Shown piece after piece: positions 1 through 64,000 of a stretch of 64,000 nucleotides of DNA (within the stretch, counting starts at the first letter, position 1; the number at the start of each line of letters is the position of its first letter). The stretch is from Alkalibacillus aidingensis (GTDB lineage Bacteria; Bacillota; Bacilli; Bacillales; Alkalibacillaceae): NCBI RefSeq assembly GCF_014595945.1, contig NZ_JABXWU010000002.1, forward strand, positions 310,001 through 374,000. The letters are read 5' to 3'. Under the pieces are notes generated by a model. It was given only the letters and a program-made list of their open reading frames with translations, searched no databases and had not been told where the DNA came from. Made by a program: the position numbers and the translations under genes.

Positions 1-45
1 ATTTTGAAATACGTGATGACATGTTGAATACCCCCATTGTAATAT

Positions 46-59
46 TGGAAACGCTTACA
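46..59. promoter_or_regulatory. possible CcpA (cre) site
   Basis: The 14-mer TGGAAACGCTTACA matches the Gram-positive catabolite-responsive element consensus TGWAANCGNTNWCA at all but one defined position (G for W at position 3). It lies at the left edge of the window, and the gene it might control is outside or not identifiable. cre-like sequences occur by chance, so this is only a candidate. Confidence 0.35.
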
Positions 60-390
60 GATTTTTGATGAAAATAAGTTTCTTTTTATTCAACTTTGTT
101 GAATTCAGTATATATCGAATTTTTTGTCATTTCAAGGTATTAAGTCGAAATATTTTATTATTTAGGTCAATTGGATATGTTATTGGATTGGAAAAATTGG
201 CTTTGTCGCAAGATGCGAATTATTTGGGAATGAGTTTTATTCAACAAAGTTTCCTTGCTAGATTCTATTAGGTAGATGGTGAGGTTATGAGGGAAAACGA
301 AAATTTAATCGATCTTTAGGAGATGTGAGGTGGTGGAAATGACTATTGAGGTGAGATTTTATTGAGCGATAACAACTTTTGGGGGGCTAT
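60..390. other. intergenic stretch without a supported gene
   Basis: AT-rich sequence. The only open frame (65-271, plus) has no ribosome binding site, consists largely of F/I/S residues and resembles no protein I know, so I do not call it. Nothing else is recognisable before the repeat array begins near 391. Confidence 0.5.
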
Positions 391-672
391 CGTTAATGAG
401 AGCGCTTCTCTTTGACCATACGCCCGGGTGTCGTCCTCCTACCGGCATTGAGAGCGCTTCTCTTTGACCATAGCGCCGGGCGTTGACCTCCTACCGGCAT
501 TGAGAGCGCTTCTCTTTGACCATACGCCCGGGTGTCGTCCTCCTACCGGACATTGAGATCGCTTCTCTTTGACCATAGCGCCCGGGTTTCGACCTCCTAC
601 CGGACATTGAGACCACTTCTCTTTGACCATAGCGCCGGGCAAAGGCCTCCTACCGGCATTGATCGCACGTCT
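391..672 (+). repeat. 52-bp tandem repeat array, family A (five units plus a partial)
   Basis: Units begin with TGAGAGCGCTTCTCTTTGAC and continue through CATA, a GC-rich stretch and CCTCCTACCGGCAT. Unit starts are at 397, 449, 501, 554, 608 and a partial at 660, so the period is 52-54 bp. The same family recurs at 19425-19660. Short open frames read through the array are by-products of the repetition. The array lies just beyond the 3' end of the minus-strand operon that ends at 809. Confidence 0.9.
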
Positions 673-781
673 ATTGCGCATTTCACCTCAATTTTATGGA
701 CATTTTGGCAGTGAGACTGGTTTTAATTAACGATTTCACCCAATCGGAGTGCTTTTCCCAGTTCATCACATAGACGGATTC

Positions 782-808
782 GACAAAATTCGGGAAGTGA
801 CAGGCACC
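782..808 (-). repeat. GTGCCTGTCACTT dispersed element, minus orientation
   Basis: On the minus strand this reads GTGCCTGTCACTTCCCG followed by AATTTTGTCG. It abuts the stop codon of the regulator gene at 809. It is the isolated left-hand copy of an element found many times between 53.8 and 60.2 kb. Confidence 0.75.
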
Positions 809-2107
809 CTAAAAATTCAATCGATAGACTTTTTTGGGGCGGCCTCTTCCGGTTGATTCTTCTCCAGCTGCTTCGGCTATGCCGACTCGTTCCATTTCGA
901 ATAGGACTCTTCTTGCGTTTCGTTCTGTGCTTTTGAGCCAGTTGGCTAGTTCGCTTGAGGTAACGTCATAGCGTTGATAGTGACTAGCTAATGATTCTAT
1001 CTTTGATACAAGTGAAGCACTTAAATTAATATCCTTTAGCCGTTCACCCCAGTTGGTTGAGGAGCTTCGCAGTTGATATTGTAGGTTTTCGTCATCGGTA
1101 TTATATTCAATCACATTTTTATCCTCATCAATAATGACAATGGATGCTTCCTCGTTTTCCCTTGCGTGGATAAAGGCACGTCTAACGTGTTCATCGGCTT
1201 CTAACACGGTGCGCCCATAACCAATACCAACTTGTACAGCCAGTTCACTAGTGGATTGCATATCCTCAATCAATTTAAAGGGCGAGTGTAATTTTTGGAA
1301 TAACTCGATTTCCCCCTTGGTCGTGTAAATGTAATAGAGTCCTTTACCGAGATTAACCAATGATCCATTAATTTTTTCCACAAAATCTAGTAAAATCCGA
1401 TTCAACTCTAGTTCTTGTCTCATCAATTTGAATGATTGTACCGATCCTTCTTTATTTTCGGGAGAGATCACTTCGACACCGAAGATAACCAGTTGTTTCT
1501 TTTCAAATTGCCTTGCATGTGCTCGTTCACGAATATGACTAAGTGCAGTCATCACGGATAGTTCTGACTGTGAGACTCGGTAAGCTGGAACACCTCTTCG
1601 TCTTAACTCCATATAGGCTGATTTAATACAGGTTAGTGCTACTTCTGTTTGACCGGACTGATATAGGGATTGATGGAAATTCACCATCTCCTCTGAAGGA
1701 ACATAGGTCTGCGGGGCCTTTGTTTTGAGTTCAATACTCTGTAAGGCATAAGAATCCTTAACTTGTTTTAACTGATCTTCACCGATTGAGTCGAGACTGA
1801 CCCGTTTGATAACCTTTCCTTCTTTAATATTCGCCTCAAGTAACGTCCCAAAGAGGCTTGTCCCATGTAACTTGGCATAGCTGCCTTTCTTTTCCTTAAT
1901 CAGTCCCTTTTCAATGGCAAAATGATAAGGGACGGGCCCTGAGAAAAACCATAAGTCTACACGGTTTTGATTAGAAAGAATAAGCTGTTCGGTTTCTTCA
2001 GTTCGTTCATAGACTAATGGAATCAACTTAAGGTCTCCAAATGCTTCACCAACGTCCAACACTTTTTCCACAGAGTCCTCTGGTCCCACGACACCGATTT
2101 TAATCAT
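809..2107 (-). CDS. putative transcriptional regulator (effector domain plus C-terminal winged HTH)
   Basis: This 432-residue protein has no signal peptide or membrane segment. The N-terminus (MIKIGVVGPEDSVEKV) resembles an alpha/beta sensing domain. The middle, roughly residues 210-330, looks like a degenerate nucleotide-cyclase/GGDEF-like fold, with VGIGYGRTVLEADEHV near its end. The last 60 residues look like a winged helix (TSSELANWLKSTERNARRVL) followed by a basic GRGRPKKVYRL tail. It is the last gene of the peptidase/transporter operon, 3 bp after the amidohydrolase, with an AGGTGA ribosome binding site. I infer that it controls this operon. The family assignment is tentative; a DNA-binding role rests on the C-terminus only. 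Confidence 0.6.
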   Translation of the reverse strand: MIKIGVVGPEDSVEKVLDVGEAFGDLKLIPLVYERTEETEQLILSNQNRVDLWFFSGPVPYHFAIEKGLIKEKKGSYAKLHGTSLFGTLLEANIKEGKVIKRVSLDSIGEDQLKQVKDSYALQSIELKTKAPQTYVPSEEMVNFHQSLYQSGQTEVALTCIKSAYMELRRRGVPAYRVSQSELSVMTALSHIRERAHARQFEKKQLVIFGVEVISPENKEGSVQSFKLMRQELELNRILLDFVEKINGSLVNLGKGLYYIYTTKGEIELFQKLHSPFKLIEDMQSTSELAVQVGIGYGRTVLEADEHVRRAFIHARENEEASIVIIDEDKNVIEYNTDDENLQYQLRSSSTNWGERLKDINLSASLVSKIESLASHYQRYDVTSSELANWLKSTERNARRVLFEMERVGIAEAAGEESTGRGRPKKVYRLNF

Positions 2108-2110
2108 GAT

Positions 2111-3349
2111 TTATTCACCTGCTTCGGTTTTTAAATAGTTAGCTAATACCTTTGTCCCATTCAGCAAATCCTCAAGGCTAGAAAATTCTTCTGGATGGTG
2201 GCTCAATCCGTCTTCGCACGGAATAAAAATTAATCCCGATGGCCACTTCGACTGCATGTTCATCACATCGTGACCTGCTCCACTGCTCATCACTATCGAC
2301 TTCATGCCGACTTCATCACTAATGGCCTTTAAGCTAGTTTGCATCTGTTCATCTAATAGGACTGAGGCATTATTGACTAAAGTCTCTACTTCTATAGTAA
2401 CATGAGATTCCCCTTCAATTTCTTTACATTTATGATAAATTTCACTGGCAACTGTCTCTTTCAAATCGTCGCGAACACTGCGTATATCAATACCCAGCTC
2501 AACTTCACCTGGTATCACATTCATAGAGTTAGGTGCCAAGTCAACTGTACTTACCGTTGCAACGACAGCTTCAGAATTCTCCTCATTCAGCTTTTTCGCC
2601 GTCTCATTGGCAAAGTTAACTAATGGGGCAATTGCTACAAAAGCATCCTGACGTTTGTTCATAGGGGTAGTACCAGTATGACCGGCTTTACCTTTAACCA
2701 CTACTTTCAAACGGATTGGACATGCAATCGCATTAACCACTCCATAGTGAGCGCCACTTTCTTCTATATGTGTCCCTTGTTCAATGTGTAATTCAACAAA
2801 ACTCTTCAGCTCATCTTCACCGCGTTCTGCGTGTTGAAAACGCTCCCAATTGAAGCCACATTCATTTACAGCCTGCTCAATAGAGATCCCCTCTCCATCA
2901 CAAACAGAACCAATCGTAGGGTCCAATTGTCCACTCATCGCTTTACTACCTATCGTCGAAATGCCAAATCTCGCCGACTCTTCAGAACGAAAATTGATGA
3001 CTTCAATGGTGTGCTTAGGTTGAAATCCTTCCTCTTTCAACTGTTTAACCGCGGCTAATGAGCAAAGCACACCTGCTACCCCATCGTAACCTCCACCCTG
3101 GTGCACGGTATCTAAATGTGACCCGGTTGCAACGACAGGTAAATCTGGGTCACTTCCAGTCCAAGAGGCCATCACATTACCGGCAGAGTCACACCGAACG
3201 GTTAAGCCAAGTTCCTCAGCTATTCGCTCAAACTGGTTAATCGCTTCACCTTCACGAGCTGAATAGCCTAACCGGGTGAATCCTTGTTCCTGTTCCATCG
3301 AGTCAACTAAATTAAGTACATGAAGTTGTTCTTCGATCCAGTTCTGCAT
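2111..3349 (-). CDS. M20-family Zn hydrolase, N-carbamoyl-L-amino-acid hydrolase / allantoate amidohydrolase type
   Basis: The 412-residue length is typical of the hydantoinase/carbamoylase branch of M20 metallohydrolases, which release CO2 and ammonia from N-carbamoyl amino acids or open allantoate. Visible motifs are GSHLDT around residue 78 (Zn-binding His), GGGYDGVAGV around 86-95 (bridging Asp), FRSEESARF around 122 (Glu ligand and base) and HIEQG near 190. The lid domain carries GKAGHTGTTPM. It is cytoplasmic and starts at ATG after a GGAGATG site. It lies 15 bp after the AbgA-like gene and 3 bp before the regulator. Family assignment is strong; the substrate is not determined by the sequence. 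Confidence 0.88.
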   Translation of the reverse strand: MQNWIEEQLHVLNLVDSMEQEQGFTRLGYSAREGEAINQFERIAEELGLTVRCDSAGNVMASWTGSDPDLPVVATGSHLDTVHQGGGYDGVAGVLCSLAAVKQLKEEGFQPKHTIEVINFRSEESARFGISTIGSKAMSGQLDPTIGSVCDGEGISIEQAVNECGFNWERFQHAERGEDELKSFVELHIEQGTHIEESGAHYGVVNAIACPIRLKVVVKGKAGHTGTTPMNKRQDAFVAIAPLVNFANETAKKLNEENSEAVVATVSTVDLAPNSMNVIPGEVELGIDIRSVRDDLKETVASEIYHKCKEIEGESHVTIEVETLVNNASVLLDEQMQTSLKAISDEVGMKSIVMSSGAGHDVMNMQSKWPSGLIFIPCEDGLSHHPEEFSSLEDLLNGTKVLANYLKTEAGE

Positions 3350-3364
3350 CTCTTGATCATCTCC

Positions 3365-4669
3365 TTAACTTTTACTTATTTCAATGATTGTCTGTAAAAA
3401 TGCTTCAATCGCTACTGGTAAAGTTCGTTCATCAAAGTCAAACCGTGGGTGATGATGCCCAGCAGCTAATGGTGAGGGGACGATCGTAAAGGTAGCTTTC
3501 CCTCCACCTTGTTGAACGTGGTCGATCATAAAGGTAACGTCTTCTGAAGCCCCTAGTGGAACGTTGGGGACAACATTCTTAACATAACGTCCATCTTGTA
3601 CTGCACGTTCGACTAGTGACATGACTTCCTCATCACAGGCCACATTAATCGCTTTTCCTTTTACTTCGATGTTGGTTTCAACGTTATAAAGCTGTCCAGT
3701 TGCTTGAACGATACGCCTAGCTTCTTCTTCCATATAACGATCAAGTACAGTCGTTTCTCCTCTAGTTTCAAATTCAATCTTTCCGTAATCGGCAATAATA
3801 TTTCGTCCACTGCCTGCACGAATCGTTCCGACATTAATGCGAGTGGTTCCATCTTTATGGCGAGTAATTCCGTTTAGATGTAAACTCGTAGCCGAAGCTG
3901 CCAATAATGCATTCTGTCCTTCATTTGGCTCTAAACCTGCGTGTGCCGATTTCCCACGAAACTCAGCATCCATCTTAGTACTCGCCAAAAATTGACTCGA
4001 TGACAATCCTAACGTTCCAACCGGTAGATCCTTAACCCCAACGTGACTACTTAAAAAGTAATCGACTTTGTCTAACCAACCTTGATCGACTATGGCCTTT
4101 GCTCCGCGCCCTCCTTCCTCAGCAGGCTGGAAAATTAATGTATATGTACCGGTTAACTTATCTTGTTGCTCATGAATAAATTGAGCAACTTGAAGACCTA
4201 TCGTAATATGTGCGTCATGACCACAAGCGTGCATCTCATCACTATGTGTCGAGTGAAAGCCTTCACGATGTGGAAGATGTTCTTCATCTTTAGATTCCGT
4301 AATCGGCAACCCATCAATATCAAATCGTAAAGCGACATGCTTTCCTTCTCGGCCTGTATCCAAACGCGCCACCACACCAGTCATTCCAGAGCTGATCATA
4401 TCTAAAAATTCATCAGGAACACCAAACTTTTTCGCACGCTCCTGGCTGTTAAAGAGAACAGATGGATCTGGAACTCCTAATCTCGTATCTGCTTTCATCA
4501 CATCTTCACCGAGAAATAAATCAAAACTCAAACCCTTTAACTGCTGATAGATTTGGTAAGTCGTGATATATTCAGTAAAACCTACTTCAGGCACACGGTG
4601 AAACATTCGGCGTTGTTTATACATTTCATCTTCATTTTGATTGATAAATTCCTGAACCTGGTCTTTCAA
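3365..4669 (-). CDS. M20-family amidohydrolase, AbgA-like (aminobenzoyl-glutamate utilisation type)
   Basis: A 434-residue M20D peptidase of the AbgA type. The metal-binding signature HACGHDAH is at residues 147-154, FQPAEEGGRGA follows near 180, and the dimerisation domain has GKSAHAG. It has the extra N-terminal insertion (residues about 55-95) seen in AbgA-like enzymes, which split p-aminobenzoyl-glutamate or related amides. The start is TTG at 4669, preceded by AGGAGGG with 6-nt spacing. It sits 15 bp from each neighbour, as part of one transcript. I infer that it cleaves a carboxylate amide brought in by the adjacent transporter; the substrate is unknown. Confidence 0.85.
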   Translation of the reverse strand: MKDQVQEFINQNEDEMYKQRRMFHRVPEVGFTEYITTYQIYQQLKGLSFDLFLGEDVMKADTRLGVPDPSVLFNSQERAKKFGVPDEFLDMISSGMTGVVARLDTGREGKHVALRFDIDGLPITESKDEEHLPHREGFHSTHSDEMHACGHDAHITIGLQVAQFIHEQQDKLTGTYTLIFQPAEEGGRGAKAIVDQGWLDKVDYFLSSHVGVKDLPVGTLGLSSSQFLASTKMDAEFRGKSAHAGLEPNEGQNALLAASATSLHLNGITRHKDGTTRINVGTIRAGSGRNIIADYGKIEFETRGETTVLDRYMEEEARRIVQATGQLYNVETNIEVKGKAINVACDEEVMSLVERAVQDGRYVKNVVPNVPLGASEDVTFMIDHVQQGGGKATFTIVPSPLAAGHHHPRFDFDERTLPVAIEAFLQTIIEISKS

Positions 4670-4684
4670 GAAAACCCTCCTCTT

Positions 4685-5872
4685 CTAGTCGTTATTTAAC
4701 TTTCTCAGTGCGTTAATAGCCACTTCCGTCATTAAATTAACACCATATTCAAGTGCGGATTCATCTAGTTTAAAACGTGGATCATGCAAAGGCTTTTGCT
4801 CATCACCCACTCTGACTCCTAACCAATAGTAAACACCAGGATACCGTTCTAAAAAGCGACCAAAATCTTCGCCTCCTAAGCTAGGATTGACATCAGGTGC
4901 ACTTGCTTGCCCATACTTCTCTGTGACCACTTCTTTAATATGATGGGCCCAATCATCTGTATTCACGGTTGCAGGATATCCATCTAAGTATTCAAGTTCG
5001 ACTTCTGCTCCCATTGATTTCACGACGTACTGTACTAAATCATAAAAACGTTCCTTTAAAATCTGCTTCGTTTCGCTTGTAGAACTCCTTAATGTCCCTT
5101 CAATCGTTGCTTCATCTGCAATGACGTTATAACGATAACCACTTTCCACCTTACCGACTGTGATCACCGCTTGATTAGCTGGGTCCACGTTTCGGCTAAC
5201 AATCGTCTGTAAAGCTTGAATCACTTGAGTTGCGACAACGATTGCATCTACTGTTTGGTGTGGCATAGATGCATGACCACCTGATCCCTTAATCGTTAAT
5301 TTAAATCGATCTGAATTACCCATCATCGCTCCGGGTAAGACACCAAACTGACCGACTTCTAGGTCTGGCCACACATGCTGAGCAATCATGACATCTGGCT
5401 CATATTCAGCAAATACACCATCATCTAACATCTTAAGAGCACCACCTGCAGGAGCATTTTCCTCAGCAGGCTGAAACAAGAGTAAGACTGTCCCTTCAAG
5501 CTCAGCTTTACGATTATTCAATTCTTTACCTACCCCGATTAACATCGCAGTATGAGCATCATGACCACAGGCATGCATCACACCAGGTTCAGTTGATTGA
5601 AAAGAAAGATCATTCTTTTCTTCAACTGGTAGCGCATCAATATCGGCTCTTAGACAAACCGTTTTCCCCGGCTTTTCCCCTTCAATCACTCCTAATACTC
5701 CCGTCTTTGCAAAGCCAGACTTAAATGGAATCCCGTACTTGGATAAATATGTTTGGATCGTTTCAGATGTTTGAAACTCCTCTTCACTTAACTCTGGATA
5801 TTGATGTAAATGACGACGTAGTTCAATCACTTCTTCGATTAGTGATTGGTCAACATTTATACTCATGATCAA
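4685..5872 (-). CDS. M20-family amidohydrolase (N-acyl-L-amino-acid amidohydrolase type)
   Basis: A 395-residue peptidase related to YxeP and hippurate hydrolases. HRR-like LRRHLHQYPELS is at residues 18-29, LRADIDALP at 74-82, HACGHDAH at 100-107 and FQPAEENAPAGGA near 133. The lid domain has GSGGHASMPH. These are the usual di-metal ligands and catalytic Glu, so the enzyme should be active. Start choice is uncertain: TTG at 5872 lies 5 nt after GGGAG, and ATG at 5866 is the alternative. A 159-bp gap with a weak hairpin separates it from the upstream ABC ATPase gene. Confidence 0.88.
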   Translation of the reverse strand: MIMSINVDQSLIEEVIELRRHLHQYPELSEEEFQTSETIQTYLSKYGIPFKSGFAKTGVLGVIEGEKPGKTVCLRADIDALPVEEKNDLSFQSTEPGVMHACGHDAHTAMLIGVGKELNNRKAELEGTVLLLFQPAEENAPAGGALKMLDDGVFAEYEPDVMIAQHVWPDLEVGQFGVLPGAMMGNSDRFKLTIKGSGGHASMPHQTVDAIVVATQVIQALQTIVSRNVDPANQAVITVGKVESGYRYNVIADEATIEGTLRSSTSETKQILKERFYDLVQYVVKSMGAEVELEYLDGYPATVNTDDWAHHIKEVVTEKYGQASAPDVNPSLGGEDFGRFLERYPGVYYWLGVRVGDEQKPLHDPRFKLDESALEYGVNLMTEVAINALRKLNND

Positions 5873-5989
5873 TCCAGCTCCCTTCTGTTTGACTCTATGA
5901 AGCTTTATTCCCTTAAGTACTAAATCTTACACCGACGCTTCTTCCATGAATATCTCGCTGGATCAATGTCCATATGAGAATACATTGGA

Positions 5990-6014
5990 AAGGCACCTCA
6001 CATGGAGATGCCTT
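5990..6014 (-). terminator. weak intra-operon hairpin
   Basis: Arms AAGGCA-CTC and GAG-TGCCTT, each interrupted by one mismatch, flank a 4-nt loop in the gap between the ABC ATPase gene and the amidohydrolase gene. The U-tract is poor, so this could partly attenuate or stabilise mRNA ends rather than terminate. Confidence 0.4.
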
Positions 6015-6031
6015 AATCAACATTGCTACCA

Positions 6032-7030
6032 TTATTTATAAAGGGGGTAATGGCACGCAGCATGATGATTTTCTCTATGTTCTTCCAAGCTTGGCGCCTT
6101 CTCACGACAAATCTCCTGAGCAAAAGGACATCTCGTATGAAAGGCACAGCCACTTGGCGGGTTCGCAGGATTTGGCAGATCACCTTCTAATGGTTGATAA
6201 TTTGAGCGCAGACTTGGGTGATCGACCGGAATGGATTTTAATAACGCCTCTGTATAAGGGTGAAGAGCACCAGCAAATAATTGATCACGGTCAGTAATCT
6301 CAACGATTTTCCCTAAATACATCACGGCAATCCGGTCACTAATATTACGTACAGCTGGTAAACCGTGCGCGATAAAAACTAACGTTAAGTTAAACTCTCT
6401 TTGAAGTTTTTTAAGCAAATTAAGAATCTGTGCCTGAATGGAGACATCTAGAGCCGATACTGGTTCATCACAGATAATCAGCTTCGGCTTTAACGCCAAG
6501 GCACGTGCAATACCAATTCTCTGTCTTTGCCCACCACTGAATTCGTGGGGATATCGCTTCAATTGTTCTTGATTCAAGCCAACCACTTCTAAGAGCTCAA
6601 CGACTTCGTTTCTTATTTCCTTTTTAGTCTTAGACGTATGAATTTTAAGTGGTTCACCAATCAATTCTTCTACGGTCATCCGTGGATTGAGCGAAGCAAA
6701 CGGGTCTTGGAAAATAACCTGGATATCCTTACGCATTTCACGTAATTCTTTCTTATTCATGGCCGTTAGATCTTTACCCATGAAAGTTACTGAACCTTCC
6801 GTTGGCTTCATGAGTCCTAACAGCATTTCCCCCGTTGTTGACTTCCCACAACCGGATTCACCGACAATTCCTAAGGTCTCTCCTTCATAAATCGTTACGT
6901 CGACGCCATCGACAGCTTTTACATTTGATATCTCTTTTTTAAAATAACCCTTTTTCACTTGGAAGTGTTTCTTTAAGCCTTTTACTTCCATTAGGACATC
7001 AGCTGATGGTGCTTCGCTCGTGTTCGTCAT
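6032..7030 (-). CDS. oligopeptide/dipeptide ABC transporter ATP-binding protein (OppF/DppF-like)
   Basis: This 332-residue ATPase carries Walker A GESGCGKST, Q-loop FQDPFASLNPRM, signature FSGGQRQRIGIARAL and Walker B LIICDEPVSALD. It ends with the C-terminal oligopeptide-transporter extension (HTRCPFAQEICREKAP), whose four-Cys pattern is typical of OppD/F subunits. The switch region reads FIAHGLPAVRN, where most members have H-D-L; the Asp-to-Gly change is visible and unusual. Its 5' end overlaps the OppD-like gene by 32 bp. It should pair with that protein to energise peptide or peptide-like uptake. Confidence 0.93.
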   Translation of the reverse strand: MTNTSEAPSADVLMEVKGLKKHFQVKKGYFKKEISNVKAVDGVDVTIYEGETLGIVGESGCGKSTTGEMLLGLMKPTEGSVTFMGKDLTAMNKKELREMRKDIQVIFQDPFASLNPRMTVEELIGEPLKIHTSKTKKEIRNEVVELLEVVGLNQEQLKRYPHEFSGGQRQRIGIARALALKPKLIICDEPVSALDVSIQAQILNLLKKLQREFNLTLVFIAHGLPAVRNISDRIAVMYLGKIVEITDRDQLFAGALHPYTEALLKSIPVDHPSLRSNYQPLEGDLPNPANPPSGCAFHTRCPFAQEICREKAPSLEEHRENHHAACHYPLYK

Positions 7031-8009
7031 GCTTCACGCCTCCTTCTGTATGGAAACAACGCTTGAAATGTTGTGGTGTTGTTTCTTCTAGTTGTGGATG
7101 CACTTGTTTACATAGATCAGTCGCAATCGGACACCTTGGATGGAACTTACATCCTGTTGGCATCTCTGAAGGAGTCGGAACCGATCCTTTAATTGCCCCT
7201 AACTCTTCTACTGGACCTGTCATTTTCGGAACTGATGCAAGGAGTCCCTTTGTATAAGGATGAACCGGATGATTGAAGATCTCATCAACAGTTGCTTCTT
7301 CAACGACCTCACCACCATACATGACAACAACACGATCAGCGACTTCAGCGACAACCCCTAAATCATGAGTGATCAATATAACGCCTGTGTTCAATTCATC
7401 CTTTAATTCTTTCATTAAATTTAAGATTTGAGCTTGAATAGTCACATCCAGTGCTGTTGTTGGCTCATCAGCAATTAACAGCTTGGGATTACACGATAGA
7501 GCCATCGCGATCATCACACGCTGCCTCATACCTCCAGATAATTGGTGGGGAAATTGTTTTAGAACACGTTCTGGCTCTGGAATTCCGACTAAATCTAGCA
7601 TCGTAACCGCTTGTTGTATGGACTCTGTCTTGTCTAATTTCTGGTGTAGTCTAATCACTTCAATCATTTGATTACCGATTGTAAACACCGGGTTAAGTGA
7701 TGTCATCGGTTCTTGGAAAATCATTGAAATTTCATTACCACGTAGCTTTCTCATCTGTGAGCGTTTCATCTTGGTTAGATCTTCACCCTGTAAACGAATG
7801 GACCCATCATAGACCTCACCTGGGGCTGGTACTAAACCTAAGATAGATAAGGAGGTCATACTTTTACCAGATCCTGACTCACCAACGACAGCTACTGTTT
7901 CCCCTTCATGAACCTGAAACGAAACGCCATTCACAGGAGAAACCACTCCTTCATCAGAGCGAAATCGAACTCTAAGGTCTTCTATCTCTAACAATGGTTC
8001 AGACATCAT
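6999..8009 (-). CDS. oligopeptide/dipeptide ABC transporter ATP-binding protein (OppD/DppD-like)
   Basis: This ATPase has Walker A GESGSGKSM, Q-loop FQEPMTSLNPVF, signature LSGGMRQRVMIAMAL, Walker B LLIADEPTTALD and H-loop ITHDLGVV. The C-terminal CKFHPRCPIATDLC motif is typical of oligopeptide importers. I place the start at ATG 8009, followed by a second ATG, because GAGG lies 5 nt upstream; an upstream in-frame start at 8030 is possible. It lies 30 bp after the permease gene and overlaps the OppF-like gene. It works with the two permeases and the lipoprotein encoded just upstream. Confidence 0.93.
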   Translation of the reverse strand: MMSEPLLEIEDLRVRFRSDEGVVSPVNGVSFQVHEGETVAVVGESGSGKSMTSLSILGLVPAPGEVYDGSIRLQGEDLTKMKRSQMRKLRGNEISMIFQEPMTSLNPVFTIGNQMIEVIRLHQKLDKTESIQQAVTMLDLVGIPEPERVLKQFPHQLSGGMRQRVMIAMALSCNPKLLIADEPTTALDVTIQAQILNLMKELKDELNTGVILITHDLGVVAEVADRVVVMYGGEVVEEATVDEIFNHPVHPYTKGLLASVPKMTGPVEELGAIKGSVPTPSEMPTGCKFHPRCPIATDLCKQVHPQLEETTPQHFKRCFHTEGGVKHDEHERSTIS

Positions 8010-8039
8010 TATTACCTCACTTTCTATCAATCAATCATT

Positions 8040-8963
8040 CTACTTCGTTTTCGGGTCTAGTACATCACGTAACCAGTCACCTAAGAAGATAATCCCAAGA
8101 ACCGTGATCGTAATGGCTAAGCCTGGGAAAGTCGCAACCCACCAGCTTGTCGCCAAATAATCCCTACCATCACTAAGCATCAATCCCCAAGAAACATCGG
8201 GTGATTGAATCCCTAAACCAAGGAAGCTTAACGATGACTCTAAGATGATTGTCGTTGCCACATTCAATGTCGCGATGACAATAAATGAAGAAATAACATT
8301 CGGCAATATATATTTAGAAATAATTCGCATATCATTGGCCCCAATGGCACGAGCCGATTTGACATAATCACGTTCTTTAATACTCAACGTTTCACTGCGA
8401 ACCATCCGCGCATAAATAACCCAGGTCGTGACACCAAGCACCAGGATAATGGCCGGTAAACTTGTGCCAATAACGGCAAGAATGATCAACATAAATAAAA
8501 TGTTAGGAATGGCTAAAAATGAGTCAACTAGTCTCATAATCACCTGATCAATCCATTTACCGTAGTAACCAGATATCAAACCAAGCGATAGACCAATTGC
8601 ACCTGCGACAATCACGGAACTAATCCCAACTAATAGTGAAACCTGTGAACCTATGATAATTCTACTTAAAATGTCTCTACCTAAGTTATCAGTTCCTAGG
8701 ATATATTCACTTGACCCACCATCCATCCAAAAAGGTGGGATCAGGCGGTCCGCAACATTAGTTTCACTATGGCTATGTGGAACAATAAGATCAGCAAAAA
8801 TAGCCATCAATATGACGGATACCACAATCAATAATCCGACTGTGCCTGTCTTACTTTTGAGTAGCTGCTTGATCCACTTTTTGCTTTGACTGGATGATGT
8901 TTTAGCAGAGTGATTATTAACATCAAGCGCTTGTTCATTAGGTTGTTCTGTTTTAGTTACCAT
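8040..8963 (-). CDS. peptide ABC transporter permease (DppC-like)
   Basis: A 307-residue inner-membrane permease. After a soluble N-terminal tail there is a first TM helix at about residues 42-63, then five more. The EAA loop is seen as YVKSARAIGANDMRIISKYILPN, and the DppC-type extracytoplasmic stretch contains ILGTDNLGRDILSR. Ribosome binding site AAGGAGGTG. It lies 14 bp from the DppB-like gene and would form the heterodimeric channel with it. Confidence 0.93.
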   Translation of the reverse strand: MVTKTEQPNEQALDVNNHSAKTSSSQSKKWIKQLLKSKTGTVGLLIVVSVILMAIFADLIVPHSHSETNVADRLIPPFWMDGGSSEYILGTDNLGRDILSRIIIGSQVSLLVGISSVIVAGAIGLSLGLISGYYGKWIDQVIMRLVDSFLAIPNILFMLIILAVIGTSLPAIILVLGVTTWVIYARMVRSETLSIKERDYVKSARAIGANDMRIISKYILPNVISSFIVIATLNVATTIILESSLSFLGLGIQSPDVSWGLMLSDGRDYLATSWWVATFPGLAITITVLGIIFLGDWLRDVLDPKTK

Positions 8964-8977
8964 TTGGTGTCACCTCC

Positions 8978-9895
8978 TTAGTCGTCATACTTAATTCTCG
9001 GATCTAAATAACGGTAGGTTAAATCCGCCATCAAGTTACTTAAAATGACTAGAATTGCTATAATAAACGTCGCAGCTTGAACGATAGCCATATCCCTAGC
9101 ATTAACTGCTTGGACTAACAATTGCCCCATTCCTGGCCACGAGAAAACCGTTTCTGTAATCAGTGTCCCACCGATTAATGTAGCAGTTTGTAAAGCCATA
9201 ATCGTCACAACCGGGATTAAGGCGTTACGAAGGGCATGTTTATTAACGACAACCGTTTCAAGCAACCCTTTACTTCGTGCCGTTCGGATATATTCAGCCC
9301 CTAAAACTTCTAACATACTTGAGCGAATAAGCCTAGTCATCTCAGCTGCAATCGCCGTTCCTAGTGTGATAGAAGGCAAGACTAAGTGCATGATCGTTCC
9401 TGAACCAGAAACCGGGAAAATACTAATATGAACCGCAAATAATAGAATCAGCATAATTCCTAGCCAAAAGTTCGGCATCGCTTTTCCTAAAACGGAGCTT
9501 CCAGTAATAACAACATCAATGAACGTATTTCGTTTAATTGCTGAATAAATTCCAGCAGGTACAGCAATCAACGTTGCTACCACCATAGAGGAAATAGCTA
9601 AAGTAAAACTAGCAGGTAATCTTTCTAGTACAATTTCTAGTGCAGGCTCATTGTATTTATAGGAATCTCCAAAATTACCACGAACCACATCAGCCATATA
9701 ATTTAAATATTGTATGTAGACAGGGTCATTTAATCCCATCGAGTTTCTTAAATCTTCTCTTTGTTGATCGGTTGCTGTTTCTGGGAGCATAAGGGATACA
9801 GGATCACCAGTCAGTCGAACCAAGAAGAACACGATAAATGAAATGATAAATAATACAGGAATAATTTTGATCACACTCGTTAGAAAAAACCTCAT
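8978..9895 (-). CDS. peptide ABC transporter permease (DppB-like)
   Basis: A 305-residue membrane protein with a TM at residues 7-29, the GDPVSLMLPETATDQQ loop typical of DppB/OppB, and the EAA motif YIRTARSKGLLETVVVNKHALRNA. The end reads ADLTYRYLDPRIKYDD, a common C-terminus in this family. The start ATG follows GGAGGAGCGGGG. A 163-bp gap with a hairpin separates it from the solute-binding protein gene, consistent with higher expression of the latter. Confidence 0.93.
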   Translation of the reverse strand: MRFFLTSVIKIIPVLFIISFIVFFLVRLTGDPVSLMLPETATDQQREDLRNSMGLNDPVYIQYLNYMADVVRGNFGDSYKYNEPALEIVLERLPASFTLAISSMVVATLIAVPAGIYSAIKRNTFIDVVITGSSVLGKAMPNFWLGIMLILLFAVHISIFPVSGSGTIMHLVLPSITLGTAIAAEMTRLIRSSMLEVLGAEYIRTARSKGLLETVVVNKHALRNALIPVVTIMALQTATLIGGTLITETVFSWPGMGQLLVQAVNARDMAIVQAATFIIAILVILSNLMADLTYRYLDPRIKYDD

Positions 9896-9944
9896 ATTCC
9901 CCGCTCCTCCTTCAATTTACTTAAACCAGCCATTTATTAAGATT

Positions 9945-9984
9945 AAAAGCTGTCTGCAAAAACTAGTTCCACAGACAGCCTTTA
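9945..9984 (-). terminator. intercistronic terminator-like hairpin
   Basis: AAAGCTGTCTG and CAGACAGC(C)TTT form an 11-bp stem with a 15-nt loop, and the minus strand ends in TTTTAAT. It lies between the solute-binding protein gene and the permease genes. This placement usually reduces read-through and raises the binding-protein to permease ratio. Confidence 0.65.
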
Positions 9985-10058
9985 AAATCTTCCGGCCAAC
10001 TGCCTCTCACTCGTTGGCGTTAACCTCTAATAAAAGGGGGTTAAAACATATCTATCAA

Positions 10059-11642
10059 TTAGTTTTTAGAAATGTCATCTACATAGAACATCTCATCTAA
10101 GCGTGGCTCAAAGTCAACGTTCTCTTGTAAACCATACACAGAATCAATTTGGTATAAATAGATTTGTGGACGATCCTCAGCAATCAATTCTTGAGCTTTT
10201 TGGTACTGCTCAATACGCTCTTCAGGATCCATATTGCTTTCTGCCTCTAACAGAAGCTCTTCAACTTCTTCATTGATATAATCAGTTTCACCTTCGTTTT
10301 GCTCTTGTGTTAAACGATCTAGAGCTAACGCAGCATCAAACATTGAGTTACCGTAAGCGATCATGAACATTTCATCGAACCCTTTTTCACCATAAGTCTC
10401 AACATAAGAACTCCACTCTCTTATATCTAAATCAACGGTAATGCCAACTTCCCCAAGCATAGCTTGAATTAATTCAGCTGTTTCACGGTCTTTTAAGTAA
10501 CGACCACTAGGTGAACTAAAGGTAATTTCTACACCATCACCATATCCCGCTTCATCTAGCAATTCGCGAGCACGGTCTGGGTCGTATTGACTCTCACCAT
10601 ATAAATCTTCATTCGCACCTGTGTTACCTGGAGTAACTCGTGTACGCGTTGTTGTAGCAGCACCTTCATATAAACTATCAACAATCGCTTCACTATCAAT
10701 AGCTAATTCAATAGCTTCTCTTACCTTAGGATCTCCCGTAACTTCCTCTTCTGCTGTACGTAAGATCAACATCATGACACGCTGTGATGGACTATCAGCT
10801 AGCTTGACACTTTCCTCACCTTCAATACGCTCCCAATCCTCAGGAGGTATGTTAGTTGCGATGTCTACTCCGTCTGTAAGTAATTCAGAAACACGTGTTG
10901 AATCCTCTGGAATGGCTCTAAAGGTAACCTTGTCCCACTGTGGTTCACCTTCAAAGTAATCATTAAATGGAACTAACACCACGCGATCATCTCTTACCCA
11001 CTCGTCAAACTGGTAAGGACCCGTGCCAATTGGATCTTCTAAAAACCCTTCAAAACCAACTTCATCAATATATTCAGAAGGAAGCATACCTGAACCAAGA
11101 CGTGATAAACGGTTTAATAAGGCAGGCTCTGGATTTTCTGTTACAATCTCAACTTCATGATCGCCTAAAACGTTCACTTCGACGATCTGATTATAGTTAC
11201 CATACTCTAGTAATGAGTCATCATTAGCGACTCTCTCTAACGTATACTTCACATCCTCAGCAGTGAAGTCTTCACCATTATGGAATTGAACATCATCACG
11301 AAGGGTGAAATGCCAAGTCGTATCATCAACTGTCTCCCAATCCTCTGCTAAATCACCAACAAAGCCACCCTCACCATCTGTACGAACTAAGTAGTTAAAC
11401 ATATTGACATGAATAGCCTCTGTAGACGTATTATTATGGTCGTGAATATCCAATGTCACCATGTCAGCGCCGTTTGCAATCACTAATTCATTATCGTCCG
11501 GCTCCTCTTGTTGTGCCTCTCCATCATCTCCTGAACTACCTGCATCAGGATCTTCAATCTCAGAACTATCTGGATTACAAGCGACTAAAGCAAAAATAAA
11601 TACAAGCAAAGATAAGACTAACCAACTCATCCTGAATTTCAT
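10059..11642 (-). CDS. peptide/nickel-type ABC transporter substrate-binding lipoprotein (SBP family 5)
   Basis: A 527-residue protein. Signal peptide residues 1-21 end in the lipobox FALVAC, so it should be lipid-anchored outside the membrane. A D/E/S-rich linker (residues 24-48) is followed by the family-5 fold, with LAEDWETVDDTTWHFTLRDD and HNGEDFTAEDVKYTLERV as hallmark motifs and GTGPYQFDEW downstream. It is very acidic, as expected in a salt-adapted organism. Ribosome binding site GGGAGG. It stands at the head of the transporter genes, 14 bp after an M20 peptidase gene. The ligand is probably a short peptide or acylated amino acid; this is inferred from the neighbours. Confidence 0.92.
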   Translation of the reverse strand: MKFRMSWLVLSLLVFIFALVACNPDSSEIEDPDAGSSGDDGEAQQEEPDDNELVIANGADMVTLDIHDHNNTSTEAIHVNMFNYLVRTDGEGGFVGDLAEDWETVDDTTWHFTLRDDVQFHNGEDFTAEDVKYTLERVANDDSLLEYGNYNQIVEVNVLGDHEVEIVTENPEPALLNRLSRLGSGMLPSEYIDEVGFEGFLEDPIGTGPYQFDEWVRDDRVVLVPFNDYFEGEPQWDKVTFRAIPEDSTRVSELLTDGVDIATNIPPEDWERIEGEESVKLADSPSQRVMMLILRTAEEEVTGDPKVREAIELAIDSEAIVDSLYEGAATTTRTRVTPGNTGANEDLYGESQYDPDRARELLDEAGYGDGVEITFSSPSGRYLKDRETAELIQAMLGEVGITVDLDIREWSSYVETYGEKGFDEMFMIAYGNSMFDAALALDRLTQEQNEGETDYINEEVEELLLEAESNMDPEERIEQYQKAQELIAEDRPQIYLYQIDSVYGLQENVDFEPRLDEMFYVDDISKN

Positions 11643-11656
11643 GTTTAATTTCCTCC

Positions 11657-12856
11657 CTATTTTGTATTCTCTTCTATGTATTGAAGAGCGAATTTAGATA
11701 ACATAGCAGAACCGTAAGGCAATGCCTCTTCATCAATATCGAAACTAGGATGGTGTCCTGGATAGCGCGTCATCTCATCATTTCCGACACCTAATCGGAA
11801 GAAGATTGACGGTACCTTTTCGGTATAAAAGGCAAAATCCTCCCCACCTAATCCTGATTTCTCTCGTGTACAATGTCCTTCACCCAAGACTTGATCAGCC
11901 ACTCTTTCTACCACATCCCTTAGGCTAAAGTCATTTAAAATCGATGGGAACAGATACTGATAATCAAGATCATAACTCGCACCAAATGCTGAAGTAACCC
12001 CATTGATCACCTGTTCCATTTTCTTCGGAATTTCTAGGCGAACGTCCGGATTTAACGTTCGAACCGTCCCCGTCATTTTGACAGAAGGGGCGATCACGTT
12101 ACTGGCTGTTCCACCTTCAATCGTGCCAATTGTAATAACAGCTGCATCATTCGGTGCCACTTGACGGCTGACAATTTGCTGAATCGATGAAATAACTTCA
12201 CTCGTCACTCCAATCGAATCTACTGTTTGGTGAGGGTGTGCAGCATGACCACCACTCCCCTTTACTTCAATCGTAAAGAAATCAGCCGAGCCACAACCGA
12301 CACGATCCTCAGTAACGGTAATACTTCCGGTGTCGATACCCGTATTCACATGCAACCCGGCCATCACATCAACATCCGGATTCTCTAAGCAACCTGCTTC
12401 AATCATCGCAGCAGCACCACCGCGACCCTCTTCTGCCGGTTGGAAAACAAATTTGATATTTCCATGGTTAAGACCTTGCTTAGAAAGAACGGTTGCCGCA
12501 CCCATTAAAATAGCGGTATGAGCATCATGGCCACAAGCGTGCATCTTCCCATCAACCGTTGAGCGATAAGGGGCATCGGACTGTTCATGAATCGGTAAAG
12601 CATCCATATCCGCTCTTAATCCTACAGTTGGTCCTGGATTTTCCCCACGAAGTAATGCGATTACGCCAGTTCCAGCCACGTCACGATCCACTTCTAAACC
12701 AAGCGTCTCCAAGTAATCGGCAACAATTTTAGATGTTCGTTTCTCTTCAAATCCCAACTCTGGGTGCTGGTGAAAATCCCTTCTCCAGCTAGTTAACTGC
12801 TCTTGTAGTTTTTGTGCTTCCTGCAATAATTCATTTTGAGAAATCGTTTGTCCCAA
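11657..12856 (-). CDS. M20-family amidohydrolase
   Basis: M20D peptidase with WRRDFHQHPELGFEE near the N-terminus, LRADMDALP, MHACGHDAHTAILMG, FQPAEEGRGGA and lid motif GSGGHAAHPH. All metal ligands and the catalytic Glu are present. I choose TTG at 12856 as the start: GGGGGGAG lies 4 nt before it, and this removes a 35-bp overlap with the upstream gene that the longer reading (ATG at 12904) would require. The product is then 399 residues. It is cytoplasmic and belongs to the same transcript as the binding protein. It is distinct in sequence from the other five M20 proteins here. Confidence 0.87.
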   Translation of the reverse strand: MGQTISQNELLQEAQKLQEQLTSWRRDFHQHPELGFEEKRTSKIVADYLETLGLEVDRDVAGTGVIALLRGENPGPTVGLRADMDALPIHEQSDAPYRSTVDGKMHACGHDAHTAILMGAATVLSKQGLNHGNIKFVFQPAEEGRGGAAAMIEAGCLENPDVDVMAGLHVNTGIDTGSITVTEDRVGCGSADFFTIEVKGSGGHAAHPHQTVDSIGVTSEVISSIQQIVSRQVAPNDAAVITIGTIEGGTASNVIAPSVKMTGTVRTLNPDVRLEIPKKMEQVINGVTSAFGASYDLDYQYLFPSILNDFSLRDVVERVADQVLGEGHCTREKSGLGGEDFAFYTEKVPSIFFRLGVGNDEMTRYPGHHPSFDIDEEALPYGSAMLSKFALQYIEENTK

Positions 12857-12869
12857 GTAACTCCCCCCC

Positions 12870-14219
12870 TTACCTTTCAGCAAAATCTTCAATGACTTTA
12901 GCAATCACTTTAATCCCGTCGACAAAGTCATCGATATTGATATTTTCATTAGGAGCGTGGTTGTTTGAAGCAAAATTACCAACCCCAACCGATACAGCTG
13001 GAATCCCTAATTTCTGACAAAGCTCATACATCGGACCCGTTCCCGGTGACATCGGCATCACCGTTGGCTCCATTTCCATAACATCCTTGGTCGCCGAAAC
13101 GACACTTTGTGCTAACGGATCATCAGGATCTGTTCTTGCCGGGTACTCAAGCCCCATCGGTGTGATCTCAATATCTTCATATCCATGATCATCTAAATAC
13201 TTCCTTAACTGTTCGACGATTTTGTAAGGATCTTGATTCGGCACTAAACGAAAGTCTAACTTCACCTTAGCCTCAGAAGGGAGAACCGTCTTTGCCCCCT
13301 CACCGGTATAACCACTTTCAATTCCACAAATATTAGCAGTCGGTGAGAAGATTAACTGTTTCTTTAGCTCATCTCCTGTCACATCGTTAACAAAACGATC
13401 AATCGCCAATTGCTCTTTCGTCTCTTCTTCACTGTAAATAAGATCAGCAATTAATTGATCATCCTTTGCTGTCGGAGCTAACACATCCTCATAAAACCCT
13501 GGAATCTGAACTCGATTACTCGCATCTTTTAACGACTGAAGAGCCCAAACCAAACGCCAGGCAGGATTTTCAACCACTGCTGCATTTGCTGAGTGCAGGT
13601 CTGTATTCGCTCCCTTACAAGACAGCTCAACATAAGCCATTCCTTTAACACCTAAACTTACCTGCTGTCTGCCGTCAGCATTTTTATAACCAAACTCCCA
13701 AATACATCCATCTGCTTGAATTAACTCAGCATTCTCATCAGCAAAGCCCTCTAAATTAGGACTGCCAATCTCCTCTTCCCCTTCAACGATAAATTTCACA
13801 TTGACTGGCAATTCCCCGTACACCTGTTGATACGCATGAACCGCTGCTATTCGTGCCACTAAATTACCCTTATTATCTGCAGAGCCACGAGCAATTAACT
13901 TCCCATCGACAATATGACTGGCAAATGGTGGTTCATCCCACAACTCAATTGGATCCTCTGGTTGTACATCATAGTGGTTATAAAAAGAAAGCGTTCGATC
14001 CGATGTACCTTTTACCTCACCGAAAACGACTGGAAAACCATCCGTCTCAACAAGCTGAACATCTGCTTGGGTTTGCTGTTTTAAATCGTCTAATACCTTA
14101 TTAGCCACTTCCGTCATCCCTCGATTTTGAGCTGCAACACTCGGAATTTTACATAAGTCCTGCAACCAAGTTATGTACTGTTCCTGATTCTCTTCAATGT
14201 ACTGATATAACTCCTTCAC
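12870..14219 (-). CDS. M20-family dipeptidase (M20A/CNDP-like)
   Basis: A 449-residue cytoplasmic peptidase of the carnosinase/DapE-like branch. Motifs are FYNHYDVQPEDP near residue 81 (Zn His and the following Asp), RGSADNKGNLVARI near 112 (bridging Asp), EGEEEIGSPN near 148 (catalytic Glu pair) and DLHSANAAVVENP in the lid domain. The start is GTG at 14219 after AGGTGGGG. It is the first gene of the minus-strand operon, so its promoter should lie in the 160 bp shared with the divergent CPG2-like gene. Confidence 0.9.
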   Translation of the reverse strand: MKELYQYIEENQEQYITWLQDLCKIPSVAAQNRGMTEVANKVLDDLKQQTQADVQLVETDGFPVVFGEVKGTSDRTLSFYNHYDVQPEDPIELWDEPPFASHIVDGKLIARGSADNKGNLVARIAAVHAYQQVYGELPVNVKFIVEGEEEIGSPNLEGFADENAELIQADGCIWEFGYKNADGRQQVSLGVKGMAYVELSCKGANTDLHSANAAVVENPAWRLVWALQSLKDASNRVQIPGFYEDVLAPTAKDDQLIADLIYSEEETKEQLAIDRFVNDVTGDELKKQLIFSPTANICGIESGYTGEGAKTVLPSEAKVKLDFRLVPNQDPYKIVEQLRKYLDDHGYEDIEITPMGLEYPARTDPDDPLAQSVVSATKDVMEMEPTVMPMSPGTGPMYELCQKLGIPAVSVGVGNFASNNHAPNENINIDDFVDGIKVIAKVIEDFAER

Positions 14220-14379
14220 TCAAACCCCACCTCACTTTTAGGAAATTAAATAAGGAAAATAGCCGAAAGTGTTCCTTAAATATGTTATTATGTACTATAA
14301 GTCATTCAAAAAGTTTTGTCAATTTAAAATTGATATAATTTTTAGACAAAGTCACTTAATTAGAAAGGATGTTAGTTGA
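14220..14379. promoter_or_regulatory. divergent promoter region between two M20 peptidase genes
   Basis: AT-rich 160-bp spacer with a TATAAT hexamer at 14334-14339 in the plus direction. The palindrome TCAATTTAAAATTGA lies at 14319-14333, directly before that hexamer, and could be an operator for both promoters. I could not place a well-spaced -35 box with confidence. Confidence 0.5.
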
Positions 14380-15513
14380 ATGAAGACATTAAGTACTGTT
14401 GAAAGTTATTTGCAAGAGCACCAAGAAGAGATTTTAGAAGATCTACATACCTTAGTTGCAGCTGAATCCCCGTCTGAAAACAAGACACTCGTTGATCAAT
14501 GTGGGAAAACTCTACAACAACTCACAGAAAAATTGATAGGTGGAGAGGTAAATGTCTTTCCGCAAGTCGAACGTGGAAATCACTTTAAAGTGACTATAGG
14601 CGAAGGTGAGAATCGCGTGCTAATCTGTGCACACTTTGATACCGTTTGGGAACAAGGTCGTTTACCTATTCAAGTCACAGACGGGAAATTCTACGGACCA
14701 GGTGCCATTGATATGAAAGGTGGCATTGTTCAGTCCTTGTGGGCCGTCCATGCCTTAAAGGAAGCCGACCAACTTCCTGACCTAGAACTCGTATTCCTAT
14801 TTACTTCAGACGAAGAACTTGGAAGCCAGACCTCAAGATCATTAATCGAACAAGAAGCCAAAGCTAGTGACATCGTACTCATCACCGAACCACCCGTTGC
14901 TAAAACAGGCGCCCTAAAAACAGCACGAAAAGGTGTCGGAATCTATAACCTAGAAGTAACAGGCAAATCATCGCATGCAGGAAATCACCACAGCGCAGGC
15001 AATAGCGCCATACTGGAACTAGCCCAGCAGATCATTAAGCTCGAAAATCTCACAGACTATGAAGTCGGAACAACCGTCAATGTCGGAGTGATTAATGGTG
15101 GTACCAAACGAAATGTCGTACCCGATTATGCAGAAGCACTCATTGACTTCCGCGTTGAAACCGAAGAAGAAGCCGAACGAATGGTCAACATCCTTGAAAA
15201 TTTAGAACCAATCACCACTGACGTAGAAGTTGACATTTGTGGCGATCTCAACAGACCACCCATGGTCAAAACCGAATCCACCCAGCAACTTTACGAAAAA
15301 GCCCAACAAGCCGGAGAAGAAGTCGGCCTACAAATAAAAGAAGAACACGCAGGAGGAGGAAGCGACGGTAATTTCACAGCAATTTTAGGAGCCCCTACCC
15401 TCGATGGACTCGGCGCACTCGGCGAAGGACCACACGCCGAACACGAACATATTATTATCGATGAACTACCAAAGCGCGCTGCATTCTTAGCACATTTAAT
15501 GAAGAAAATTTAA
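14380..15513 (+). CDS. M20-family carboxypeptidase (glutamate carboxypeptidase / CPG2-like)
   Basis: This 377-residue enzyme resembles carboxypeptidase G2: CAHFDTVWEQGR around residue 86, GPGAIDMKGGIVQ around 108, FTSDEELGSQTSR near 145 and a lid-domain GKSSHAGNHHSAG. The late motif HAGGGSDGN supplies the last Zn-binding His region. Such enzymes remove C-terminal glutamate or similar residues from N-acyl conjugates. The start ATG follows AAAGGATG with 9-nt spacing. It is transcribed away from the operon but shares its promoter region, so co-regulation is likely. It has no signal peptide and should be cytoplasmic. The right end of the gene is noticeably A/C-rich on the coding strand. Confidence 0.88.
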   Translation: MKTLSTVESYLQEHQEEILEDLHTLVAAESPSENKTLVDQCGKTLQQLTEKLIGGEVNVFPQVERGNHFKVTIGEGENRVLICAHFDTVWEQGRLPIQVTDGKFYGPGAIDMKGGIVQSLWAVHALKEADQLPDLELVFLFTSDEELGSQTSRSLIEQEAKASDIVLITEPPVAKTGALKTARKGVGIYNLEVTGKSSHAGNHHSAGNSAILELAQQIIKLENLTDYEVGTTVNVGVINGGTKRNVVPDYAEALIDFRVETEEEAERMVNILENLEPITTDVEVDICGDLNRPPMVKTESTQQLYEKAQQAGEEVGLQIKEEHAGGGSDGNFTAILGAPTLDGLGALGEGPHAEHEHIIIDELPKRAAFLAHLMKKI

Positions 15514-15619
15514 ACAGAAGCAATGACGAATTTGATCCACCTCGTTGGAAATCCATCTCGTTGAAACTCACCTTCTTGAGAATCCACCACCTTGGGAATC
15601 CGTCTCGTTCACCTTTTTG

Positions 15620-15652
15620 AAACCACCTCCTATTTGGGGGTGGTTTTTTTGG
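15620..15652 (+). terminator. intrinsic terminator of the CPG2-like gene
   Basis: AACCACC and GGGTGGTT form a stem around TCCTATTTGG, followed by seven T residues. It is 107 bp after the stop codon. The intervening bases contain degenerate repeats of CTCGTTGGAAATCC-like sequence with irregular 13-18 bp spacing. Confidence 0.75.
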
Positions 15653-15718
15653 GGGGATTAACGGTGGTGGATCTACTATTAAGTGTGATTGGATCGAGAT
15701 TTCGTTAATGAAACTGCT

Positions 15719-16262
15719 TTTTTTGATAGTTTGCCTTGTGTGAAGGGCATTTTGTTATTGAGGACGTTTTTCTCTGACAGTTTGGCTTCTGCGTAGGGGC
15801 GTTTTGTTATCGAAACCACTTTTGGTGACGGTTTTGTTTGTGCAGAAGGGCATTTTGTTATTGAAACTGCTTTTGTTGACGGTTTGCCTTGTGCAGAAGG
15901 GCATTTTGTTATCGAAACCGCTTTTGTTGACGGTTTGCCTTGTGCAGGAGGGCATTTTGTTATTGAAACCACTTTTGTTGACGGTTTGGCTTGTGCGAGA
16001 GGGTATTTTGTTATCGAAACCGCTTTTTGTTGACGGTTTGGCTTGTGCGAGAGGGTATTTTGTTATCGAAACCGTTTTTGTTGACGGTTTGCCTTGTGCG
16101 AGAGGGCATTTTGTTATCGAAACCGTTTTTGTTGACGGTTTGCCTTGTGCGAGAGGGCATTTTGTTATCGAAACCGTTTTTGTTGACGGTTTGCCTTGTG
16201 CGAGAGGGCATTTTGTTATTGAAACCGCTTTTGTTGACGGTTTGGCTTTAGTTCTGAGGCGG
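15719..16262 (+). repeat. 51-bp tandem repeat array, family B (11 units)
   Basis: The anchor TTGAC or its variants lies at 15723, 15774, 15825, 15876, 15927, 15978, 16030, 16081, 16132, 16183 and 16234. The period is therefore 51 bp, with a single 52-bp step. Inner units (16030-16230) are almost identical and outer units are degraded. Each contains ATTGAAACCGCTTTTGTTGA or close variants. Because 51 is divisible by three, frames on both strands stay open and give 17-residue periodic pseudo-proteins. None has a convincing ribosome binding site, so I treat it as noncoding. It fills the gap between convergent genes. Confidence 0.92.
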
Positions 16263-16364
16263 CGTCTCGTTAATTAAACTGTTTCCTTATTTATGTCTCC
16301 AAACAATCGCGGCAACTTTTCTTTAATTAGACTTCTGATCAAGTCTACTATCACCCTAATCACA

Positions 16365-16396
16365 AAACCCGCCTCCAATAGTAGAGACGGGTCTTT
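16365..16396 (-). terminator. terminator of the SDR gene
   Basis: On the minus strand ACCCGTCTC and GAGGCGGGT pair with one mismatch around an 8-nt loop, followed by TTTTGTG. It lies just past the stop codon of the SDR gene at 16407. Confidence 0.6.
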
Positions 16397-16406
16397 CACA
16401 TAAGTA

Positions 16407-17192
16407 TTAATATTTATAGGATTGGCCACCATCGATCGGAATGACGGCACCGTTGATGAATGTCGCTTGATCGGACAGTAGAAACGCCACTAGGTGACCG
16501 ACTTCTTCTGGTTTACCGAAGCGTTTCATTGGGTTGACGCTGACGAATTCTTTACCTGCTTCTTCCCAGTTGTCTCCTGCCATTTGTTTGAGGGAGCCTT
16601 CAACCATTGGCGTTAGGATCGCACCCGGTGCAATGGCTTTGATGCTGACGTTAAACTGACCGTACTCAACACCGGAGTTTCTCGTTAATCCAACTACCCC
16701 GTGTTTACTAGCGGCGTAACCAGACTGATTTCCTACCCCACGTATACCACCGACAGATGCTGTGTTCACAATAGATCCGGACTCTTGCTTCTTCATCACT
16801 TCAAGCACGTATTTCATTCCGTAGAAAACACCGTTCAAGTTGATATCAACGACTTTACGGAATTCATCACTGCCATAATCCTCAGTAAGATTTTGCTTAC
16901 CTTCGATTCCAGCATTATTGAAAAATCCATCAATACGCCCGAATTTCTCAACCGTTTTATTCACATAATTTTTCGTCGCTTCTTCATCAGACACGTCCGC
17001 AGCAATCGTAATGATTTCACCGAAATTGGGAGCTTCTGATTCAATTTGCTGCTTCACTTCTTGTAAGCCATCTTCATTTAAATCAACTAACGAAAGCTTG
17101 CCCCCTTCTTTAGCGACCTGTAGAGCAGCAGCATGTCCTAAGCCTGACGCACCACCTGTAATTAAAACCACTTTGTCTTCAAATCTATTCAT
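16407..17192 (-). CDS. short-chain dehydrogenase/reductase (SDR), glucose-1-dehydrogenase-like
   Basis: The protein has the classical SDR pattern: cofactor loop TGGASGLGHA around residue 13, NNAGIEG for the NAG motif, catalytic Ser in NTASVGGIRG, YAASK for the Tyr/Lys pair, and a C-terminal PIDGGQSYKY. Asp in SLVDLN at the end of beta2 suggests a preference for NAD(H). I start at ATG 17192, giving 261 residues, because GGAGGTG lies 6 nt upstream; the longer frame lacks a site. It stands alone between two minus-strand genes. The substrate cannot be read from the sequence. Confidence 0.88.
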   Translation of the reverse strand: MNRFEDKVVLITGGASGLGHAAALQVAKEGGKLSLVDLNEDGLQEVKQQIESEAPNFGEIITIAADVSDEEATKNYVNKTVEKFGRIDGFFNNAGIEGKQNLTEDYGSDEFRKVVDINLNGVFYGMKYVLEVMKKQESGSIVNTASVGGIRGVGNQSGYAASKHGVVGLTRNSGVEYGQFNVSIKAIAPGAILTPMVEGSLKQMAGDNWEEAGKEFVSVNPMKRFGKPEEVGHLVAFLLSDQATFINGAVIPIDGGQSYKY

Positions 17193-17314
17193 GTTAACAC
17201 CTCCACAGGTTAGATTCCCCCAAAAATCGGCAAACAAACGATGTTAATCGAAAGAATTTTGACGAATTTTTGAATCGAATTTCTGATGGGGGTTATTTAT
17301 AAAAAGCACAGGCA

Positions 17315-19252
17315 TCATGATCGAGAAAACTTTAGCTGATTAAGAACATCGACATAATCAACCCACAAATAATCATACTCATCACAGTAAAAAATAGCTT
17401 CTTCCACCGAGCCTTCAGCATAACTTTGTGGAAATTGATCTGGCATTGGCAACTCCCCTGTCAACATGGGAATCACATATGGATTGGCAGAATCTGCTTT
17501 TCGTATAGTGGCCTCGATCGTTGAATTAACCTGACCATTAGCCTGTTCTATTGCCACTAATGCTTGATTAAATAACCAGTGAGCGCTTTCCTCAGGGTAC
17601 ATCTCCAATAAAGCTTCGGCATCCTCCAATTGATCCTCTTCCATATAACAACTAAACAAACGATAGCGAACACCTTGATTATCATTCGGATTCCATTCAA
17701 GCAACTTTTCATAGTATTCAATAGCTTGATCTGTGTTGGCCATTTCCTCATAATATTCAGCCAAGGCAAAATTGGCACGGAACCAACAGCGCGCTTCGAT
17801 AATCGCCCACGGATTGTCATCTTGTTTAACCTCATCCAAATCTAGTTTGTGATGGCCTAATTCTATTGCCTGCTCTAGCACCTTCACTTTCTCATCACCG
17901 TCTAATGTCATTGAATAAAGGATAAGCCCGTCAATATTTTCAGGATCAAGCTCTCTAGCACGTTTGATTAAATCAAGCGCTTTAGCAGGATTCTCCTCAT
18001 CGTAAGCGTCATAAGCCAATAATTGGGCACGCTCCTCGTCATTTTTCGGTGTATAAGATTCATTCATCGTTTGGTTCATGTAAGCATTAATGTCTTCATG
18101 ATTGTCAAAAGACTGACTTTCAAGCTTTTTATTCATCTCATACATAGCTCGTTCAGTGGTAACATCCCAACCTGGAGCAGTGCTTTGGACGATTTGTGGA
18201 GCTTGATTACCAAGATTGCTATCCTCCTGAGACATGTCTTCAACCAAATCGAATAAATAATCCTCCATTTCCTCAATTCGTCTTGAAACACTATTCGGAC
18301 TAACGCCGTACTTCTCTGCCATCTCTTTTTGCGTCACACCAGGGTCAATAAAGCCAAAGAACGTGCTTGTCCAATATAGATATTCTAAAGTGGCTGCCAT
18401 CACTTCAACCTTATTTACCCGTGGATTTGTATCCTGGTAAAAACGAACCCAAATAAACTCTAAATCTTCATACGATTCATCTGATGTCGTCGCTGGATAA
18501 CAAAGCTCACGCATTTTTAACAAGACTGCCTGAGCTTTGGGATGCCCGTCCAATATAAAGAGTGGATCTGGCTTCCCTTCTTCAAACCACAAATCAAAAA
18601 GCTCTAAGAACATATCCTGGAACAATTCCTTCTCTGATTGCAAGTTCGAACTAGAGTCATAACGTTTTCTAACCTCATTTAAAAGCTTACCTTTATCATG
18701 ATCTGTTCCCGGAATTGCAAGCGGCATTATTTGGAAGTGGTGTCCCCAATTCATCATAAAACCGAACAAGAATACCGAAGAATCAAGATCTTTTGGAAGT
18801 GTAAATTTACTTATTTCATATAACTCATCTGTGAAAACATCTCTCACAACAGCCGTGTCATCAGACTGGTCTTGTTCAAATTGGAAAATACTTACCTGTG
18901 TATCCTTCCAACCTTCAAGCGCAGATTTTGTTGCCGGGCGACGAACAGACCGAACCACATCATTAACAAACTGCTCCATTATTGTCTCGCCACTCCCTGA
19001 CTTTTCAAGCGATCGATAAAGAATCGTCATCAGCTGCTTAACCTTTGCCATATCAGACTGCGACTCTTGCCTAGGAAACAAATGTGGATGGCGCTCCATA
19101 ACAAATTGCATAAAACGCTCCCAATACTGGTTTATCTCATCACTGACCACTTTACTAGAAAAATCCACCACATTAGAATTCATACAACACTTCTTATACT
19201 TTTTGCCACTCCCACAAGGACACGGGTCATTACGACCGACTTTTTTAGACAC
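17315..19252 (-). CDS. SEC-C motif protein with HTH and TPR-like repeats
   Basis: This 645-residue protein opens with a SEC-C zinc motif (RNDPCPCGSGKKYKKCC, residues 6-22) like that at the C-terminus of SecA. A middle alpha-helical region contains a helix-turn-helix (TQKEMAEKYGVSPNSVSRRI, about residues 302-321). The C-terminal third has TPR-type helices, for example EYYEEMANTDQAIEYYEKLL. The start is GTG, with GAGGTG 5 nt before it. Large SEC-C/TPR proteins of this kind are common in Bacillaceae and their function is not established. A role in protein or nucleic-acid binding is a guess from the domains. Confidence 0.75.
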   Translation of the reverse strand: MSKKVGRNDPCPCGSGKKYKKCCMNSNVVDFSSKVVSDEINQYWERFMQFVMERHPHLFPRQESQSDMAKVKQLMTILYRSLEKSGSGETIMEQFVNDVVRSVRRPATKSALEGWKDTQVSIFQFEQDQSDDTAVVRDVFTDELYEISKFTLPKDLDSSVFLFGFMMNWGHHFQIMPLAIPGTDHDKGKLLNEVRKRYDSSSNLQSEKELFQDMFLELFDLWFEEGKPDPLFILDGHPKAQAVLLKMRELCYPATTSDESYEDLEFIWVRFYQDTNPRVNKVEVMAATLEYLYWTSTFFGFIDPGVTQKEMAEKYGVSPNSVSRRIEEMEDYLFDLVEDMSQEDSNLGNQAPQIVQSTAPGWDVTTERAMYEMNKKLESQSFDNHEDINAYMNQTMNESYTPKNDEERAQLLAYDAYDEENPAKALDLIKRARELDPENIDGLILYSMTLDGDEKVKVLEQAIELGHHKLDLDEVKQDDNPWAIIEARCWFRANFALAEYYEEMANTDQAIEYYEKLLEWNPNDNQGVRYRLFSCYMEEDQLEDAEALLEMYPEESAHWLFNQALVAIEQANGQVNSTIEATIRKADSANPYVIPMLTGELPMPDQFPQSYAEGSVEEAIFYCDEYDYLWVDYVDVLNQLKFSRS

Positions 19253-19424
19253 TTTAACACCTCAAATCGATTAGTTTTATTTATGTATTAGCATTGGACG
19301 AAATTGATTATGACGCAGTTAGTGATTAGCTATTCATCAGCTTCTCCTTATCACCATGCTTTAAAACTATCTTATCATGAAAACCGTTTTTCATATAGAC
19401 AGATCATGCCTTTTTTGACCAGGG

Positions 19425-19660
19425 CAACCCTACCGGCATTGAGACCACCTCTCTTTGACCATAGCATCAACTCAGGCAATCCTACCGGCATTGAGACCAC
19501 TTCTCTTTGACCATAGCACCAACTCTGGCAACCCTACCGGCATTGAGACCACTTCTCTTTGACCATAGCACCAACTCAGGCAATCCTACCGGCGTTGAAA
19601 CCGCTTCTCTTTGACCATACAGCCCGGCTCCGACCTCCTAACGTCATTGAGATCATTTAT
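19425..19660 (+). repeat. 52-bp tandem repeat array, family A (second locus, five units)
   Basis: TGAGACCACTTCTCTTTGAC, or a near variant, recurs at 19440, 19492, 19544, 19596 and 19648, exactly 52 bp apart. Units share CCTACCGGCATTGAGA with the array at 391-672, 19 kb away, but have a different spacer half (ATAGCACCAACTCAGGCAA). It lies between divergent genes. The sequence from 19253 to 19424 holds no recognisable gene. Confidence 0.9.
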
Positions 19661-19788
19661 CAAACGGTATCAACTACCTAGACCACCTCTCATCGACGTT
19701 TCCACCCAACGAAAAAGCCATTTCGTCAATGAGAACTGCTGACACCTCCCCCCACCAGTGCTACAATAAGCTTTAGGTGGTGAATCAA

Positions 19789-20484
19789 ATGTCCAAAAAA
19801 GAATGGATCAAAAAGAATCGGAAAAAATTGCTGATTGGAGCAGTGTTTGTCATCATGCTTGTTGCGATCATCAATTTATACCAGGATAAACGAATGTATG
19901 AACGAAAGCTGTCATTTGACTTATCCAACGATTTTTCCAGAGTCATGCAAACGATCGACAACGGTCTGACGATGCTGGATACAATCATCGAAAAGGAAGA
20001 GATGACGTACCCTGAGCATTCGATTTTAACGAACGGTTATAGTGACCTTTCGATGAACATGCAAGAGTGGCGTGGTATCGCCAATCGCTTCGGAAAATTT
20101 AATAAAGAAGTATCCAACACGGTCTCACTAAACGCTGCAGACAGTCGTTGGTATATTCATAGTTTTTTAGACCAAACCGAGGTTCCGCGCATTCCACCGG
20201 ATGAAGTCGCCGTCACCCTAGATGAATCACAAATTGAGAAGCTGACTTACATAAGAGAACTAACCGAAGTGTGGGCCGAATTAGCCGATGAAATTGTCCC
20301 AACCTTTAGCTACGACGGGAACCGAGTCAGTTACGACCACCAGGGATTTTGGGATCACACCGGGGACTATAACATAAACGAAGATTTCTGGATTGATTTC
20401 ATGATTGAAGCTGATCAAGCGACTGAAGATTTCCTCTGGGAAGAATATCAGGTAAGAGAGATGAGACAGTTGTTGGTGGAGTAA
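19789..20484 (+). CDS. hypothetical membrane-anchored protein
   Basis: A protein of 231 residues. A strongly basic start (KKEWIKKNRKK) precedes one hydrophobic helix (LLIGAVFVIMLVAIINL), so it is probably N-in with the rest outside. The exterior part is helical and acidic (DNGLTMLDTIIEKEEM and LTEVWAELADEIVP). I choose ATG 19789 because AGGTGG ends 8 nt upstream; GTG codons 12 bp earlier overlap that site. No family recognised. A bidirectional hairpin follows the gene. Confidence 0.7.
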   Translation: MSKKEWIKKNRKKLLIGAVFVIMLVAIINLYQDKRMYERKLSFDLSNDFSRVMQTIDNGLTMLDTIIEKEEMTYPEHSILTNGYSDLSMNMQEWRGIANRFGKFNKEVSNTVSLNAADSRWYIHSFLDQTEVPRIPPDEVAVTLDESQIEKLTYIRELTEVWAELADEIVPTFSYDGNRVSYDHQGFWDHTGDYNINEDFWIDFMIEADQATEDFLWEEYQVREMRQLLVE

Positions 20485-20577
20485 TAACGATCAACAGAAC
20501 ATTTCTGGATGTTACAAGGTAAAGTACTATATAGTTAATTCAGATGTCGCTGGTATCGCCTTTAAAACTACTTTATA

Positions 20578-20637
20578 AAGCAAACTAGCAAGCAGGGTCG
20601 TTTTCACGCCTTACTTGCTAGCTTACGTTTTTCTTCC
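20578..20637. terminator. bidirectional terminator hairpin
   Basis: CTAGCAAG at 20585 pairs with CTTGCTAG at 20614, extended by GCAGG/CCT-type pairing, and TTTTTC follows on the plus strand. It lies between the convergent ends of the 19789 gene and the LivF-like gene. Confidence 0.7.
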
Positions 20638-20680
20638 TTTTATATAATAAATAAAGAGTAAGACCTAAACTAATCTAACG

Positions 20681-21466
20681 TTACCAAACCATACGCTCCT
20701 GTTTAGACTTATACACGACTTCTTTCTGATCTTCTTCGGTACCAATTCCTAGATAATGATTTTGCACTTCATCATCTTCTAATAACCTATCTACTTCACC
20801 TTGCATGACAACACGGCCGTTTTCCATAATATAGCCATAATCGGCAATTTTCAAGGCGACATTAGCATTTTGTTCAACGACCAATATTGACGTTCCTTCT
20901 TCCTCATTAATTTGTTTGATGTTTTCAAAGATTTCTTCTACTAATAATGGCGCAATCCCTAAAGAAGGCTCGTCTAGTAACAATAGTTTCGGTTTTGCCA
21001 TTAATCCACGCCCAATAGCCAACATCTGCTGTTCCCCACCAGATAAAAGTCCAGCTGGGCGTTTTTTTAAATCACGTAGTTTAGGAAAATACCCGTAGAT
21101 CTTATCGATATCCTTTTGAATATTCCTGCGATCTTTTCTAGTATAAGCTCCAGCAGTTAAATTTTCTTCCACTGTTAAATGTGGAAATACATGCCTTCCT
21201 TCCATACAGTGAAAAATACCACTTTTCACAATGGCGTCGGGTGACTTGCCGTTAAGCGTCTCGCCCTCAAACTCCACGGTTCCATCGGTAATCTGACCTC
21301 CATCACTTGATAGTAAACCAGAGATGGATTGTAAAGTAGTGGACTTTCCTGCTCCATTACTCCCAAGTAACGCAATGATTTTCCCTTTTGGAACTTCTAA
21401 GGACATCCCCCGTAATGCTAAAATCATTTTAGAATAGACGGCTTCGACGTTATTAACCTTGAGCAA
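20681..21466 (-). CDS. branched-chain amino acid-type ABC transporter ATP-binding protein (LivF-like)
   Basis: A 261-residue ATPase: Walker A LLGSNGAGKST, signature LLSGGEQQMLAIGRGL, Walker B LLLLDEPSLGIAP and a HAAT-specific HCMEGRHVFPHLTVEENL segment. LivF proteins are usually about 235 residues; the additional C-terminal tail (GTEEDQKEVVYKSKQERMVW) is unusual. The start is TTG with GGGAGG upstream. It is the last gene of the cluster, after a terminator-like hairpin following the binding-protein gene. Confidence 0.92.
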   Translation of the reverse strand: MLKVNNVEAVYSKMILALRGMSLEVPKGKIIALLGSNGAGKSTTLQSISGLLSSDGGQITDGTVEFEGETLNGKSPDAIVKSGIFHCMEGRHVFPHLTVEENLTAGAYTRKDRRNIQKDIDKIYGYFPKLRDLKKRPAGLLSGGEQQMLAIGRGLMAKPKLLLLDEPSLGIAPLLVEEIFENIKQINEEEGTSILVVEQNANVALKIADYGYIMENGRVVMQGEVDRLLEDDEVQNHYLGIGTEEDQKEVVYKSKQERMVW

Positions 21467-21507
21467 CAGCTGTTCCTCCCTTTTACTAAGAAATTTTAGG
21501 TGTAAAA

Positions 21508-21541
21508 GGAATGAGAGAACCCTTTAAGCAGTTCTCTCACC
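21508..21541 (-). terminator. intercistronic hairpin after the binding-protein gene
   Basis: TGAGAGAAC at 21512 and GTTCTCTCA at 21531 form a perfect 9-bp stem around a 10-nt loop, with a T-rich stretch (ATTCCTTTTA) on the minus strand. It probably reduces LivF-like expression relative to the binding protein. Confidence 0.65.
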
Positions 21542-21554
21542 CTAACATGATGAT

Positions 21555-22757
21555 TTAACGATAGCTGTCGTAATCTGTGATTGCCTTCCACTGACCGTCT
21601 TCAACAATACCTAAACGGATTTCTTCTGTACCAGCATGTAACTCATCAGTAAATGTAACTGGTGCAGCAAGACCACCTAAATCTAGGTCCTCAATTGCTT
21701 CAAGTCCAGCAAGCACATCTTCACCTGTGATCTCACCATCTGTGGAATCAGCTGCATTCTTGACACCTTCAACCATGACTTTTGCAACTACCCATCCAGC
21801 CACATGCTGCATGTTAATATCATCCACTGTCATGTCCTGAGAATCCAGATACTCTATATATTCGTCCATACCTGGTACATCTTCGTAAGGTAGAGCGTGT
21901 GTTAAAACACCCATAAACCCTTCAGATAAATCTCCTGCTTGATCAATCAATCCTTCACCAACCGCTTGGTTCAATCCGATGAACTGTGTATCAATATCAA
22001 GGGTATCGGCATCTCTTAAAATAGTTGTTGTTGCTGCCCAAGTCTGTTGTATGATTCCGTAATCAGGGTCATGCTCTTCCATATTTAAAAGTTGAGACTG
22101 TGCATCTGTCGCAGCAAGGTCAATGATTTGTTCATCAACAATTTCAACACCGATTTCTTCAGCATAATCCTTTATATCATCAATCGGAGAACGTCCAAAT
22201 CCTGTGTCATTATAAAGTAGAGCAACTGTTGGGTCGCCACCTTCATGATTGTCCTTTATCCACTCCAAGACCATTCTACCTTGGTCTGAATAAGACGCTG
22301 CCACAAAGAAGTTATAAGGACTTTCATCAAGATCTTTTAAGTTCTCAGAATACGAAGCAGACATAAATGGTATTTGATCACTTGCTACTTGTTGACGTAA
22401 AGCCTCTGTGTCACCTGTTCCCCAGCCAAGAATTGCAGATACACCATCACGATCACGATATTGTTGGTAGATTCGTTGCGCATCACTAATTTCATATGCA
22501 TAGTCTTCTGATAAATGGGTAATGTCTAACCCATCAATTCCCCCGGTGCTTTCTAAATACTCGAAGAAATGATCTTGACCTTCTGAATAAGGAGTTCCTG
22601 TATCACCAGTTGCTCCAGTAATATCTGCAAGAGTACCAATGGTCACCTCTTGATCATCACCCGATCCACCAGAGCCATCTGCATCATCACCACAAGCCGC
22701 CATAAAAACTAATACCACCAAACCAATAATGAGACTCAAAAACTTTTTTGATTTCAA
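21555..22757 (-). CDS. ABC transporter substrate-binding lipoprotein (branched-chain amino acid/urea type)
   Basis: A 400-residue lipoprotein. Signal sequence residues 1-22 end in the lipobox FMAAC, followed by an acidic Gly/Ser/Asp linker. The periplasmic-binding type I fold begins VTIGTLADITGATGDTG and contains AILGWGTGDTEALRQQVASD. Start TTG at 22757 after GGGAGG. Members of this family bind amino acids, amides or aromatic and aliphatic acids. With two acyl-CoA ligase genes adjacent, I infer an organic-acid ligand here rather than leucine. Confidence 0.9.
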   Translation of the reverse strand: MKSKKFLSLIIGLVVLVFMAACGDDADGSGGSGDDQEVTIGTLADITGATGDTGTPYSEGQDHFFEYLESTGGIDGLDITHLSEDYAYEISDAQRIYQQYRDRDGVSAILGWGTGDTEALRQQVASDQIPFMSASYSENLKDLDESPYNFFVAASYSDQGRMVLEWIKDNHEGGDPTVALLYNDTGFGRSPIDDIKDYAEEIGVEIVDEQIIDLAATDAQSQLLNMEEHDPDYGIIQQTWAATTTILRDADTLDIDTQFIGLNQAVGEGLIDQAGDLSEGFMGVLTHALPYEDVPGMDEYIEYLDSQDMTVDDINMQHVAGWVVAKVMVEGVKNAADSTDGEITGEDVLAGLEAIEDLDLGGLAAPVTFTDELHAGTEEIRLGIVEDGQWKAITDYDSYR

Positions 22758-22814
22758 CTTTTTTCCTCCCCTTTATTGAGAACTCTAATATAATGATGAA
22801 TCTAGTTTCATCAT

Positions 22815-23876
22815 CTAGTAAGAAAACGGCCATTTTTTAAAGTAGTTGACCGTGTTACTCCACATATGAGCTAAACCTCCAGGCTCAAAAATTAAGAACA
22901 GGATAATTACCGCACCAAACACAAACTCTTCGAAAGCTGATAGAATATGAGATAAATCGGTTAGGATTCCCGATAGCGATCCAACTATTATATTTAAAAC
23001 GACAGGAAGTAAGGTAATGAAAAATGCACCTAAAATTGAACCAAATACACTACCTAAACCACCAATTAAAATCATTGCCAAGTACTGAATTGAAACATTA
23101 ATTTCATAGAATTCAGGACTAACAATCATCGTATAGTGTGCTAATAATGACCCTGCAATTCCTATAAAGAACGAACTAATTGCAAAGGCCATTACCTTAT
23201 ATTTAAACAGATTGATCCCCATAATCTGCGCAGCCATATCACGATCTCGCACAGCAAAAAATGCTCTACCAGTTCTGGATCGTACCAAGTTTATTGCGTA
23301 AAACGCAGAGAGTAAGAAGGCAATGGCTGATAGATAATAGTAGCTTGTATTGCTACTTAGCGCAAAATCACCAATCGTCGGTCTTTGCAGTACCATCCCA
23401 GATGTACCATTTGTCAAACTAACCCACCTTCGAATAATAAATAAAATAACAAATTGAGCTGCTAGTGTGGCGATAGCTAGATAAAGGCCTTTTAATCGAA
23501 GTGATGGAATACCAAATAAACCACCGATGATAGCTGTAATAATTCCAGCTAGAGGCAAGGCAATCCAAAAACTGTAACCCATACTAGTGGTTAATATGGC
23601 AGAAGCATATCCACCAACACCTAGAAACGCACCCACACCTATTGATATTTGTCCCGTAAAACCTGTTAAGATATTAAGTCCAATTGCCCCAATTGATGAG
23701 ATAATACATAAGGTCATGAGTCCGATAAAATAATTTGATGCAAACATAGGTAATAAAAAGATAACCAATAACAGAATAACCATACCAATCTTTTTATTTC
23801 GCGAATTCAGTAAAGCCATATCTGCCCGGTAGGAAGTTCGGTAGTTTCCTAGATTTTTTCCCAAAATACTCTTCAT
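22815..23876 (-). CDS. branched-chain amino acid-type ABC transporter permease (LivM-like)
   Basis: A 353-residue membrane protein with about nine hydrophobic segments. GLNILTGFTGQISIGVGAFLGVGGYASA is split by the usual Gly-rich HAAT motif, FFAVRDRDMAAQIMGIN is the cytoplasmic loop that contacts the ATPase, and LAMILIGGLGSVFGSILGA follows. The basic N-terminus is longer than usual. It is 3 bp from the LivH-like gene, so translation is probably coupled. Confidence 0.92.
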   Translation of the reverse strand: MKSILGKNLGNYRTSYRADMALLNSRNKKIGMVILLLVIFLLPMFASNYFIGLMTLCIISSIGAIGLNILTGFTGQISIGVGAFLGVGGYASAILTTSMGYSFWIALPLAGIITAIIGGLFGIPSLRLKGLYLAIATLAAQFVILFIIRRWVSLTNGTSGMVLQRPTIGDFALSSNTSYYYLSAIAFLLSAFYAINLVRSRTGRAFFAVRDRDMAAQIMGINLFKYKVMAFAISSFFIGIAGSLLAHYTMIVSPEFYEINVSIQYLAMILIGGLGSVFGSILGAFFITLLPVVLNIIVGSLSGILTDLSHILSAFEEFVFGAVIILFLIFEPGGLAHMWSNTVNYFKKWPFSY

Positions 23877-23879
23877 CCA

Positions 23880-24764
23880 CTACACCCTTTCTGCTCCACC
23901 TTTACCGAATAATCCATATGGTTTAAGTAACAGAATCAAAAGGACAATAATGAAAGGAACTACCTCTTTTAATCCTCCACCAACCATTGGATCTAAGTAT
24001 CCACCTGCGAGGTTTTGAATGATTCCAATCAAAAATCCTCCAATAATGGCTCCTCCGATACTATCAAGTCCACCTAAAATAACAACCGGCAGAACCGTGA
24101 GGCCAATGGTTGCCATAATCGGGCCAACACCATTGATCATTCCCAGCAAAGTACCACCAATCGCAGCAACCACTGCTGCAATAGCCCAGGTAACAGCTAA
24201 CACATTTTTAACACTAATCCCCATCGACATCGCAGCCTTTGCATCATCAGCGACGGCACGCATGGCAATACCCATCTTGGAGAATTTAAAGAACAATGTA
24301 AAAGTTACTAACAGGACTAATACAGTAATAAAAGACCATAGATAAACCGGTGTTATAATTAATCCACCAAAATGAATCGGCTCACTTGGAAATACTTGAG
24401 GAAATGTTCTTGTTCGGTGTCCCCAAACCATATGAACGAGCCCACCTAGTAAACTCGCCAGACCAATAGTAGCCATGATGATCGATATAACAGGGGCATT
24501 TTTCAACGGCCTAATCACCAATCGTTCCACCGAGAACCCTAGTAACACACTGATAACAAGTGTAATCAAAAGGGCTACGATAAATGGCAAATTAGAAGCT
24601 GTCATGATCGTTAGACAAACGTATCCACCAATTAACACAAATTCACCATTAGCTAAGTTTAATACATCACTAGATCGATAAATTAGAACGAACCCTAATG
24701 CAACCAAGCCATAAATACTTCCTACAACAATCCCTGTTACAAGTATTTGTAAGAAAAAGTCCAT
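23880..24764 (-). CDS. branched-chain amino acid-type ABC transporter permease (LivH-like)
   Basis: A 294-residue membrane protein starting MDFFLQILVTGIVVGSIYG, with the LivH motif LANGEFVLIGGYV, the ATPase-contacting loop AMRAVADDAKAAMSMGI and VVILGGLDSIGGAIIGGFLIG near the C-terminus. It pairs with the LivM-like subunit. It lies 2 bp after the acyl-CoA ligase gene, which shows that the ligase belongs to the transporter operon. Confidence 0.93.
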   Translation of the reverse strand: MDFFLQILVTGIVVGSIYGLVALGFVLIYRSSDVLNLANGEFVLIGGYVCLTIMTASNLPFIVALLITLVISVLLGFSVERLVIRPLKNAPVISIIMATIGLASLLGGLVHMVWGHRTRTFPQVFPSEPIHFGGLIITPVYLWSFITVLVLLVTFTLFFKFSKMGIAMRAVADDAKAAMSMGISVKNVLAVTWAIAAVVAAIGGTLLGMINGVGPIMATIGLTVLPVVILGGLDSIGGAIIGGFLIGIIQNLAGGYLDPMVGGGLKEVVPFIIVLLILLLKPYGLFGKGGAERV

Positions 24765-24766
24765 CC

Positions 24767-26611
24767 TTAAGTCGCCCTCCCTTCTCCATCTAAGGTGACA
24801 AATGAAAATTCTTCACTTGTTTGATCACCTTCTTTGGTTACGTTCAATTGCTTGGCATACATTAAATGAATTAAATCCTGATACTTTTGTTCAACGAATT
24901 TTCTTCTAACCTGTAACGTATGAGTCAACTCTCCTTCTTCTTCACTTAACATCTTAGGTAGAAGCACAAAGTTATGGATCTGAACTGAGGTAGGTAGATC
25001 CTCCATTCGATTGCTGACTTCTTGTTCAATTAGCTGAATCACTCTTTCATGCTTTGATAGATCCTCGTAAGTCGTGTAAGCTAGCTGGTTTTGATCTGCC
25101 CACCGACCAGTCGTCTCAGGATCAATATTCAAAATAGCCGTCAAATAATCACGATTATTCCCAAAACAAACGGCCTCTTTAATATAAAGACTCTCCTTCA
25201 ACTTGTTTTCAATCTCCAATGGATAACACACTTCTCCTGATGTAAGAATGATTTGCTCTTGTTTTTTTCCGAAGAAGCGAAGTTGACCATCTTCGATAAC
25301 TCCACAATCACCTGTAGCTTGGTACTCCTCATTTTCTTCCGTAGAGGACGCACTCTTAATGTAAATTTCATCATCTTCTCGAATATCAACTTCTATTCCC
25401 GGCAATGGGACACATGAACTTTTCATATGTTCATCATTTTCCTTCTCGATCAAACCAATCCCCGCCAATTCATTGGCACTATATGTATGGCGAATTGGAA
25501 CACCCATACTTTTAAAAAATAAGTACGTAGCTTCATCAATTGGCTCTCCGATAACAAAAGCTTGTTTGACTCGATGAAGACCATAATGATAACGGATAAA
25601 ACGATGAATGATTAGATCTCCTAACTCATTCATAAAAGTAACGAATTTACTTACAGGTGTTTGTGATCCTTTTGCTTTTGTTTTAATCTCTGAATAGTGC
25701 TGAAATAAATGGTATGTTTTTCTTTTAAACCTTGTGGAGTCTTTCATACGTAATGTGATTTGTGAGCGTATCTTTTGGTAGACACGTGATGGGGCAACTA
25801 AGCTGTGTGGTCCTAATTCAATTAAATCCTTTAAAACGGTATTCGGCTTTTCTGGATAATTTACAACAATTCCTTGATAGATTGGTAGCACAACAGTGAA
25901 AAGGTACTCATTCATAGAAGCGAGTGGCATAATAGGTAGGTAATCATCCAATTCAACAATGTCTTCTGAATCACATATTCTTCTAGCAGAGGTAATGAGG
26001 CCTTTATGAGTGAGAAAAACTTCTCTTGGCTGTTCTGATTCCTCCGTATAAGCTACCATTGTTACATCATTTGGTGAAGATTCATCTATCCTTTCTTTGA
26101 TAAAATTGGGCTGCTCCTTCAGTCTATTCTTACCTTCTTCTAATACATCTCGAAAAAAGCTTTCTGGAATAGATGAATGACTTTCCTCCCCTTGCTCATC
26201 CATATCAATCATCTTCTTAACAAAAGGGATTTTTTCTTGTATTGCTAACAACCTTTCCTTATGATCAAATCCACCGACTATGACTAACTTAGGCTCGAAA
26301 TCTTTTAAGTACTCAACTAACTTATCAGAAAATAACTCATAAACACCAACCGGAATCGCTCCGATCAACTGCGTAGCTAAATGGACAATGGTCCACTCTG
26401 GTTTATTCTCACCTATAATCGCCACCTTTTCACCAGGCTGAACTTGAAAGTCATCTTGTAACATTATTCCAAGAGATTCAACTTGCTCTCGAAACTCCTT
26501 CCATTTGACCTCATTCCAAATTCCCAAATCTTTGTAACGGTACGCAACCTGATCAGGATTCGCTTCTGCCCGTTCAAGAAAAAGCTGGACCAACGTTTTA
26601 TCCTGTCTCAT
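24767..26611 (-). CDS. AMP-dependent acyl-CoA synthetase/ligase (long-chain-type, divergent)
   Basis: ANL-family ligase of 614 residues from ATG 26611, where GGGGGGAG precedes; the longer frame to 26731 overlaps the LivG-like gene and is rejected. Recognisable parts are WKEFREQVESLGIML, GEKVAIIGENKPEW and a late TGDCGVIEDGQLRFFGKKQEQIIL region. The P-loop is degraded: MVAYTEESEQPREVFLTHKG replaces the usual T-S-G-T-T-G-x-P-K-G. It is embedded between LivG-like and LivH-like genes, a gene order known for HAAT systems that import carboxylic acids. Weakened adenylation motifs raise the possibility of reduced or altered activity. Confidence 0.82.
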   Translation of the reverse strand: MRQDKTLVQLFLERAEANPDQVAYRYKDLGIWNEVKWKEFREQVESLGIMLQDDFQVQPGEKVAIIGENKPEWTIVHLATQLIGAIPVGVYELFSDKLVEYLKDFEPKLVIVGGFDHKERLLAIQEKIPFVKKMIDMDEQGEESHSSIPESFFRDVLEEGKNRLKEQPNFIKERIDESSPNDVTMVAYTEESEQPREVFLTHKGLITSARRICDSEDIVELDDYLPIMPLASMNEYLFTVVLPIYQGIVVNYPEKPNTVLKDLIELGPHSLVAPSRVYQKIRSQITLRMKDSTRFKRKTYHLFQHYSEIKTKAKGSQTPVSKFVTFMNELGDLIIHRFIRYHYGLHRVKQAFVIGEPIDEATYLFFKSMGVPIRHTYSANELAGIGLIEKENDEHMKSSCVPLPGIEVDIREDDEIYIKSASSTEENEEYQATGDCGVIEDGQLRFFGKKQEQIILTSGEVCYPLEIENKLKESLYIKEAVCFGNNRDYLTAILNIDPETTGRWADQNQLAYTTYEDLSKHERVIQLIEQEVSNRMEDLPTSVQIHNFVLLPKMLSEEEGELTHTLQVRRKFVEQKYQDLIHLMYAKQLNVTKEGDQTSEEFSFVTLDGEGRAT

Positions 26612-26627
26612 GGAGCTCCCCCCTATC

Positions 26628-27395
26628 TTAGCTAACATTTTCTCCAATATAAGCTTTAATAACTTCAGGATTTTCCTGCACTTCATTAGGCGTACCAAAA
26701 CCAATTTGCTTACCAAAATCCAAAACCGCAATATGGTCTGATAATCTCATAACAACCCCGAGGTCATGCTCAATAAGAACAACAGTGATGCCATTGTCTT
26801 TCATCTTTAAAATCAATTGAGCCATCCTTTCTTTTTCCACCTTATTCATCCCTGCCATTGGCTCATCTAGCAGGATCAACTCTGGACTCAAAGCAAGCGC
26901 ACGTCCAACTTCAACTCTTTTTTGTTGACCATAAGCTAACCTTTCAACTGGTGTGTGACGAATCTCCTGTAGATCTAGAAATTCAATCACTTGCTCGACA
27001 TGCTCTCGATTATCGACTTCTTCCTTCTCAGCCTTACCAAAATAAAAACCACCTGAAAATGGGCCGGACTTCATTAACGTATGCCTTCCCAACATCAGAT
27101 TATCCAAAACAGACATATGTTCAAAAAGGGCAATATTTTGAAAAGCACGTGCAATACCTAGATTCGTCCTTGAATACGCTTTCATCTTAGTGATTTCTTC
27201 ATCCTTATATTTAATAGACCCTTGCGATGGATGATATAATCCACTAATACAATTAAGCATACTCGTCTTCCCCGCCCCATTTGGGCCAATCAGAGAAAAT
27301 ATTTCCCCCTCTTCAATATGAAAACTAACATCGTTTAAGGCTTTGACACCACCAAATTGAAGAGATATACCTTCGATCTGAAGAATCTTGACCAC
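26628..27395 (-). CDS. branched-chain amino acid-type ABC transporter ATP-binding protein (LivG-like)
   Basis: The ATPase carries Walker A LIGPNGAGKTSMLN, the LivG-typical ARAFQNIALFEHMSVLDNL, the signature position LAYGQQKRVEVGRAL, Walker B LILLDEPMAGMN and VLIEHDLGVVM. The signature has YGQQ in place of SGGQ, as is usual in LivG. The frame is open to 27407, but that GTG overlaps the AGGAGG site; I choose GTG at 27395 (VKILQIEGISL), 11 nt after the site. First gene of the minus-strand cluster. Confidence 0.9.
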   Translation of the reverse strand: MVKILQIEGISLQFGGVKALNDVSFHIEEGEIFSLIGPNGAGKTSMLNCISGLYHPSQGSIKYKDEEITKMKAYSRTNLGIARAFQNIALFEHMSVLDNLMLGRHTLMKSGPFSGGFYFGKAEKEEVDNREHVEQVIEFLDLQEIRHTPVERLAYGQQKRVEVGRALALSPELILLDEPMAGMNKVEKERMAQLILKMKDNGITVVLIEHDLGVVMRLSDHIAVLDFGKQIGFGTPNEVQENPEVIKAYIGENVS

Positions 27396-27460
27396 TTTGA
27401 TATGCACCTCCTATTCTGTATGACACCAAGGTTACAAAAGATTATATAAGGATTCAAGTT

Positions 27461-27491
27461 AATTGTCAATGTATTTTGATAATTGACAATT
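27461..27491. promoter_or_regulatory. inverted repeat, candidate operator
   Basis: AATTGTCAAT at 27461-27470 and ATTGACAATT at 27482-27491 are perfect 10-bp inverted arms with an 11-bp spacer. They lie midway in the divergent region between the LivG-like operon and the acyl-CoA synthetase gene, where one repressor could control both. The flanks are very AT-rich, so some chance pairing is expected. Confidence 0.55.
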
Positions 27492-27634
27492 TTCTACATT
27501 ATTAAATAATTATCATTAATAAAATTAGTTGAATCTTTTGAAATTTTCATGTATATAAATAGTAATAGGCTTTGTTTTGTTGTAAACTATATTCAAAATA
27601 GTTTAATAATTATTACTTAATTGGAGGGGAAAGT

Positions 27635-29218
27635 ATGAAAATTGATCACTTAATAGCACCCAAAGAATATAACATCATGATGGAAGTAGAAGAACATGCA
27701 CAAAAACACCCTGAAAGAACTGCTTTAATCTACCGTGATGAAAACGGTAATCATGAAGAATTGACCTACGGAGAATTGGTCAGAAACGTCAACAAGATTG
27801 GAAACGCTTTCTTAGACAAAGGGTTAAAGAAAGGCGATAAAGTGTTAGTCATGATTCCTCGATCAACCGTCGTCTATGAAGTCTATCTAGCTGCTCTTAA
27901 AACGGGGATCATCATCATCCCAAGCTCCGAAATGCTTCGTACTAAAGATCTCCAATATCGCGTCAGCCACTCAGGTGCCGATGGGGTCGTTTGTTACTAT
28001 CCATTCACTGACCAATATAAGGACATTCAACAATATGCTGATTTAAAGAAATTCGTCATCGGCGACGATCAAGAAGATTGGATTAACCTAGACAAGCTAA
28101 AAGCAGAATCTTCCGATGAACTCAAGATGGCTGAAACAACAAAAGATGATATCGCCTTCCTACCTTACACATCAGGTACAACTAGTAATCCAAAAGGTGT
28201 CGTTCACTCCCACTCTTGGGGATATGCACATATAAGAACCGTAGCCGATAACTGGTTAGATATTGAAGAAGGAGATAAGGTTTGGGCAACTGCTGGGCCA
28301 GGTTGGCAGAAATGGATCTGGAGTCCTTTCCTATCTGTACTTGGTTCTGGAGCAACCGGATTCGTTTATAATGGTAAATTTGATCCGGAAACCTATTTAA
28401 ACTTATTACAAGAAGAAGATATTAACGTCCTCTGCTGCACTCCAACTGAATACCGTTTAATGGTAAAAGTCGATAACCTATCTAGTTACCAATTCCCTAA
28501 CCTAAAGAGTGCTGTTTCAGCTGGAGAGCCTCTTAACCGTGAAGTAATTGATACCTTTGATCGTACGTTCGGTATCACCGTTCGTGACGGTTATGGACAG
28601 ACTGAGAACACACTTTTATTAGGTATTATGAAAGATATGGAAGTCAAACCTGGGTCAATGGGTAAACCTACACCTGGAAACGATGTTCAAGTCGTTGATG
28701 AAGAAGGAAACCCAGCCGATGTCGATCAAGTCGGAGATATCGCCCTTCACCTCGATAGTCCAGCGCTTTTTAAAGAGTATTATAAAGATGATGAAAAAAC
28801 CAAAGCATCCAGACGTGGTGAATACTATATTACTGGGGATCGTGCTAGAAGAGATGAAGATGGATACTTCTGGTTTGAAGGTCGAAGTGACGACATCATC
28901 ATTAGTTCCGGATACACAATCGGACCCTTCGAAGTTGAAGACGCCCTTGTCAGACATTCAGCTGTCAAAGAATGTGCCGTTGTTGCTAGCCCTGACGAAG
29001 TTCGAGGTAATATTGTCAAAGCCTTTATTGTCTTAAAAGATGATATAGACATCAATACACCAGGCCTTGTGCAAGATTTACAAGACCATACAAAAGAACT
29101 TACCGCACCATATAAATACCCACGTGAAATCGAATTCATCGATGAACTCCCGAAAACAACCTCTGGTAAAATTCGCCGGGTTGAATTAAGACAAAGTGAG
29201 ATGAAGAAAAGAGTTTAA
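27635..29218 (+). CDS. acyl-CoA synthetase (medium-chain/benzoate-CoA ligase type)
   Basis: A 527-residue ANL-family ligase with a complete AMP-binding P-loop (LPYTSGTTSNPKGVVH), the A5 region DGYGQTEN, ITGDRARRDEDGYFWFEGRSDDII and the C-terminal catalytic Lys in PKTTSGKIRR. The overall pattern is that of medium-chain acyl-CoA synthetases. Ribosome binding site GGAGGGG, 6 nt before ATG. It is transcribed divergently from the HAAT transporter and its built-in ligase, so together they probably import and activate one organic acid. It is followed by a clear terminator. Confidence 0.92.
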   Translation: MKIDHLIAPKEYNIMMEVEEHAQKHPERTALIYRDENGNHEELTYGELVRNVNKIGNAFLDKGLKKGDKVLVMIPRSTVVYEVYLAALKTGIIIIPSSEMLRTKDLQYRVSHSGADGVVCYYPFTDQYKDIQQYADLKKFVIGDDQEDWINLDKLKAESSDELKMAETTKDDIAFLPYTSGTTSNPKGVVHSHSWGYAHIRTVADNWLDIEEGDKVWATAGPGWQKWIWSPFLSVLGSGATGFVYNGKFDPETYLNLLQEEDINVLCCTPTEYRLMVKVDNLSSYQFPNLKSAVSAGEPLNREVIDTFDRTFGITVRDGYGQTENTLLLGIMKDMEVKPGSMGKPTPGNDVQVVDEEGNPADVDQVGDIALHLDSPALFKEYYKDDEKTKASRRGEYYITGDRARRDEDGYFWFEGRSDDIIISSGYTIGPFEVEDALVRHSAVKECAVVASPDEVRGNIVKAFIVLKDDIDINTPGLVQDLQDHTKELTAPYKYPREIEFIDELPKTTSGKIRRVELRQSEMKKRV

Positions 29219-29231
29219 AATACTAACACGG

Positions 29232-29269
29232 AAAAGCTGATAGAGCCCATTAGTTCTATCAGCTTTTTA
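29232..29269 (+). terminator. intrinsic terminator
   Basis: AAAGCTGATAGA and TCTATCAGCTTT form a 12-bp stem around a 10-nt loop followed by TTTAT, 15 bp after the acyl-CoA synthetase stop codon. Confidence 0.85.
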
Positions 29270-29399
29270 TATGAATAAATGCTAGATTATTTTTATACTA
29301 CTTATTCACTCCTGGATGACCCACTACCCTTCAATTGCTGAAGTTATTAGAAATCTTTGCTACCATTTAAATATCCCAATAGAAAAAGGAGCATCGCAA

Positions 29400-29915
29400 A
29401 TGACAAACCAATTAAAGCTTCGCCCACTTGAAAAAGCTGACCTAGAATTCGTTTACCAACTACGAACAAACCCAGATGTGATGGATTATTGGTGTGAAGA
29501 ACCTTATACAACTATGGAGAAAATAAACAAATTCTATGAATCCGCACAAGATAGTCAATCACACCGACAGTTCATTCTTCACCATCCGAAATCAAATGAA
29601 AAGATCGGCTACCTTGGCCTATTTGATATCGATCAGCGACATCGACACGCTGAATTCGGAATTATGATCGACCCATCACACCAAGGAAAAGGCTATGCCA
29701 CCAACGCAACACGTTTGACCGTCGAGTATGGCTTCAACCAATTGAACCTACATAAAATATTCTTATACGTAGACAAAAACAACGAAAAAGCCACCCACAT
29801 TTACCAAAAAGTCGGCTTCCAAATCGAAGGAGAGATGAGACAGCATTACTTTGTCGATGGAAGCTATCATGATGCATTGTTTATGGGGTTATTGCTTGAG
29901 GAGTATGTGGGGTAA
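29400..29915 (+). CDS. speG: spermidine N1-acetyltransferase (SpeG-like GNAT)
   Basis: A GNAT acetyltransferase of 171 residues from ATG 29400 (AAGGAG 8 nt upstream; the longer frame lacks a site). It closely follows the SpeG pattern as I remember it: KLRPLEKADLEFVYQL, YWCEEPY, the acetyl-CoA loop HQGKGYATNATRLTVEYGF, KIFLYVDKNNEKATHIY and GFQIEGEMRQHYFVDGSY. SpeG acetylates spermidine and spermine, limiting polyamine toxicity, and is cytoplasmic. It is monocistronic here, ending before a strong hairpin. Confidence 0.85.
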   Translation: MTNQLKLRPLEKADLEFVYQLRTNPDVMDYWCEEPYTTMEKINKFYESAQDSQSHRQFILHHPKSNEKIGYLGLFDIDQRHRHAEFGIMIDPSHQGKGYATNATRLTVEYGFNQLNLHKIFLYVDKNNEKATHIYQKVGFQIEGEMRQHYFVDGSYHDALFMGLLLEEYVG

Positions 29916-30058
29916 GCATATGGAAAAGATTTGAACAAATCTCATTGACGATATAGGTATCAGAAATAAGAACATGTAAGGGAAAGGTATGATCAGTGAC
30001 TAATCGACCTGTCGTGTGAAACGAGAATAGAAAAACCGTCTTATGGACTATATCCAAA

Positions 30059-30105
30059 AAGGCCTCTATAAAGGGGGGTGACCCCCCAAAAGAGACCTCT
30101 TTTCA
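30059..30105 (+). terminator. terminator hairpin with GGGGGG/CCCCCC core
   Basis: AGGCCTCT and AGAGACCT flank a very strong GGGGGGTGACCCCCC hairpin, and CTTTTC follows on the plus strand. It is 145 bp downstream of speG. The remainder of 29916-30231 contains no gene that I can support. Confidence 0.65.
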
Positions 30106-30231
30106 TTATATACCCAGAAATAGGGAATGGTTACTTTAAAGACTTCTCACACAGAGTAAAAGTAAGTACAATTCCGATCCATTAATCCCCTTATGTTTAA
30201 TAATTAGAATATTAGTGTCTGTATTTAAATT

Positions 30232-30912
30232 CTAATTATCATCATCAAAATGCAAATCGTTTTCAAATTGATCCTCCATAAAGTTGGTTAGGTTATCTGA
30301 TTCCTCATAAAGCTGCTCTTGTAGCATTTGTTCATTTCGATCTCGTTCATGATTCATCATGGCTTCTTCTACTTGATCGATCATATCATATCGATCATTA
30401 CTTTTATATTCGTAGGAATCACGAAATATATCGTTTGAGTCATCAGTTAACAAATGATCATCATCCTGCGAAAAATAGTTAACTCCAACCCCAGTATTGG
30501 TTGAACGATTCATGTTAGCTAGATAAGTAGAACGATTTGCAAATCGTTTCTCGTATTCTTTTTCTTCCTCCACTTCTGCTTCCACAATGTGAGTCCACTC
30601 TATGATAATTTTATTTATGGCATAAAAACCTATAAATGTAATTATGATTTCTATCCACATTAAAGAAGAACTATAATTGGGACCTTCTATTATATTATTG
30701 ACTAATGCTTTAATGAAGGCCATCCCAAAATATCCTATTAGAATGTTTATAACGGTTGCAGCATACCTTCTTTGCAGAATCGTTCCAAGCCCTAAGAAGA
30801 TAGTATCAAAAAAGGCACCTTGTCCATAAGTGGGTTTTCTATTCGATTTAGGAATTATAAAAGGAAGAATAACTAGGGCGAGTGCCAAGGGCCACGCATA
30901 ATAAAATATCAT
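30232..30912 (-). CDS. hypothetical membrane protein
   Basis: A 226-residue protein with about four hydrophobic segments in the first 110 residues: YYAWPLALALVILPFII, a Gly/Leu-rich stretch near 35-45, INILIGYFGMAFIKALV, and a MWIEIIITFIGFYAINKIII segment. The second half is hydrophilic, very acidic and Asn/Asp-rich, and probably cytoplasmic. It lies 19 bp after the HTH-like gene and is probably co-transcribed. No family recognised. Confidence 0.65.
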   Translation of the reverse strand: MIFYYAWPLALALVILPFIIPKSNRKPTYGQGAFFDTIFLGLGTILQRRYAATVINILIGYFGMAFIKALVNNIIEGPNYSSSLMWIEIIITFIGFYAINKIIIEWTHIVEAEVEEEKEYEKRFANRSTYLANMNRSTNTGVGVNYFSQDDDHLLTDDSNDIFRDSYEYKSNDRYDMIDQVEEAMMNHERDRNEQMLQEQLYEESDNLTNFMEDQFENDLHFDDDN

Positions 30913-30931
30913 GAACGATCATCTCCATTTC

Positions 30932-31435
30932 TTATAGCTTAGGTAGAATAACAAATTTATTGCTTTTAGAATCATAGGAAATTTCATTTACTATTAAATC
31001 TTGGTACCCGTGTTTTTGTTCAGGTCCGTAAACACGTGTCATTCCTTGCTTTGTGACAAACCAAGTACCATCGGATTTTTTATGTTCATAGTTATAAAAT
31101 TTGTGCTTGTAGATAGCATTTCGTAACGTACTAGCCTCTTTGAAACCCCATTTTTCAGCTGCTTCGCTTAATGATAAGACATCATCAATAGTAATCAATG
31201 CTGTACTTTTTGGATGGATAGGACCAATAACTGTTAACATTTGTGATTTATACATAATCTTTTTTTCTGAACTGTCTTTTCCAGGAACAACATAATAAAT
31301 TCGATTATGTTCTCTAAGGTACGATTCAAGATCTTCAATTGTATTTATAGATGAAGATTTATCCTCTGTTCCACTATAAAACACAATCGGCCACTTCGCA
31401 TGGGTCCTCATTTCAACCTTGAACCATTTTTGCAT
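30932..31435 (-). CDS. small HTH-like protein
   Basis: A 167-residue soluble protein. The middle (VLSLSEAAEKWGFKEASTLRNAIY) looks like a MerR/excisionase-type helix-turn-helix, followed by a beta-wing with KKSDGTWFVTKQGMTRVYG. Similar domains occur in phage-derived and accessory proteins of Firmicutes. The N-terminal part is unfamiliar. Ribosome binding site GAGGAGG. It probably forms a two-gene unit with the membrane protein downstream. A regulatory role is inferred from the HTH alone. Confidence 0.6.
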   Translation of the reverse strand: MQKWFKVEMRTHAKWPIVFYSGTEDKSSSINTIEDLESYLREHNRIYYVVPGKDSSEKKIMYKSQMLTVIGPIHPKSTALITIDDVLSLSEAAEKWGFKEASTLRNAIYKHKFYNYEHKKSDGTWFVTKQGMTRVYGPEQKHGYQDLIVNEISYDSKSNKFVILPKL

Positions 31436-31548
31436 CTTCTGACCTCCTCTTTTTTAAAAAATAACCGATTCGATATTTTTAATAATATAATGAATGGGAT
31501 TAAAAGTCAACCCCCATAAAAACGTATTGATACACTTGGGGCTATTAT

Positions 31549-31582
31549 CAAAAAGCCCATCACCAATATGGTAATGGACTCT
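31549..31582 (-). terminator. terminator of the kinase operon
   Basis: On the minus strand TCCAT-ACC and GGT-ATGGG pair around ATATT, then CTTTTTG follows. It lies 43 bp past the stop codon of the PfkB-type kinase. Confidence 0.7.
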
Positions 31583-31624
31583 GTTTAAACTATACACTTG
31601 TAGACAAACTTGTTCACACTACTT

Positions 31625-32596
31625 CTACTCCCCACTCAAAAATCGCTCTAACTCATCACCTGTAGGAGAAGAGCGCGCTCCTTCTTTGGAAACGCTATAC
31701 GCAGCGACTGCGTTTGCTTGACTTAGGCTATCTTGTATATTTTCCCCTGAAAGTCTAGCTGCGATAAAGCCAGCATTGTAGGTGTCGCCTGCGCCAAGGG
31801 TATCTACGACTTGCACCGGGTAGGCGGCTGATTTGATGACGCTTGAACCTTGTATAGCAAATGAGCCTTCATCACCCATTCGCGCGATGATGGTTCGGTC
31901 ATTCGAAGCAAAAGTTTTCACACTGTCTAGCCAATTTTCTTGGGGGTCAAGATAGTAAAACTCATCTTCCCCTGACCCTAAGACGTAATCGCAATAGTTC
32001 ATCACTTCTATGATGGCTTGTTTGTAGTCCGGATCTAACTCACCATCCATGACTCTTAAGTTCAAGTCGAGTGATGTTGGAATGCCCTCGTGATGGGCGA
32101 TTCGGAAAATTTCAATGATCGAATGCCTTGAAGATGTATCATCCATCATCGATATTCCTGATGAGTGGACCCATGACGCATGACGGATGGCTTCAACGTT
32201 AACCTGGTCTAAGTCTAATTTTTGAAAACCAAGATCTTTCTTCGGCCAAACATAAGGGTATCGTTCACCAAATTCATCGATAAAGGCAAAAATCGAAAAA
32301 GTGTGCACTTGTGGATCAACAATCACTTGATCAATATTAACCCCTTCATTCTGAAATTCATCCATCACATATTTTCCATGGGCATCATCACCGATCGTTC
32401 CTAAAAACGATGTGTTAACTCCCAGCCTTTTAAGAGCGACTGCCGTATTTGCTGAGGTCCCTCCCCCAACGATTGTCGGTTCTTTAAAATCTGTTACCTT
32501 GCTGCTTTCATATTGAATTTTCGGGAGGTGGACGATGATATCCACACCTGCATCTCCAATGACGAGAACATTTGGCGATTGTGTTGTATTAGGCAT
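31625..32596 (-). CDS. PfkB-family carbohydrate/nucleoside kinase
   Basis: A ribokinase-fold kinase. The N-terminal GDAGVDIIVHLPK is followed by GGGTSANTAVALKRLGV (substrate loop), TFLGTIGDDAHG-type sequence, and the C-terminal catalytic signature DTLGAGDTYNAGFIAA with the general-base Asp. I choose ATG 32596, which overlaps the stop of the upstream TrpF-like gene by 8 bp and implies translational coupling; a TTG at 32614 would lengthen it by six residues. The substrate is unknown, but coupling to a TIM-barrel isomerase points to a phosphorylated sugar intermediate. Confidence 0.88.
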   Translation of the reverse strand: MPNTTQSPNVLVIGDAGVDIIVHLPKIQYESSKVTDFKEPTIVGGGTSANTAVALKRLGVNTSFLGTIGDDAHGKYVMDEFQNEGVNIDQVIVDPQVHTFSIFAFIDEFGERYPYVWPKKDLGFQKLDLDQVNVEAIRHASWVHSSGISMMDDTSSRHSIIEIFRIAHHEGIPTSLDLNLRVMDGELDPDYKQAIIEVMNYCDYVLGSGEDEFYYLDPQENWLDSVKTFASNDRTIIARMGDEGSFAIQGSSVIKSAAYPVQVVDTLGAGDTYNAGFIAARLSGENIQDSLSQANAVAAYSVSKEGARSSPTGDELERFLSGE

Positions 32597-33278
32597 TCCG
32601 TGCAGCCTCAACAAATGCTTTTACTTTGTCTGGATCTTTAATTCTCTTCTCGTCATGGATTTCATCATAGTTAGTTGATGTAAATGAATCGACCCCGTAC
32701 GGCTTAGAGATACGGATCGCTTCAGCAACATTTTCACTGGATAAACCACCCGCAATAATACAAGGAACGTCCGTTGAGTCGACAATGGCTCGATCGATAT
32801 TCCAATCATGGACTTTCCCAGTGGCACCGATGACATTCTCGGAAACTACCTTTGTATCGATTAGAAAATAATCAGAAACACGCTCATATTCTTTAACATA
32901 ATCCAGTGCCTTTTGATCCTCGAGAGGAACATCCTGATAGACAGGTATCGCCTGCATGATTTTTAACCCAGGCACCTTCTCTTTTAACGTCTTGATCTGA
33001 TCAGGTGTGATCCCCTCAATATCACCCGACAAATGCAAAACATCAGGAACAACGACACTAAAATTACGTAAAATTTCTTCTAAATCCTCAGAAATCGTTA
33101 GGCCAATTTTAAGAACGTCAGAAGGAACGACTTCAAAAATCTCCTTTGCCTCCTCACAAGTGACATGACCAGGATATTTCGGAACCTCTGCATAAGGAAC
33201 CCCGATGTGATCAGCACCTGCTTCAATCACCTTTTTCGCATCTTCTACTGACCTAATCTCATAAATCTGCACTTTCAT
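32589..33278 (-). CDS. TrpF-like TIM-barrel protein (phosphoribosylanthranilate isomerase superfamily)
   Basis: A 229-residue protein from ATG 33278 (GAGGGGG 8 nt upstream). It follows the beta/alpha-barrel layout of TrpF: KVQIYEIRSVEDAKKVIEAG at the start, VLHLSGD for strand 4 and PCIIAGGLSSENVAEAI for the phosphate-binding loop. Real TrpF proteins start with K-x-C-G at strand 1; here the Cys base is absent (VQIYEI). Tryptophan genes are not nearby, and the gene is coupled to a PfkB kinase. I infer a sugar-phosphate isomerase or lyase other than TrpF. Confidence 0.75.
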   Translation of the reverse strand: MKVQIYEIRSVEDAKKVIEAGADHIGVPYAEVPKYPGHVTCEEAKEIFEVVPSDVLKIGLTISEDLEEILRNFSVVVPDVLHLSGDIEGITPDQIKTLKEKVPGLKIMQAIPVYQDVPLEDQKALDYVKEYERVSDYFLIDTKVVSENVIGATGKVHDWNIDRAIVDSTDVPCIIAGGLSSENVAEAIRISKPYGVDSFTSTNYDEIHDEKRIKDPDKVKAFVEAARNA

Positions 33279-33298
33279 TGATAGACCCCCTCGATAAA

Positions 33299-33311
33299 TG
33301 TAAACGCTACA
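33299..33311. promoter_or_regulatory. LacI/cre-type operator candidate
   Basis: TGTAAACGCTACA, imperfectly palindromic around the central CG, resembles LacI/GalR-family operators and is one base shorter than a cre site. It lies 20 bp before the start codon of the TrpF-like gene. The catabolic character of the operon makes sugar control plausible. Confidence 0.4.
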
Positions 33312-33531
33312 AATTTTAATCATATCTCTATAAGGAAAATGGTAACCCTTTCACGACATTAAATCAACAATATTCGCTATTTTCTAACATATTGGAATGG
33401 GGTATAGGGGGGCGATGGCAGATGTGAAAAGAGAAAACTGTAAAGGTGAGTTCCGGAAATAGACTATACGGTTCTCGAGTATAAATCCCTCTCCCCTTGC
33501 CCATAATAGACTCCTAGACAAGGAGGATGTT

Positions 33532-34029
33532 ATGAGGTACGTGTTTATATCAATAATATGTATGGTTGTGATTTCTTTTTTCATCTTATCTATAAGTACG
33601 TCTGTGGAAATCGCCAAGTCAGACGATGAGACTTTTACATCAATCTATCATTGGGAGGACTCTGGTTCACCCACATTTATGTTTGATCAACATAGCTCGT
33701 TCTATGAATTCTACACGTTTAAAGATGATCCTGCTTTTGTAATGAGAAAGATCGGGCATTTTGTGGTTTATGGAATGATTGCCTGTACAATTTTTATAGT
33801 TCTTCCTTTAGAACAGTTATGGGTTAGGTGTTTATTGGCGTGGATTTCCGCTTCCATCATCGGTTTGGTTGATGAGACGCATCAGCATTTCCTGATTGGT
33901 CGTGATGGTCGGGTTTTGGATGTGTTGTTGAATATGAGTGGAGCGTTGTGTTTTGTGATGTTGATGGTTGTGGCGAGTGTGGTGTTAAATGTAGGGAGGG
34001 AGCTTCCGGTTAAGAAGGTCGGTGATTAG
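33532..34029 (+). CDS. VanZ-family membrane protein
   Basis: A 165-residue protein with about four TM helices. The diagnostic pattern is present: RKIGHFVVYGMIACTIF, then DETHQHFLIGRDGRVLDVLLN and a closing Gly-rich helix. VanZ proteins are associated with teicoplanin resistance and envelope physiology, but most chromosomal copies have no defined role. The start ATG follows AAGGAGG. It is separated from the next gene by a 1-kb intergenic region containing 52-bp repeats. Its 3' third is markedly G/T-rich on the coding strand. Confidence 0.85.
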   Translation: MRYVFISIICMVVISFFILSISTSVEIAKSDDETFTSIYHWEDSGSPTFMFDQHSSFYEFYTFKDDPAFVMRKIGHFVVYGMIACTIFIVLPLEQLWVRCLLAWISASIIGLVDETHQHFLIGRDGRVLDVLLNMSGALCFVMLMVVASVVLNVGRELPVKKVGD

Positions 34030-34063
34030 TCGGGGGTTACTTCATAGAGTGGAGCATCTAATT

Positions 34064-34870
34064 ATGCGTGAGAAGGGCTTGAGATCAGCTCTATCGGACA
34101 TTTCCCTCACTCAATCACCGCGTAATGGCCTTGAGATCAGTTCTATCGGACATTTCCCTCACTCAATCTCGACAGAATGGCCTTGAGACATGCTCTATCG
34201 GACATTTCCCTCACTCAATCTCGACAGAATGGCCTTGAGACATGCTCTATCGGACATTTCCCTCATTCAATCACCGCGTAATGGCCTTGAGATCAGCTCT
34301 ATCGGACATTTTCTTCACTAAATCACAGCAAAACGGCCTTGAGACCCACTCTATCGGACATTTCCCCCATCCAATCTCGGCGTAATGGCCTTGAGACATG
34401 CTCTATCGGACATTTTCCTCACTCAATCACCGCGTAATGGCCTTGAGACACGCTCTATCGGACATTTTCTTCACTAAATCACAGCAAAACGGCCTTGAGA
34501 CCCACTCTATCGGACATTTCCCTCACTCAATCTCGGCAGAATGGCCTTGAGACATGCTCTATCGGACATTTCCCTCACTCAATCTCGACGGAATGGCCTT
34601 GAGACACGCTCTATCGGACATTTCCCTCACTTAACCACCGCGGAATGGCCTTGAGACCCACTCTATCGGACATTTCCCTCACTCAATCACAGCAAAACGG
34701 CCTTGAGACCCACTCTATTGGACATTTCCCTCACTCAATCACAGCAAAACGGCCTTGAGACCCACTCTACCAGACATTTCCCCCCCTCAATCACAGCAAA
34801 ACGGCCTTGAGACCCACTCTCTCAGACATTTCCCCCACTCAATCACAGCAAAATGGTCTTAACAGCCACT
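34064..34870 (+). repeat. 52-bp tandem repeat array, family D (16 units in exact register)
   Basis: The anchor TGAG of GGCCTTGAGACCCACTCT recurs from 34080 to 34860; 780 bp is exactly 15 periods of 52 bp, so there is no net indel. A unit consists of that segment, ATCGGACATTTCCCTCACTC and AATCACAGCAAAAC or AATCACCGCGTAAT. Two spacer variants alternate irregularly, suggesting duplication of multi-unit blocks. Since 52 is not divisible by three it cannot encode a periodic protein. It lies between convergent genes. Confidence 0.93.
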
Positions 34871-34927
34871 CGCGAACCGAGAATTCTGAATCTCATCCGA
34901 TCTAGACACCCTTAGCAACCAACGTCA

Positions 34928-34959
34928 AAGAGGTGCAGCACTGTACCACTACACCTCTT
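34928..34959. terminator. hairpin, possible terminator
   Basis: AAGAGGTG and CACCTCTT are perfect 8-bp arms separated by 16 nt, 73 bp past the stop of the 108-residue minus-strand gene. No long T-tract follows on either strand. The region 34871-35031 contains no other recognisable feature. Confidence 0.4.
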
Positions 34960-35031
34960 AACGAATTTCCCAATCTTCAATCGTCATCAATAATCATTTG
35001 AACTTACGCAGCGAGAGGGCTAATCGCTTGC

Positions 35032-35358
35032 TTATTTTACCACTTCACATGGAAATAGGCTTGGATAGATTCCTATAAAATGAAAGTAAGTATTACTGGC
35101 ATTCTCCTTGCTTTTCATGTTCAAGTTTAAGAATAGTTCTCTAGCTACTAGTTGATACTGTAGTTGGGTGAATCCCATTTTATAGATGAGTTCACGGCAG
35201 ATGAGCTCTACTTCAAATGCGCATAGAACCTGACCTTCTTGGATTCGCTCTGCACACTCGAGTGAAAGCCATCGCACGTGTTTGGCTGGAAGTGGTGAAT
35301 CTAGATAGCTTTTGAGTATGTAGCCTATTGCTTCTTCTTTGTTTAATCGTATTTTCAT
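35032..35358 (-). CDS. hypothetical protein behind a leader-peptide/terminator region
   Basis: This 108-residue soluble protein is predicted to be mostly helical (LSLECAERIQEGQVLCAFEVE). It has no recognised domain and no signal peptide. Ribosome binding site GGGAGG, 8 nt before ATG. Its 5' side is exceptional: a well-formed promoter, a 22-codon reading frame and a strong terminator lie between the promoter and the gene, so expression may depend on terminator read-through. I do not recognise the family. Confidence 0.6.
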   Translation of the reverse strand: MKIRLNKEEAIGYILKSYLDSPLPAKHVRWLSLECAERIQEGQVLCAFEVELICRELIYKMGFTQLQYQLVARELFLNLNMKSKENASNTYFHFIGIYPSLFPCEVVK

Positions 35359-35401
35359 GTTTTTCCTCCCTTAATGTCTTAGCCCTCTTTAACTGCTTTA
35401 A

Positions 35402-35442
35402 AATAAAAAACCTGAAAAGAGAACGATTAATCCCTTTTCAGG
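35402..35442 (-). terminator. strong intrinsic terminator/attenuator upstream of the 108-aa gene
   Basis: On the minus strand CCTGAAAAG and CTTTTCAGG form a 9-bp perfect stem around a 14-nt loop, followed directly by TTTTTTATTT. It lies 44 bp before the start codon of the 35358 gene and overlaps the stop codon of a short upstream frame. It therefore either ends a small RNA or attenuates the gene. Confidence 0.75.
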
Positions 35443-35506
35443 TGTGAAACCTAAAATTGTCCCCTAATTTTGTTTTTCTATATAATAAATCACGCACAAC
35501 TAACAT
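35438..35506 (-). CDS. candidate 22-residue leader peptide
   Basis: ATG at 35506 follows GAGGTAAAGGTG. The frame encodes MLVVRDLLYRKTKLGD followed by six residues (NFRFHT), and its stop codon lies inside the terminator stem. It is arranged like a leader peptide whose translation could influence hairpin formation. There is no run of a single amino acid that would indicate classical amino-acid attenuation. It could also be an independent small peptide. Confidence 0.45.
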   Translation of the reverse strand: MLVVRDLLYRKTKLGDNFRFHT

Positions 35507-35588
35507 AAACACCTTTACCTCATTTATCCATTTTTATTATAAGGTTTCCTTGGAAAATATGCAACAAAATCTGATACTTTTTTACTAA

Positions 35589-35617
35589 ATATTCAAATTA
35601 GTTTGTCATTCGGTCAA
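35589..35617 (-). promoter_or_regulatory. sigma-A-type promoter
   Basis: Minus-strand TTGACC (35617-35612) and GAATAT (35594-35589) are separated by exactly 17 bp. Transcription would begin near 35582, about 75 nt before the leader peptide and 180 nt before the terminator end. The rest of 35618-35863 is AT-rich with no gene visible. Confidence 0.6.
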
Positions 35618-35878
35618 AAAAATTACTTTTCGACAAAAATATATTCAAATAATCACAGTATCAAGCAAGTTTTAAATAAACCTATCACAGTCCAACCATA
35701 GTTATAAAGTTACAACAACTTACTAACAAGAAATCGCAATACTAAAACTTTATACTCACAACCCTTCCAATTAAACTTTTTTTCACAGAATGACTCCCAA
35801 CCTGACAGCTGGCAATTTGAATTTACTCCATTTTCATTTAAAATTAAATTATTAAAATATCAGATGGGAGTTCATGAC

Positions 35879-36607
35879 ATGTTACAAATAACGCCTACAC
35901 CAAATTATTCGGGTTTAGAGATTGCTGGTGACTATTATGATTTGGAGCAATTGTATGAAGCGCTTCACCAAGTCGTTGGTAATGAAGATGAGCATCTTGA
36001 ATTATATCAAGCACGAATGCGTGTGTTAGGTCTTTGTTATGACATTAGGCATGCGTTTATGGGGAACAGAGAGTATACATTTGTGGACAATGGGCTTAAC
36101 GAAGATGCGATGGAGTGGCTAGGCCTTGACGATGCGAAGGGAAATCTCTATTTAACTTTTCCAATCTATTACCCTGAGATTCTAATGATCGTGATGGCTC
36201 TTAATGACTTTATGGACAGGTATGAGTCTCAGAACGCGGTGCTCAAGCAATGGGATTTAACCGTTCAAACCGTCAGAAAGTTTCAAGCAGCCGTCATCCA
36301 ATCCCTACAAGAAACACTTAAGCCACAAACATTTAAAATGATGCTTAACCATATGAGCAAACATTCAGTACGCTTCGATCATTATTATACCCAATATATA
36401 GATGAACTGAATATCCGTTTTTTAAATTGGGACAAAGATCAGCGCTTGAAAAACATCTCCATCATGGCCAAACGAATCGCCGAGCAAGGGAAGGAATATC
36501 AAAAAGCTAAACAGCAAATATTAGAAGCTGCACAAGAAAGTAACTGTCACCCTAGTGAAATTCGCTACAATGAGGAGTATCCAGATTTTGATGAGATTGA
36601 TTGGTGA
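35879..36607 (+). CDS. conserved hypothetical protein (DUF6904-like)
   Basis: A 242-residue soluble protein starting MLQITPTPNYSGLEIAGDYYD, with LYEALHQVVGNEDEH, LGLCYDIRHAFMG and EYTFVDNGL. This arrangement resembles an uncharacterised Bacillaceae family that I recall as DUF6904. I choose ATG 35879 because GGGAG lies 7 nt upstream; ATG 35864 has no site. The second half is helical and charged. Function unknown; no membrane segment. Confidence 0.7.
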   Translation: MLQITPTPNYSGLEIAGDYYDLEQLYEALHQVVGNEDEHLELYQARMRVLGLCYDIRHAFMGNREYTFVDNGLNEDAMEWLGLDDAKGNLYLTFPIYYPEILMIVMALNDFMDRYESQNAVLKQWDLTVQTVRKFQAAVIQSLQETLKPQTFKMMLNHMSKHSVRFDHYYTQYIDELNIRFLNWDKDQRLKNISIMAKRIAEQGKEYQKAKQQILEAAQESNCHPSEIRYNEEYPDFDEIDW

Positions 36608-36775
36608 GGTTAGTTGATTGGTTAACAACCTAATAGTAAAGTATTGGAAGAGAAATCAAACTTGATAATATACATTGATAGGCTATACCTATTCACTTCT
36701 TATCTCAATTCACAAATCGACATACTAGGACAAGCCTCCAAGTTCATAGGTTATTAGTGAAAGGACTGACTACCT

Positions 36776-37558
36776 ATGACGAACAACCATGAATTGATCA
36801 GGAATCTAGGTATATTTATTAATGTGGAAATGATGGTACCATTTGTCGAGGACTTATCGATCTCGAAGTCAAAACTAGAAGCTGAAGAATGGAAGGTTGC
36901 TCATGAACAATCAGCCTCAATACTACCTGAAGTCGTGTTCAAACCTGAAACCGGACGTTATCAAGTGATTGGTGAGTACACAACCTTCTATGCCTATCAG
37001 AAAGTACATAAGCCTAATATTCTTGTGAAATGCAAAGCTTACCGATCTCTTTCCGATGGTCAGAAATATTTACAGACGTTGAAGTGGATGATAAGAGATT
37101 CAATTACTGATTGGTATGATCGGAACAAGCTTATCAACACTCTAATATCAGATTATGGGTACACCATTACATACATAGCGAATCAAATCAACAAAACAGC
37201 ACAGTACATTCAATACTATCTGGATCCACCAGAACATGTAAGAGAAGAAGCAAATCGTCAAAGGAAGGAACCAATCATAAATAGAATAAGAGAAGCACCT
37301 TTTAAGCATGAGCATAATAAAGAATACTTATATAAACTGGTCCTGTACTCTAATAAAAATATAAATCAATATCATATAAAATATTACATTGCATGGATCA
37401 GAGGAAACGGCATCAAGTTTGAAGAACGCAACCTAACGATCGAACAAGAACACCAGCTAATCGACATGGCGATCAACTTGAAAGAAGATTTTCTCGAACA
37501 AGTTCGACGGGAAATTAATAAAATGAGAGTTCGTAACAGAGGTCGTCCCATATTTTAG
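36776..37558 (+). CDS. ParB/Srx-fold-like hypothetical protein
   Basis: A 260-residue protein. Residues 25-95 (VEDLSISKSKLEAEEW, then a stretch with YQVIGEYTTFYAYQK) match the general layout of the ParB N-terminal fold, where the core box is G-E-x-R-x-x-A. Residues 120-160 (LISDYGYTITYIANQINK) look like the HTH that follows in ParB proteins. The C-terminus is basic (NKMRVRNRGRPIF). There is no ParA partner nearby. A DNA-binding role is inferred. It is monocistronic, and the ribosome binding site AAAGGA is weak. Confidence 0.55.
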   Translation: MTNNHELIRNLGIFINVEMMVPFVEDLSISKSKLEAEEWKVAHEQSASILPEVVFKPETGRYQVIGEYTTFYAYQKVHKPNILVKCKAYRSLSDGQKYLQTLKWMIRDSITDWYDRNKLINTLISDYGYTITYIANQINKTAQYIQYYLDPPEHVREEANRQRKEPIINRIREAPFKHEHNKEYLYKLVLYSNKNINQYHIKYYIAWIRGNGIKFEERNLTIEQEHQLIDMAINLKEDFLEQVRREINKMRVRNRGRPIF

Positions 37559-37663
37559 ATCCCTTCACTCGGTAAAAACTTCGCCTTTCCTTCAAATCCC
37601 TAGCGTCAAATCATCATTGATAAATCTTTTAACCGGTGCAACAACCGTACAATAATTAACAAA

Positions 37664-37712
37664 AACAAAAAGCTGATCTAGTAGAGTCTCACTACTCTAA
37701 TAGATCAGCTTG
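37664..37712 (-). terminator. terminator of the ParB-like nuclease-fold gene
   Basis: AAGCTGATCTA and TAGATCAGCTT form an 11-bp perfect outer stem with inner TAGAGT/ACTCTA pairing. On the minus strand it is followed by TTTTGTTTTTG, appropriate for the gene ending at 37770. Confidence 0.85.
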
Positions 37713-37769
37713 TCTATTTAAATTAATGTAGAATGGTCATGGATATCTCAATCAAATGGATCAAAATTT

Positions 37770-38195
37770 CTAAACTAACTTAGAATTCCAATAATCCACA
37801 AATGCCCTATACCCCATGTGATCTATAAAAAACGGAACTAGCTGCTCGCCATTCAGCTTGTATGAATCGACAAATTGAACGCCTTCCCGGTAAGCCTTTT
37901 CCATTCGGTGGTTGCCATCAATAATTGAATAATGACCAGGTCTAATTTCTACTTGAATAACTGGATTTGTTAAGTCAACGTTTGGAAGGTGCTCTTCATT
38001 TATAGAAGGGTGGGGATGAGCGTTGAACCAGTCTTTCACATCAATCCGTTCACTCTTAACAGAAAGCGTACCAGAATGAATCTGCTCTATCATACGCGAG
38101 ATATTAAAATTAAATATACCATTAGCAAAAACCTCATCGTCCTGATGACATGGGAGAGGTATGTAATTTTCGTTTAAAATTAGCTTTCTATTCAT
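37770..38195 (-). CDS. ParB N-terminal-like domain protein
   Basis: A 141-residue protein from ATG 38195; an ATG at 38216 is possible but overlaps the best AAAGGGG site. The stretch VIQVEIRPGHYSIIDGNHRMEKAYREG contains the D-G-N-H-R box typical of stand-alone ParB/Srx-fold proteins, where sulfiredoxin-like or CTPase/nuclease activities are known. The end, FVDYWNSKLV, is common in this small family. No partner gene is evident. The biochemical role is unknown. Confidence 0.65.
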   Translation of the reverse strand: MNRKLILNENYIPLPCHQDDEVFANGIFNFNISRMIEQIHSGTLSVKSERIDVKDWFNAHPHPSINEEHLPNVDLTNPVIQVEIRPGHYSIIDGNHRMEKAYREGVQFVDSYKLNGEQLVPFFIDHMGYRAFVDYWNSKLV

Positions 38196-38312
38196 ATTCA
38201 CAGCTACCCCTTTCATTAAAACAGACACGATCTAAGAAAGCGTCATTAATTGGATAAAAATCAATTTCCACTCATAAGATAACAGTACCTAAGTGAAAGT
38301 TGGGGTGTAACG

Positions 38313-38486
38313 ATGGTTAATAATAAAAAGAAATATATAGAAAATCGATACCTTAATCAAAAACAATCCGAACACGGTATGAGATTCTTTAACGGATTTC
38401 ACTTTCAACAAAAAGAAAGGATAGCTTGCCCTTTCTCTTCGTTCTATCCAGACCCACAAGACATCAAAAAAAGCTCCGATGATTAA
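38313..38486 (+). CDS. small hypothetical protein, 57 residues
   Basis: ATG at 38313 is preceded by GGGGTG with 5-nt spacing. The product is basic and aromatic-rich, starting MVNNKKKYIENRY, with GMRFFNGFHFQQKERIACPF in the middle and a single Cys. It ends 4 bp before the stop codon of the convergent small gene at 38491. No homologue is recalled. The good site and uninterrupted frame make it a plausible gene. Confidence 0.5.
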   Translation: MVNNKKKYIENRYLNQKQSEHGMRFFNGFHFQQKERIACPFSSFYPDPQDIKKSSDD

Positions 38487-38490
38487 TCAA

Positions 38491-38664
38491 TCAACGGAAC
38501 TTCTTCTTATATCTAAGATTATATAATTCATTGATGGACCTAGCTCGTCCACTTTGTTGTTCGGACTGTTTGTTTATTCCGTATTTTTGTGATATTCGTT
38601 CCTTGGGAGACAATTTCTTCTGTTGATCTACATGGATAGGTTTTTCTTGTTCATCCACTTTCAT
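38491..38664 (-). CDS. small hypothetical protein, 57 residues, convergent partner
   Basis: ATG at 38664 follows GGAGGGG with a 5-nt spacer, one of the best sites in the window. The product is hydrophilic and basic: MKVDEQEKPIHVDQQKK, SPKERISQKYGINKQSEQQ and a C-terminal RYKKKFR. It is probably intrinsically disordered or helical. It is convergent with the 38313 gene, and the stop codons are only 4 bp apart. Confidence 0.55.
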   Translation of the reverse strand: MKVDEQEKPIHVDQQKKLSPKERISQKYGINKQSEQQSGRARSINELYNLRYKKKFR

Positions 38665-38719
38665 AGAAACCCCTCCTTCAATTTATATTATACCATAATA
38701 TTCCTTATGCACAAAGTGC

Positions 38720-39553
38720 TTAGCCCTCACTACCTGAATCCAGGATGTTGTTATCTTTTAATAATTGTAACATAACGATAGCATCATGTAATATCATTGT
38801 ATAACCAAGAATGCTCTCAAATGTCTCCTGATCATAGATATCAAATGGATGATTATACTCTCTACGTACGATCATAACAGCTTCATCTGTTGTGCTTGCT
38901 GAGACAATTCCTAATAGAACATTCTCGCCCCTTATTAACCTATTGGTATACGCGGTGTTGGACTTTATAACATGTTGTTGCTTAATTGATTTATATATTT
39001 TCTTCTCTTCTCTCCCTCTTAGCTCTGAAGCTACAACTACATCAATTGTTAGGGCTAACCCATCACCATATTGTAGAACATAATCTTTATAGCTACTGGT
39101 AAGGAACTGCAACACTTCAACTAAATCAGTAAAGTTATTAGCCATTAAATACCTGACATTCTCTACATGATTATGTAGCATTGTCGATGAATAAAGGAAT
39201 TGGTTAGCTACCTCTTTTCCTTTTGTTGTATATGAATTAAACTCCATTTCCATTTTGAAAAGTTTAATTCGTTTAATAGGAATCATAATGATTAGGTTAG
39301 CGAATAAAACCCCAAATCCCAAAACGAGAAGTGTAGTTAGCATACCAATAAAAATTGGCCTTGCGAAATGTTCAGTGATCGTAGAAGGATTTTCGAACAT
39401 TGGATTATTCTTGTAAACACAATACATATAAAACCCTAATCCAATAGCAATTGGTATAGTTACTATCATTAATATAAAATAAACCTCTTGTCTTATTTCA
39501 TCCATCCTATCGATTATACGATTTACAAATTGAAAGAATCTACTTTTATTCAT
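38720..39553 (-). CDS. hypothetical membrane protein with soluble C-terminal sensor-like domain
   Basis: A 277-residue protein with two TM helices at about residues 22-45 (VYFILMIVTIPIAIGLGFYM) and 70-92 (GMLTTLLVLGFGVLFANLII). A cytoplasmic C-terminal domain of about 180 residues follows. Its end alternates strands and helices (ENVLLGIVSASTTDEAVMIV, then a closing helix) in a way that resembles a GAF domain, but I cannot assign it firmly. Ribosome binding site AGGAAAG. No effector domain is fused. Confidence 0.6.
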   Translation of the reverse strand: MNKSRFFQFVNRIIDRMDEIRQEVYFILMIVTIPIAIGLGFYMYCVYKNNPMFENPSTITEHFARPIFIGMLTTLLVLGFGVLFANLIIMIPIKRIKLFKMEMEFNSYTTKGKEVANQFLYSSTMLHNHVENVRYLMANNFTDLVEVLQFLTSSYKDYVLQYGDGLALTIDVVVASELRGREEKKIYKSIKQQHVIKSNTAYTNRLIRGENVLLGIVSASTTDEAVMIVRREYNHPFDIYDQETFESILGYTMILHDAIVMLQLLKDNNILDSGSEG

Positions 39554-39753
39554 TTATACCAAAACTTTCCTACGTATTTTATTATCTTATTCGACACTAA
39601 AATACAAAATTCCTCCAACAGTGCTGTAAATTCTTAATATACTTATTATGTTGAGTTTAGATATTACTTAACCAACTAATCAGACCTACCACCCCCCACA
39701 AAACCCCGTCCCCCAAAAGAAAACGCTTACTTAAACTTTTTTCAGAAAAAACA

Positions 39754-39782
39754 TTGTATTCAGTTAATCGCTATGCTAAGAT
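39754..39782 (+). promoter_or_regulatory. sigma-A-type promoter for the TetR-permease operon
   Basis: TTGTAT at 39754-39759 and TAAGAT at 39777-39782 are separated by 17 bp. Transcription would start near 39789 and give a leader of about 130 nt that contains a GGTAAAAT/ATTTTACC hairpin (39853-39880) and the TetR-type palindrome. The rest of 39554-39917 contains no gene. Confidence 0.55.
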
Positions 39783-39877
39783 AGCCTTTAAATTTAATTT
39801 CAAAAGTACCTAAATATTCAGAATTAAAGGTGGTGGTTATAAAAAGACATGGGGTAAAATCTTTTTTTATCTATTTT

Positions 39878-39899
39878 ACCTAACGAATATTAGTTAGGT
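39878..39899. promoter_or_regulatory. TetR-type operator palindrome
   Basis: The 22-bp sequence ACCTAACGAAT followed by ATTAGTTAGGT is a palindrome with 10 of 11 positions matched. It lies 18 bp before the start codon of the TetR-family gene, the typical location of an autoregulatory operator. Confidence 0.7.
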
Positions 39900-39917
39900 G
39901 TTTGACGGGGAGGGGCT

Positions 39918-40493
39918 ATGTCAACGAAAGAGAAGATTAAGTTAGCTGCTACTAAGTTATTTGCTGAACAAGGCTTTTTAGGGATGACGATGAAGGAAAT
40001 TGCGAATGAGGTTGGGATTAAACCGCCTTCTGTCTATGCTTTCTTTAAAGGGAAAGAAGATTTGTTTGTCGCGATTTACCATGATTTGTTAGATGGCCAT
40101 CTATCGGTGGTTGAGTCACAAGTCAATCATGATCTACCAGCTAAAGATCAGTTATACAATATCTTGAAATCTACCATTGAATTTCAATATAAAGAGGATT
40201 TGAAGTCTAAGTTTTTAATTCGGCTGATGATTTTCCCACCAGATTTTCTTGAAGAAGATATTCGAGAAAGATTTGCTGAAATGGAACAAGGTGAGTTTAA
40301 TGTACTCTACCAAATTTTCCACCATGGGATAAATGCCGATGAGATTGTGGATCAGGATCCTAGGCAATTGGCTACGACGTTTCAAGGGTTGATGGATGGG
40401 CTGTTTTGGGAGATGCAAAGGTATAGTTTTGATGAGATGAATCAACGAATGGATCTTATGTTTAATTTATTTTGGAATGGTATTAAAAGTTAG
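39918..40493 (+). CDS. TetR/AcrR-family transcriptional regulator
   Basis: A 191-residue regulator. The N-terminal HTH is textbook: EKIKLAATKLFAEQGFLGMT, MKEIANEVGIKPPSVYAFFK and GKEDLFVAIYHDLL. The C-terminal ligand domain is helical, with FQGLMDGLFWEMQRYSF near its end. Ribosome binding site GGGGAGGGG. It heads a plus-strand operon with a permease, a DUF917 protein and a hydantoinase, and a palindromic operator lies immediately upstream. It probably represses its own operon and responds to the transported compound or a breakdown product. Confidence 0.92.
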   Translation: MSTKEKIKLAATKLFAEQGFLGMTMKEIANEVGIKPPSVYAFFKGKEDLFVAIYHDLLDGHLSVVESQVNHDLPAKDQLYNILKSTIEFQYKEDLKSKFLIRLMIFPPDFLEEDIRERFAEMEQGEFNVLYQIFHHGINADEIVDQDPRQLATTFQGLMDGLFWEMQRYSFDEMNQRMDLMFNLFWNGIKS

Positions 40494-40544
40494 CGTGATT
40501 TTAGAGAGTTATTGAAAAAAATTAGCGTGATCGGGGGATTTAAA

Positions 40545-41849
40545 ATGGCTGAGAAAAAATTAGTTAAAGATTATGAACGAGAACCCGTGCCTGAACATAA
40601 ACGTAAGGGCTGGGTCAAGTTATCTATTGTATGGTTAGGGGGAATCGTTGCTTTATCGGCGATTGTTCTTGGAGGAACACTAGCGGGTGGCTTAACGATG
40701 TCACAGGCAATCATTGCAACATTGATCGGAACTTTCCTTTTAGCATGTTTGAGTGCTTTGTGTAGTGTTGTCGGGGCGAAAACCAACCTGCCGACTGCTT
40801 TGGTTTCCACTTTTGCACTGGGTCGGTACGGGGCGTATGCGGTGTCGATCGTGATTGCCTTATCCTTATTTGGTTGGTTTGGCGTTCAGTTAGACCTTTT
40901 CGGTGCGAGTTTAGCGAACGTGATTCAGAACACATTCGGGATTGACGTACCACCTAAATTGCTAGTGGTCATCGGTGGAATTTTGATGACGACAACGGCT
41001 GTAATTGGTTATAAAGCGATTGAGAAGTTAAGTTTATTAGCGGTTCCGCTTCTTGCGATTTTAATTGTCGCTTCTTTAATTCGTGTAGGAGGCAGTTCAG
41101 AAGCTAATTCTGTTAGTGGGAATTTATTCGGTGATCCGTTATCCGTTGGGGTATCCGTTTCATTGATCATCGGTTCTCTAGCTGTCGGGGCGATTATCGG
41201 GCCTGATATTTCCCGTTATGCCAAATCGACTAAAGATGCGGTGATTTCTTCATTTGTCGGTTACTTTGCTGGGTTTAGTTTAGTGTTAGTTGCTTCTGCT
41301 GTTTTAGCTAAATTCACCACAGAAACAGACATCGTAGCGATCATGCTTGGTTTAGGTTGGGGTACAGGTGCTTTATTGGTATTGATTTTAGCTCAGTGGA
41401 CAACGAATGATAATAACTTATATTCATCGGCTCTTGGTTTCTCGGCTATTTTCAAGAATACACCGAAATACGTCTTAACCATTATCGCTGGGACGATTGG
41501 AACGTTAATGGCTGTTGGTGGCATTTATGATAATTTTATTCCTTTCTTAAATTTCCTAAGTATTTTAATTCCACCGATTGGCGGGATCTACGTCGCGGAT
41601 TACTTAGTAAATAAGTCAAAATATAGCTTTGATAACTTAGATCAAATGGTTAATGTGAATGTCCCGAGTGTTGTCGTTTGGGTCGCAGCTGCATTAGTGG
41701 CATTTATGACCACACCTCAACCAGATGGCTTTGGATGGTTCACCATTACAGGTGCTTCTGGTTTTGATGCATTCTTAGTCGCATTTGCACTACAAACAGT
41801 TGTCGCGAAAGTGTTATTAGTTAAAACACCGAATGCAGTAACCAACTAA
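40545..41849 (+). CDS. NCS1-family cytosine/purine permease (CodB-like)
   Basis: About 434 residues and 12 TM helices. It begins with a polar tail (DYEREPVPEHKRKGW), then GGIVALSAIVLGGTLAGGLTMSQ, typical of the CodB branch of nucleobase:cation symporters. IGPDISRYAKS and AQWTTNDNNLYSSALG, which hold the cation and substrate residues, are both present. I choose ATG 40545, since GGGGG lies 7 nt upstream. Context with DUF917 and hydantoinase genes suggests that the substrate is a hydantoin-like or related heterocycle rather than cytosine. Confidence 0.88.
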   Translation: MAEKKLVKDYEREPVPEHKRKGWVKLSIVWLGGIVALSAIVLGGTLAGGLTMSQAIIATLIGTFLLACLSALCSVVGAKTNLPTALVSTFALGRYGAYAVSIVIALSLFGWFGVQLDLFGASLANVIQNTFGIDVPPKLLVVIGGILMTTTAVIGYKAIEKLSLLAVPLLAILIVASLIRVGGSSEANSVSGNLFGDPLSVGVSVSLIIGSLAVGAIIGPDISRYAKSTKDAVISSFVGYFAGFSLVLVASAVLAKFTTETDIVAIMLGLGWGTGALLVLILAQWTTNDNNLYSSALGFSAIFKNTPKYVLTIIAGTIGTLMAVGGIYDNFIPFLNFLSILIPPIGGIYVADYLVNKSKYSFDNLDQMVNVNVPSVVVWVAAALVAFMTTPQPDGFGWFTITGASGFDAFLVAFALQTVVAKVLLVKTPNAVTN

Positions 41850-41862
41850 AAGGAGGATAAAC

Positions 41863-42954
41863 ATGCGTTTATTAGGAAAACAAGAAGTAGAAGATATAGC
41901 AATTGGTGCCGCCTTACTTGGAACAGGTGGAGGTGGTGATCCGTATATTGGGAAATTAATGGCGCTACAAGCTATTGAAGAACATGGACCTATTAAACTA
42001 TTAGATCCTGAAGAAGTTCCAGATGACGCGGTGATTGTCCCATCGGCTATGATGGGTGCCCCAACTGTTATGGTTGAAAAGATTCCTAGTGGTGAGGAAG
42101 CAGTAACCGCATTTCAGTCCTTAAAGGATAATCTATCAACTGAGATTTATGCGACGATGCCGATTGAAGCTGGCGGGGTCAATTCCCTTCTTCCATTTGC
42201 TTTAGCCGCGCGTCAAGGACTTCCTGTTGTAGATGCTGATGGAATGGGACGAGCATTCCCTGAGCTTCAAATGGTGACCTTCTATTTAGATGGGATGAGT
42301 GCCACACCTATGGTTTTATCAGATGAAAAAGGCAATGGAATGGTACTTAATACGATTGACAGTGTCTGGGCAGAACGACTGGCTCGTGGTGCAACGATCG
42401 AAATGGGTGGATCGGTCATGCTTGCGATTTATCCAATGAAGGGGCAGGAGATGAAACAGTCATCAATCCGAAATACATTAACTCTAGAAGAAAATATTGG
42501 ACGAAGTATTCGAGAAGCTAAAGAAAAGAACTATAACCCTGTCCACTCTGTCTTAGACATCACGAATGGTTATGAATTGTTTCAAGGGAAAGTAAAAGAT
42601 ATTAACCGTAAAACCGAAACAGGTTTTGCGAGAGGAACAGCCAAAATCGACGGCATTCATGAGTACAACGGTCGTGAACTCACACTAAGCTTTCAAAACG
42701 AGCATTTGATCGCCACTTCTGGAGACGATGTGTTGTGTGTCACGCCTGATTTAATAGCCGTGCTTGATGCTGAAACAGGTATGCCCATTACCACAGAAGG
42801 TTTACGTTATGGAGCTCGTTGTATTGTAATCGGAATGCCATGTGATGCCAAGTGGCGAACAGACAAAGGTATTGCCACTGCTGGACCTGGTTACTTTGGC
42901 TATGATGTGGAATATACACCTGTTGAAGAACTGAACCAAAAGGAGGGGAAGTAA
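41863..42954 (+). CDS. DUF917-family protein (S-methyl-thiohydantoin desulfurase-like)
   Basis: A 363-residue protein of the DUF917 family, recognised from IAIGAALLGTGGGGDPYIGK at the start, MPIEAGGVNSLLPFALAA and a C-terminal GPGYFGYDVEYTP. Members are found with hydantoinase/oxoprolinase proteins; at least one acts on a thiohydantoin propionate in ergothioneine breakdown, which gave the family its newer name. Ribosome binding site AAAGGAGG. It ends next to the TTG start of the hydantoinase gene, so the two probably form a complex or act in sequence. Confidence 0.85.
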   Translation: MRLLGKQEVEDIAIGAALLGTGGGGDPYIGKLMALQAIEEHGPIKLLDPEEVPDDAVIVPSAMMGAPTVMVEKIPSGEEAVTAFQSLKDNLSTEIYATMPIEAGGVNSLLPFALAARQGLPVVDADGMGRAFPELQMVTFYLDGMSATPMVLSDEKGNGMVLNTIDSVWAERLARGATIEMGGSVMLAIYPMKGQEMKQSSIRNTLTLEENIGRSIREAKEKNYNPVHSVLDITNGYELFQGKVKDINRKTETGFARGTAKIDGIHEYNGRELTLSFQNEHLIATSGDDVLCVTPDLIAVLDAETGMPITTEGLRYGARCIVIGMPCDAKWRTDKGIATAGPGYFGYDVEYTPVEELNQKEGK

Positions 42955-44514
42955 TTGGGTAACTATCGGATCGGAATTGATGTTGGCGGTACACACACAG
43001 ATGCCGTCGTGTTAGATCAACACTTTAATGTCATCTCAGAAACAAAAGAACCAACCACTGAAGACGTTAGCTCTGGAATCTATAACGCGGTTAAGACAAT
43101 CATAGCTTCTTCAGATGTTCCAAAAGAAGATATTCGTTATGCCATGCTTGGTACGACTCACTGTACCAATGCCATCGTCGAACGTAAACGACTGAATAAC
43201 GTAGCGGTCATTCGAATTGGAGCACCGGCTACTTTAGGTATTAAACCGCTAGTCGGCGTCCCCGATGATTTAAGAGACATCTTAGGTCAGCATGTACATA
43301 TTGTTCATGGCGGCCACGAATTCGATGGACGGCAGATTGCGGATTTGGATACCGAAAAATTATATGAGATCGCTCATGAATTAAAAGGGAATGTTGATTC
43401 TGTAGCGATTACCTCTGTGTTTTCACCGGTTTCACCAGAACATGAACAAGTTGCTCAACGAATCCTACAGGAAGTTTTAGGAGATGAAGTCGCCCTTTCC
43501 TTATCAAGTGAAATCGGCAGTGTTGGACTACTTGAACGTGAAAATGCCACGATTTTAAATGCAGCTGTGGTCAATGTAGCACGCAGCACGGCTAACGGGT
43601 TTATTAACGCATTAAAAGAAGAAGGCGTCGATGCGAAAGTCTTCTTTGGACAGAATGATGGTACCTTAATGTCGGTTGAATACACGGTCAAATATCCGAT
43701 CTTAACCATCGCTTGTGGACCGACGAACAGTATTCGTGGTGCTTCTTATTTAACCAACCAGTCTGATGCGCTAGTGGTCGATGTAGGTGGTACGACTACG
43801 GATATTGGTGTGTTAGTTAGCTCATTCCCACGTCAGTCGTCATTAGCCGTTGAAATTGGCGGGGTTAGAACCAATTTTAGAATGCCTGATATTACATCCA
43901 TCGGTATTGGTGGTGGTACCATTGTACGCCAATCTGAAGATGGAACCGTCACTCTAGGACCAGACAGTGTGGGTTATCGTCTTCAAGAAGAAGCCTACGT
44001 CTTTGGTGGAAACACACTAACGACGACAGATGTTATCGTTGCTAAGGGGCTGGCTTCAGTCGGCGATCCTAATCTCGTTGCTGACTTAGACCCAGACTTA
44101 ATCAACCAAGCCTACCAAACGTTAGTACAGCAGGTCGAAGAAGCGATCGACCGAATGAAAACGAGTGCCGATCCGATACCTGTTATATTAGTTGGTGGAG
44201 GAAGCATTTTACTTCCAGATCAATTAGAAGGTGCCTCAGTTGTCCACCGTCCGAACCATTTTGGTGTAGCAAACGCCATCGGATCTGCCATTGCGCAGGT
44301 TAGTGGACAAATTGAACGCGTCTTTACATTAGATGAATTAGGAAGAGAAGAAACACTAGAACTTGCGAAGAAAATGGCCAAAGATGAAGCCATTCAAGCA
44401 GGCGCCTCACCAGAAGACCTTGAAATTGTGGACTTTGAAGACGTTCCACTCGCCTATTTACCCGGAAACGCGACAAAAATTCGAGCAAAAGCAGCTGGGA
44501 CGTTAGCGGAGTAA
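42955..44514 (+). CDS. hydantoinase/oxoprolinase-family protein (HyuA-like)
   Basis: A 519-residue ASKHA-fold enzyme. The phosphate-1 loop is GIDVGGTHTDAVVL (residues 6-19), TTHCTNAIVERK follows, and VVDVGGTTTDIGVL near residue 277 is the second nucleotide loop; GIGGGTIVR and VGGGSILLP complete the fold. It starts with TTG directly after the upstream stop codon, using an AGGAGGGG site inside the DUF917 gene. ATP-dependent ring opening of a hydantoin or 5-oxoproline-like ring is the family reaction. It is shorter than the fused HyuA-type proteins of about 690 residues. An intrinsic terminator follows. Confidence 0.9.
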   Translation: MGNYRIGIDVGGTHTDAVVLDQHFNVISETKEPTTEDVSSGIYNAVKTIIASSDVPKEDIRYAMLGTTHCTNAIVERKRLNNVAVIRIGAPATLGIKPLVGVPDDLRDILGQHVHIVHGGHEFDGRQIADLDTEKLYEIAHELKGNVDSVAITSVFSPVSPEHEQVAQRILQEVLGDEVALSLSSEIGSVGLLERENATILNAAVVNVARSTANGFINALKEEGVDAKVFFGQNDGTLMSVEYTVKYPILTIACGPTNSIRGASYLTNQSDALVVDVGGTTTDIGVLVSSFPRQSSLAVEIGGVRTNFRMPDITSIGIGGGTIVRQSEDGTVTLGPDSVGYRLQEEAYVFGGNTLTTTDVIVAKGLASVGDPNLVADLDPDLINQAYQTLVQQVEEAIDRMKTSADPIPVILVGGGSILLPDQLEGASVVHRPNHFGVANAIGSAIAQVSGQIERVFTLDELGREETLELAKKMAKDEAIQAGASPEDLEIVDFEDVPLAYLPGNATKIRAKAAGTLAE

Positions 44515-44529
44515 GTGAAAATATTTTAA

Positions 44530-44569
44530 GAGCCGTTCGGTTTTGTTAAACAAGGCTGAACGGCTTTTA
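44530..44569 (+). terminator. intrinsic terminator of the hydantoinase operon
   Basis: AGCCGTTC and GAACGGCT form the stem around a loop containing TTTTGTTAAACAAGG, followed by TTTAT. It is 15 bp after the stop codon. Confidence 0.8.
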
Positions 44570-44637
44570 TAAGAGGATAGGTAATAAGGTGAAAACCTTG
44601 AACACACTGTTAGGTGGGGTTGGCAAGGTGAGTTTTA

Positions 44638-44806
44638 TTATTTGTGTGACTTTTTCACTAACCTCCATAAATTAAGTGAGAAATCTACATTTTTAATTTG
44701 ACTCATACACCAATCACATACGTATTCGGTAGGACCACCCCTGCTGTTCACCTTCATCTACTGTATCGTAGAGCTGTATATCTCTGTTGCGAACGCTTTT
44801 ATTTGA
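44638..44806 (-). pseudogene. possible decayed gene fragment
   Basis: On the minus strand a frame without a start codon encodes RDIQLYDTVDEGEQQGWSYR and stops at 44714. A one-base shift there continues into CDWCMSQIKNVDFSLNLW to 44638. The Cys-x-x-Cys and Trp-rich composition looks protein-like, but I cannot name a parent. This may be coincidence. Confidence 0.25.
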
Positions 44807-44890
44807 TTAAAACGCCGTGACTACGAATGGATAAAGAGTTTTATTTTGATGTTTTTTCAGCTTTTTGGTTAATCAGCATTTATAACTTTT

Positions 44891-44928
44891 GGGCAAACAT
44901 GCCCCCACCACAACTTTAAATTGGTGGG
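44891..44928. other. double hairpin, possible IS200/IS605-type end or terminator
   Basis: GGGCAAACATGCCC (44891-44904) is immediately followed by CCCACCA and TGGTGGG (44904-44928), then CTTCAGC. Adjacent subterminal hairpins followed by TTCA-like sequence are typical of IS200/IS605 ends. No transposase is present. A bidirectional terminator for the gene ending at 44972 is the alternative. Confidence 0.35.
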
Positions 44929-44971
44929 CTTCAGCTTTACAGTTAGTTCCTATTCCTTAACTCCTACTACA

Positions 44972-45898
44972 TTAATTCTCTTCAACTCGCGCTTCAATCT
45001 CATCACTAGCATACAAAGATATTTCTAAAGTTCCTAGCTTCTTGTCATAGTAATCTATCTCTGTTCGTTTAATAAAATCCAATTCATTAAAACCATCTAT
45101 CACAAGCTCAATGGAAGTGGTATCGTACAAGTTAGTAATAATACTTTTTATTGCATTGGTGAATCTCATTCTTAGTGGGTGCTCTTCCTCTAGTTTCATT
45201 ACATTTAAGGGTATATTTACATTTAGTTCTTTAACTGGATATGAATTTAGTAAAGTACTGAAGATTTCATTCATCTCTGTTTCTGTAGCTTGAAGTATAT
45301 TGCATGGGATGACCCTTATTTTGTATTTATTAATAAGATCAGTTACTATCTCTTTTACATGGTCTGCGTCTGGATCAAGAGTGTTAAGCAACACTACAAA
45401 TGGCTTTTCTGACTTTTTCATGATACTAATGGTTTCATGCTCTGCATCAATGAATGCAAATCTCGGAAGGGTATCGATAGAACCATCTGTTGTTACTACA
45501 AAACCATACTCAGATTTCTCAGTTATCGCTCTCTCTACTTGCATCGGTATCAGTTGTTCTTTGGGAACAGGGGCTCTATTATCATACAGTTTAATCTTTT
45601 CTCCCCGAAGTCCAGATGTCCCATGAACCTTACTACCGACACATTGTAATATTTTTGGATTTAATATTAAGTCTTCACTAACTCTAATAGTATCCAGACT
45701 ACTCATGAGAATTTCTTTCGTGCATACCTCCCTCCCGGATTTACTTTCCGCTAGTACATCATTTTCTTCCATACTGGACAAGTAATATTCCCACTTTTTA
45801 GTAAACAACGATTTTCCTGTCCTCACGGGTCCTACCACACAAAAAGTAACTTCACCGTCATTTAGGGCTGCACATTCTAATAATAATTCGTTTTTCAA
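44972..45898 (-). CDS. truncated SpoIVA-like NTPase paralogue
   Basis: A 308-residue protein. Compared from memory with SpoIVA, the coat-basement ATPase of about 492 residues, it shares VVGPVRTGKSLF (Walker A, residues 21-32), YGFVVTTDGSID, KPFVVLLNTLDP, LNVNIPLNVMKLEEEHPLR and LGTLEISLYASDEI. It stops where SpoIVA would continue into its C-terminal half, which anchors and polymerises the protein. The segment corresponding to SpoIVA VDCVGY reads LQCVGS, so the Walker-B-type Asp is replaced by Gln. Start TTG with GGAGGAGG. It is not next to other sporulation genes. The homology is clear to me; the function is open. Confidence 0.75.
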   Translation of the reverse strand: MKNELLLECAALNDGEVTFCVVGPVRTGKSLFTKKWEYYLSSMEENDVLAESKSGREVCTKEILMSSLDTIRVSEDLILNPKILQCVGSKVHGTSGLRGEKIKLYDNRAPVPKEQLIPMQVERAITEKSEYGFVVTTDGSIDTLPRFAFIDAEHETISIMKKSEKPFVVLLNTLDPDADHVKEIVTDLINKYKIRVIPCNILQATETEMNEIFSTLLNSYPVKELNVNIPLNVMKLEEEHPLRMRFTNAIKSIITNLYDTTSIELVIDGFNELDFIKRTEIDYYDKKLGTLEISLYASDEIEARVEEN

Positions 45899-46076
45899 CT
45901 TTCTTCCTCCTCCGAATAAATCATCACTACTTTAGACCTAACTATTAACATTACTAATATACATATTTATGGAATTAGTTGTATTTTATAACTGAGATTC
46001 AAACTTCACCTATACCTTTGTCCTATTTTATTCTCATATTGCATATATTGATTTTGTATAAAAAAGGAGGCCTTAC

Positions 46077-46541
46077 ATGTTAGATGTGGGACAAAAAATA
46101 TTTAGTAATCATGTCGTTCAGTTAATAGTTATTTTTGCTTGTTTCATTTTGGCTTTTATTGCACAGAATCTTTCAATTAATTTATCTCATATTCCATTAA
46201 CTCAATTTATCTCATTAAGTATTGATAACATATTTGCTGAAGAAGAATCATTTAATATTTGGTTAAATGTTATATTACCAGCAATAATGTATTTTGGAGC
46301 TTGTTTATTATTTATGTGGATGGGGATTAGCAATTTTTTATCTTTCAAACAAGAAGATACTACTCCAAGTAAAGTACTTCGCTTTTTGTTAGCAGTTTCT
46401 CAAGTTTTATTATTCGGATGGTTTTTATTTGTTGGAGGTAAATTATTGATCTATTATGCGGCTCTTTCTCTTGTGTTTTTATTTTTAGTTGCATTCTTTA
46501 TCTGGGTGTTTTCATCGGATAGTAGGAGTCAGAGCTATTAA
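46077..46541 (+). CDS. hypothetical four-TM membrane protein
   Basis: A 154-residue protein with hydrophobic segments at about 13-32 (VVQLIVIFACFILAFIAQNL), 62-84, 102-122 and 125-146. A short acidic loop (DNIFAEEESF) precedes TM2, and a Ser-rich tail closes it. Ribosome binding site AAGGAGG, 6 nt before ATG. It is divergent from the SpoIVA-like gene. No family recognised. Confidence 0.65.
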   Translation: MLDVGQKIFSNHVVQLIVIFACFILAFIAQNLSINLSHIPLTQFISLSIDNIFAEEESFNIWLNVILPAIMYFGACLLFMWMGISNFLSFKQEDTTPSKVLRFLLAVSQVLLFGWFLFVGGKLLIYYAALSLVFLFLVAFFIWVFSSDSRSQSY

Positions 46542-46617
46542 AGTTATAGAAAGTTGCGCGCTGTGAGTGAACCTCATCCGACGTTTGCACTCTATTAATA
46601 GGATTATAGATTTAGAG

Positions 46618-46645
46618 GTCTCATCGTTTTCGCAAACGATGAGAC
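46618..46645. promoter_or_regulatory. perfect 12-bp hairpin upstream of the phosphatase fragment
   Basis: GTCTCATCGTTT, loop TCGC, then AAACGATGAGAC. There is no T-tract on either side, so it is not a classical terminator. It ends 11 bp before the AGGAGG site of the 46668 reading frame. Confidence 0.6.
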
Positions 46646-46667
46646 TTACATTACATAGGAGGATTTG

Positions 46668-46803
46668 ATGATAGATTTACATAGTCATATTTCACCTGGG
46701 GCTGATGATGGAGCGAATACGCTTGATGACAGTCTAGAGATGGCTCTGGTTGCGGTTGCCGATGGAAGTGCAACGAAAGAAGAAGCTATTAGGAATTTTT
46801 TAG
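46668..46803 (+). pseudogene. N-terminal fragment of a PHP-type tyrosine-protein phosphatase (YwqE/CpsB-like)
   Basis: With a good AGGAGG site, the frame starts MIDLHSHISPGADDGANTL followed by DDSLEMALVAVADG, the beginning of YwqE/CpsB-type manganese phosphatases, including the H-x-H metal motif. After about 33 residues the match ends (a T-I-V-A-T-P-H-H-like continuation is expected) and the frame runs into a terminator at 46808-46840. A full enzyme is about 250 residues, so this is a truncated remnant of an exopolysaccharide regulatory gene. Confidence 0.7.
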
Positions 46804-46807
46804 GTAG

Positions 46808-46840
46808 AACACGTCGGAAAGTGGTCCGACGTGTTTTTTT
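46808..46840. terminator. bidirectional terminator
   Basis: AACACGTCGGA and TCCGACGTGTT form an 11-bp perfect stem around a 6-nt loop, followed by TTTTT on the plus strand. The minus-strand lipoprotein gene ends at its edge. Confidence 0.85.
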
Positions 46841-47348
46841 AATCATACCCACCTGTTGGCTCTGGCAGTTCTTGATAGGCTTGTTTATTTTTGACGAGGT
46901 GGAAGATGTCGTCGCGTAGTTCTTTTAATTGTTGGGCGTCTTTAGTGGGATCGCAGTATTCTCCTGACCAGGCGTGTGTTTGGATTTCACCGTCCATTTC
47001 GATTTTCCATTCGTCTTCGGTGTGTGGTGTTTGCATGCAGTCGGGATTTTTCGGTTCGAGTTGTTTATTTTCCATGATGTTAATGTCTTTCATTTTTTCG
47101 TAGATGTCGGTGATTTCTTCGTCGGTGAAGGTGATGTCGGTTGTTTCGGTGCCGTCTTCGATTAGGTCCTTGGTGACGGTATTTTCGAATGTGTTGATTT
47201 CGTTTTTACTTTGGATGCCGAATTTGACGTGGAAGTTGAAGTCATCAGGTACATCTTCAGGCATGTCTGGGCCTGCTCCTGTGGTTCCCTCCCCTATTCC
47301 ACAACCGAATAAGAGTAGTAGTGTGAGTAATGCGGTTAGCTTTTTGAT
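46839..47348 (-). CDS. putative lipoprotein with a non-AUG (ATC) start
   Basis: The frame from ATG 47264 gives 141 residues and no signal peptide. Extended upstream in frame, it encodes KKLTALLTLLLLFGCG, a complete lipoprotein signal with lipobox LFGC. The only codon at the right distance from a perfect AGGAGG site (7-nt spacing) is ATC at 47348-47346. Either AUC is used as a rare start or an ATG was mutated and the gene is silenced. The mature part is acidic, with two Cys (NPDCMQTP and GEYCDPTK) that could form a disulfide. The function is unknown. Confidence 0.6.
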   Translation of the reverse strand: MKKLTALLTLLLLFGCGIGEGTTGAGPDMPEDVPDDFNFHVKFGIQSKNEINTFENTVTKDLIEDGTETTDITFTDEEITDIYEKMKDINIMENKQLEPKNPDCMQTPHTEDEWKIEMDGEIQTHAWSGEYCDPTKDAQQLKELRDDIFHLVKNKQAYQELPEPTGGYD

Positions 47349-47466
47349 AAGATCACCTCCTAGTATATTGACGTTTTATGAGGGAATTTGTTTCACCTAT
47401 AGTTTTTAGAAATATGTTAAAATTTAAATAACTTATTTCGCAATCGATTTGACTAGGAGGATATGG

Positions 47467-48165
47467 ATGAGAGATTTTGTCATTGTGCATGGTGCTTGGG
47501 ATGGTGGTTGGTATTGGAAGGATACAGCAGCTGGTTTGCGGAAGCTAGGGCATGATGTTTATACGCCGTCTTTAACGGGGCTGGGTGACCGGACGCATTT
47601 GGCGACGCGAGAGACGGATTTGGATACGCATGTTGAGGATATTGTGAATGTGATTTTGTATGAGGATTTACAGGATGTGTTGCTAGTCGGTCATAGTTAT
47701 GGTGGCTGGGTGGCGACGGGGGTGGCCGAGTGGATTCCTGAGCGAATTGGGCGTTTGATTTATGTGGATGCGCTTGTGCCATTCGAAGACGGCCAGGCGG
47801 TGACGGATGTATATGATGAGGCATTGATCGAGCAGATTGAGGAGTTGGCCGACGCTTACGGTGATGGTTGGAAGGTTCCTTACCCTGTCTCGCCTGCTTC
47901 TGATTCTAGGTTTTCGGCGCATCCTCTGAAGACGTTCACGCAGCCTTTGAAATTGGGGAATCCTGATGCTGAGAAGTTGAAACGGTGTTATGTGGCGTGT
48001 ACGGGACGAGAGGATTTGCCGCTTTACCAGGTGGTTGAGCAGATGGCGAGTCGCGCGAAGGAGCTTGGTTGGGGGTATTTTGAGCTGCCGACTGGGCATA
48101 ATCCGAATGAGTCGATGCCTGGGGAGACGGCGTTGTTGTTGGACCGGGTTGCTAAGGATTGTTAG
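47467..48165 (+). CDS. alpha/beta-fold hydrolase (esterase, salicylate-esterase-like)
   Basis: A 232-residue hydrolase from ATG 47467 (AGGAGG 6 nt upstream). FVIVHGAWDGGWYWK is the oxyanion-hole region, VGHSYGGWVATGVAE is the nucleophile elbow (Ser), and LPTGHNPNESMPG near the end supplies the catalytic His. The acid is probably the Asp in VACTGREDLPL. This pattern matches plant methyl-salicylate-esterase-like and related bacterial esterases. Base composition is clearly more G-rich on the plus strand than in the left half of the window, as in several neighbours. The substrate is unknown. Confidence 0.87.
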   Translation: MRDFVIVHGAWDGGWYWKDTAAGLRKLGHDVYTPSLTGLGDRTHLATRETDLDTHVEDIVNVILYEDLQDVLLVGHSYGGWVATGVAEWIPERIGRLIYVDALVPFEDGQAVTDVYDEALIEQIEELADAYGDGWKVPYPVSPASDSRFSAHPLKTFTQPLKLGNPDAEKLKRCYVACTGREDLPLYQVVEQMASRAKELGWGYFELPTGHNPNESMPGETALLLDRVAKDC

Positions 48166-48509
48166 GTTTTTTGGGGATTACAGGGTGTTTGGAGTTGTCG
48201 GTGGGTGTTGCGGGTTCGGGGGATTTTCGAGGATGGAAGTCGTTTGTGGTAGGTTAAGTTGGTGTTTTACATAGGAGAGTGCGCTTGGGGGTTGTTGGCT
48301 TCTGGGCGTTCTTTTTTTGTGCGTGAGTGGGTGTGGTGACTGTTGATTGGCGAGCGATGTGCGAGTTTAAAGTGTCGCTGGATGGTCGCGCGAGGTGGAA
48401 TTGAGATCGATCCCCCACTTGTTTGGGCAAGTCTTTTCGGTGAAATTATGGCATAATGAATGAGATAGATTTGGACGGGAATTTTTTAAAGTAAGTGAGG
48501 TTGATGGTC
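48166..48509. other. G-rich intergenic region
   Basis: No gene is seen. The plus strand is strongly G/T-rich. At 48199-48222 four short G-tracts (GG, GGG, GGG, GGGGG) are close enough to allow a weak quadruplex. A CATAAT hexamer at 48452 might be the -10 of the LysR gene; I find no good -35. Confidence 0.4.
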
Positions 48510-49412
48510 ATGAATTATAATCAGCTGAAGTCGTTTATTTATGTTGTGGAGTTGGAGAGTTTTTCTAAGGCGAGTGAGGCGTTGTATTTGACGCAGCCGA
48601 CTGTGACGACTCATGTAAAAAGTTTGGAGAAGCATTTGAACACGTTATTATTTGATCGCCATCATAAGGGAATCGCACTCACCCAGTCGGGGCAGATACT
48701 TTATCAGCACGCGCTTGAGATTGTGCGATTAAATGATCAAGCGCAGAGTGATATTGAAAAACTTGGCAACCAAGTTTACGGCGATTTGAAAATGGCTTGT
48801 AGTTTAACGATCGGTGAGTTTATTTTGCCGAATATTTTAAAGGAAGTTAATGAGCATTATCCGTTGATCCATGTTAGTGCTGAGATTTTGAACACGAATA
48901 CAATTATTGATCGGATTGCGAATCATCAAATTGATATCGGCTTAATCGAGACGCATGTTGAGCATGATTTTTTACAGATTGAGCCGTTTACTGATGATGA
49001 GTTGGTGTTGATTTCGAGTCAGGGTTATTTTGATAATGCTGGTGCGATTTCGTTGGAGGATCTTAAGAATGTTCCTTTAATTCTCCGAGAGCCAGGGTCG
49101 GGCACACGGGCCGAGGTGGAATCATTGTTTAAGCGGTTTGGATTGGGTGTTGGCCAGTTTGATGTGACGCTAGAGCTTGGCAGCACCGAAGCGATTAAGA
49201 ACGCGGTGATTAACGAGTTGGGTGTGTCGATTATTTCCAAGCGTTGTGTGAAAAAGGAGCTCGAGCTTGGTCTGTTGGATGTTCACCCTTTTGCGGAGGG
49301 CGAGTTGAAGCGTCAGTTTTATATTGCCTCGCACCGGACGAAGGTGATGCGTCCGATTGAAGAGCTGTTTTGTCATATGGTGAAGCAGCATGATTATGAT
49401 CGGTTGGTTTGA
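48510..49412 (+). CDS. LysR-family transcriptional regulator (YeiE/CysL-like)
   Basis: A 300-residue regulator from ATG 48510 (GTGAGG 9 nt upstream). The N-terminal winged HTH is MNYNQLKSFIYVVELESFSK followed by ASEALYLTQPTVTTHVKSLE. The effector domain follows, with IGLIETHVEHDFLQIEPF and ILREPGSGTRAEVESLF, a stretch typical of the CysL/YeiE group. It is convergent with a YeiH-type exporter gene, and LysR proteins of this type are often paired with that exporter. I infer a sulfite/sulfur-related signal; this remains an inference. Confidence 0.88.
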   Translation: MNYNQLKSFIYVVELESFSKASEALYLTQPTVTTHVKSLEKHLNTLLFDRHHKGIALTQSGQILYQHALEIVRLNDQAQSDIEKLGNQVYGDLKMACSLTIGEFILPNILKEVNEHYPLIHVSAEILNTNTIIDRIANHQIDIGLIETHVEHDFLQIEPFTDDELVLISSQGYFDNAGAISLEDLKNVPLILREPGSGTRAEVESLFKRFGLGVGQFDVTLELGSTEAIKNAVINELGVSIISKRCVKKELELGLLDVHPFAEGELKRQFYIASHRTKVMRPIEELFCHMVKQHDYDRLV

Positions 49413-49422
49413 AGGGTGTTTT

Positions 49423-49585
49423 TACGGATTGGAGGGCCTTTCTCACGGATTGAGCACCCCTTTTCACGGATTAGAGGGCCTTTCTCACGGATTGAGCACC
49501 CCCTTTCACGGATTGGAGGGCTATTCTCACGGATTGAGCACCCCCTTTCACGGATTGAGCATCTGATTTCACGGATTGAGCGTAC
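49423..49585 (+). repeat. 21-bp tandem repeat array, family E (8 units)
   Basis: CACGGATTGAGCACC or CACGGATTGGAGGGC units start at 49423, 49444, 49465, 49486, 49507, 49528, 49549 and 49570, always 21 bp apart. Two variants alternate. The array fills the gap between the convergent LysR and exporter genes. Confidence 0.92.
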
Positions 49586-49625
49586 TGATTAATGCGAAGT
49601 GGCTTCTTAATTCGGCGAGAATGAA

Positions 49626-49658
49626 ATAATCCGGCGTTCGCCGGATTATCTTTTTTTT
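49626..49658. terminator. bidirectional terminator
   Basis: ATAATCCGGCG and CGCCGGATTAT pair almost back to back, followed by eight T residues on the plus strand. It separates the convergent LysR and YeiH-type genes. Confidence 0.85.
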
Positions 49659-50802
49659 ATAGTTGAATGAGTCCGCCTAGTAGGGTGACCATGGTTAGGG
49701 CGACGAGGGTGACTGTGATCGAAGCGACTAGGCCGATGATGAATGGTTTGTAGCCGAGTCCTTTGAAGACGGCTAGGTTGGTGGATAGTCCGACTCCGGC
49801 CATGGCGATTCCTAGTAAGTAGGTTGAGCTAAAGGTACTGATGCTGGATGTTAGGTTTTTCCATGTGTCTTCTTGTAGGGTACCGAATGCTAAGCCTTGG
49901 TAGTCTACTCCAGCGTCGCCGATTGAACGGATGACGGCGACGATTAGGAATCCGATGACGAATAGTGGGATGAGCTGGTACCATTTTTTTGCGTCGGCTT
50001 TTGACGTGCTTGAGTTTCGATTGCGATTTTTTAAATAATAGTACGACAATAGCGGGACGACGGCGATGATTAGGACGTTTCGTGTTAGTTTGGTAATCGT
50101 CGCGGTTTCAATGACTTGATCGATGCCAAATGCCTGAAAGTAGATTAGTGATGCGCCGGCTACTTGGGCGGTTTCGTGAATCGATGTTCCTAAGAATAGC
50201 CCTGCGCGAATCGGATCGTCTGAGAACAGGTAGAATGCTAGATAGGGATAGGCGAACATCGCGATGATTCCGAACAGGGTGATGTTGGCAATTGCATAGG
50301 CGACCTCTTCGTCGTTGGCCTTGATGCCGGGTGTAATGGCGACTATGGCAGTGACGCCGCAGATGCCGGTTCCAGCGGCAATTAATGAGCCGAGTCTGTG
50401 CGATTGATTGAGCCGGTTGGTGAACCATAATGTCACGATCAGTCCGGTCATGACGCAGATGAGGATAATCGGTATGCCCCATGCGCCAAGCTTGATGACG
50501 TCGATGAAGCTTAGGCGAATGCCTAATAAAATGATTCCGAATTTTAGAATGAATTTGATTGAAAAGGTGACGCCTGCTTGGAATGTTTCGTGTAATCCGA
50601 TGAGGTTACGAATGAGTAGGCCGATCACGATGGCGACGAAAATAGATGAGATTGGACTTTTACTGGCTTCTGGTAGGCCTTGTAGTTGGTTGATCCATCC
50701 GCCTAATAGGTCTGAGATTAAAATGCCGATAAGGACGATGGCGATACATAAGATGATTCCGGGTGTGATTTTTTTAGCGTTAGCTGTGAATGTTTGCATC
50801 AT
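49657..50802 (-). CDS. YeiH-type putative sulfate exporter family protein (UPF0324)
   Basis: A 381-residue membrane protein with about ten TM helices. Typical elements are FVAIVIGLLIRNL near residue 60, FGIILLGIRLSF, IAAGTGICGVTAI near 140, GIKANDEEVAYAIANITLFG and IHETAQVAGASLI near 208. These are hallmarks of the YeiH/UPF0324 family, annotated as sulfate or sulfonate-related exporters on limited evidence. Start ATGATG after AGGAGGG. It faces the LysR gene. The plus strand here is unusually G-rich (C-rich coding strand). Confidence 0.88.
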   Translation of the reverse strand: MMQTFTANAKKITPGIILCIAIVLIGILISDLLGGWINQLQGLPEASKSPISSIFVAIVIGLLIRNLIGLHETFQAGVTFSIKFILKFGIILLGIRLSFIDVIKLGAWGIPIILICVMTGLIVTLWFTNRLNQSHRLGSLIAAGTGICGVTAIVAITPGIKANDEEVAYAIANITLFGIIAMFAYPYLAFYLFSDDPIRAGLFLGTSIHETAQVAGASLIYFQAFGIDQVIETATITKLTRNVLIIAVVPLLSYYYLKNRNRNSSTSKADAKKWYQLIPLFVIGFLIVAVIRSIGDAGVDYQGLAFGTLQEDTWKNLTSSISTFSSTYLLGIAMAGVGLSTNLAVFKGLGYKPFIIGLVASITVTLVALTMVTLLGGLIQL

Positions 50803-50906
50803 GATGACCCTCCTACGATCTTCTCTATCAAACTTACCATAGGATGGCTGGCAATCGTCATTGTGATTTTTTATAGGGGGAATAGATAAAATTTATACGG
50901 TAGCAA

Positions 50907-50950
50907 AAAGCACGTCTGGAGGTTTTAGTGGATTCCAGGCGTGCTTTTTT
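50907..50950. terminator. bidirectional terminator
   Basis: AAAGCACGTCTGGA and TCCAGGCGTGCTTT form a stem with one mismatch, with T-tracts on both strands. It serves the minus-strand gene ending at 51080. A weak repeat of TTGGAGAG at 29-30-bp spacing follows (50969-51060). Confidence 0.8.
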
Positions 50951-51079
50951 TATTGATAAGTTTTGATGTTGGAGAGGGTTTACTGATCTCAAACGCGTTG
51001 GAGAGAGTAACGGTACTGGTATCAATTTTGGAGAGAGCTCACTGATCTTAAGCGCGTTGATATTTAAGACGAAGGGTTG

Positions 51080-51250
51080 TTAAGTTGAGGTATTTCTTTT
51101 AGCCCTGATCACTCCAACAGTCATCGTAACAGCGCCGATCGCTATAAAAATTATCGATGCATTAGTGAAAACGGGGTCTAAATCCGCGTACTTAGCGATC
51201 CAATAGACTAATGCCGCAAGTACCATTAACATTAAACCTACCCACTTCAT
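51080..51250 (-). CDS. small two-TM membrane protein, 56 residues
   Basis: ATG at 51250 follows GGAGAGG. Two hydrophobic helices, VGLMLMVLAALVYWIAKY and ASIIFIAIGAVTMTVGVI, are separated by DLDPVFTN, and the C-terminus is basic (RAKRNTST). This pattern is common for small uncharacterised membrane proteins of Bacillaceae. It is downstream of the lipoprotein gene on the same strand, with a 66-bp gap. Confidence 0.65.
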   Translation of the reverse strand: MKWVGLMLMVLAALVYWIAKYADLDPVFTNASIIFIAIGAVTMTVGVIRAKRNTST

Positions 51251-51316
51251 CGAACCTCTCCTTTACTCAGATTTATTCGGGTCTACTTCTTGCTGATTGT
51301 TGTGCATGCTTTAGCT

Positions 51317-52252
51317 TTAATTATTTACTTTAACTAACTCACCCTGTTTGTAGTTGTACTCTGCACTTAATTGCTCTTCACTTTCCAAATGGACAAGAGC
51401 GTTGATGGCATTTCCCTCCAATTTGATTTCACTGAACAGATTAGATGGTATGCCGAGAGTTTCACTGATGTTTATACTTCTCTCAAGATTGCCATGATTC
51501 CACCTATAAAAATTAAGATCGGGCCCTTCTAAATGCGCACCTTGGAATTGGTTCGCGAATAAAATATCATTCGATTCGGCCAATCCTTCTATCATCGGCG
51601 AGCCCCAGTCCTCAAACGCCAGCCATTTATCATCGTTCGTATCATAGATTAGATACAGCATTCTCCCCGGACTATTAGCCGACAGTTCAATCGCCGAATG
51701 GAGTATATGTTGTTCTGAGTTGAATCGATGGTCTAATAAATATACGGCTTGTTCTTCTTCAGGCTGATCTTCCAGCATACGATCGGACGTACACTCATTT
51801 ATTTGAAACACATCCCCATTAACCTCCAGGAATGATAGCGTCTCATGAGCGTTGCCACACGCATGACTCTCATTCGTTTCTTGATACACATTTAACGTGA
51901 CTTGTTCATCCTCTATGTCTCCTAAGGGGAGCGAATCGATTAACTCCATACTATTGGTTGGTTCATTTTGGTCTAAATGAGTAAGCTCGACAGATTCATA
52001 GCTTAGCTCCACTTGGTTAGGCAGTTCTTGGATGGAATCTTTATTGGTTTGATCATTGGAATGATTATTGGAATCCTCATTGAGAGGGTCATTGGCGTGA
52101 TCATCTTCATGGTCGTTGTCCTCTTCATCTAGAGCTTCTTCTGAGTTATCTGGTTGTGATGGATCAGATTGGGATAGATCACTATCAGTTTGACTACCAC
52201 AAGATGATAATAAAACAGCGAGGAAAATGATCAATAAGAATAAGCGCTGCAT
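51317..52252 (-). CDS. hypothetical lipoprotein with acidic linker
   Basis: A 311-residue protein with lipoprotein signal residues 1-18 (LFLLIIFLAVLLSSC). A low-complexity Asp/Glu/Asn/Ser linker of about 60 residues (with DNDHEDDHANDPLNED) would extend it through the cell wall. The globular part is acidic and contains a Cys pair (ESHACGNAHE and INECTSD) that could form a disulfide. Ribosome binding site GGGGGAG. No family is recognised. It is probably exported to the outer face of the membrane. Confidence 0.7.
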   Translation of the reverse strand: MQRLFLLIIFLAVLLSSCGSQTDSDLSQSDPSQPDNSEEALDEEDNDHEDDHANDPLNEDSNNHSNDQTNKDSIQELPNQVELSYESVELTHLDQNEPTNSMELIDSLPLGDIEDEQVTLNVYQETNESHACGNAHETLSFLEVNGDVFQINECTSDRMLEDQPEEEQAVYLLDHRFNSEQHILHSAIELSANSPGRMLYLIYDTNDDKWLAFEDWGSPMIEGLAESNDILFANQFQGAHLEGPDLNFYRWNHGNLERSINISETLGIPSNLFSEIKLEGNAINALVHLESEEQLSAEYNYKQGELVKVNN

Positions 52253-52327
52253 GGATACAACTCCCCCTTTTGAGTGCTTGTGCTTTTATTTTAGCATACT
52301 TTTTGGTGTGGATTGGGTGTACTTTTT

Positions 52328-52548
52328 CACGGTTGGAAGTGCACTCTCACGGATTGGTGGCGCCTTTTCACGGATTGGGTGCACTTTTCCACGGATTAGA
52401 GGCGCATTCTCACGGATTGAATGAACTTCTCCACGGATTGGAGGCGTCTTTTCACGGATCAAATCACTTCTTCAGGGATTGGGGGCACATTCTCACGGAT
52501 TGGAGGCGCATTCTCACGGATTGGAAGCACACTCTCACGAAATAATTT
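52328..52548 (+). repeat. 21-bp tandem repeat array, family F (11 units)
   Basis: CACGGATTGGAGGCGC-type units start at 52328, 52348, 52369, 52390, 52411, 52432, 52453, 52473, 52494, 52515 and 52536. Steps are 21 bp except for two of 20. The CACGGATTG core is shared with the arrays at 49.4 and 59.8 kb. It lies upstream of the lipoprotein gene and downstream of the epimerase gene. Confidence 0.92.
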
Positions 52549-52555
52549 CAAGATG

Positions 52556-52600
52556 AAAGCACGCCGGAAAGTTGGCGTTATTCCGACGTGCTTGATTTTT
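52556..52600. terminator. terminator of the epimerase gene
   Basis: AAGCACGCCGGAA and TTCCGACGTGCTT pair with one mismatch around an 11-nt loop. TTTTTTA follows on the plus strand and TTTC on the minus strand. It adjoins the stop codon at 52600. Confidence 0.7.
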
Positions 52601-53724
52601 TACTGTTTAAGGTTTTCGATGATGGCGTCGGCTATGCGTTTGGATGCTTCGCCGTCTCCGTATGGGTTGGAGGCTTTGGACATTTTGGCGTGTGCTTGTT
52701 CGTCTGTTAGTAGTTCGTTGGCTAGGTTGAAGATGTGGTCTTCGTTGGTGCCAGCGAGTTTGAGTGTTCCGGCTTCGACGCCTTCTGGACGTTCGGTCGT
52801 GTCGCGTAGGACGAGGACGGGGACGCCGAGTGATGGTGCTTCTTCTTGGACGCCGCCTGAGTCGGTTAAAATTAGGTGTGCTCGGGCTGCGAAGTTATGG
52901 AAGTCGATGACGCCGAGTGGTTCAATTAAGTTGATGCGATCATCGTCGCCAAGGATGTCGTTGGCTGTTTGTTGGACGACTGGATTCAAGTGCACCGGGT
53001 AAATCACGTGAATGTCGTCGTGCGTTTCGACTAATCGCTTAATCGCGCGGAACATTTGCTCCATGTTTTGTCCGAGATTTTCACGGCGATGCGCGGTGAC
53101 TAAGACGAGACGCTTGTCCCCTACTTGTTGAAGGATTGGGCTCGTATAGTTGTCGTCAACCGTTGTCTTTAGCGCGTCGATCGCGGTGTTTCCTGTTACG
53201 TAAATTTGATTATGATCTTTATTTTCGTTGAGGAGGTTTTGTTGTGCTTGGTTTGTTGGCGCAAAGTGTAAATCTGCCATCACGCCTGTTAGCTGGCGGT
53301 TGAGCTCCTCTGGGAATGGCGAGTGCTTATTCCACGTTCTTAGGCCCGCTTCCACGTGGCCAACTTGAACTTGGTTATAGAATGCTGCGAGTGATGCTGC
53401 GAACGTGGTCGTCGTGTCACCGTGAACGAGCACGATATCAGGCTTCGTCTCCTTGATCACTTCGTCTAAACCTTCTAGTGCGCGAGTCGTTACTTGTGTC
53501 AGCGACTGTTTTGCTTTCATAATGTTTAAGTCGTAGTCTGGTGTTACGTTGAAAATATCTAGAACTTGGTCTAGCATTTCGCGGTGCTGTGCTGTTACCG
53601 TTACGATTGTTTCAAACTGCTCCGGACGTTTATTTAATTCTAGCACAAGCGGCGCCATCTTAATCGCCTCAGGCCTTGTACCAAAAACCGTCATCACTTT
53701 AATTTTTCGATCCAATTCACTCAC
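52600..53724 (-). CDS. wecB: UDP-N-acetylglucosamine 2-epimerase (non-hydrolysing)
   Basis: A 374-residue enzyme with the full family pattern: VFGTRPEAIKMAPLV at the start, VTAQHREMLDQVL, VLVHGDTTTTFAASLAAFY, HVEAGLRTWNKHSPFPEELNR, LVTAHRRENLG, and TDSGGVQEEAPSLGVPVLVLR near the C-terminus. It interconverts UDP-GlcNAc and UDP-ManNAc, the precursor of secondary cell-wall polymers and teichoic-acid linkage units. SLH domains bind pyruvylated ManNAc-containing polymers, so it fits functionally with the SLH protein 4 kb away. The start is GTG at 53724 with a poor ribosome binding site. Strand composition switches from G/T-rich to A/C-rich along the gene. Confidence 0.95.
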   Translation of the reverse strand: MSELDRKIKVMTVFGTRPEAIKMAPLVLELNKRPEQFETIVTVTAQHREMLDQVLDIFNVTPDYDLNIMKAKQSLTQVTTRALEGLDEVIKETKPDIVLVHGDTTTTFAASLAAFYNQVQVGHVEAGLRTWNKHSPFPEELNRQLTGVMADLHFAPTNQAQQNLLNENKDHNQIYVTGNTAIDALKTTVDDNYTSPILQQVGDKRLVLVTAHRRENLGQNMEQMFRAIKRLVETHDDIHVIYPVHLNPVVQQTANDILGDDDRINLIEPLGVIDFHNFAARAHLILTDSGGVQEEAPSLGVPVLVLRDTTERPEGVEAGTLKLAGTNEDHIFNLANELLTDEQAHAKMSKASNPYGDGEASKRIADAIIENLKQ

Positions 53725-53812
53725 TCCATCATTTTCATCATTTCGACTAATAACTAACTCCCTTAAGGTTATGACAACTGCCAGGAAAATTCAATACCTG
53801 TGTCTTTTGGTA

Positions 53813-53850
53813 GTGCCTGTCACTTCCCGGATTCGGGAAGTGACAGGCAC
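53813..53850. repeat. inverted pair of the GTGCCTGTCACTT element
   Basis: GTGCCTGTCACTTCCCG, GATT, then its exact reverse complement CGGGAAGTGACAGGCAC: a 17-bp perfect stem with a 4-nt loop. It is followed by TCGAAATTTGTCGAA, the usual extension of the element. Confidence 0.92.
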
Positions 53851-53871
53851 CACTCGAAATTTGTCGAATAA

Positions 53872-53908
53872 AAAGCGAACAGTGGTTGGCACTGTTCGCT
53901 TCGTTTTT
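53872..53908. terminator. bidirectional terminator at the chemoreceptor gene end
   Basis: AAGCGAACAGTG and CACTGTTCGCTT form a 12-bp perfect stem around GTTGG, with T-tracts on both strands (CGTTTTTA on plus, TTTTTATTC on minus). Confidence 0.85.
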
Positions 53909-55889
53909 ATATTTTAAATTGGCGGACTAGGTCGTTTAGTTGTTCGGCTAGTTTGGCTAGGTTGTCTGAGCTTGATGCGACTTCTTCCATTGAGCTGCTT
54001 GTTTGTTGGGTTGAGGCGGATGTTTGTTCGATTCCTGCTGCTGATTCTTCTGAGACGGCTGCGATTTCTTGGATAGAGCTGTTCATTTGTTGGCTGCCTG
54101 CGGCCATTTCAGATAGATGGCTAGTAATTGTTTTGATGCTGTCGACAACTTCTGTTATACCTTCGTTGATTCCAGCGAATTTTTCTCCGGTCAATTTAAT
54201 TTGTTGGGTTCCTTGTTCAACTTCCTTATAGCCACCTTTTAGAGACTCTGTGACGACGCTAGATTCGTTTTGGATCGTTGAGACGATGTCGGTGATGTCT
54301 GTTACTGAATCTGAGACTTGTTCAGCTAGTTTTCTAACTTCATCGGCAACGACAGCAAAACCTTTTCCATGTTCGCCAGCCCGGGCTGCTTCAATGGCTG
54401 CATTTAATGCGAGCAGGTTGGTTTGTTCTGCAATGTCTTGAATAACGGATATTAGTTTTGAGATTTTTTGAGCTTGTGTATCGAGACCTTGAACTTTTTG
54501 GACGGCATCTTGGACAACGGTATCGATTTTCTCCATCTGTTCGTTTGATGAATTCATTAATTGATGACCTTCATCAGTAATCGTTAGGACGTCATTGGAG
54601 TTTTGTTGGATCAGTTCGCCGTTTTCGTGTGCTTCTTGGACTTTTGTTGTGAATTCTCCAATCACTGATGATAGTTCACTTGAGTTGTTGGCTTGTGTCT
54701 CTGAACCTGACGAAATCTCCTGCATAGTTGCTGCTACTTGAAGTGATCCTTCTTTCACTTCATTGGCAGATTGGGTCAGTTCTTCGCTTTGGCTCGATAG
54801 ATGTTCAGATGCAGTCGAGACATTTTGAATAACCTCTCTTAAACTATGCTGCATTTCTCTCATCCCTAAAGCTAGTTGACCAATTTCATCTCGTGAATTA
54901 ACGTCAATCTCTTCGGTTAGGTCACCTTCTCGGATCTTATTAATACTCGTTGAAAGTTTGTTAACTGGCTTAGTGATCGAGCGAATAATAGATACCATCA
55001 CGATTAAGCCAAGTAAAACGGATATAGCGATGACAATAATCGTTGTCACCATTATGCCGGAAGCTGCTTCTTCTACTTCACTTTTGTATAGTGTGCCTAG
55101 AACTTTCCAGCCAGTGTACTCATTTGTTGTAAACTCGACTTGTCTTTCTCCTCCATCTGATGAATAAGAAAGATTTCCCTGATCCTGATTAAATACCGAT
55201 TCTAACCATCCCTCATCAGCTAACGTGCCAATGTCTTTTTCGGGATGCACTAGATAGTTGTTTTGGCCATCAATAATGGCGGCAAATCCTTGCTCTCCGA
55301 TTTGGATCTCACTAGTAAAGTCAGCAATAAATGACAAGCTAACATCAATCCCGATGACTCCACTGCGGTCGTTAGTGGTTTTGGCGATGGTGATCATGAT
55401 CTCATCGGAGGCTGCATCCTCGTATGGATCGGTAATGACGACTTCACCAACATTGTCCATCGCATCTTCGTACCAAGCTCGATCTCGTGGATCATAGTCA
55501 CTGCCTAAATCTAGTTCTGGTTGAGTGACCATTTCACCATTATTTGTACCAACATAGATTGTGGATACTTCAGGGTGAAGCTCGATATATTGTGAAAATT
55601 GGTCATGGATCTGATCTTTATCATCATACATTGATCGTCGTACTTCACCAGAAAGAAAATCTAGATCATTAAACTTCGGTTCAAAAGTTTCCGTAATTTC
55701 ATCATCCACTCGTACGACATCATCCCCTGCCGTATCCAGTATGTAATCGCCTAATACTGCTTGCGCTTTCTGAAAAGAACTTATACCAATAATAAGACTC
55801 GGTATAAGAAGAACTAACATAAAAGCAACAATCAACTTAGACCTTAACTTCCAATTCTTAAACCTTATAAAACTCTTAAATTTACTCAT
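53907..55889 (-). CDS. methyl-accepting chemotaxis protein with dCache sensor
   Basis: A 660-residue chemoreceptor. TM1 is at residues 17-37, and an extracellular double-Cache domain runs from about 40 to 275, with [30 protein letters not shown] and [13 protein letters not shown]2 is at about 282-302 ([19 protein letters not shown]), followed by HAMP ([20 protein letters not shown]). The signalling hairpin tip is [19 protein letters not shown], exactly as in the family. Ligands of dCache receptors are often amino acids or organic acids. No other chemotaxis gene is nearby. Confidence 0.95.
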
Positions 55890-55984
55890 GATGGCACCCT
55901 GCTTTCAATAGTAAGATTAGTTAAACGCTAGCCTCTTATTATATCGATCAAAAACTGCATTTGTTTATAGGATTTATTGAAATA

Positions 55985-56076
55985 GTGCCTGTCACTTGTC
56001 GAATTTTGGCGACTGGTGAGTTCGGGGGGGTGACAGAGTTGTTCGAGGAGTGCCTGTCACTTGTCGTTTTTTGTCG
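55985..56076 (+). repeat. two direct copies of the GTGCCTGTCACTT element
   Basis: Copies at 55985 and 56050, both reading GTGCCTGTCACTTGTCG on the plus strand, 65 bp apart. Otherwise the interval 55890-56164 is featureless. Confidence 0.85.
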
Positions 56077-56164
56077 GTTGTGAATAGTGATATGTGACTG
56101 AGGTGCTATTATATGGAAATAGGGTACGGTAGTTTGGTGTCTGTATGTTTGGTGGAGTGAGCTG

Positions 56165-56380
56165 TTAATTGAAACACTTTTCACACCCCTCTTCCGTGAT
56201 CTCGCAATAAACACAACTTCTTGTTGAATTATTTCTGTATGGACGAAGCTTATCTAATAGTTCCTTAGCAAATTCTGCCCTCCCCGCCCAATAGAGTTGA
56301 TTAGATTCTGCGATCTTGGTCATTTCTATAGCGCTATCGTATTCTTTCTTGACCACTTCTACTAAACAATGTATTTCCAT
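56165..56380 (-). CDS. small Cys-rich hypothetical protein
   Basis: A 71-residue product from ATG 56380 (GAAGGTG 6 nt upstream; earlier ATG codons overlap the site). It has a helical body (YDSAIEMTKIAESNQLYW) and a C-terminal CVYCEITEEGCEKCF, two C-x-x-C pairs that suggest a zinc or redox site. No family recognised. Confidence 0.5.
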   Translation of the reverse strand: MEIHCLVEVVKKEYDSAIEMTKIAESNQLYWAGRAEFAKELLDKLRPYRNNSTRSCVYCEITEEGCEKCFN

Positions 56381-56484
56381 GCACATCACCTTCATCATTT
56401 TTTCTAAGTAAATCGTTCTATTAATTCCCTGGCCCTAGTATAAAGGCTTTAGATGATGAATGTTGTGATGAGAAGCACAAATAA

Positions 56485-56556
56485 GTGCCTGTCACTTCTC
56501 GAAATTTGACGAAATACAGAAAGTTCGGGGAGTGACAGGCACTTGTCGAATTTTGT
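56485..56556. repeat. inverted pair of the GTGCCTGTCACTT element with 30-bp spacer
   Basis: GTGCCTGTCACTTCTCGAA starts at 56485, and the inverted copy TTCGGGGAGTGACAGGCAC ends at 56542, followed by TTGTCGAATTTTG. It lies just before the terminator of the SLH gene. Confidence 0.9.
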
Positions 56557-56558
56557 TG

Positions 56559-56603
56559 AAAACCCGCCGATCTGAATCGACCGGCGGGTTTTCTGTTTTT
56601 TTA
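56559..56603. terminator. terminator of the SLH protein gene
   Basis: AAAACCCGCCG and CGGCGGGTTTT form an 11-bp perfect stem around 12 nt, with TTTTTTTA further on the plus strand and TTTTCAAC on the minus strand. Confidence 0.85.
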
Positions 56604-59600
56604 TTGGATGTTGGTTCCGTTGACTGTTGATAGTTGGCCGTTGTCGTCGTAGACAGCGGTGACAACTTTCCACTCGCCAGCGAACTCGTAGTATACGTTA
56701 ACTTCATCATTATTTGATTGTTCTTTGTTCAAGTATAGGTGATCGTCGCTTGAGCCTGCTGGGTCGACTGGAGTGACGGTTCCATTGGCATTTTGCCAGA
56801 GGATTTGATCAGCGTCATTTGACTCGACACCGGCAACTCTAAAGAAGTCGTCAAGCTCAGTTACTTCTAACTCGTCTGCAGCAAACTCCTCAGCATCTTC
56901 TACTAAATAGTCAACCACTGTTACGCCGTTGACTGTTGATAGCTGGCCGTTGTCTGCATACTCTGCGACAACAACTTTCCATTCACCACCAAAGTTGTAG
57001 TAAACTTTTTCAACACCTTGACTCTCTTCTCTTAAGTAGAGGCGATCATCTTTCTCTCCTGCTGGATCGACTGCAGTCATGGATCCGTCTGAGAACTGCC
57101 AGAGAATTTGATCGGCATTGTTAGAATCTACTCCGTCTACACTAATCAGCTCGTGGTCAGGTAGTAGAGTGACATCTAATTCACTCGCCACAAATTCTTC
57201 AGCGTCGATATCCAAGGTGATCCCGTTTACTTCCGCTAAATCACCATTATCGTCATATATAGCCGTGATCACTTTCCACTCACCAGCGAAGTCGTAGTAA
57301 ACATTAACTTCATCGCCACTTGATTGTTCTTTATTCAAGTAAAGGTGGTCGTCGTTCTCACCTGCTGGCTGTTGTTCAACGACAGTGCCGTCTGCAAGTT
57401 GCCAGAGGATCTGATCTGCGCTGTTTGAATCAACACCGGCAACGCGGTAGTAATCATCAAGCTCTGTTACATTTAGTTCTTGCCCTTCGAATGCGTCAAC
57501 GTCTTCAACTAAGAAGTCGATGACATCCACACCGTTAATGCTTGCTAGTAGGCCATTGTCTGCGTATTCCGCTACAACAACTTTCCACTCGCCATCAAAT
57601 TCGTAATAAACCTTTTCAACACCTTCGCTTACATCTCTTAGATAAAGATGGTCATCAGTGTCACCTGCTGGGTCAACTGCAGTTACAGTTCCGTTCGCAA
57701 ATTGCCAAAGGATTTGGTCTGCTGCGTTGGCATCAACGCCAGCAACACGGATTAGATCATGGTCGGAAAAAATCGCCAATTCTAATTCGTTTGTCGCAAA
57801 CTCTTCAGCATCTTCTACCAGGAAGTCAATTAGCGAAACGCCATTGATATTATCTAATAGGCCATTGTCTGCATACTCAGCTACAACAACTTTCCACTCG
57901 CCATCAAATTCGTAATAAACTTTTTCAACACCTTCGCTTACATCTCTTAGATAAAGATGGTCATCAGTGTCACCTGCTGGGTCAACTGCAGTTACCGTTC
58001 CGTTTGCAAATTGCCAAAGGATTTGGTCTGCTGCATTGGCATCAACGCCTGCGACACGGATCAGATCATGGTCGGAAAGAATCGCTACCTCGAAATCTTT
58101 TGCATCGAAATCTTCTGCTTGATCGACCTGATTTTCAATTTCACCTGTTACATTCGTGTTTGACTCAGAGATTAATGTTCCAACTGTGCTGTTTTCTGAA
58201 ACAGTTACGTTTGTATCAACTGAATCTGCTGAAACTTCAATTGTTTTTACCGATTGGTTATTCACCTCGACGTTGGTGTTAACGCCTTGAACGCGTACGT
58301 TATTAATGTCGCCGTCACCGTTAAGGGACACGTCTGCGCCTGCATTCACTTGACCAACGATTGAATCTTGCGCCACTTTAATTGATGATTTCCCGAAAAT
58401 GTTAACCGTATTTTCAGTGAAATCACCTGTGAATTCAACCTCTTCGCTCGCTACATTAATTTCACCGAAAGAACCTGCTGTACGGTCAAGGTTCGCTTTC
58501 GATGCCACACCTGTTGTCGTAATCGTGGTATCGCCGTCAGATTTCACGCGAACTGGATTGTCTTGCTCAGAATCAACGATCAATTGGTCTGAAGCCACGT
58601 TATTTAAGTGGATTGAATTTTCACCACCTGATAACACAAGCACCTGATTAGCTTCGACACTGTTTAATGTCACATCACCATCTTCACCTGGATTAAGGAA
58701 TAGAGTTCCCTCAACGTTTAAATTCTCAACAGTTGTATAATTTCCATTTACATAAAAATCGCTTGTTAACTTCTGGTCTTGTCCGTCAAAAGTTAACGGG
58801 GCATCCTCTGTACCATCAGCGTTAAGCGTGATGTGGTCGATTGTTTTAATCTCACCACGTGGTGCGTAGAACTGGATCTCTGCACCTTCTAGAACGTTTT
58901 CGTCCTGTTCTTCTACTAAGCTAGCAAACTCTGAAGTAACTGCGAAAGCTTCGTCGTCTACTACAAGTTCGCCATTTTCCACAACTAATTCAACATCATA
59001 GTTGAAAAGTTCATAAGCACGGTATAGGAATAGCGCCATTTCTGAGCGAGTAACGGTCTCATCCGGCATGTAGCGATCTTCTGCCACACCTGTCGTCACG
59101 CCATTTTCCAATAATGCATCCACGTACTCTTTAAACCAACGATCATCAGCCACATCCTTAAACTGATCATACTCTTCATCAGCCTTCAGCATGAACGCTT
59201 CTGTGATCATCTTGGCCATTTCAGAACGCTTCATATAGCTATAAGGACGATATGTATTGTCTTCAAAGCCGTCGACAATCTCCTCTTTCTCTAAAGCAGT
59301 TACGTATGGCACATACCACTTCTCGCTTACATCTTCAAAATCAGAAGAAGCCTCTTCTGGAGTTGGTAGATTTAGCGTATTGGCTAACATTTTAGCCGCT
59401 TCAGCCCTTGTCACATCCTGACTTGGACGGAAAGTGCCGTCGGTAAATCCATTAATAAAGCCTTTCTCCTCACCAAAAGAAATAGCTTCATAAGCTGTCG
59501 TCCCCACTTCGACATCAGGGAACACACTAGATTCATTACTATCACTTGACTGCGATTGCGCGAACGCACCCACCGGTGACAACAATGTTACTAACAATAA

Positions 59601-59651
59601 AACTAGCCCCGTAAAAAGAACCAGCCCTTTATTCCGAAAAGCATTACTCAT
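56601..59651 (-). CDS. SLH-domain surface protein with five C-terminal repeats
   Basis: 1016 residues from ATG 59651 (AGGGGTG 9 nt upstream; the longer frame has no site). A signal peptide with LVLFTGLVLLLVTLL ends at AFA. Three SLH domains span about 44-210 (FPDVEVGTTAYEAISFGEEK, FEDVSEKWYVPYVTALEKEE and FKDVADDRWFKEYVDALLEN, with RAEAAKML, KRSEMAKMI and TRSEMALFL ends). A beta-helix-like central region with N-x-x-V-x-G-T-L-F pattern follows. Then come five repeats of about 103 residues with ADQILWQFANGTV, DDHLYL and EWKVVVAEYADNG. It is strongly acidic. It should be anchored non-covalently to a pyruvylated wall polymer. Confidence 0.93.
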   Translation of the reverse strand: MSNAFRNKGLVLFTGLVLLLVTLLSPVGAFAQSQSSDSNESSVFPDVEVGTTAYEAISFGEEKGFINGFTDGTFRPSQDVTRAEAAKMLANTLNLPTPEEASSDFEDVSEKWYVPYVTALEKEEIVDGFEDNTYRPYSYMKRSEMAKMITEAFMLKADEEYDQFKDVADDRWFKEYVDALLENGVTTGVAEDRYMPDETVTRSEMALFLYRAYELFNYDVELVVENGELVVDDEAFAVTSEFASLVEEQDENVLEGAEIQFYAPRGEIKTIDHITLNADGTEDAPLTFDGQDQKLTSDFYVNGNYTTVENLNVEGTLFLNPGEDGDVTLNSVEANQVLVLSGGENSIHLNNVASDQLIVDSEQDNPVRVKSDGDTTITTTGVASKANLDRTAGSFGEINVASEEVEFTGDFTENTVNIFGKSSIKVAQDSIVGQVNAGADVSLNGDGDINNVRVQGVNTNVEVNNQSVKTIEVSADSVDTNVTVSENSTVGTLISESNTNVTGEIENQVDQAEDFDAKDFEVAILSDHDLIRVAGVDANAADQILWQFANGTVTAVDPAGDTDDHLYLRDVSEGVEKVYYEFDGEWKVVVAEYADNGLLDNINGVSLIDFLVEDAEEFATNELELAIFSDHDLIRVAGVDANAADQILWQFANGTVTAVDPAGDTDDHLYLRDVSEGVEKVYYEFDGEWKVVVAEYADNGLLASINGVDVIDFLVEDVDAFEGQELNVTELDDYYRVAGVDSNSADQILWQLADGTVVEQQPAGENDDHLYLNKEQSSGDEVNVYYDFAGEWKVITAIYDDNGDLAEVNGITLDIDAEEFVASELDVTLLPDHELISVDGVDSNNADQILWQFSDGSMTAVDPAGEKDDRLYLREESQGVEKVYYNFGGEWKVVVAEYADNGQLSTVNGVTVVDYLVEDAEEFAADELEVTELDDFFRVAGVESNDADQILWQNANGTVTPVDPAGSSDDHLYLNKEQSNNDEVNVYYEFAGEWKVVTAVYDDNGQLSTVNGTNIQ
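56625..58110 (-). repeat. five coding repeats of about 309 bp in the SLH gene
   Basis: Equivalent bases recur about every 303-310 bp (for example GGCCATTGTC at 57551 and 57860). The two right-hand copies are nearly identical at the nucleotide level across about 200 bp, so they arose by recent duplication or conversion. The other three have diverged and alternate between two sequence types. Confidence 0.88.
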
Positions 59652-59747
59652 ACTGTTCAACACCCCTAAAAATAAATTTGCAACAAAACTGCAAAAACAT
59701 TGTAACACTCTGTAAATGGAAAATAACTGGTACATAATGGGTGGGGG

Positions 59748-59778
59748 GTGCCTGTCACTTCCCGAATTTTGTCGAATG
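59748..59778 (+). repeat. GTGCCTGTCACTT element
   Basis: GTGCCTGTCACTTCCCGAA followed by TTTTGTCGAA, about 100 bp upstream of the SLH start codon on the opposite side of the promoter region. Confidence 0.85.
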
Positions 59779-59789
59779 GGGGAACAGAT

Positions 59790-59932
59790 TCTGGATTGAG
59801 GGCTCGTTTCACGGATTGGATGTGCTTTCTCACGGATTGCGGGCTCGTTTTCACGGATTAGATGTGTATTCTCACGGATTGGACGTGCTTTCTCACGGAT
59901 TGGGGCTCGTTTTCACGGATTGGACGTGACGT
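59790..59932 (+). repeat. 21-bp tandem repeat array, family G (7 units)
   Basis: CACGGATTGGACGTGCTTTCT-type units start at 59790 (degenerate), 59810, 59831, 59852, 59873, 59894 and 59914, with alternating GATGTG and GGGCTCG variants. The CACGGATTG core is the same as at 49.4 and 52.4 kb. Confidence 0.9.
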
Positions 59933-59965
59933 GATTCTTATTGATGGGTTTTTTCGATCAAATCA

Positions 59966-60110
59966 AATATTGTTGATTGGCACCCTCATTTTGTTGATTG
60001 ACCTTTCATTTTTGTTGATTGAAACCTACTTTATGTTGATTGAATTCTAAATTTTGTTGATTGCATCTACTTTTTTGTTGATTGAAACCTACTTTTTGTT
60101 GATTGGCCAC
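59966..60110 (+). repeat. 21-bp tandem repeat array, family H (7 units)
   Basis: TGTTGATTG anchors lie at 59971, 59992, 60013, 60034, 60055, 60076 and 60097, each exactly 21 bp apart, with variable GAAACCTACTTT-like spacers. It directly follows family G. The unit TTGATTGAAACCTACTTT closely resembles the core of the 51-bp family B at 15.7-16.3 kb. Confidence 0.92.
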
Positions 60111-60111
60111 T

Positions 60112-60192
60112 TTCGGGAAGTGACAGGCACTTGTCGAACAGGCACTTGTCGAATTACTCCTTTCGGGAAGTGACAGGCACTTGTCGAATTTT
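60112..60192 (-). repeat. three copies of the GTGCCTGTCACTT element, minus orientation
   Basis: TTCGGGAAGTGACAGGCAC is followed by TTGTCGAA; a truncated CAGGCACTTGTCGAATT comes next, and a third full copy begins at 60162. Together with the G and H arrays it fills the gap between the divergent SLH and acyltransferase genes. Confidence 0.88.
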
Positions 60193-60298
60193 AGGAAGGT
60201 TTTGTGCGTTGCGTGGGTTGGTTTTTCGTTATACAATTAAAGGTGTTTTGTAAAAAATTGATAGGTTACTAAATTTATATATATTGGGGATGAAGGGC

Positions 60299-62359
60299 AT
60301 GAAGGATTTAAGGAGTCCTGAGAAGAGGTTTCGTCCTGAGATTGAGGGTGTTAGAGCTCTTGCGGCGATGCTGGTTGCGGTCTATCATATTTGGTTAGGC
60401 TCGGTCTCAGGTGGAGTTGATGTCTTTTTTATCGTTTCTGGCTATTTGATTACGACTTCTTTGTTAACGAAGGTTGAGAGAAGTGGTCGTATTAATATAT
60501 TTGAATATTTGTTGGGGTTAGCGAGAAGGTTGCTTCCGCTTGCTTTAACGGTGGTTTTTGTCACCACGGCGCATGCGATCTTTATTTTACCTCAAGTGCA
60601 GTGGGGGCAGACAATTTCGCAGGTATTTTCGTCGATTTTTTATTATCAGAATTGGATGTTGGCGAATAACTCTGTCGATTATTTGGCGCAGAATAATGAG
60701 GCGAGTCCGTTTCAGCATTTTTGGGCGTTGTCGATTCAGGGGCAGTTTTATGTGACGTGGCCTTTATTGATCTTATTGACGTATTTCTTGGCGCGTAAGC
60801 TGTTTAAAACGCCGATTCGTAAAACGTTCCTTACAATATTAGTGATAATTTTCGTAGCTTCTTTAAGCTATTCAGTTTATATCACGGCGACGAATCAGCC
60901 TTGGGCATATTTTGATACGTTTGCTCGTGTTTGGGAGTTCAGTTTAGGTGGAATGTTGGCGGTATTAATTCCTTACCTTTCCTTCCATAGGTTGGTTAGT
61001 TTAGTAGTGGGCTGGTTAGGATTTGCGATTATTTCGTTGACGGGATTAATTTTGCCTGTGTCAGATGTGTTCCCAGGTTATGCGGCGTTGCTACCGATCT
61101 CAGGTGTGATTTTAATTATCATTTCTGCTGAAAATGCGAGTCAATTTGGCGTGCAGCGGTTGCTTGGTTCTAAGGCGCTTGTATATTTAGGTAGTATTTC
61201 GTATGCCTTTTACTTATGGCACTGGCCGCTATTAATCTTTTATTATCATTACTTCAATCGCGTGACGGTACCATTTGTCGATGGTGTGTTGATTCTATTA
61301 GGTTCATTCATTCTATCGATTTTATCGGCAAAATTACTAGAGACACCGATTCGAGGCATGAGTGTCCGGACTCAAAAGCGCCGATTAGCTGTTGTTTTAT
61401 CAGCATTCATCATTCCGGTGTTGGCGATCGGGCTTTCGTGGAATCAGTATATTAATCAAGTTCAGGAGGCCGAGGCCGTTAAAGCTTCCAACTGGTCACC
61501 TGAGCAGGAATATATTATCGACAGTGATGATGGTGAGGCTGAACAGGAAGAGGATGAAACCATCTATACGGGGCCAGAGCCGTCTAAAGACGTATTTGAG
61601 ACGGCTATTGATGACTTACAACCATCGTTGATTCATGTAACCGATGATCTACCGGTTATCTATGATGATGAAAGCTGCTACTCTAGCTCAACCGATCCAA
61701 CGGTAAATATTTGCTCAATGGGTGAAACGGAAAATCCTGATTACACCGTAGCTTTAGTCGGAGGCTCTCACTCAGGCCACTGGTACCCGGCGCTGGAGGT
61801 TGCGGCATCAGAGTTGAACTTGCAAATTGATCTATATTTAAAAGACGCATGTCGCTATTCAACGGATGACTTCGACGGGCAATTATCGGAGTCATGTGTG
61901 GAGTGGGCTGAGCAAGTTGACGAGCCACTCATTGAAAATGCACCAGACCTCGTGATCACAACTGCAAGTGTCGCCGGTGGAACCAAAATTCCTCAAGGTT
62001 ATCTTGACAAGTGGGAGCTCCTCGAAGGGCACACGCATATTCTCGCGCTTCGTGACAACCCACGGATGCAAGAAGATGTACCAGCTTGCCTCGAGGAAAA
62101 AGGCATTGAAGACTGTGTGTCACCACGAAACGAAGTGCTATACAGTCCTCTACCTTGGGAAAATACAGACGGCATCCCTGACCATGTGTCCTTTGCCGAT
62201 TTCTCAGACCGCTTCTGTGATGATGAGTTATGCTACCCAGTCGTCGACGACATGATCGTCTACCGCGACAAGCACCATATCACCGCAGTTTACTCAAGGG
62301 CATTAGGACCATTATTGACGAAGGAAATTGCTGACGTATTAGATGAAATTGAATCATAG
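60299..62359 (+). CDS. OatA-like acyltransferase 3 with SGNH C-terminal domain
   Basis: About 686 residues from ATG 60299; ATG 60290 is also possible, and GGGG lies 9 nt before 60299. The N-terminal acyltransferase-3 domain has about ten TM helices with RPEIEGVRALAAMLVAVYH (catalytic His), FFIVSGYLIT and FYLWHWPLLIFYYH. An acidic linker (SDDGEAEQEEDETI) leads to an extracellular SGNH domain with VALVGGSHSGHW (nucleophile Ser) and DKHHITAVYSRAL (catalytic Asp/His). The family O-acylates peptidoglycan or wall polysaccharide. The left end is G/T-rich and the right end A/C-rich. Confidence 0.92.
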   Translation: MKDLRSPEKRFRPEIEGVRALAAMLVAVYHIWLGSVSGGVDVFFIVSGYLITTSLLTKVERSGRINIFEYLLGLARRLLPLALTVVFVTTAHAIFILPQVQWGQTISQVFSSIFYYQNWMLANNSVDYLAQNNEASPFQHFWALSIQGQFYVTWPLLILLTYFLARKLFKTPIRKTFLTILVIIFVASLSYSVYITATNQPWAYFDTFARVWEFSLGGMLAVLIPYLSFHRLVSLVVGWLGFAIISLTGLILPVSDVFPGYAALLPISGVILIIISAENASQFGVQRLLGSKALVYLGSISYAFYLWHWPLLIFYYHYFNRVTVPFVDGVLILLGSFILSILSAKLLETPIRGMSVRTQKRRLAVVLSAFIIPVLAIGLSWNQYINQVQEAEAVKASNWSPEQEYIIDSDDGEAEQEEDETIYTGPEPSKDVFETAIDDLQPSLIHVTDDLPVIYDDESCYSSSTDPTVNICSMGETENPDYTVALVGGSHSGHWYPALEVAASELNLQIDLYLKDACRYSTDDFDGQLSESCVEWAEQVDEPLIENAPDLVITTASVAGGTKIPQGYLDKWELLEGHTHILALRDNPRMQEDVPACLEEKGIEDCVSPRNEVLYSPLPWENTDGIPDHVSFADFSDRFCDDELCYPVVDDMIVYRDKHHITAVYSRALGPLLTKEIADVLDEIES

Positions 62360-62366
62360 ATTATAC

Positions 62367-62402
62367 CACCCCATCAGTTTATGGACTGATGGGGTGTTTT
62401 TG
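62367..62402 (+). terminator. intrinsic terminator of the acyltransferase gene
   Basis: CACCCCATCAGT and ACTGATGGGGTG are 12-bp perfect arms with a 6-nt loop followed by TTTTTG, 8 bp past the stop codon. Confidence 0.88.
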
Positions 62403-62453
62403 TTTGGGTGAGGTGGGTGTGGGGATTTTTCTTGCTACATCTGAGGGGGTTAA

Positions 62454-62560
62454 TGATGAATGGAGGATTTTATTGTGGGATCGCTGGTCATCATTGATGA
62501 ATGGTGGATTTTATTGTGTGATTGATGATTTTAATTGATGAATACGGGGTTTTTATTACT
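62454..62560 (+). repeat. 41-bp degenerate tandem repeat (about three units)
   Basis: TGATGAATGGNGGATTTTAT occurs at 62454 and 62495, and a degraded version TGATGAATACGGGGTTTTTA at 62536: two steps of exactly 41 bp. It lies between convergent genes. Nothing else is seen in 62403-62620. Confidence 0.75.
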
Positions 62561-62613
62561 GAACCCCTCCTCTTTATTGTTGAATTGGGATTAATGCCCC
62601 CACCCATACTTCA

Positions 62614-62645
62614 TAAAAAAATCAATCGGCCTCAGCCGATTGATC
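62614..62645 (-). terminator. intrinsic terminator of ptsI
   Basis: On the minus strand ATCAATCGGC and GCCGATTGAT enclose TGAG, followed by TTTTTTTA. It lies 20 bp after the ptsI stop codon. Confidence 0.88.
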
Positions 62646-62664
62646 TCCACCCGCTCAACAATAT

Positions 62665-64000
62665 TTACAATGACCGAATTAATTGCTTTGCTTTCGGGAT
62701 CGAAGCGGGTGTCATGCTGAATTCGTCTAAGCCCATGTCCAAATACAGTGGAATCAATTCAGGGTCTCCTGCTGTCTCGCCACACATTCCAACTTCGATG
62801 TTTTCGTGGTGTGCATTTTTAATTACCCACTCGATTAATCGCTGTACTCCTGGATGCTTCGGATCATACAAGTAGGACACGCTGTCGTTCATCCGGTCAG
62901 CGGCCATGGTGTATTGGATTAAATCGTTGGTTCCGATACTAAAAAAGTCCACTTCTTTAGCTAACTCAGCACTAATCATCGCGGCTGCAGGGGTTTCAAT
63001 CATAATGCCAATTTCGACATCGTCACGAAAATCAACTTGCTCCTCTTTTAACTCGTCTTTCACTTCCTGTACTATGTCTTTAGCTTCCTGCAACTCAGCA
63101 ACTGTTGAGATCATCGGGAACATGATCTTCAACTGGCCAAAAACACTCGCTCGTAATAACGCGCGAAGTTGGACTTTGAATAGCCCCTTATCATGAAGAG
63201 AAATTCGAATCGCCCGGTAACCTAAAAATGGATTCTCTTCTTTCGGCAAGTTTAAATAAGGAATCTCCTTATCCCCTCCGATGTCCATCGTGCGAACGAT
63301 CACAGGCTTTTCCTCCATTTTCTCAAGCACCACCCGATAAGCCTCAAATTGTTCATCTTCAGTTGGAGCTTCATTGCGGTTCATAAATAAAAATTCGGAT
63401 CGGAACAGTCCAATCCCGTCTGCGCCATTTTCTAAGACAGCCTCGACATCTGAGGGTGAGCCGATATTTGCCATTAGTTTCTTGACCTCACCATTTGCTC
63501 GAACTGCCGGTAACTCTTTAAGCTTCTCAAGCCTTTCCTTCTCTTCATCTGCCTTGGCAATTTTCCCTTCATACTCACCAACCAATTCTTCATCCGGGTT
63601 AACGTAAACGACACCGTCATCTCCATCTAAAATCACTAGATCACCATTCTCCACCACGTCACCTAGGACGCCAACGCCAACAACAGCTGGAATGCCAAGC
63701 GAACGCGCCATGATCGCTGTATGCGAGGTCTTCCCACCAGCTTCAGTCACCAATCCTTTCACCTTCTCTGTATCTAGGCCCACTGTATCCGAAGGCGTCA
63801 GATCTTTAGCAAAAATAACCGAATCCTTCTGAAATAAAAAAGCATCCCGTCTAACACCTTGTAAATGCTGGGATACTCGATCCATCACGTCCTTCAAGTC
63901 ATTGGCACGTTCTCTCATATATGGATCATCTAGCGCTTCAAACATCGAGATATGCTGTTGACTAACTTGATCCAAGGCGAATACTGCACTAACTTGACTA
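62665..64000 (-). CDS. ptsI: phosphoenolpyruvate-protein phosphotransferase, enzyme I (partial)
   Basis: C-terminal 445 residues of enzyme I of the phosphotransferase system; the frame continues through the window's right edge, so the start codon is outside. The phosphohistidine swivel domain has VTEAGGKTSHTAIMARSLGIPAVVG, split by the active His. The TIM barrel follows, with GADGIGLFRSEFLF, RTMDIGGDKEIPYL, FFSIGTNDLIQYTMAADRMN and the active-site Cys in VGMCGETAGDP. It transfers phosphate from PEP to HPr in the cytoplasm. ptsH is expected just beyond the edge. Confidence 0.95.
   Translation of the reverse strand, partial: SQVSAVFALDQVSQQHISMFEALDDPYMRERANDLKDVMDRVSQHLQGVRRDAFLFQKDSVIFAKDLTPSDTVGLDTEKVKGLVTEAGGKTSHTAIMARSLGIPAVVGVGVLGDVVENGDLVILDGDDGVVYVNPDEELVGEYEGKIAKADEEKERLEKLKELPAVRANGEVKKLMANIGSPSDVEAVLENGADGIGLFRSEFLFMNRNEAPTEDEQFEAYRVVLEKMEEKPVIVRTMDIGGDKEIPYLNLPKEENPFLGYRAIRISLHDKGLFKVQLRALLRASVFGQLKIMFPMISTVAELQEAKDIVQEVKDELKEEQVDFRDDVEIGIMIETPAAAMISAELAKEVDFFSIGTNDLIQYTMAADRMNDSVSYLYDPKHPGVQRLIEWVIKNAHHENIEVGMCGETAGDPELIPLYLDMGLDEFSMTPASIPKAKQLIRSL

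Follow-up and report, generated by a model that had tools for sequence, protein, structure and literature searches.

The gene of interest lies in a 64,000-nt stretch of the Alkalibacillus aidingensis genome (G000; we call this stretch the window) at 44972..45898 on the minus strand and encodes a truncated SpoIVA paralogue of 308 aa, made up of a SpoIVA_ATPase domain and the start of a SpoIVA middle domain. Its reading frame is intact: it starts with TTG at 45898, downstream of a ribosome-binding site read from the sequence (GGAGGAGG, 45906..45913, minus strand), and stops with TAA, and, given the local base composition, a run of 319 codons would stay open by chance with a probability of about 4e-12. 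The original prediction had the coordinates, strand and length of this gene right. Head-to-head with the short spoIVA is a plus-strand gene (46077..46541) for a 154-aa membrane protein with 4 predicted transmembrane (TM) helices, and the two divergent starts are separated by a 178-bp intergenic region (45899..46076). The pair is flanked on the left by a hydantoinase-type gene (42955..44514, plus strand), the last gene of an operon that is kept in the genus-mate G005, and by a probable remnant of the end of an IS21-like element (44618..44700), which shares 86% identity across 84 aligned columns with DNA immediately upstream of an istA/istB-type pair elsewhere in this genome (contig C7). On the right is a remnant of the capsule-locus gene cpsB (CpsB_CapC; 46665..46919, plus strand), with approximately 36 matching residues and, at the DNA level, similarity to the G005 locus at 46646-46744.

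The window short SpoIVA matches the Pfam SpoIVA_ATPase profile at E=5.9e-35 (profile positions 9-237 of 237) with a score of 121.2 bits, above the gathering score of 26.6, and SpoIVA_middle at E=6.7e-8 (profile positions 1-79 of 179). Its score against NCBIfam TIGR02836 (163.5 bits) is below the curated equivalog cut-off of 459.9. When we aligned the protein with full-length SpoIVA, we recovered the SpoIVA-type P-loop GPVRTGKS and the TTDG and NVNxP (here NVNIP) motifs that the original prediction had described, as well as KP...N. The sensor Thr is kept (T60) and the adjoining Thr is Lys; the Walker-B Asp, which is D97 in B. subtilis and is numbered D98 in the host SpoIVA as aligned here, is replaced by Gln (Q85), as had been predicted. 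The predicted loss of the C-terminal half also held up: the frame stops at residue 308, the half that ends in a NEGSGGLIxII-like sequence is absent, and we found no C-terminal remnant 3' of the gene in any of the three downstream frames. Across the matching part of 49 full-length SpoIVA rows (among them L045, which duplicates the host's L002), 99 positions reach 90% conservation or more, and the short protein retains 48 of these. Identity to the listed SpoIVA matches is 29-34% when its own is excluded and 28-35% over all listed rows, and a PDB sequence search with the protein at E up to 1 gave no match. The protein thus resembles SpoIVA (TIGR02836, PF09547/PF20438) in the ATPase domain, the start of the middle domain, the P-loop, the sensor Thr, TTDG and KP...N, but differs in lacking the Walker-B Asp and the C-terminal half, in falling below the equivalog cut-off and in being paired with a membrane-protein gene. 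The window gene is a shortened, strongly diverged but intact SpoIVA paralogue.

To view the fold, we compared AlphaFold models built from only four sequences, which had a mean pLDDT of 69 for both the short SpoIVA and a full-length one. By VIA-align, the short SpoIVA model matched aEF1A with a Z of 12.2 (168 residues, 3.7 Å) and Era with a Z of 11.2-11.3, predicting a TRAFAC-class P-loop NTPase fold. The best match of the full-length model was Era (Z 15.4), in line with the Era ancestry of SpoIVA described in the excerpted text of PMC7952092. Judged by the order of structural elements, the C-terminus of the short protein falls in the helix that follows the middle-domain beta-hairpin, ahead of the long helix seen in the full-length model. 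Confidence is low in the switch regions of the short model (pLDDT below 50), so the pocket cannot be judged from it.

We found that all 6 genomes of the genus have SpoIVA, with two matches in G000 only; the short copy is absent from the 5 genus-mates. The host's full-length SpoIVA, which the original prediction had proposed to look for elsewhere in the genome, is a 503-aa frame at G000:C1:525583. In wider samples, which overlap one another, 333 of 398 genomes of the phylum match at E 1e-8, and among the matches listed only G000 has two, the other listed matches having frames of at least 492 aa. PF09547 matches 288 of 299 genomes in the order sample, with more than one match just in G000 and G149, and 210 of 299 genomes match in the class sample, with more than one match just in G000, G569, G821 and G835. 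We rejected G149, G821 and G569 as carriers of an extra copy, because their pieces adjoin and read as one broken or decayed gene in each (G149:C10:321019-321724, G821:C1:3784534-3785240 and G569:C1:393093-393353); these genomes are otherwise near-complete. Within the class sample, each of the six further genomes listed for G835's genus has a single match. In the sensitive phylum, order and class screens, a short extra copy is therefore found in G000 and G835 only. Family and order protein screens at 1e-42 and 1e-44 were too strict to exclude diverged copies and are not counted as absence.

Among records labelled 'phage', 5 (unverified faecal contigs) had SpoIVA matches, as had 2 plasmid records. 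We rejected a phage or plasmid origin, as 5 of these 7 records (3 phage and 2 plasmid; L046-L050) were examined and carry full-length SpoIVA. One of them, L046 (NZ_AP023421.1:175580-188488), from a plasmid-classified 504-kb replicon of Pusillibacter faecalis, has its full-length spoIVA adjoining the spoIIIA operon. When viral contigs were scanned with the short proteins or the membrane protein, no relative was found, and mixed SpoIVA alignments gave two matches there, one full-length SpoIVA and one broken. On a viral contig (L070:1-2823), one frame fuses SpoIVA middle-region sequence with an apparent terminase, which may be read as a prophage beside a broken spoIVA or as a chimeric contig. In the text retrieved from open-licence PMC papers, we found no account of a truncated, paralogous, duplicated or horizontally transferred SpoIVA.

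G835, the second carrier, belongs to the same class but another family. It has a full-length SpoIVA at C1:3017404 and, separately, a short SpoIVA of 329 aa with an intact frame (C1:1255972-1256961), which matches SpoIVA_ATPase at 7.4e-39, covers middle-domain positions 2-79 and scores 169.5 bits against TIGR02836. The two short proteins have 27% identity over 301 columns (E=1e-28 in a single comparison). A relative of similar length, as the original prediction had sought, therefore exists, but it is not of the same length: it extends 18 residues past the end of the window protein in a basic-hydrophobic tail. In the alignment, the G835 protein has the P-loop GPARTGKS, the sensor Thr and a Glu at the Walker-B position, which might still allow Mg binding, while the Gly of the DxxG motif is Lys. 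Common to both short SpoIVAs, then, are a kept P-loop and sensor Thr and the loss of the Walker-B Asp and of the Thr beside the sensor Thr.

To ask how these two proteins are related, we looked at 75 columns where both have residues rare in SpoIVA; 10 are identical as compared to a mean of 5.0 after shuffling (44 of 2000 shuffles reach 10). In a tree with both proteins (from which five near-copies, the duplicate L045 and G830's SpoIVA were left out), the pair forms one side of a branch with support 72/93, a grouping that is suggestive only, because the short SpoIVA branches are very long and sit at the program's limit of 10. Both belong to a starred set whose 18 rows correspond in number to the 16 Bacilli rows and these two. 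With the window protein alone in the tree, neither a grouping with the SpoIVA of its own family (p-AU 0.63) nor one with all Bacilli (p-AU 0.69) is rejected, and at diagnostic sites (60% level) it has 7 Bacilli states as compared to 5 of others. These comparisons of sequence are suggestive of one common origin of the two short SpoIVAs.

The membrane gene recurs as well. In G835, the short spoIVA is head-to-head with a gene whose 190-aa product likewise has 4 predicted TM helices; the gap between them is 459 bp, provided that the first start of the membrane gene is the correct one. The two membrane proteins are related by pairwise BLASTP (E=4e-5) and by hhalign (E=7.5e-5, probability 62%, as compared to E 0.25-0.51 for three control proteins). 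When we searched the 984 ORFs of 70 aa or more from the loci examined, each matched only its own family at E up to 5, with weak reciprocal matches of 0.002 and 0.037. Pfam, PADLOC and PHROGs gave no confident match for either protein, plasmids held no homologue of either, and phages held none of the window membrane protein. Relatives of the membrane protein are present in G009 and G018 (two in G018) with no SpoIVA-like neighbour in the stretches read; the partnership is thus not obligatory for the membrane family, which is broader than the pair.

Both pairs are found at variable or rearranged loci. Downstream of the TetR-permease-S-Me-THD-hydantoinase operon, G005 has wzz, a BY-kinase-like gene and cpsB, while the window has the 83-nt IS21-type end-like stretch, the SpoIVA-like/membrane pair and the cpsB stump. 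Based on this one genus-mate, the pair appears to have replaced wzz and the kinase gene; of the other four genus-mates, two have only short matches and two have none. The GC content of the window pair is 32.5%, as compared to 41% for the window, 35.4% for the host spoIVA locus and 34-36% for two genus-mate loci. We discarded the low GC as a sign of foreign origin, since the host's own spoIVA locus is nearly as AT-rich, and short repeats in the island were discarded as chance-like matches. Elsewhere in the window, a repeat of approximately 100-175 bp (49405-49579) has five more sites in the genome (two on C23, one on C22 and two on C12). We saw no sporulation genes near the window pair and only sigK near the G835 pair; a search for sigK similarity within the window (E up to 1e-2) found none.

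The G835 pair has a GC content of 31.6%, as compared to 51% for the host spoIVA locus and 38-47% for the neighbourhood, and it is flanked by a copy of sigK codons 1-67 and by intact sigK. Two further copies of codons 1-67 lie upstream of it. As the three copies share the same break point and the sequence that follows, we read this region (L090:12695-18618 and L087:5746-16574, within G835:C1:1241694-1264573) as a tandem array of 5.3-6.2 kb segments with differing cargo. Its order is three sigK codon 1-67 copies, intact sigK and a fragment of sigK codons 141-237, and the cargo consists of AMP-ligase, SDR, Fic and aspartyl protease genes, then HARE-HTH and DUF445, then the SpoIVA-like pair, which CAAX-protease-like and ankyrin genes adjoin. 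No recombinase families were found among the subset of array ORFs given to Pfam. In having a fixed break point in sigK, and in placing the pair between a partial 5' copy and the intact gene, the G835 locus resembles skin and gin elements, the latter described as a non-prophage sigK-intervening element in the excerpt consulted of PMC5595907. It differs from them in that sigK is intact at one end, the segments are 5-6 kb tandem units and the searched ORFs hold no recombinase; the window pair differs further, as it is not inside a split sigK.

To look for signs of sporulation control, we scanned upstream regions with a sigma-E consensus. Upstream of the host full-length spoIVA, the best match is 14/15 (0 of 300 shuffles). 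Upstream of the window short spoIVA it is 11/15, which 82% of shuffles reach; toward the window membrane gene it is 13/15 (p 0.09), and in the G835 pair it is 12/15 for both genes (p 0.22 for the short spoIVA and 0.62 for the membrane gene). As a control, just 3 of 12 spoIVA upstream regions scored gave p of 0.05 or below, and a thirteenth (L079) was missed by the pattern; the scan is insensitive, and the poor match upstream of the short spoIVA is therefore weak evidence. In the 178-bp intergenic region, nothing upstream of the SpoIVA-like gene gave a convincing match to sigma-E, A, F, G, H, B or K.

Taken together, these data extend the original prediction by a divergent membrane-protein gene, signs of lateral acquisition and a second genome with the same pair, and the stronger finding is that the gene pair recurs and apparently spreads laterally. 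The two outcomes named beforehand as refuting the original prediction, a genome lacking full-length SpoIVA but with a frameshift that would restore the missing half, or a protein lacking similarity in profile searches, are both contradicted by the data; the roles that it proposed (regulator or inhibitor of SpoIVA, another spore protein, or a non-sporulation NTPase) are all possible. In our leading interpretation, to which we give a probability of about 40%, a SpoIVA derivative that binds nucleotide but is impaired in hydrolysis travels laterally together with a membrane partner, and the two probably act on the SpoIVA layer during sporulation. That the pair moves is suggested by the same head-to-head arrangement in two families, by its patchy occurrence and by the variable or rearranged loci in both genomes; as a distantly related spore former has the same pair at a variable locus, it looks more like a travelling two-gene unit than like a broken gene. 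As to partnership and role, we infer the following. The short protein would fold as a TRAFAC-type SpoIVA ATPase domain, and the intact P-loop and the sensor Thr would let it bind nucleotide. Loss of the Walker-B Asp would leave hydrolysis poor or nil and the protein nucleotide-bound, and loss of the C-terminal domain would prevent it from building the coat basement layer itself. Its membrane neighbour is suggestive of tethering, in which the partner would hold the short SpoIVA at a membrane. Through the shared ATPase domain, the short protein would then meet the host SpoIVA or SpoIVA-binding proteins, most likely during sporulation, and modulate assembly of the layer by capping, doping or competing. 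Action on the host SpoIVA layer is the likeliest role because the domain came from SpoIVA and both carriers have a full-length SpoIVA, although two examples are no proof.

Known proteins offer analogies for such a derivative. In the sections available of PMC7549369, B. subtilis SpoIVA with sensor-Thr or Walker-B mutations binds ATP but does not hydrolyse it, and in C. difficile changes at these sites reduce heat-resistant spores by only about 3-fold and leave SipL binding unchanged or raised, so on this account loss of hydrolysis need not abolish function. Judged from its residues, the short SpoIVA would have the same class of catalytic defect, and by analogy it should be a nucleotide-bound, non-polymerising SpoIVA derivative; in contrast, the mutants are full-length laboratory proteins and the short SpoIVA is a natural truncated paralogue. 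Septin pseudoGTPases, as portrayed in the part of PMC10731463 consulted, are non-hydrolysing relatives that sit beside active ones in an assembly, the arrangement that we propose for the short SpoIVA. Septins, however, are eukaryotic, and co-assembly of the short SpoIVA with SpoIVA is hypothetical.

The main rival is a role outside sporulation, in which the pair would be a membrane-associated NTP-binding module for stress, defence against phages or elements, or immunity that recruited the SpoIVA ATPase domain and travels as variable-region cargo. We consider this somewhat unlikely, though it has several observations in its favour: the patchy distribution, the variable loci (a capsule locus and a sigK array whose other cargo, including Fic and DUF445, is unrelated), the lack of a significant sigma-E match upstream of the short genes (in an insensitive scan), the relatives of the membrane protein elsewhere without SpoIVA and the CAAX-protease-like and ankyrin genes beside the G835 pair. 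In contrast, PADLOC at E up to 1 gave no match for the four proteins of the two pairs, PHROGs gave just two weak matches (E ~0.08, both to the G835 short protein), both hosts have full-length SpoIVA and one pair lies at sigK. A bolder reading, distinct from this rival and in our view unlikely, is that small mobile elements at sporulation or surface loci carry a membrane-anchored, non-hydrolysing pseudo-SpoIVA that would enter the coat basement layer and alter spore assembly to the element's advantage.

That the two short genes are independent, degenerating spoIVA duplicates, alike by coincidence and without current function, we hold to be improbable. The very long branches (at the limit of 10), the indecisive 72/93 support for a common origin and the codon-adaptation value of the window gene (0.675, at the low end of the window genes scored) would fit such decay, but both frames are intact and the codon-position GC pattern of the window gene resembles that of other window genes. 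The intact P-loops, ends only 18 residues apart and the same kind of divergent membrane neighbour are also not expected from chance truncation. Least probable by far is a split or frameshifted spoIVA that recombination would rejoin to a C-terminal half located elsewhere, in the manner of skin-type elements: although the excerpted literature knows of intervening elements that target sporulation genes, this reading is refuted for the assembly, where a full-length spoIVA with a strong sigma-E match is present, no remnant lies downstream of the short gene, and the sole C-terminal half found (E up to 10) belongs to the full-length gene.

If the pair is indeed a travelling unit of a SpoIVA derivative and its membrane partner, this truncated, catalytically altered paralogue, which recurs beside a membrane-protein gene in two distant families, would represent a naturally occurring form of the coat scaffold. 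With it, the contributions of ATP binding, of hydrolysis and of the C-terminal domain could be tested on parts already separated by evolution.
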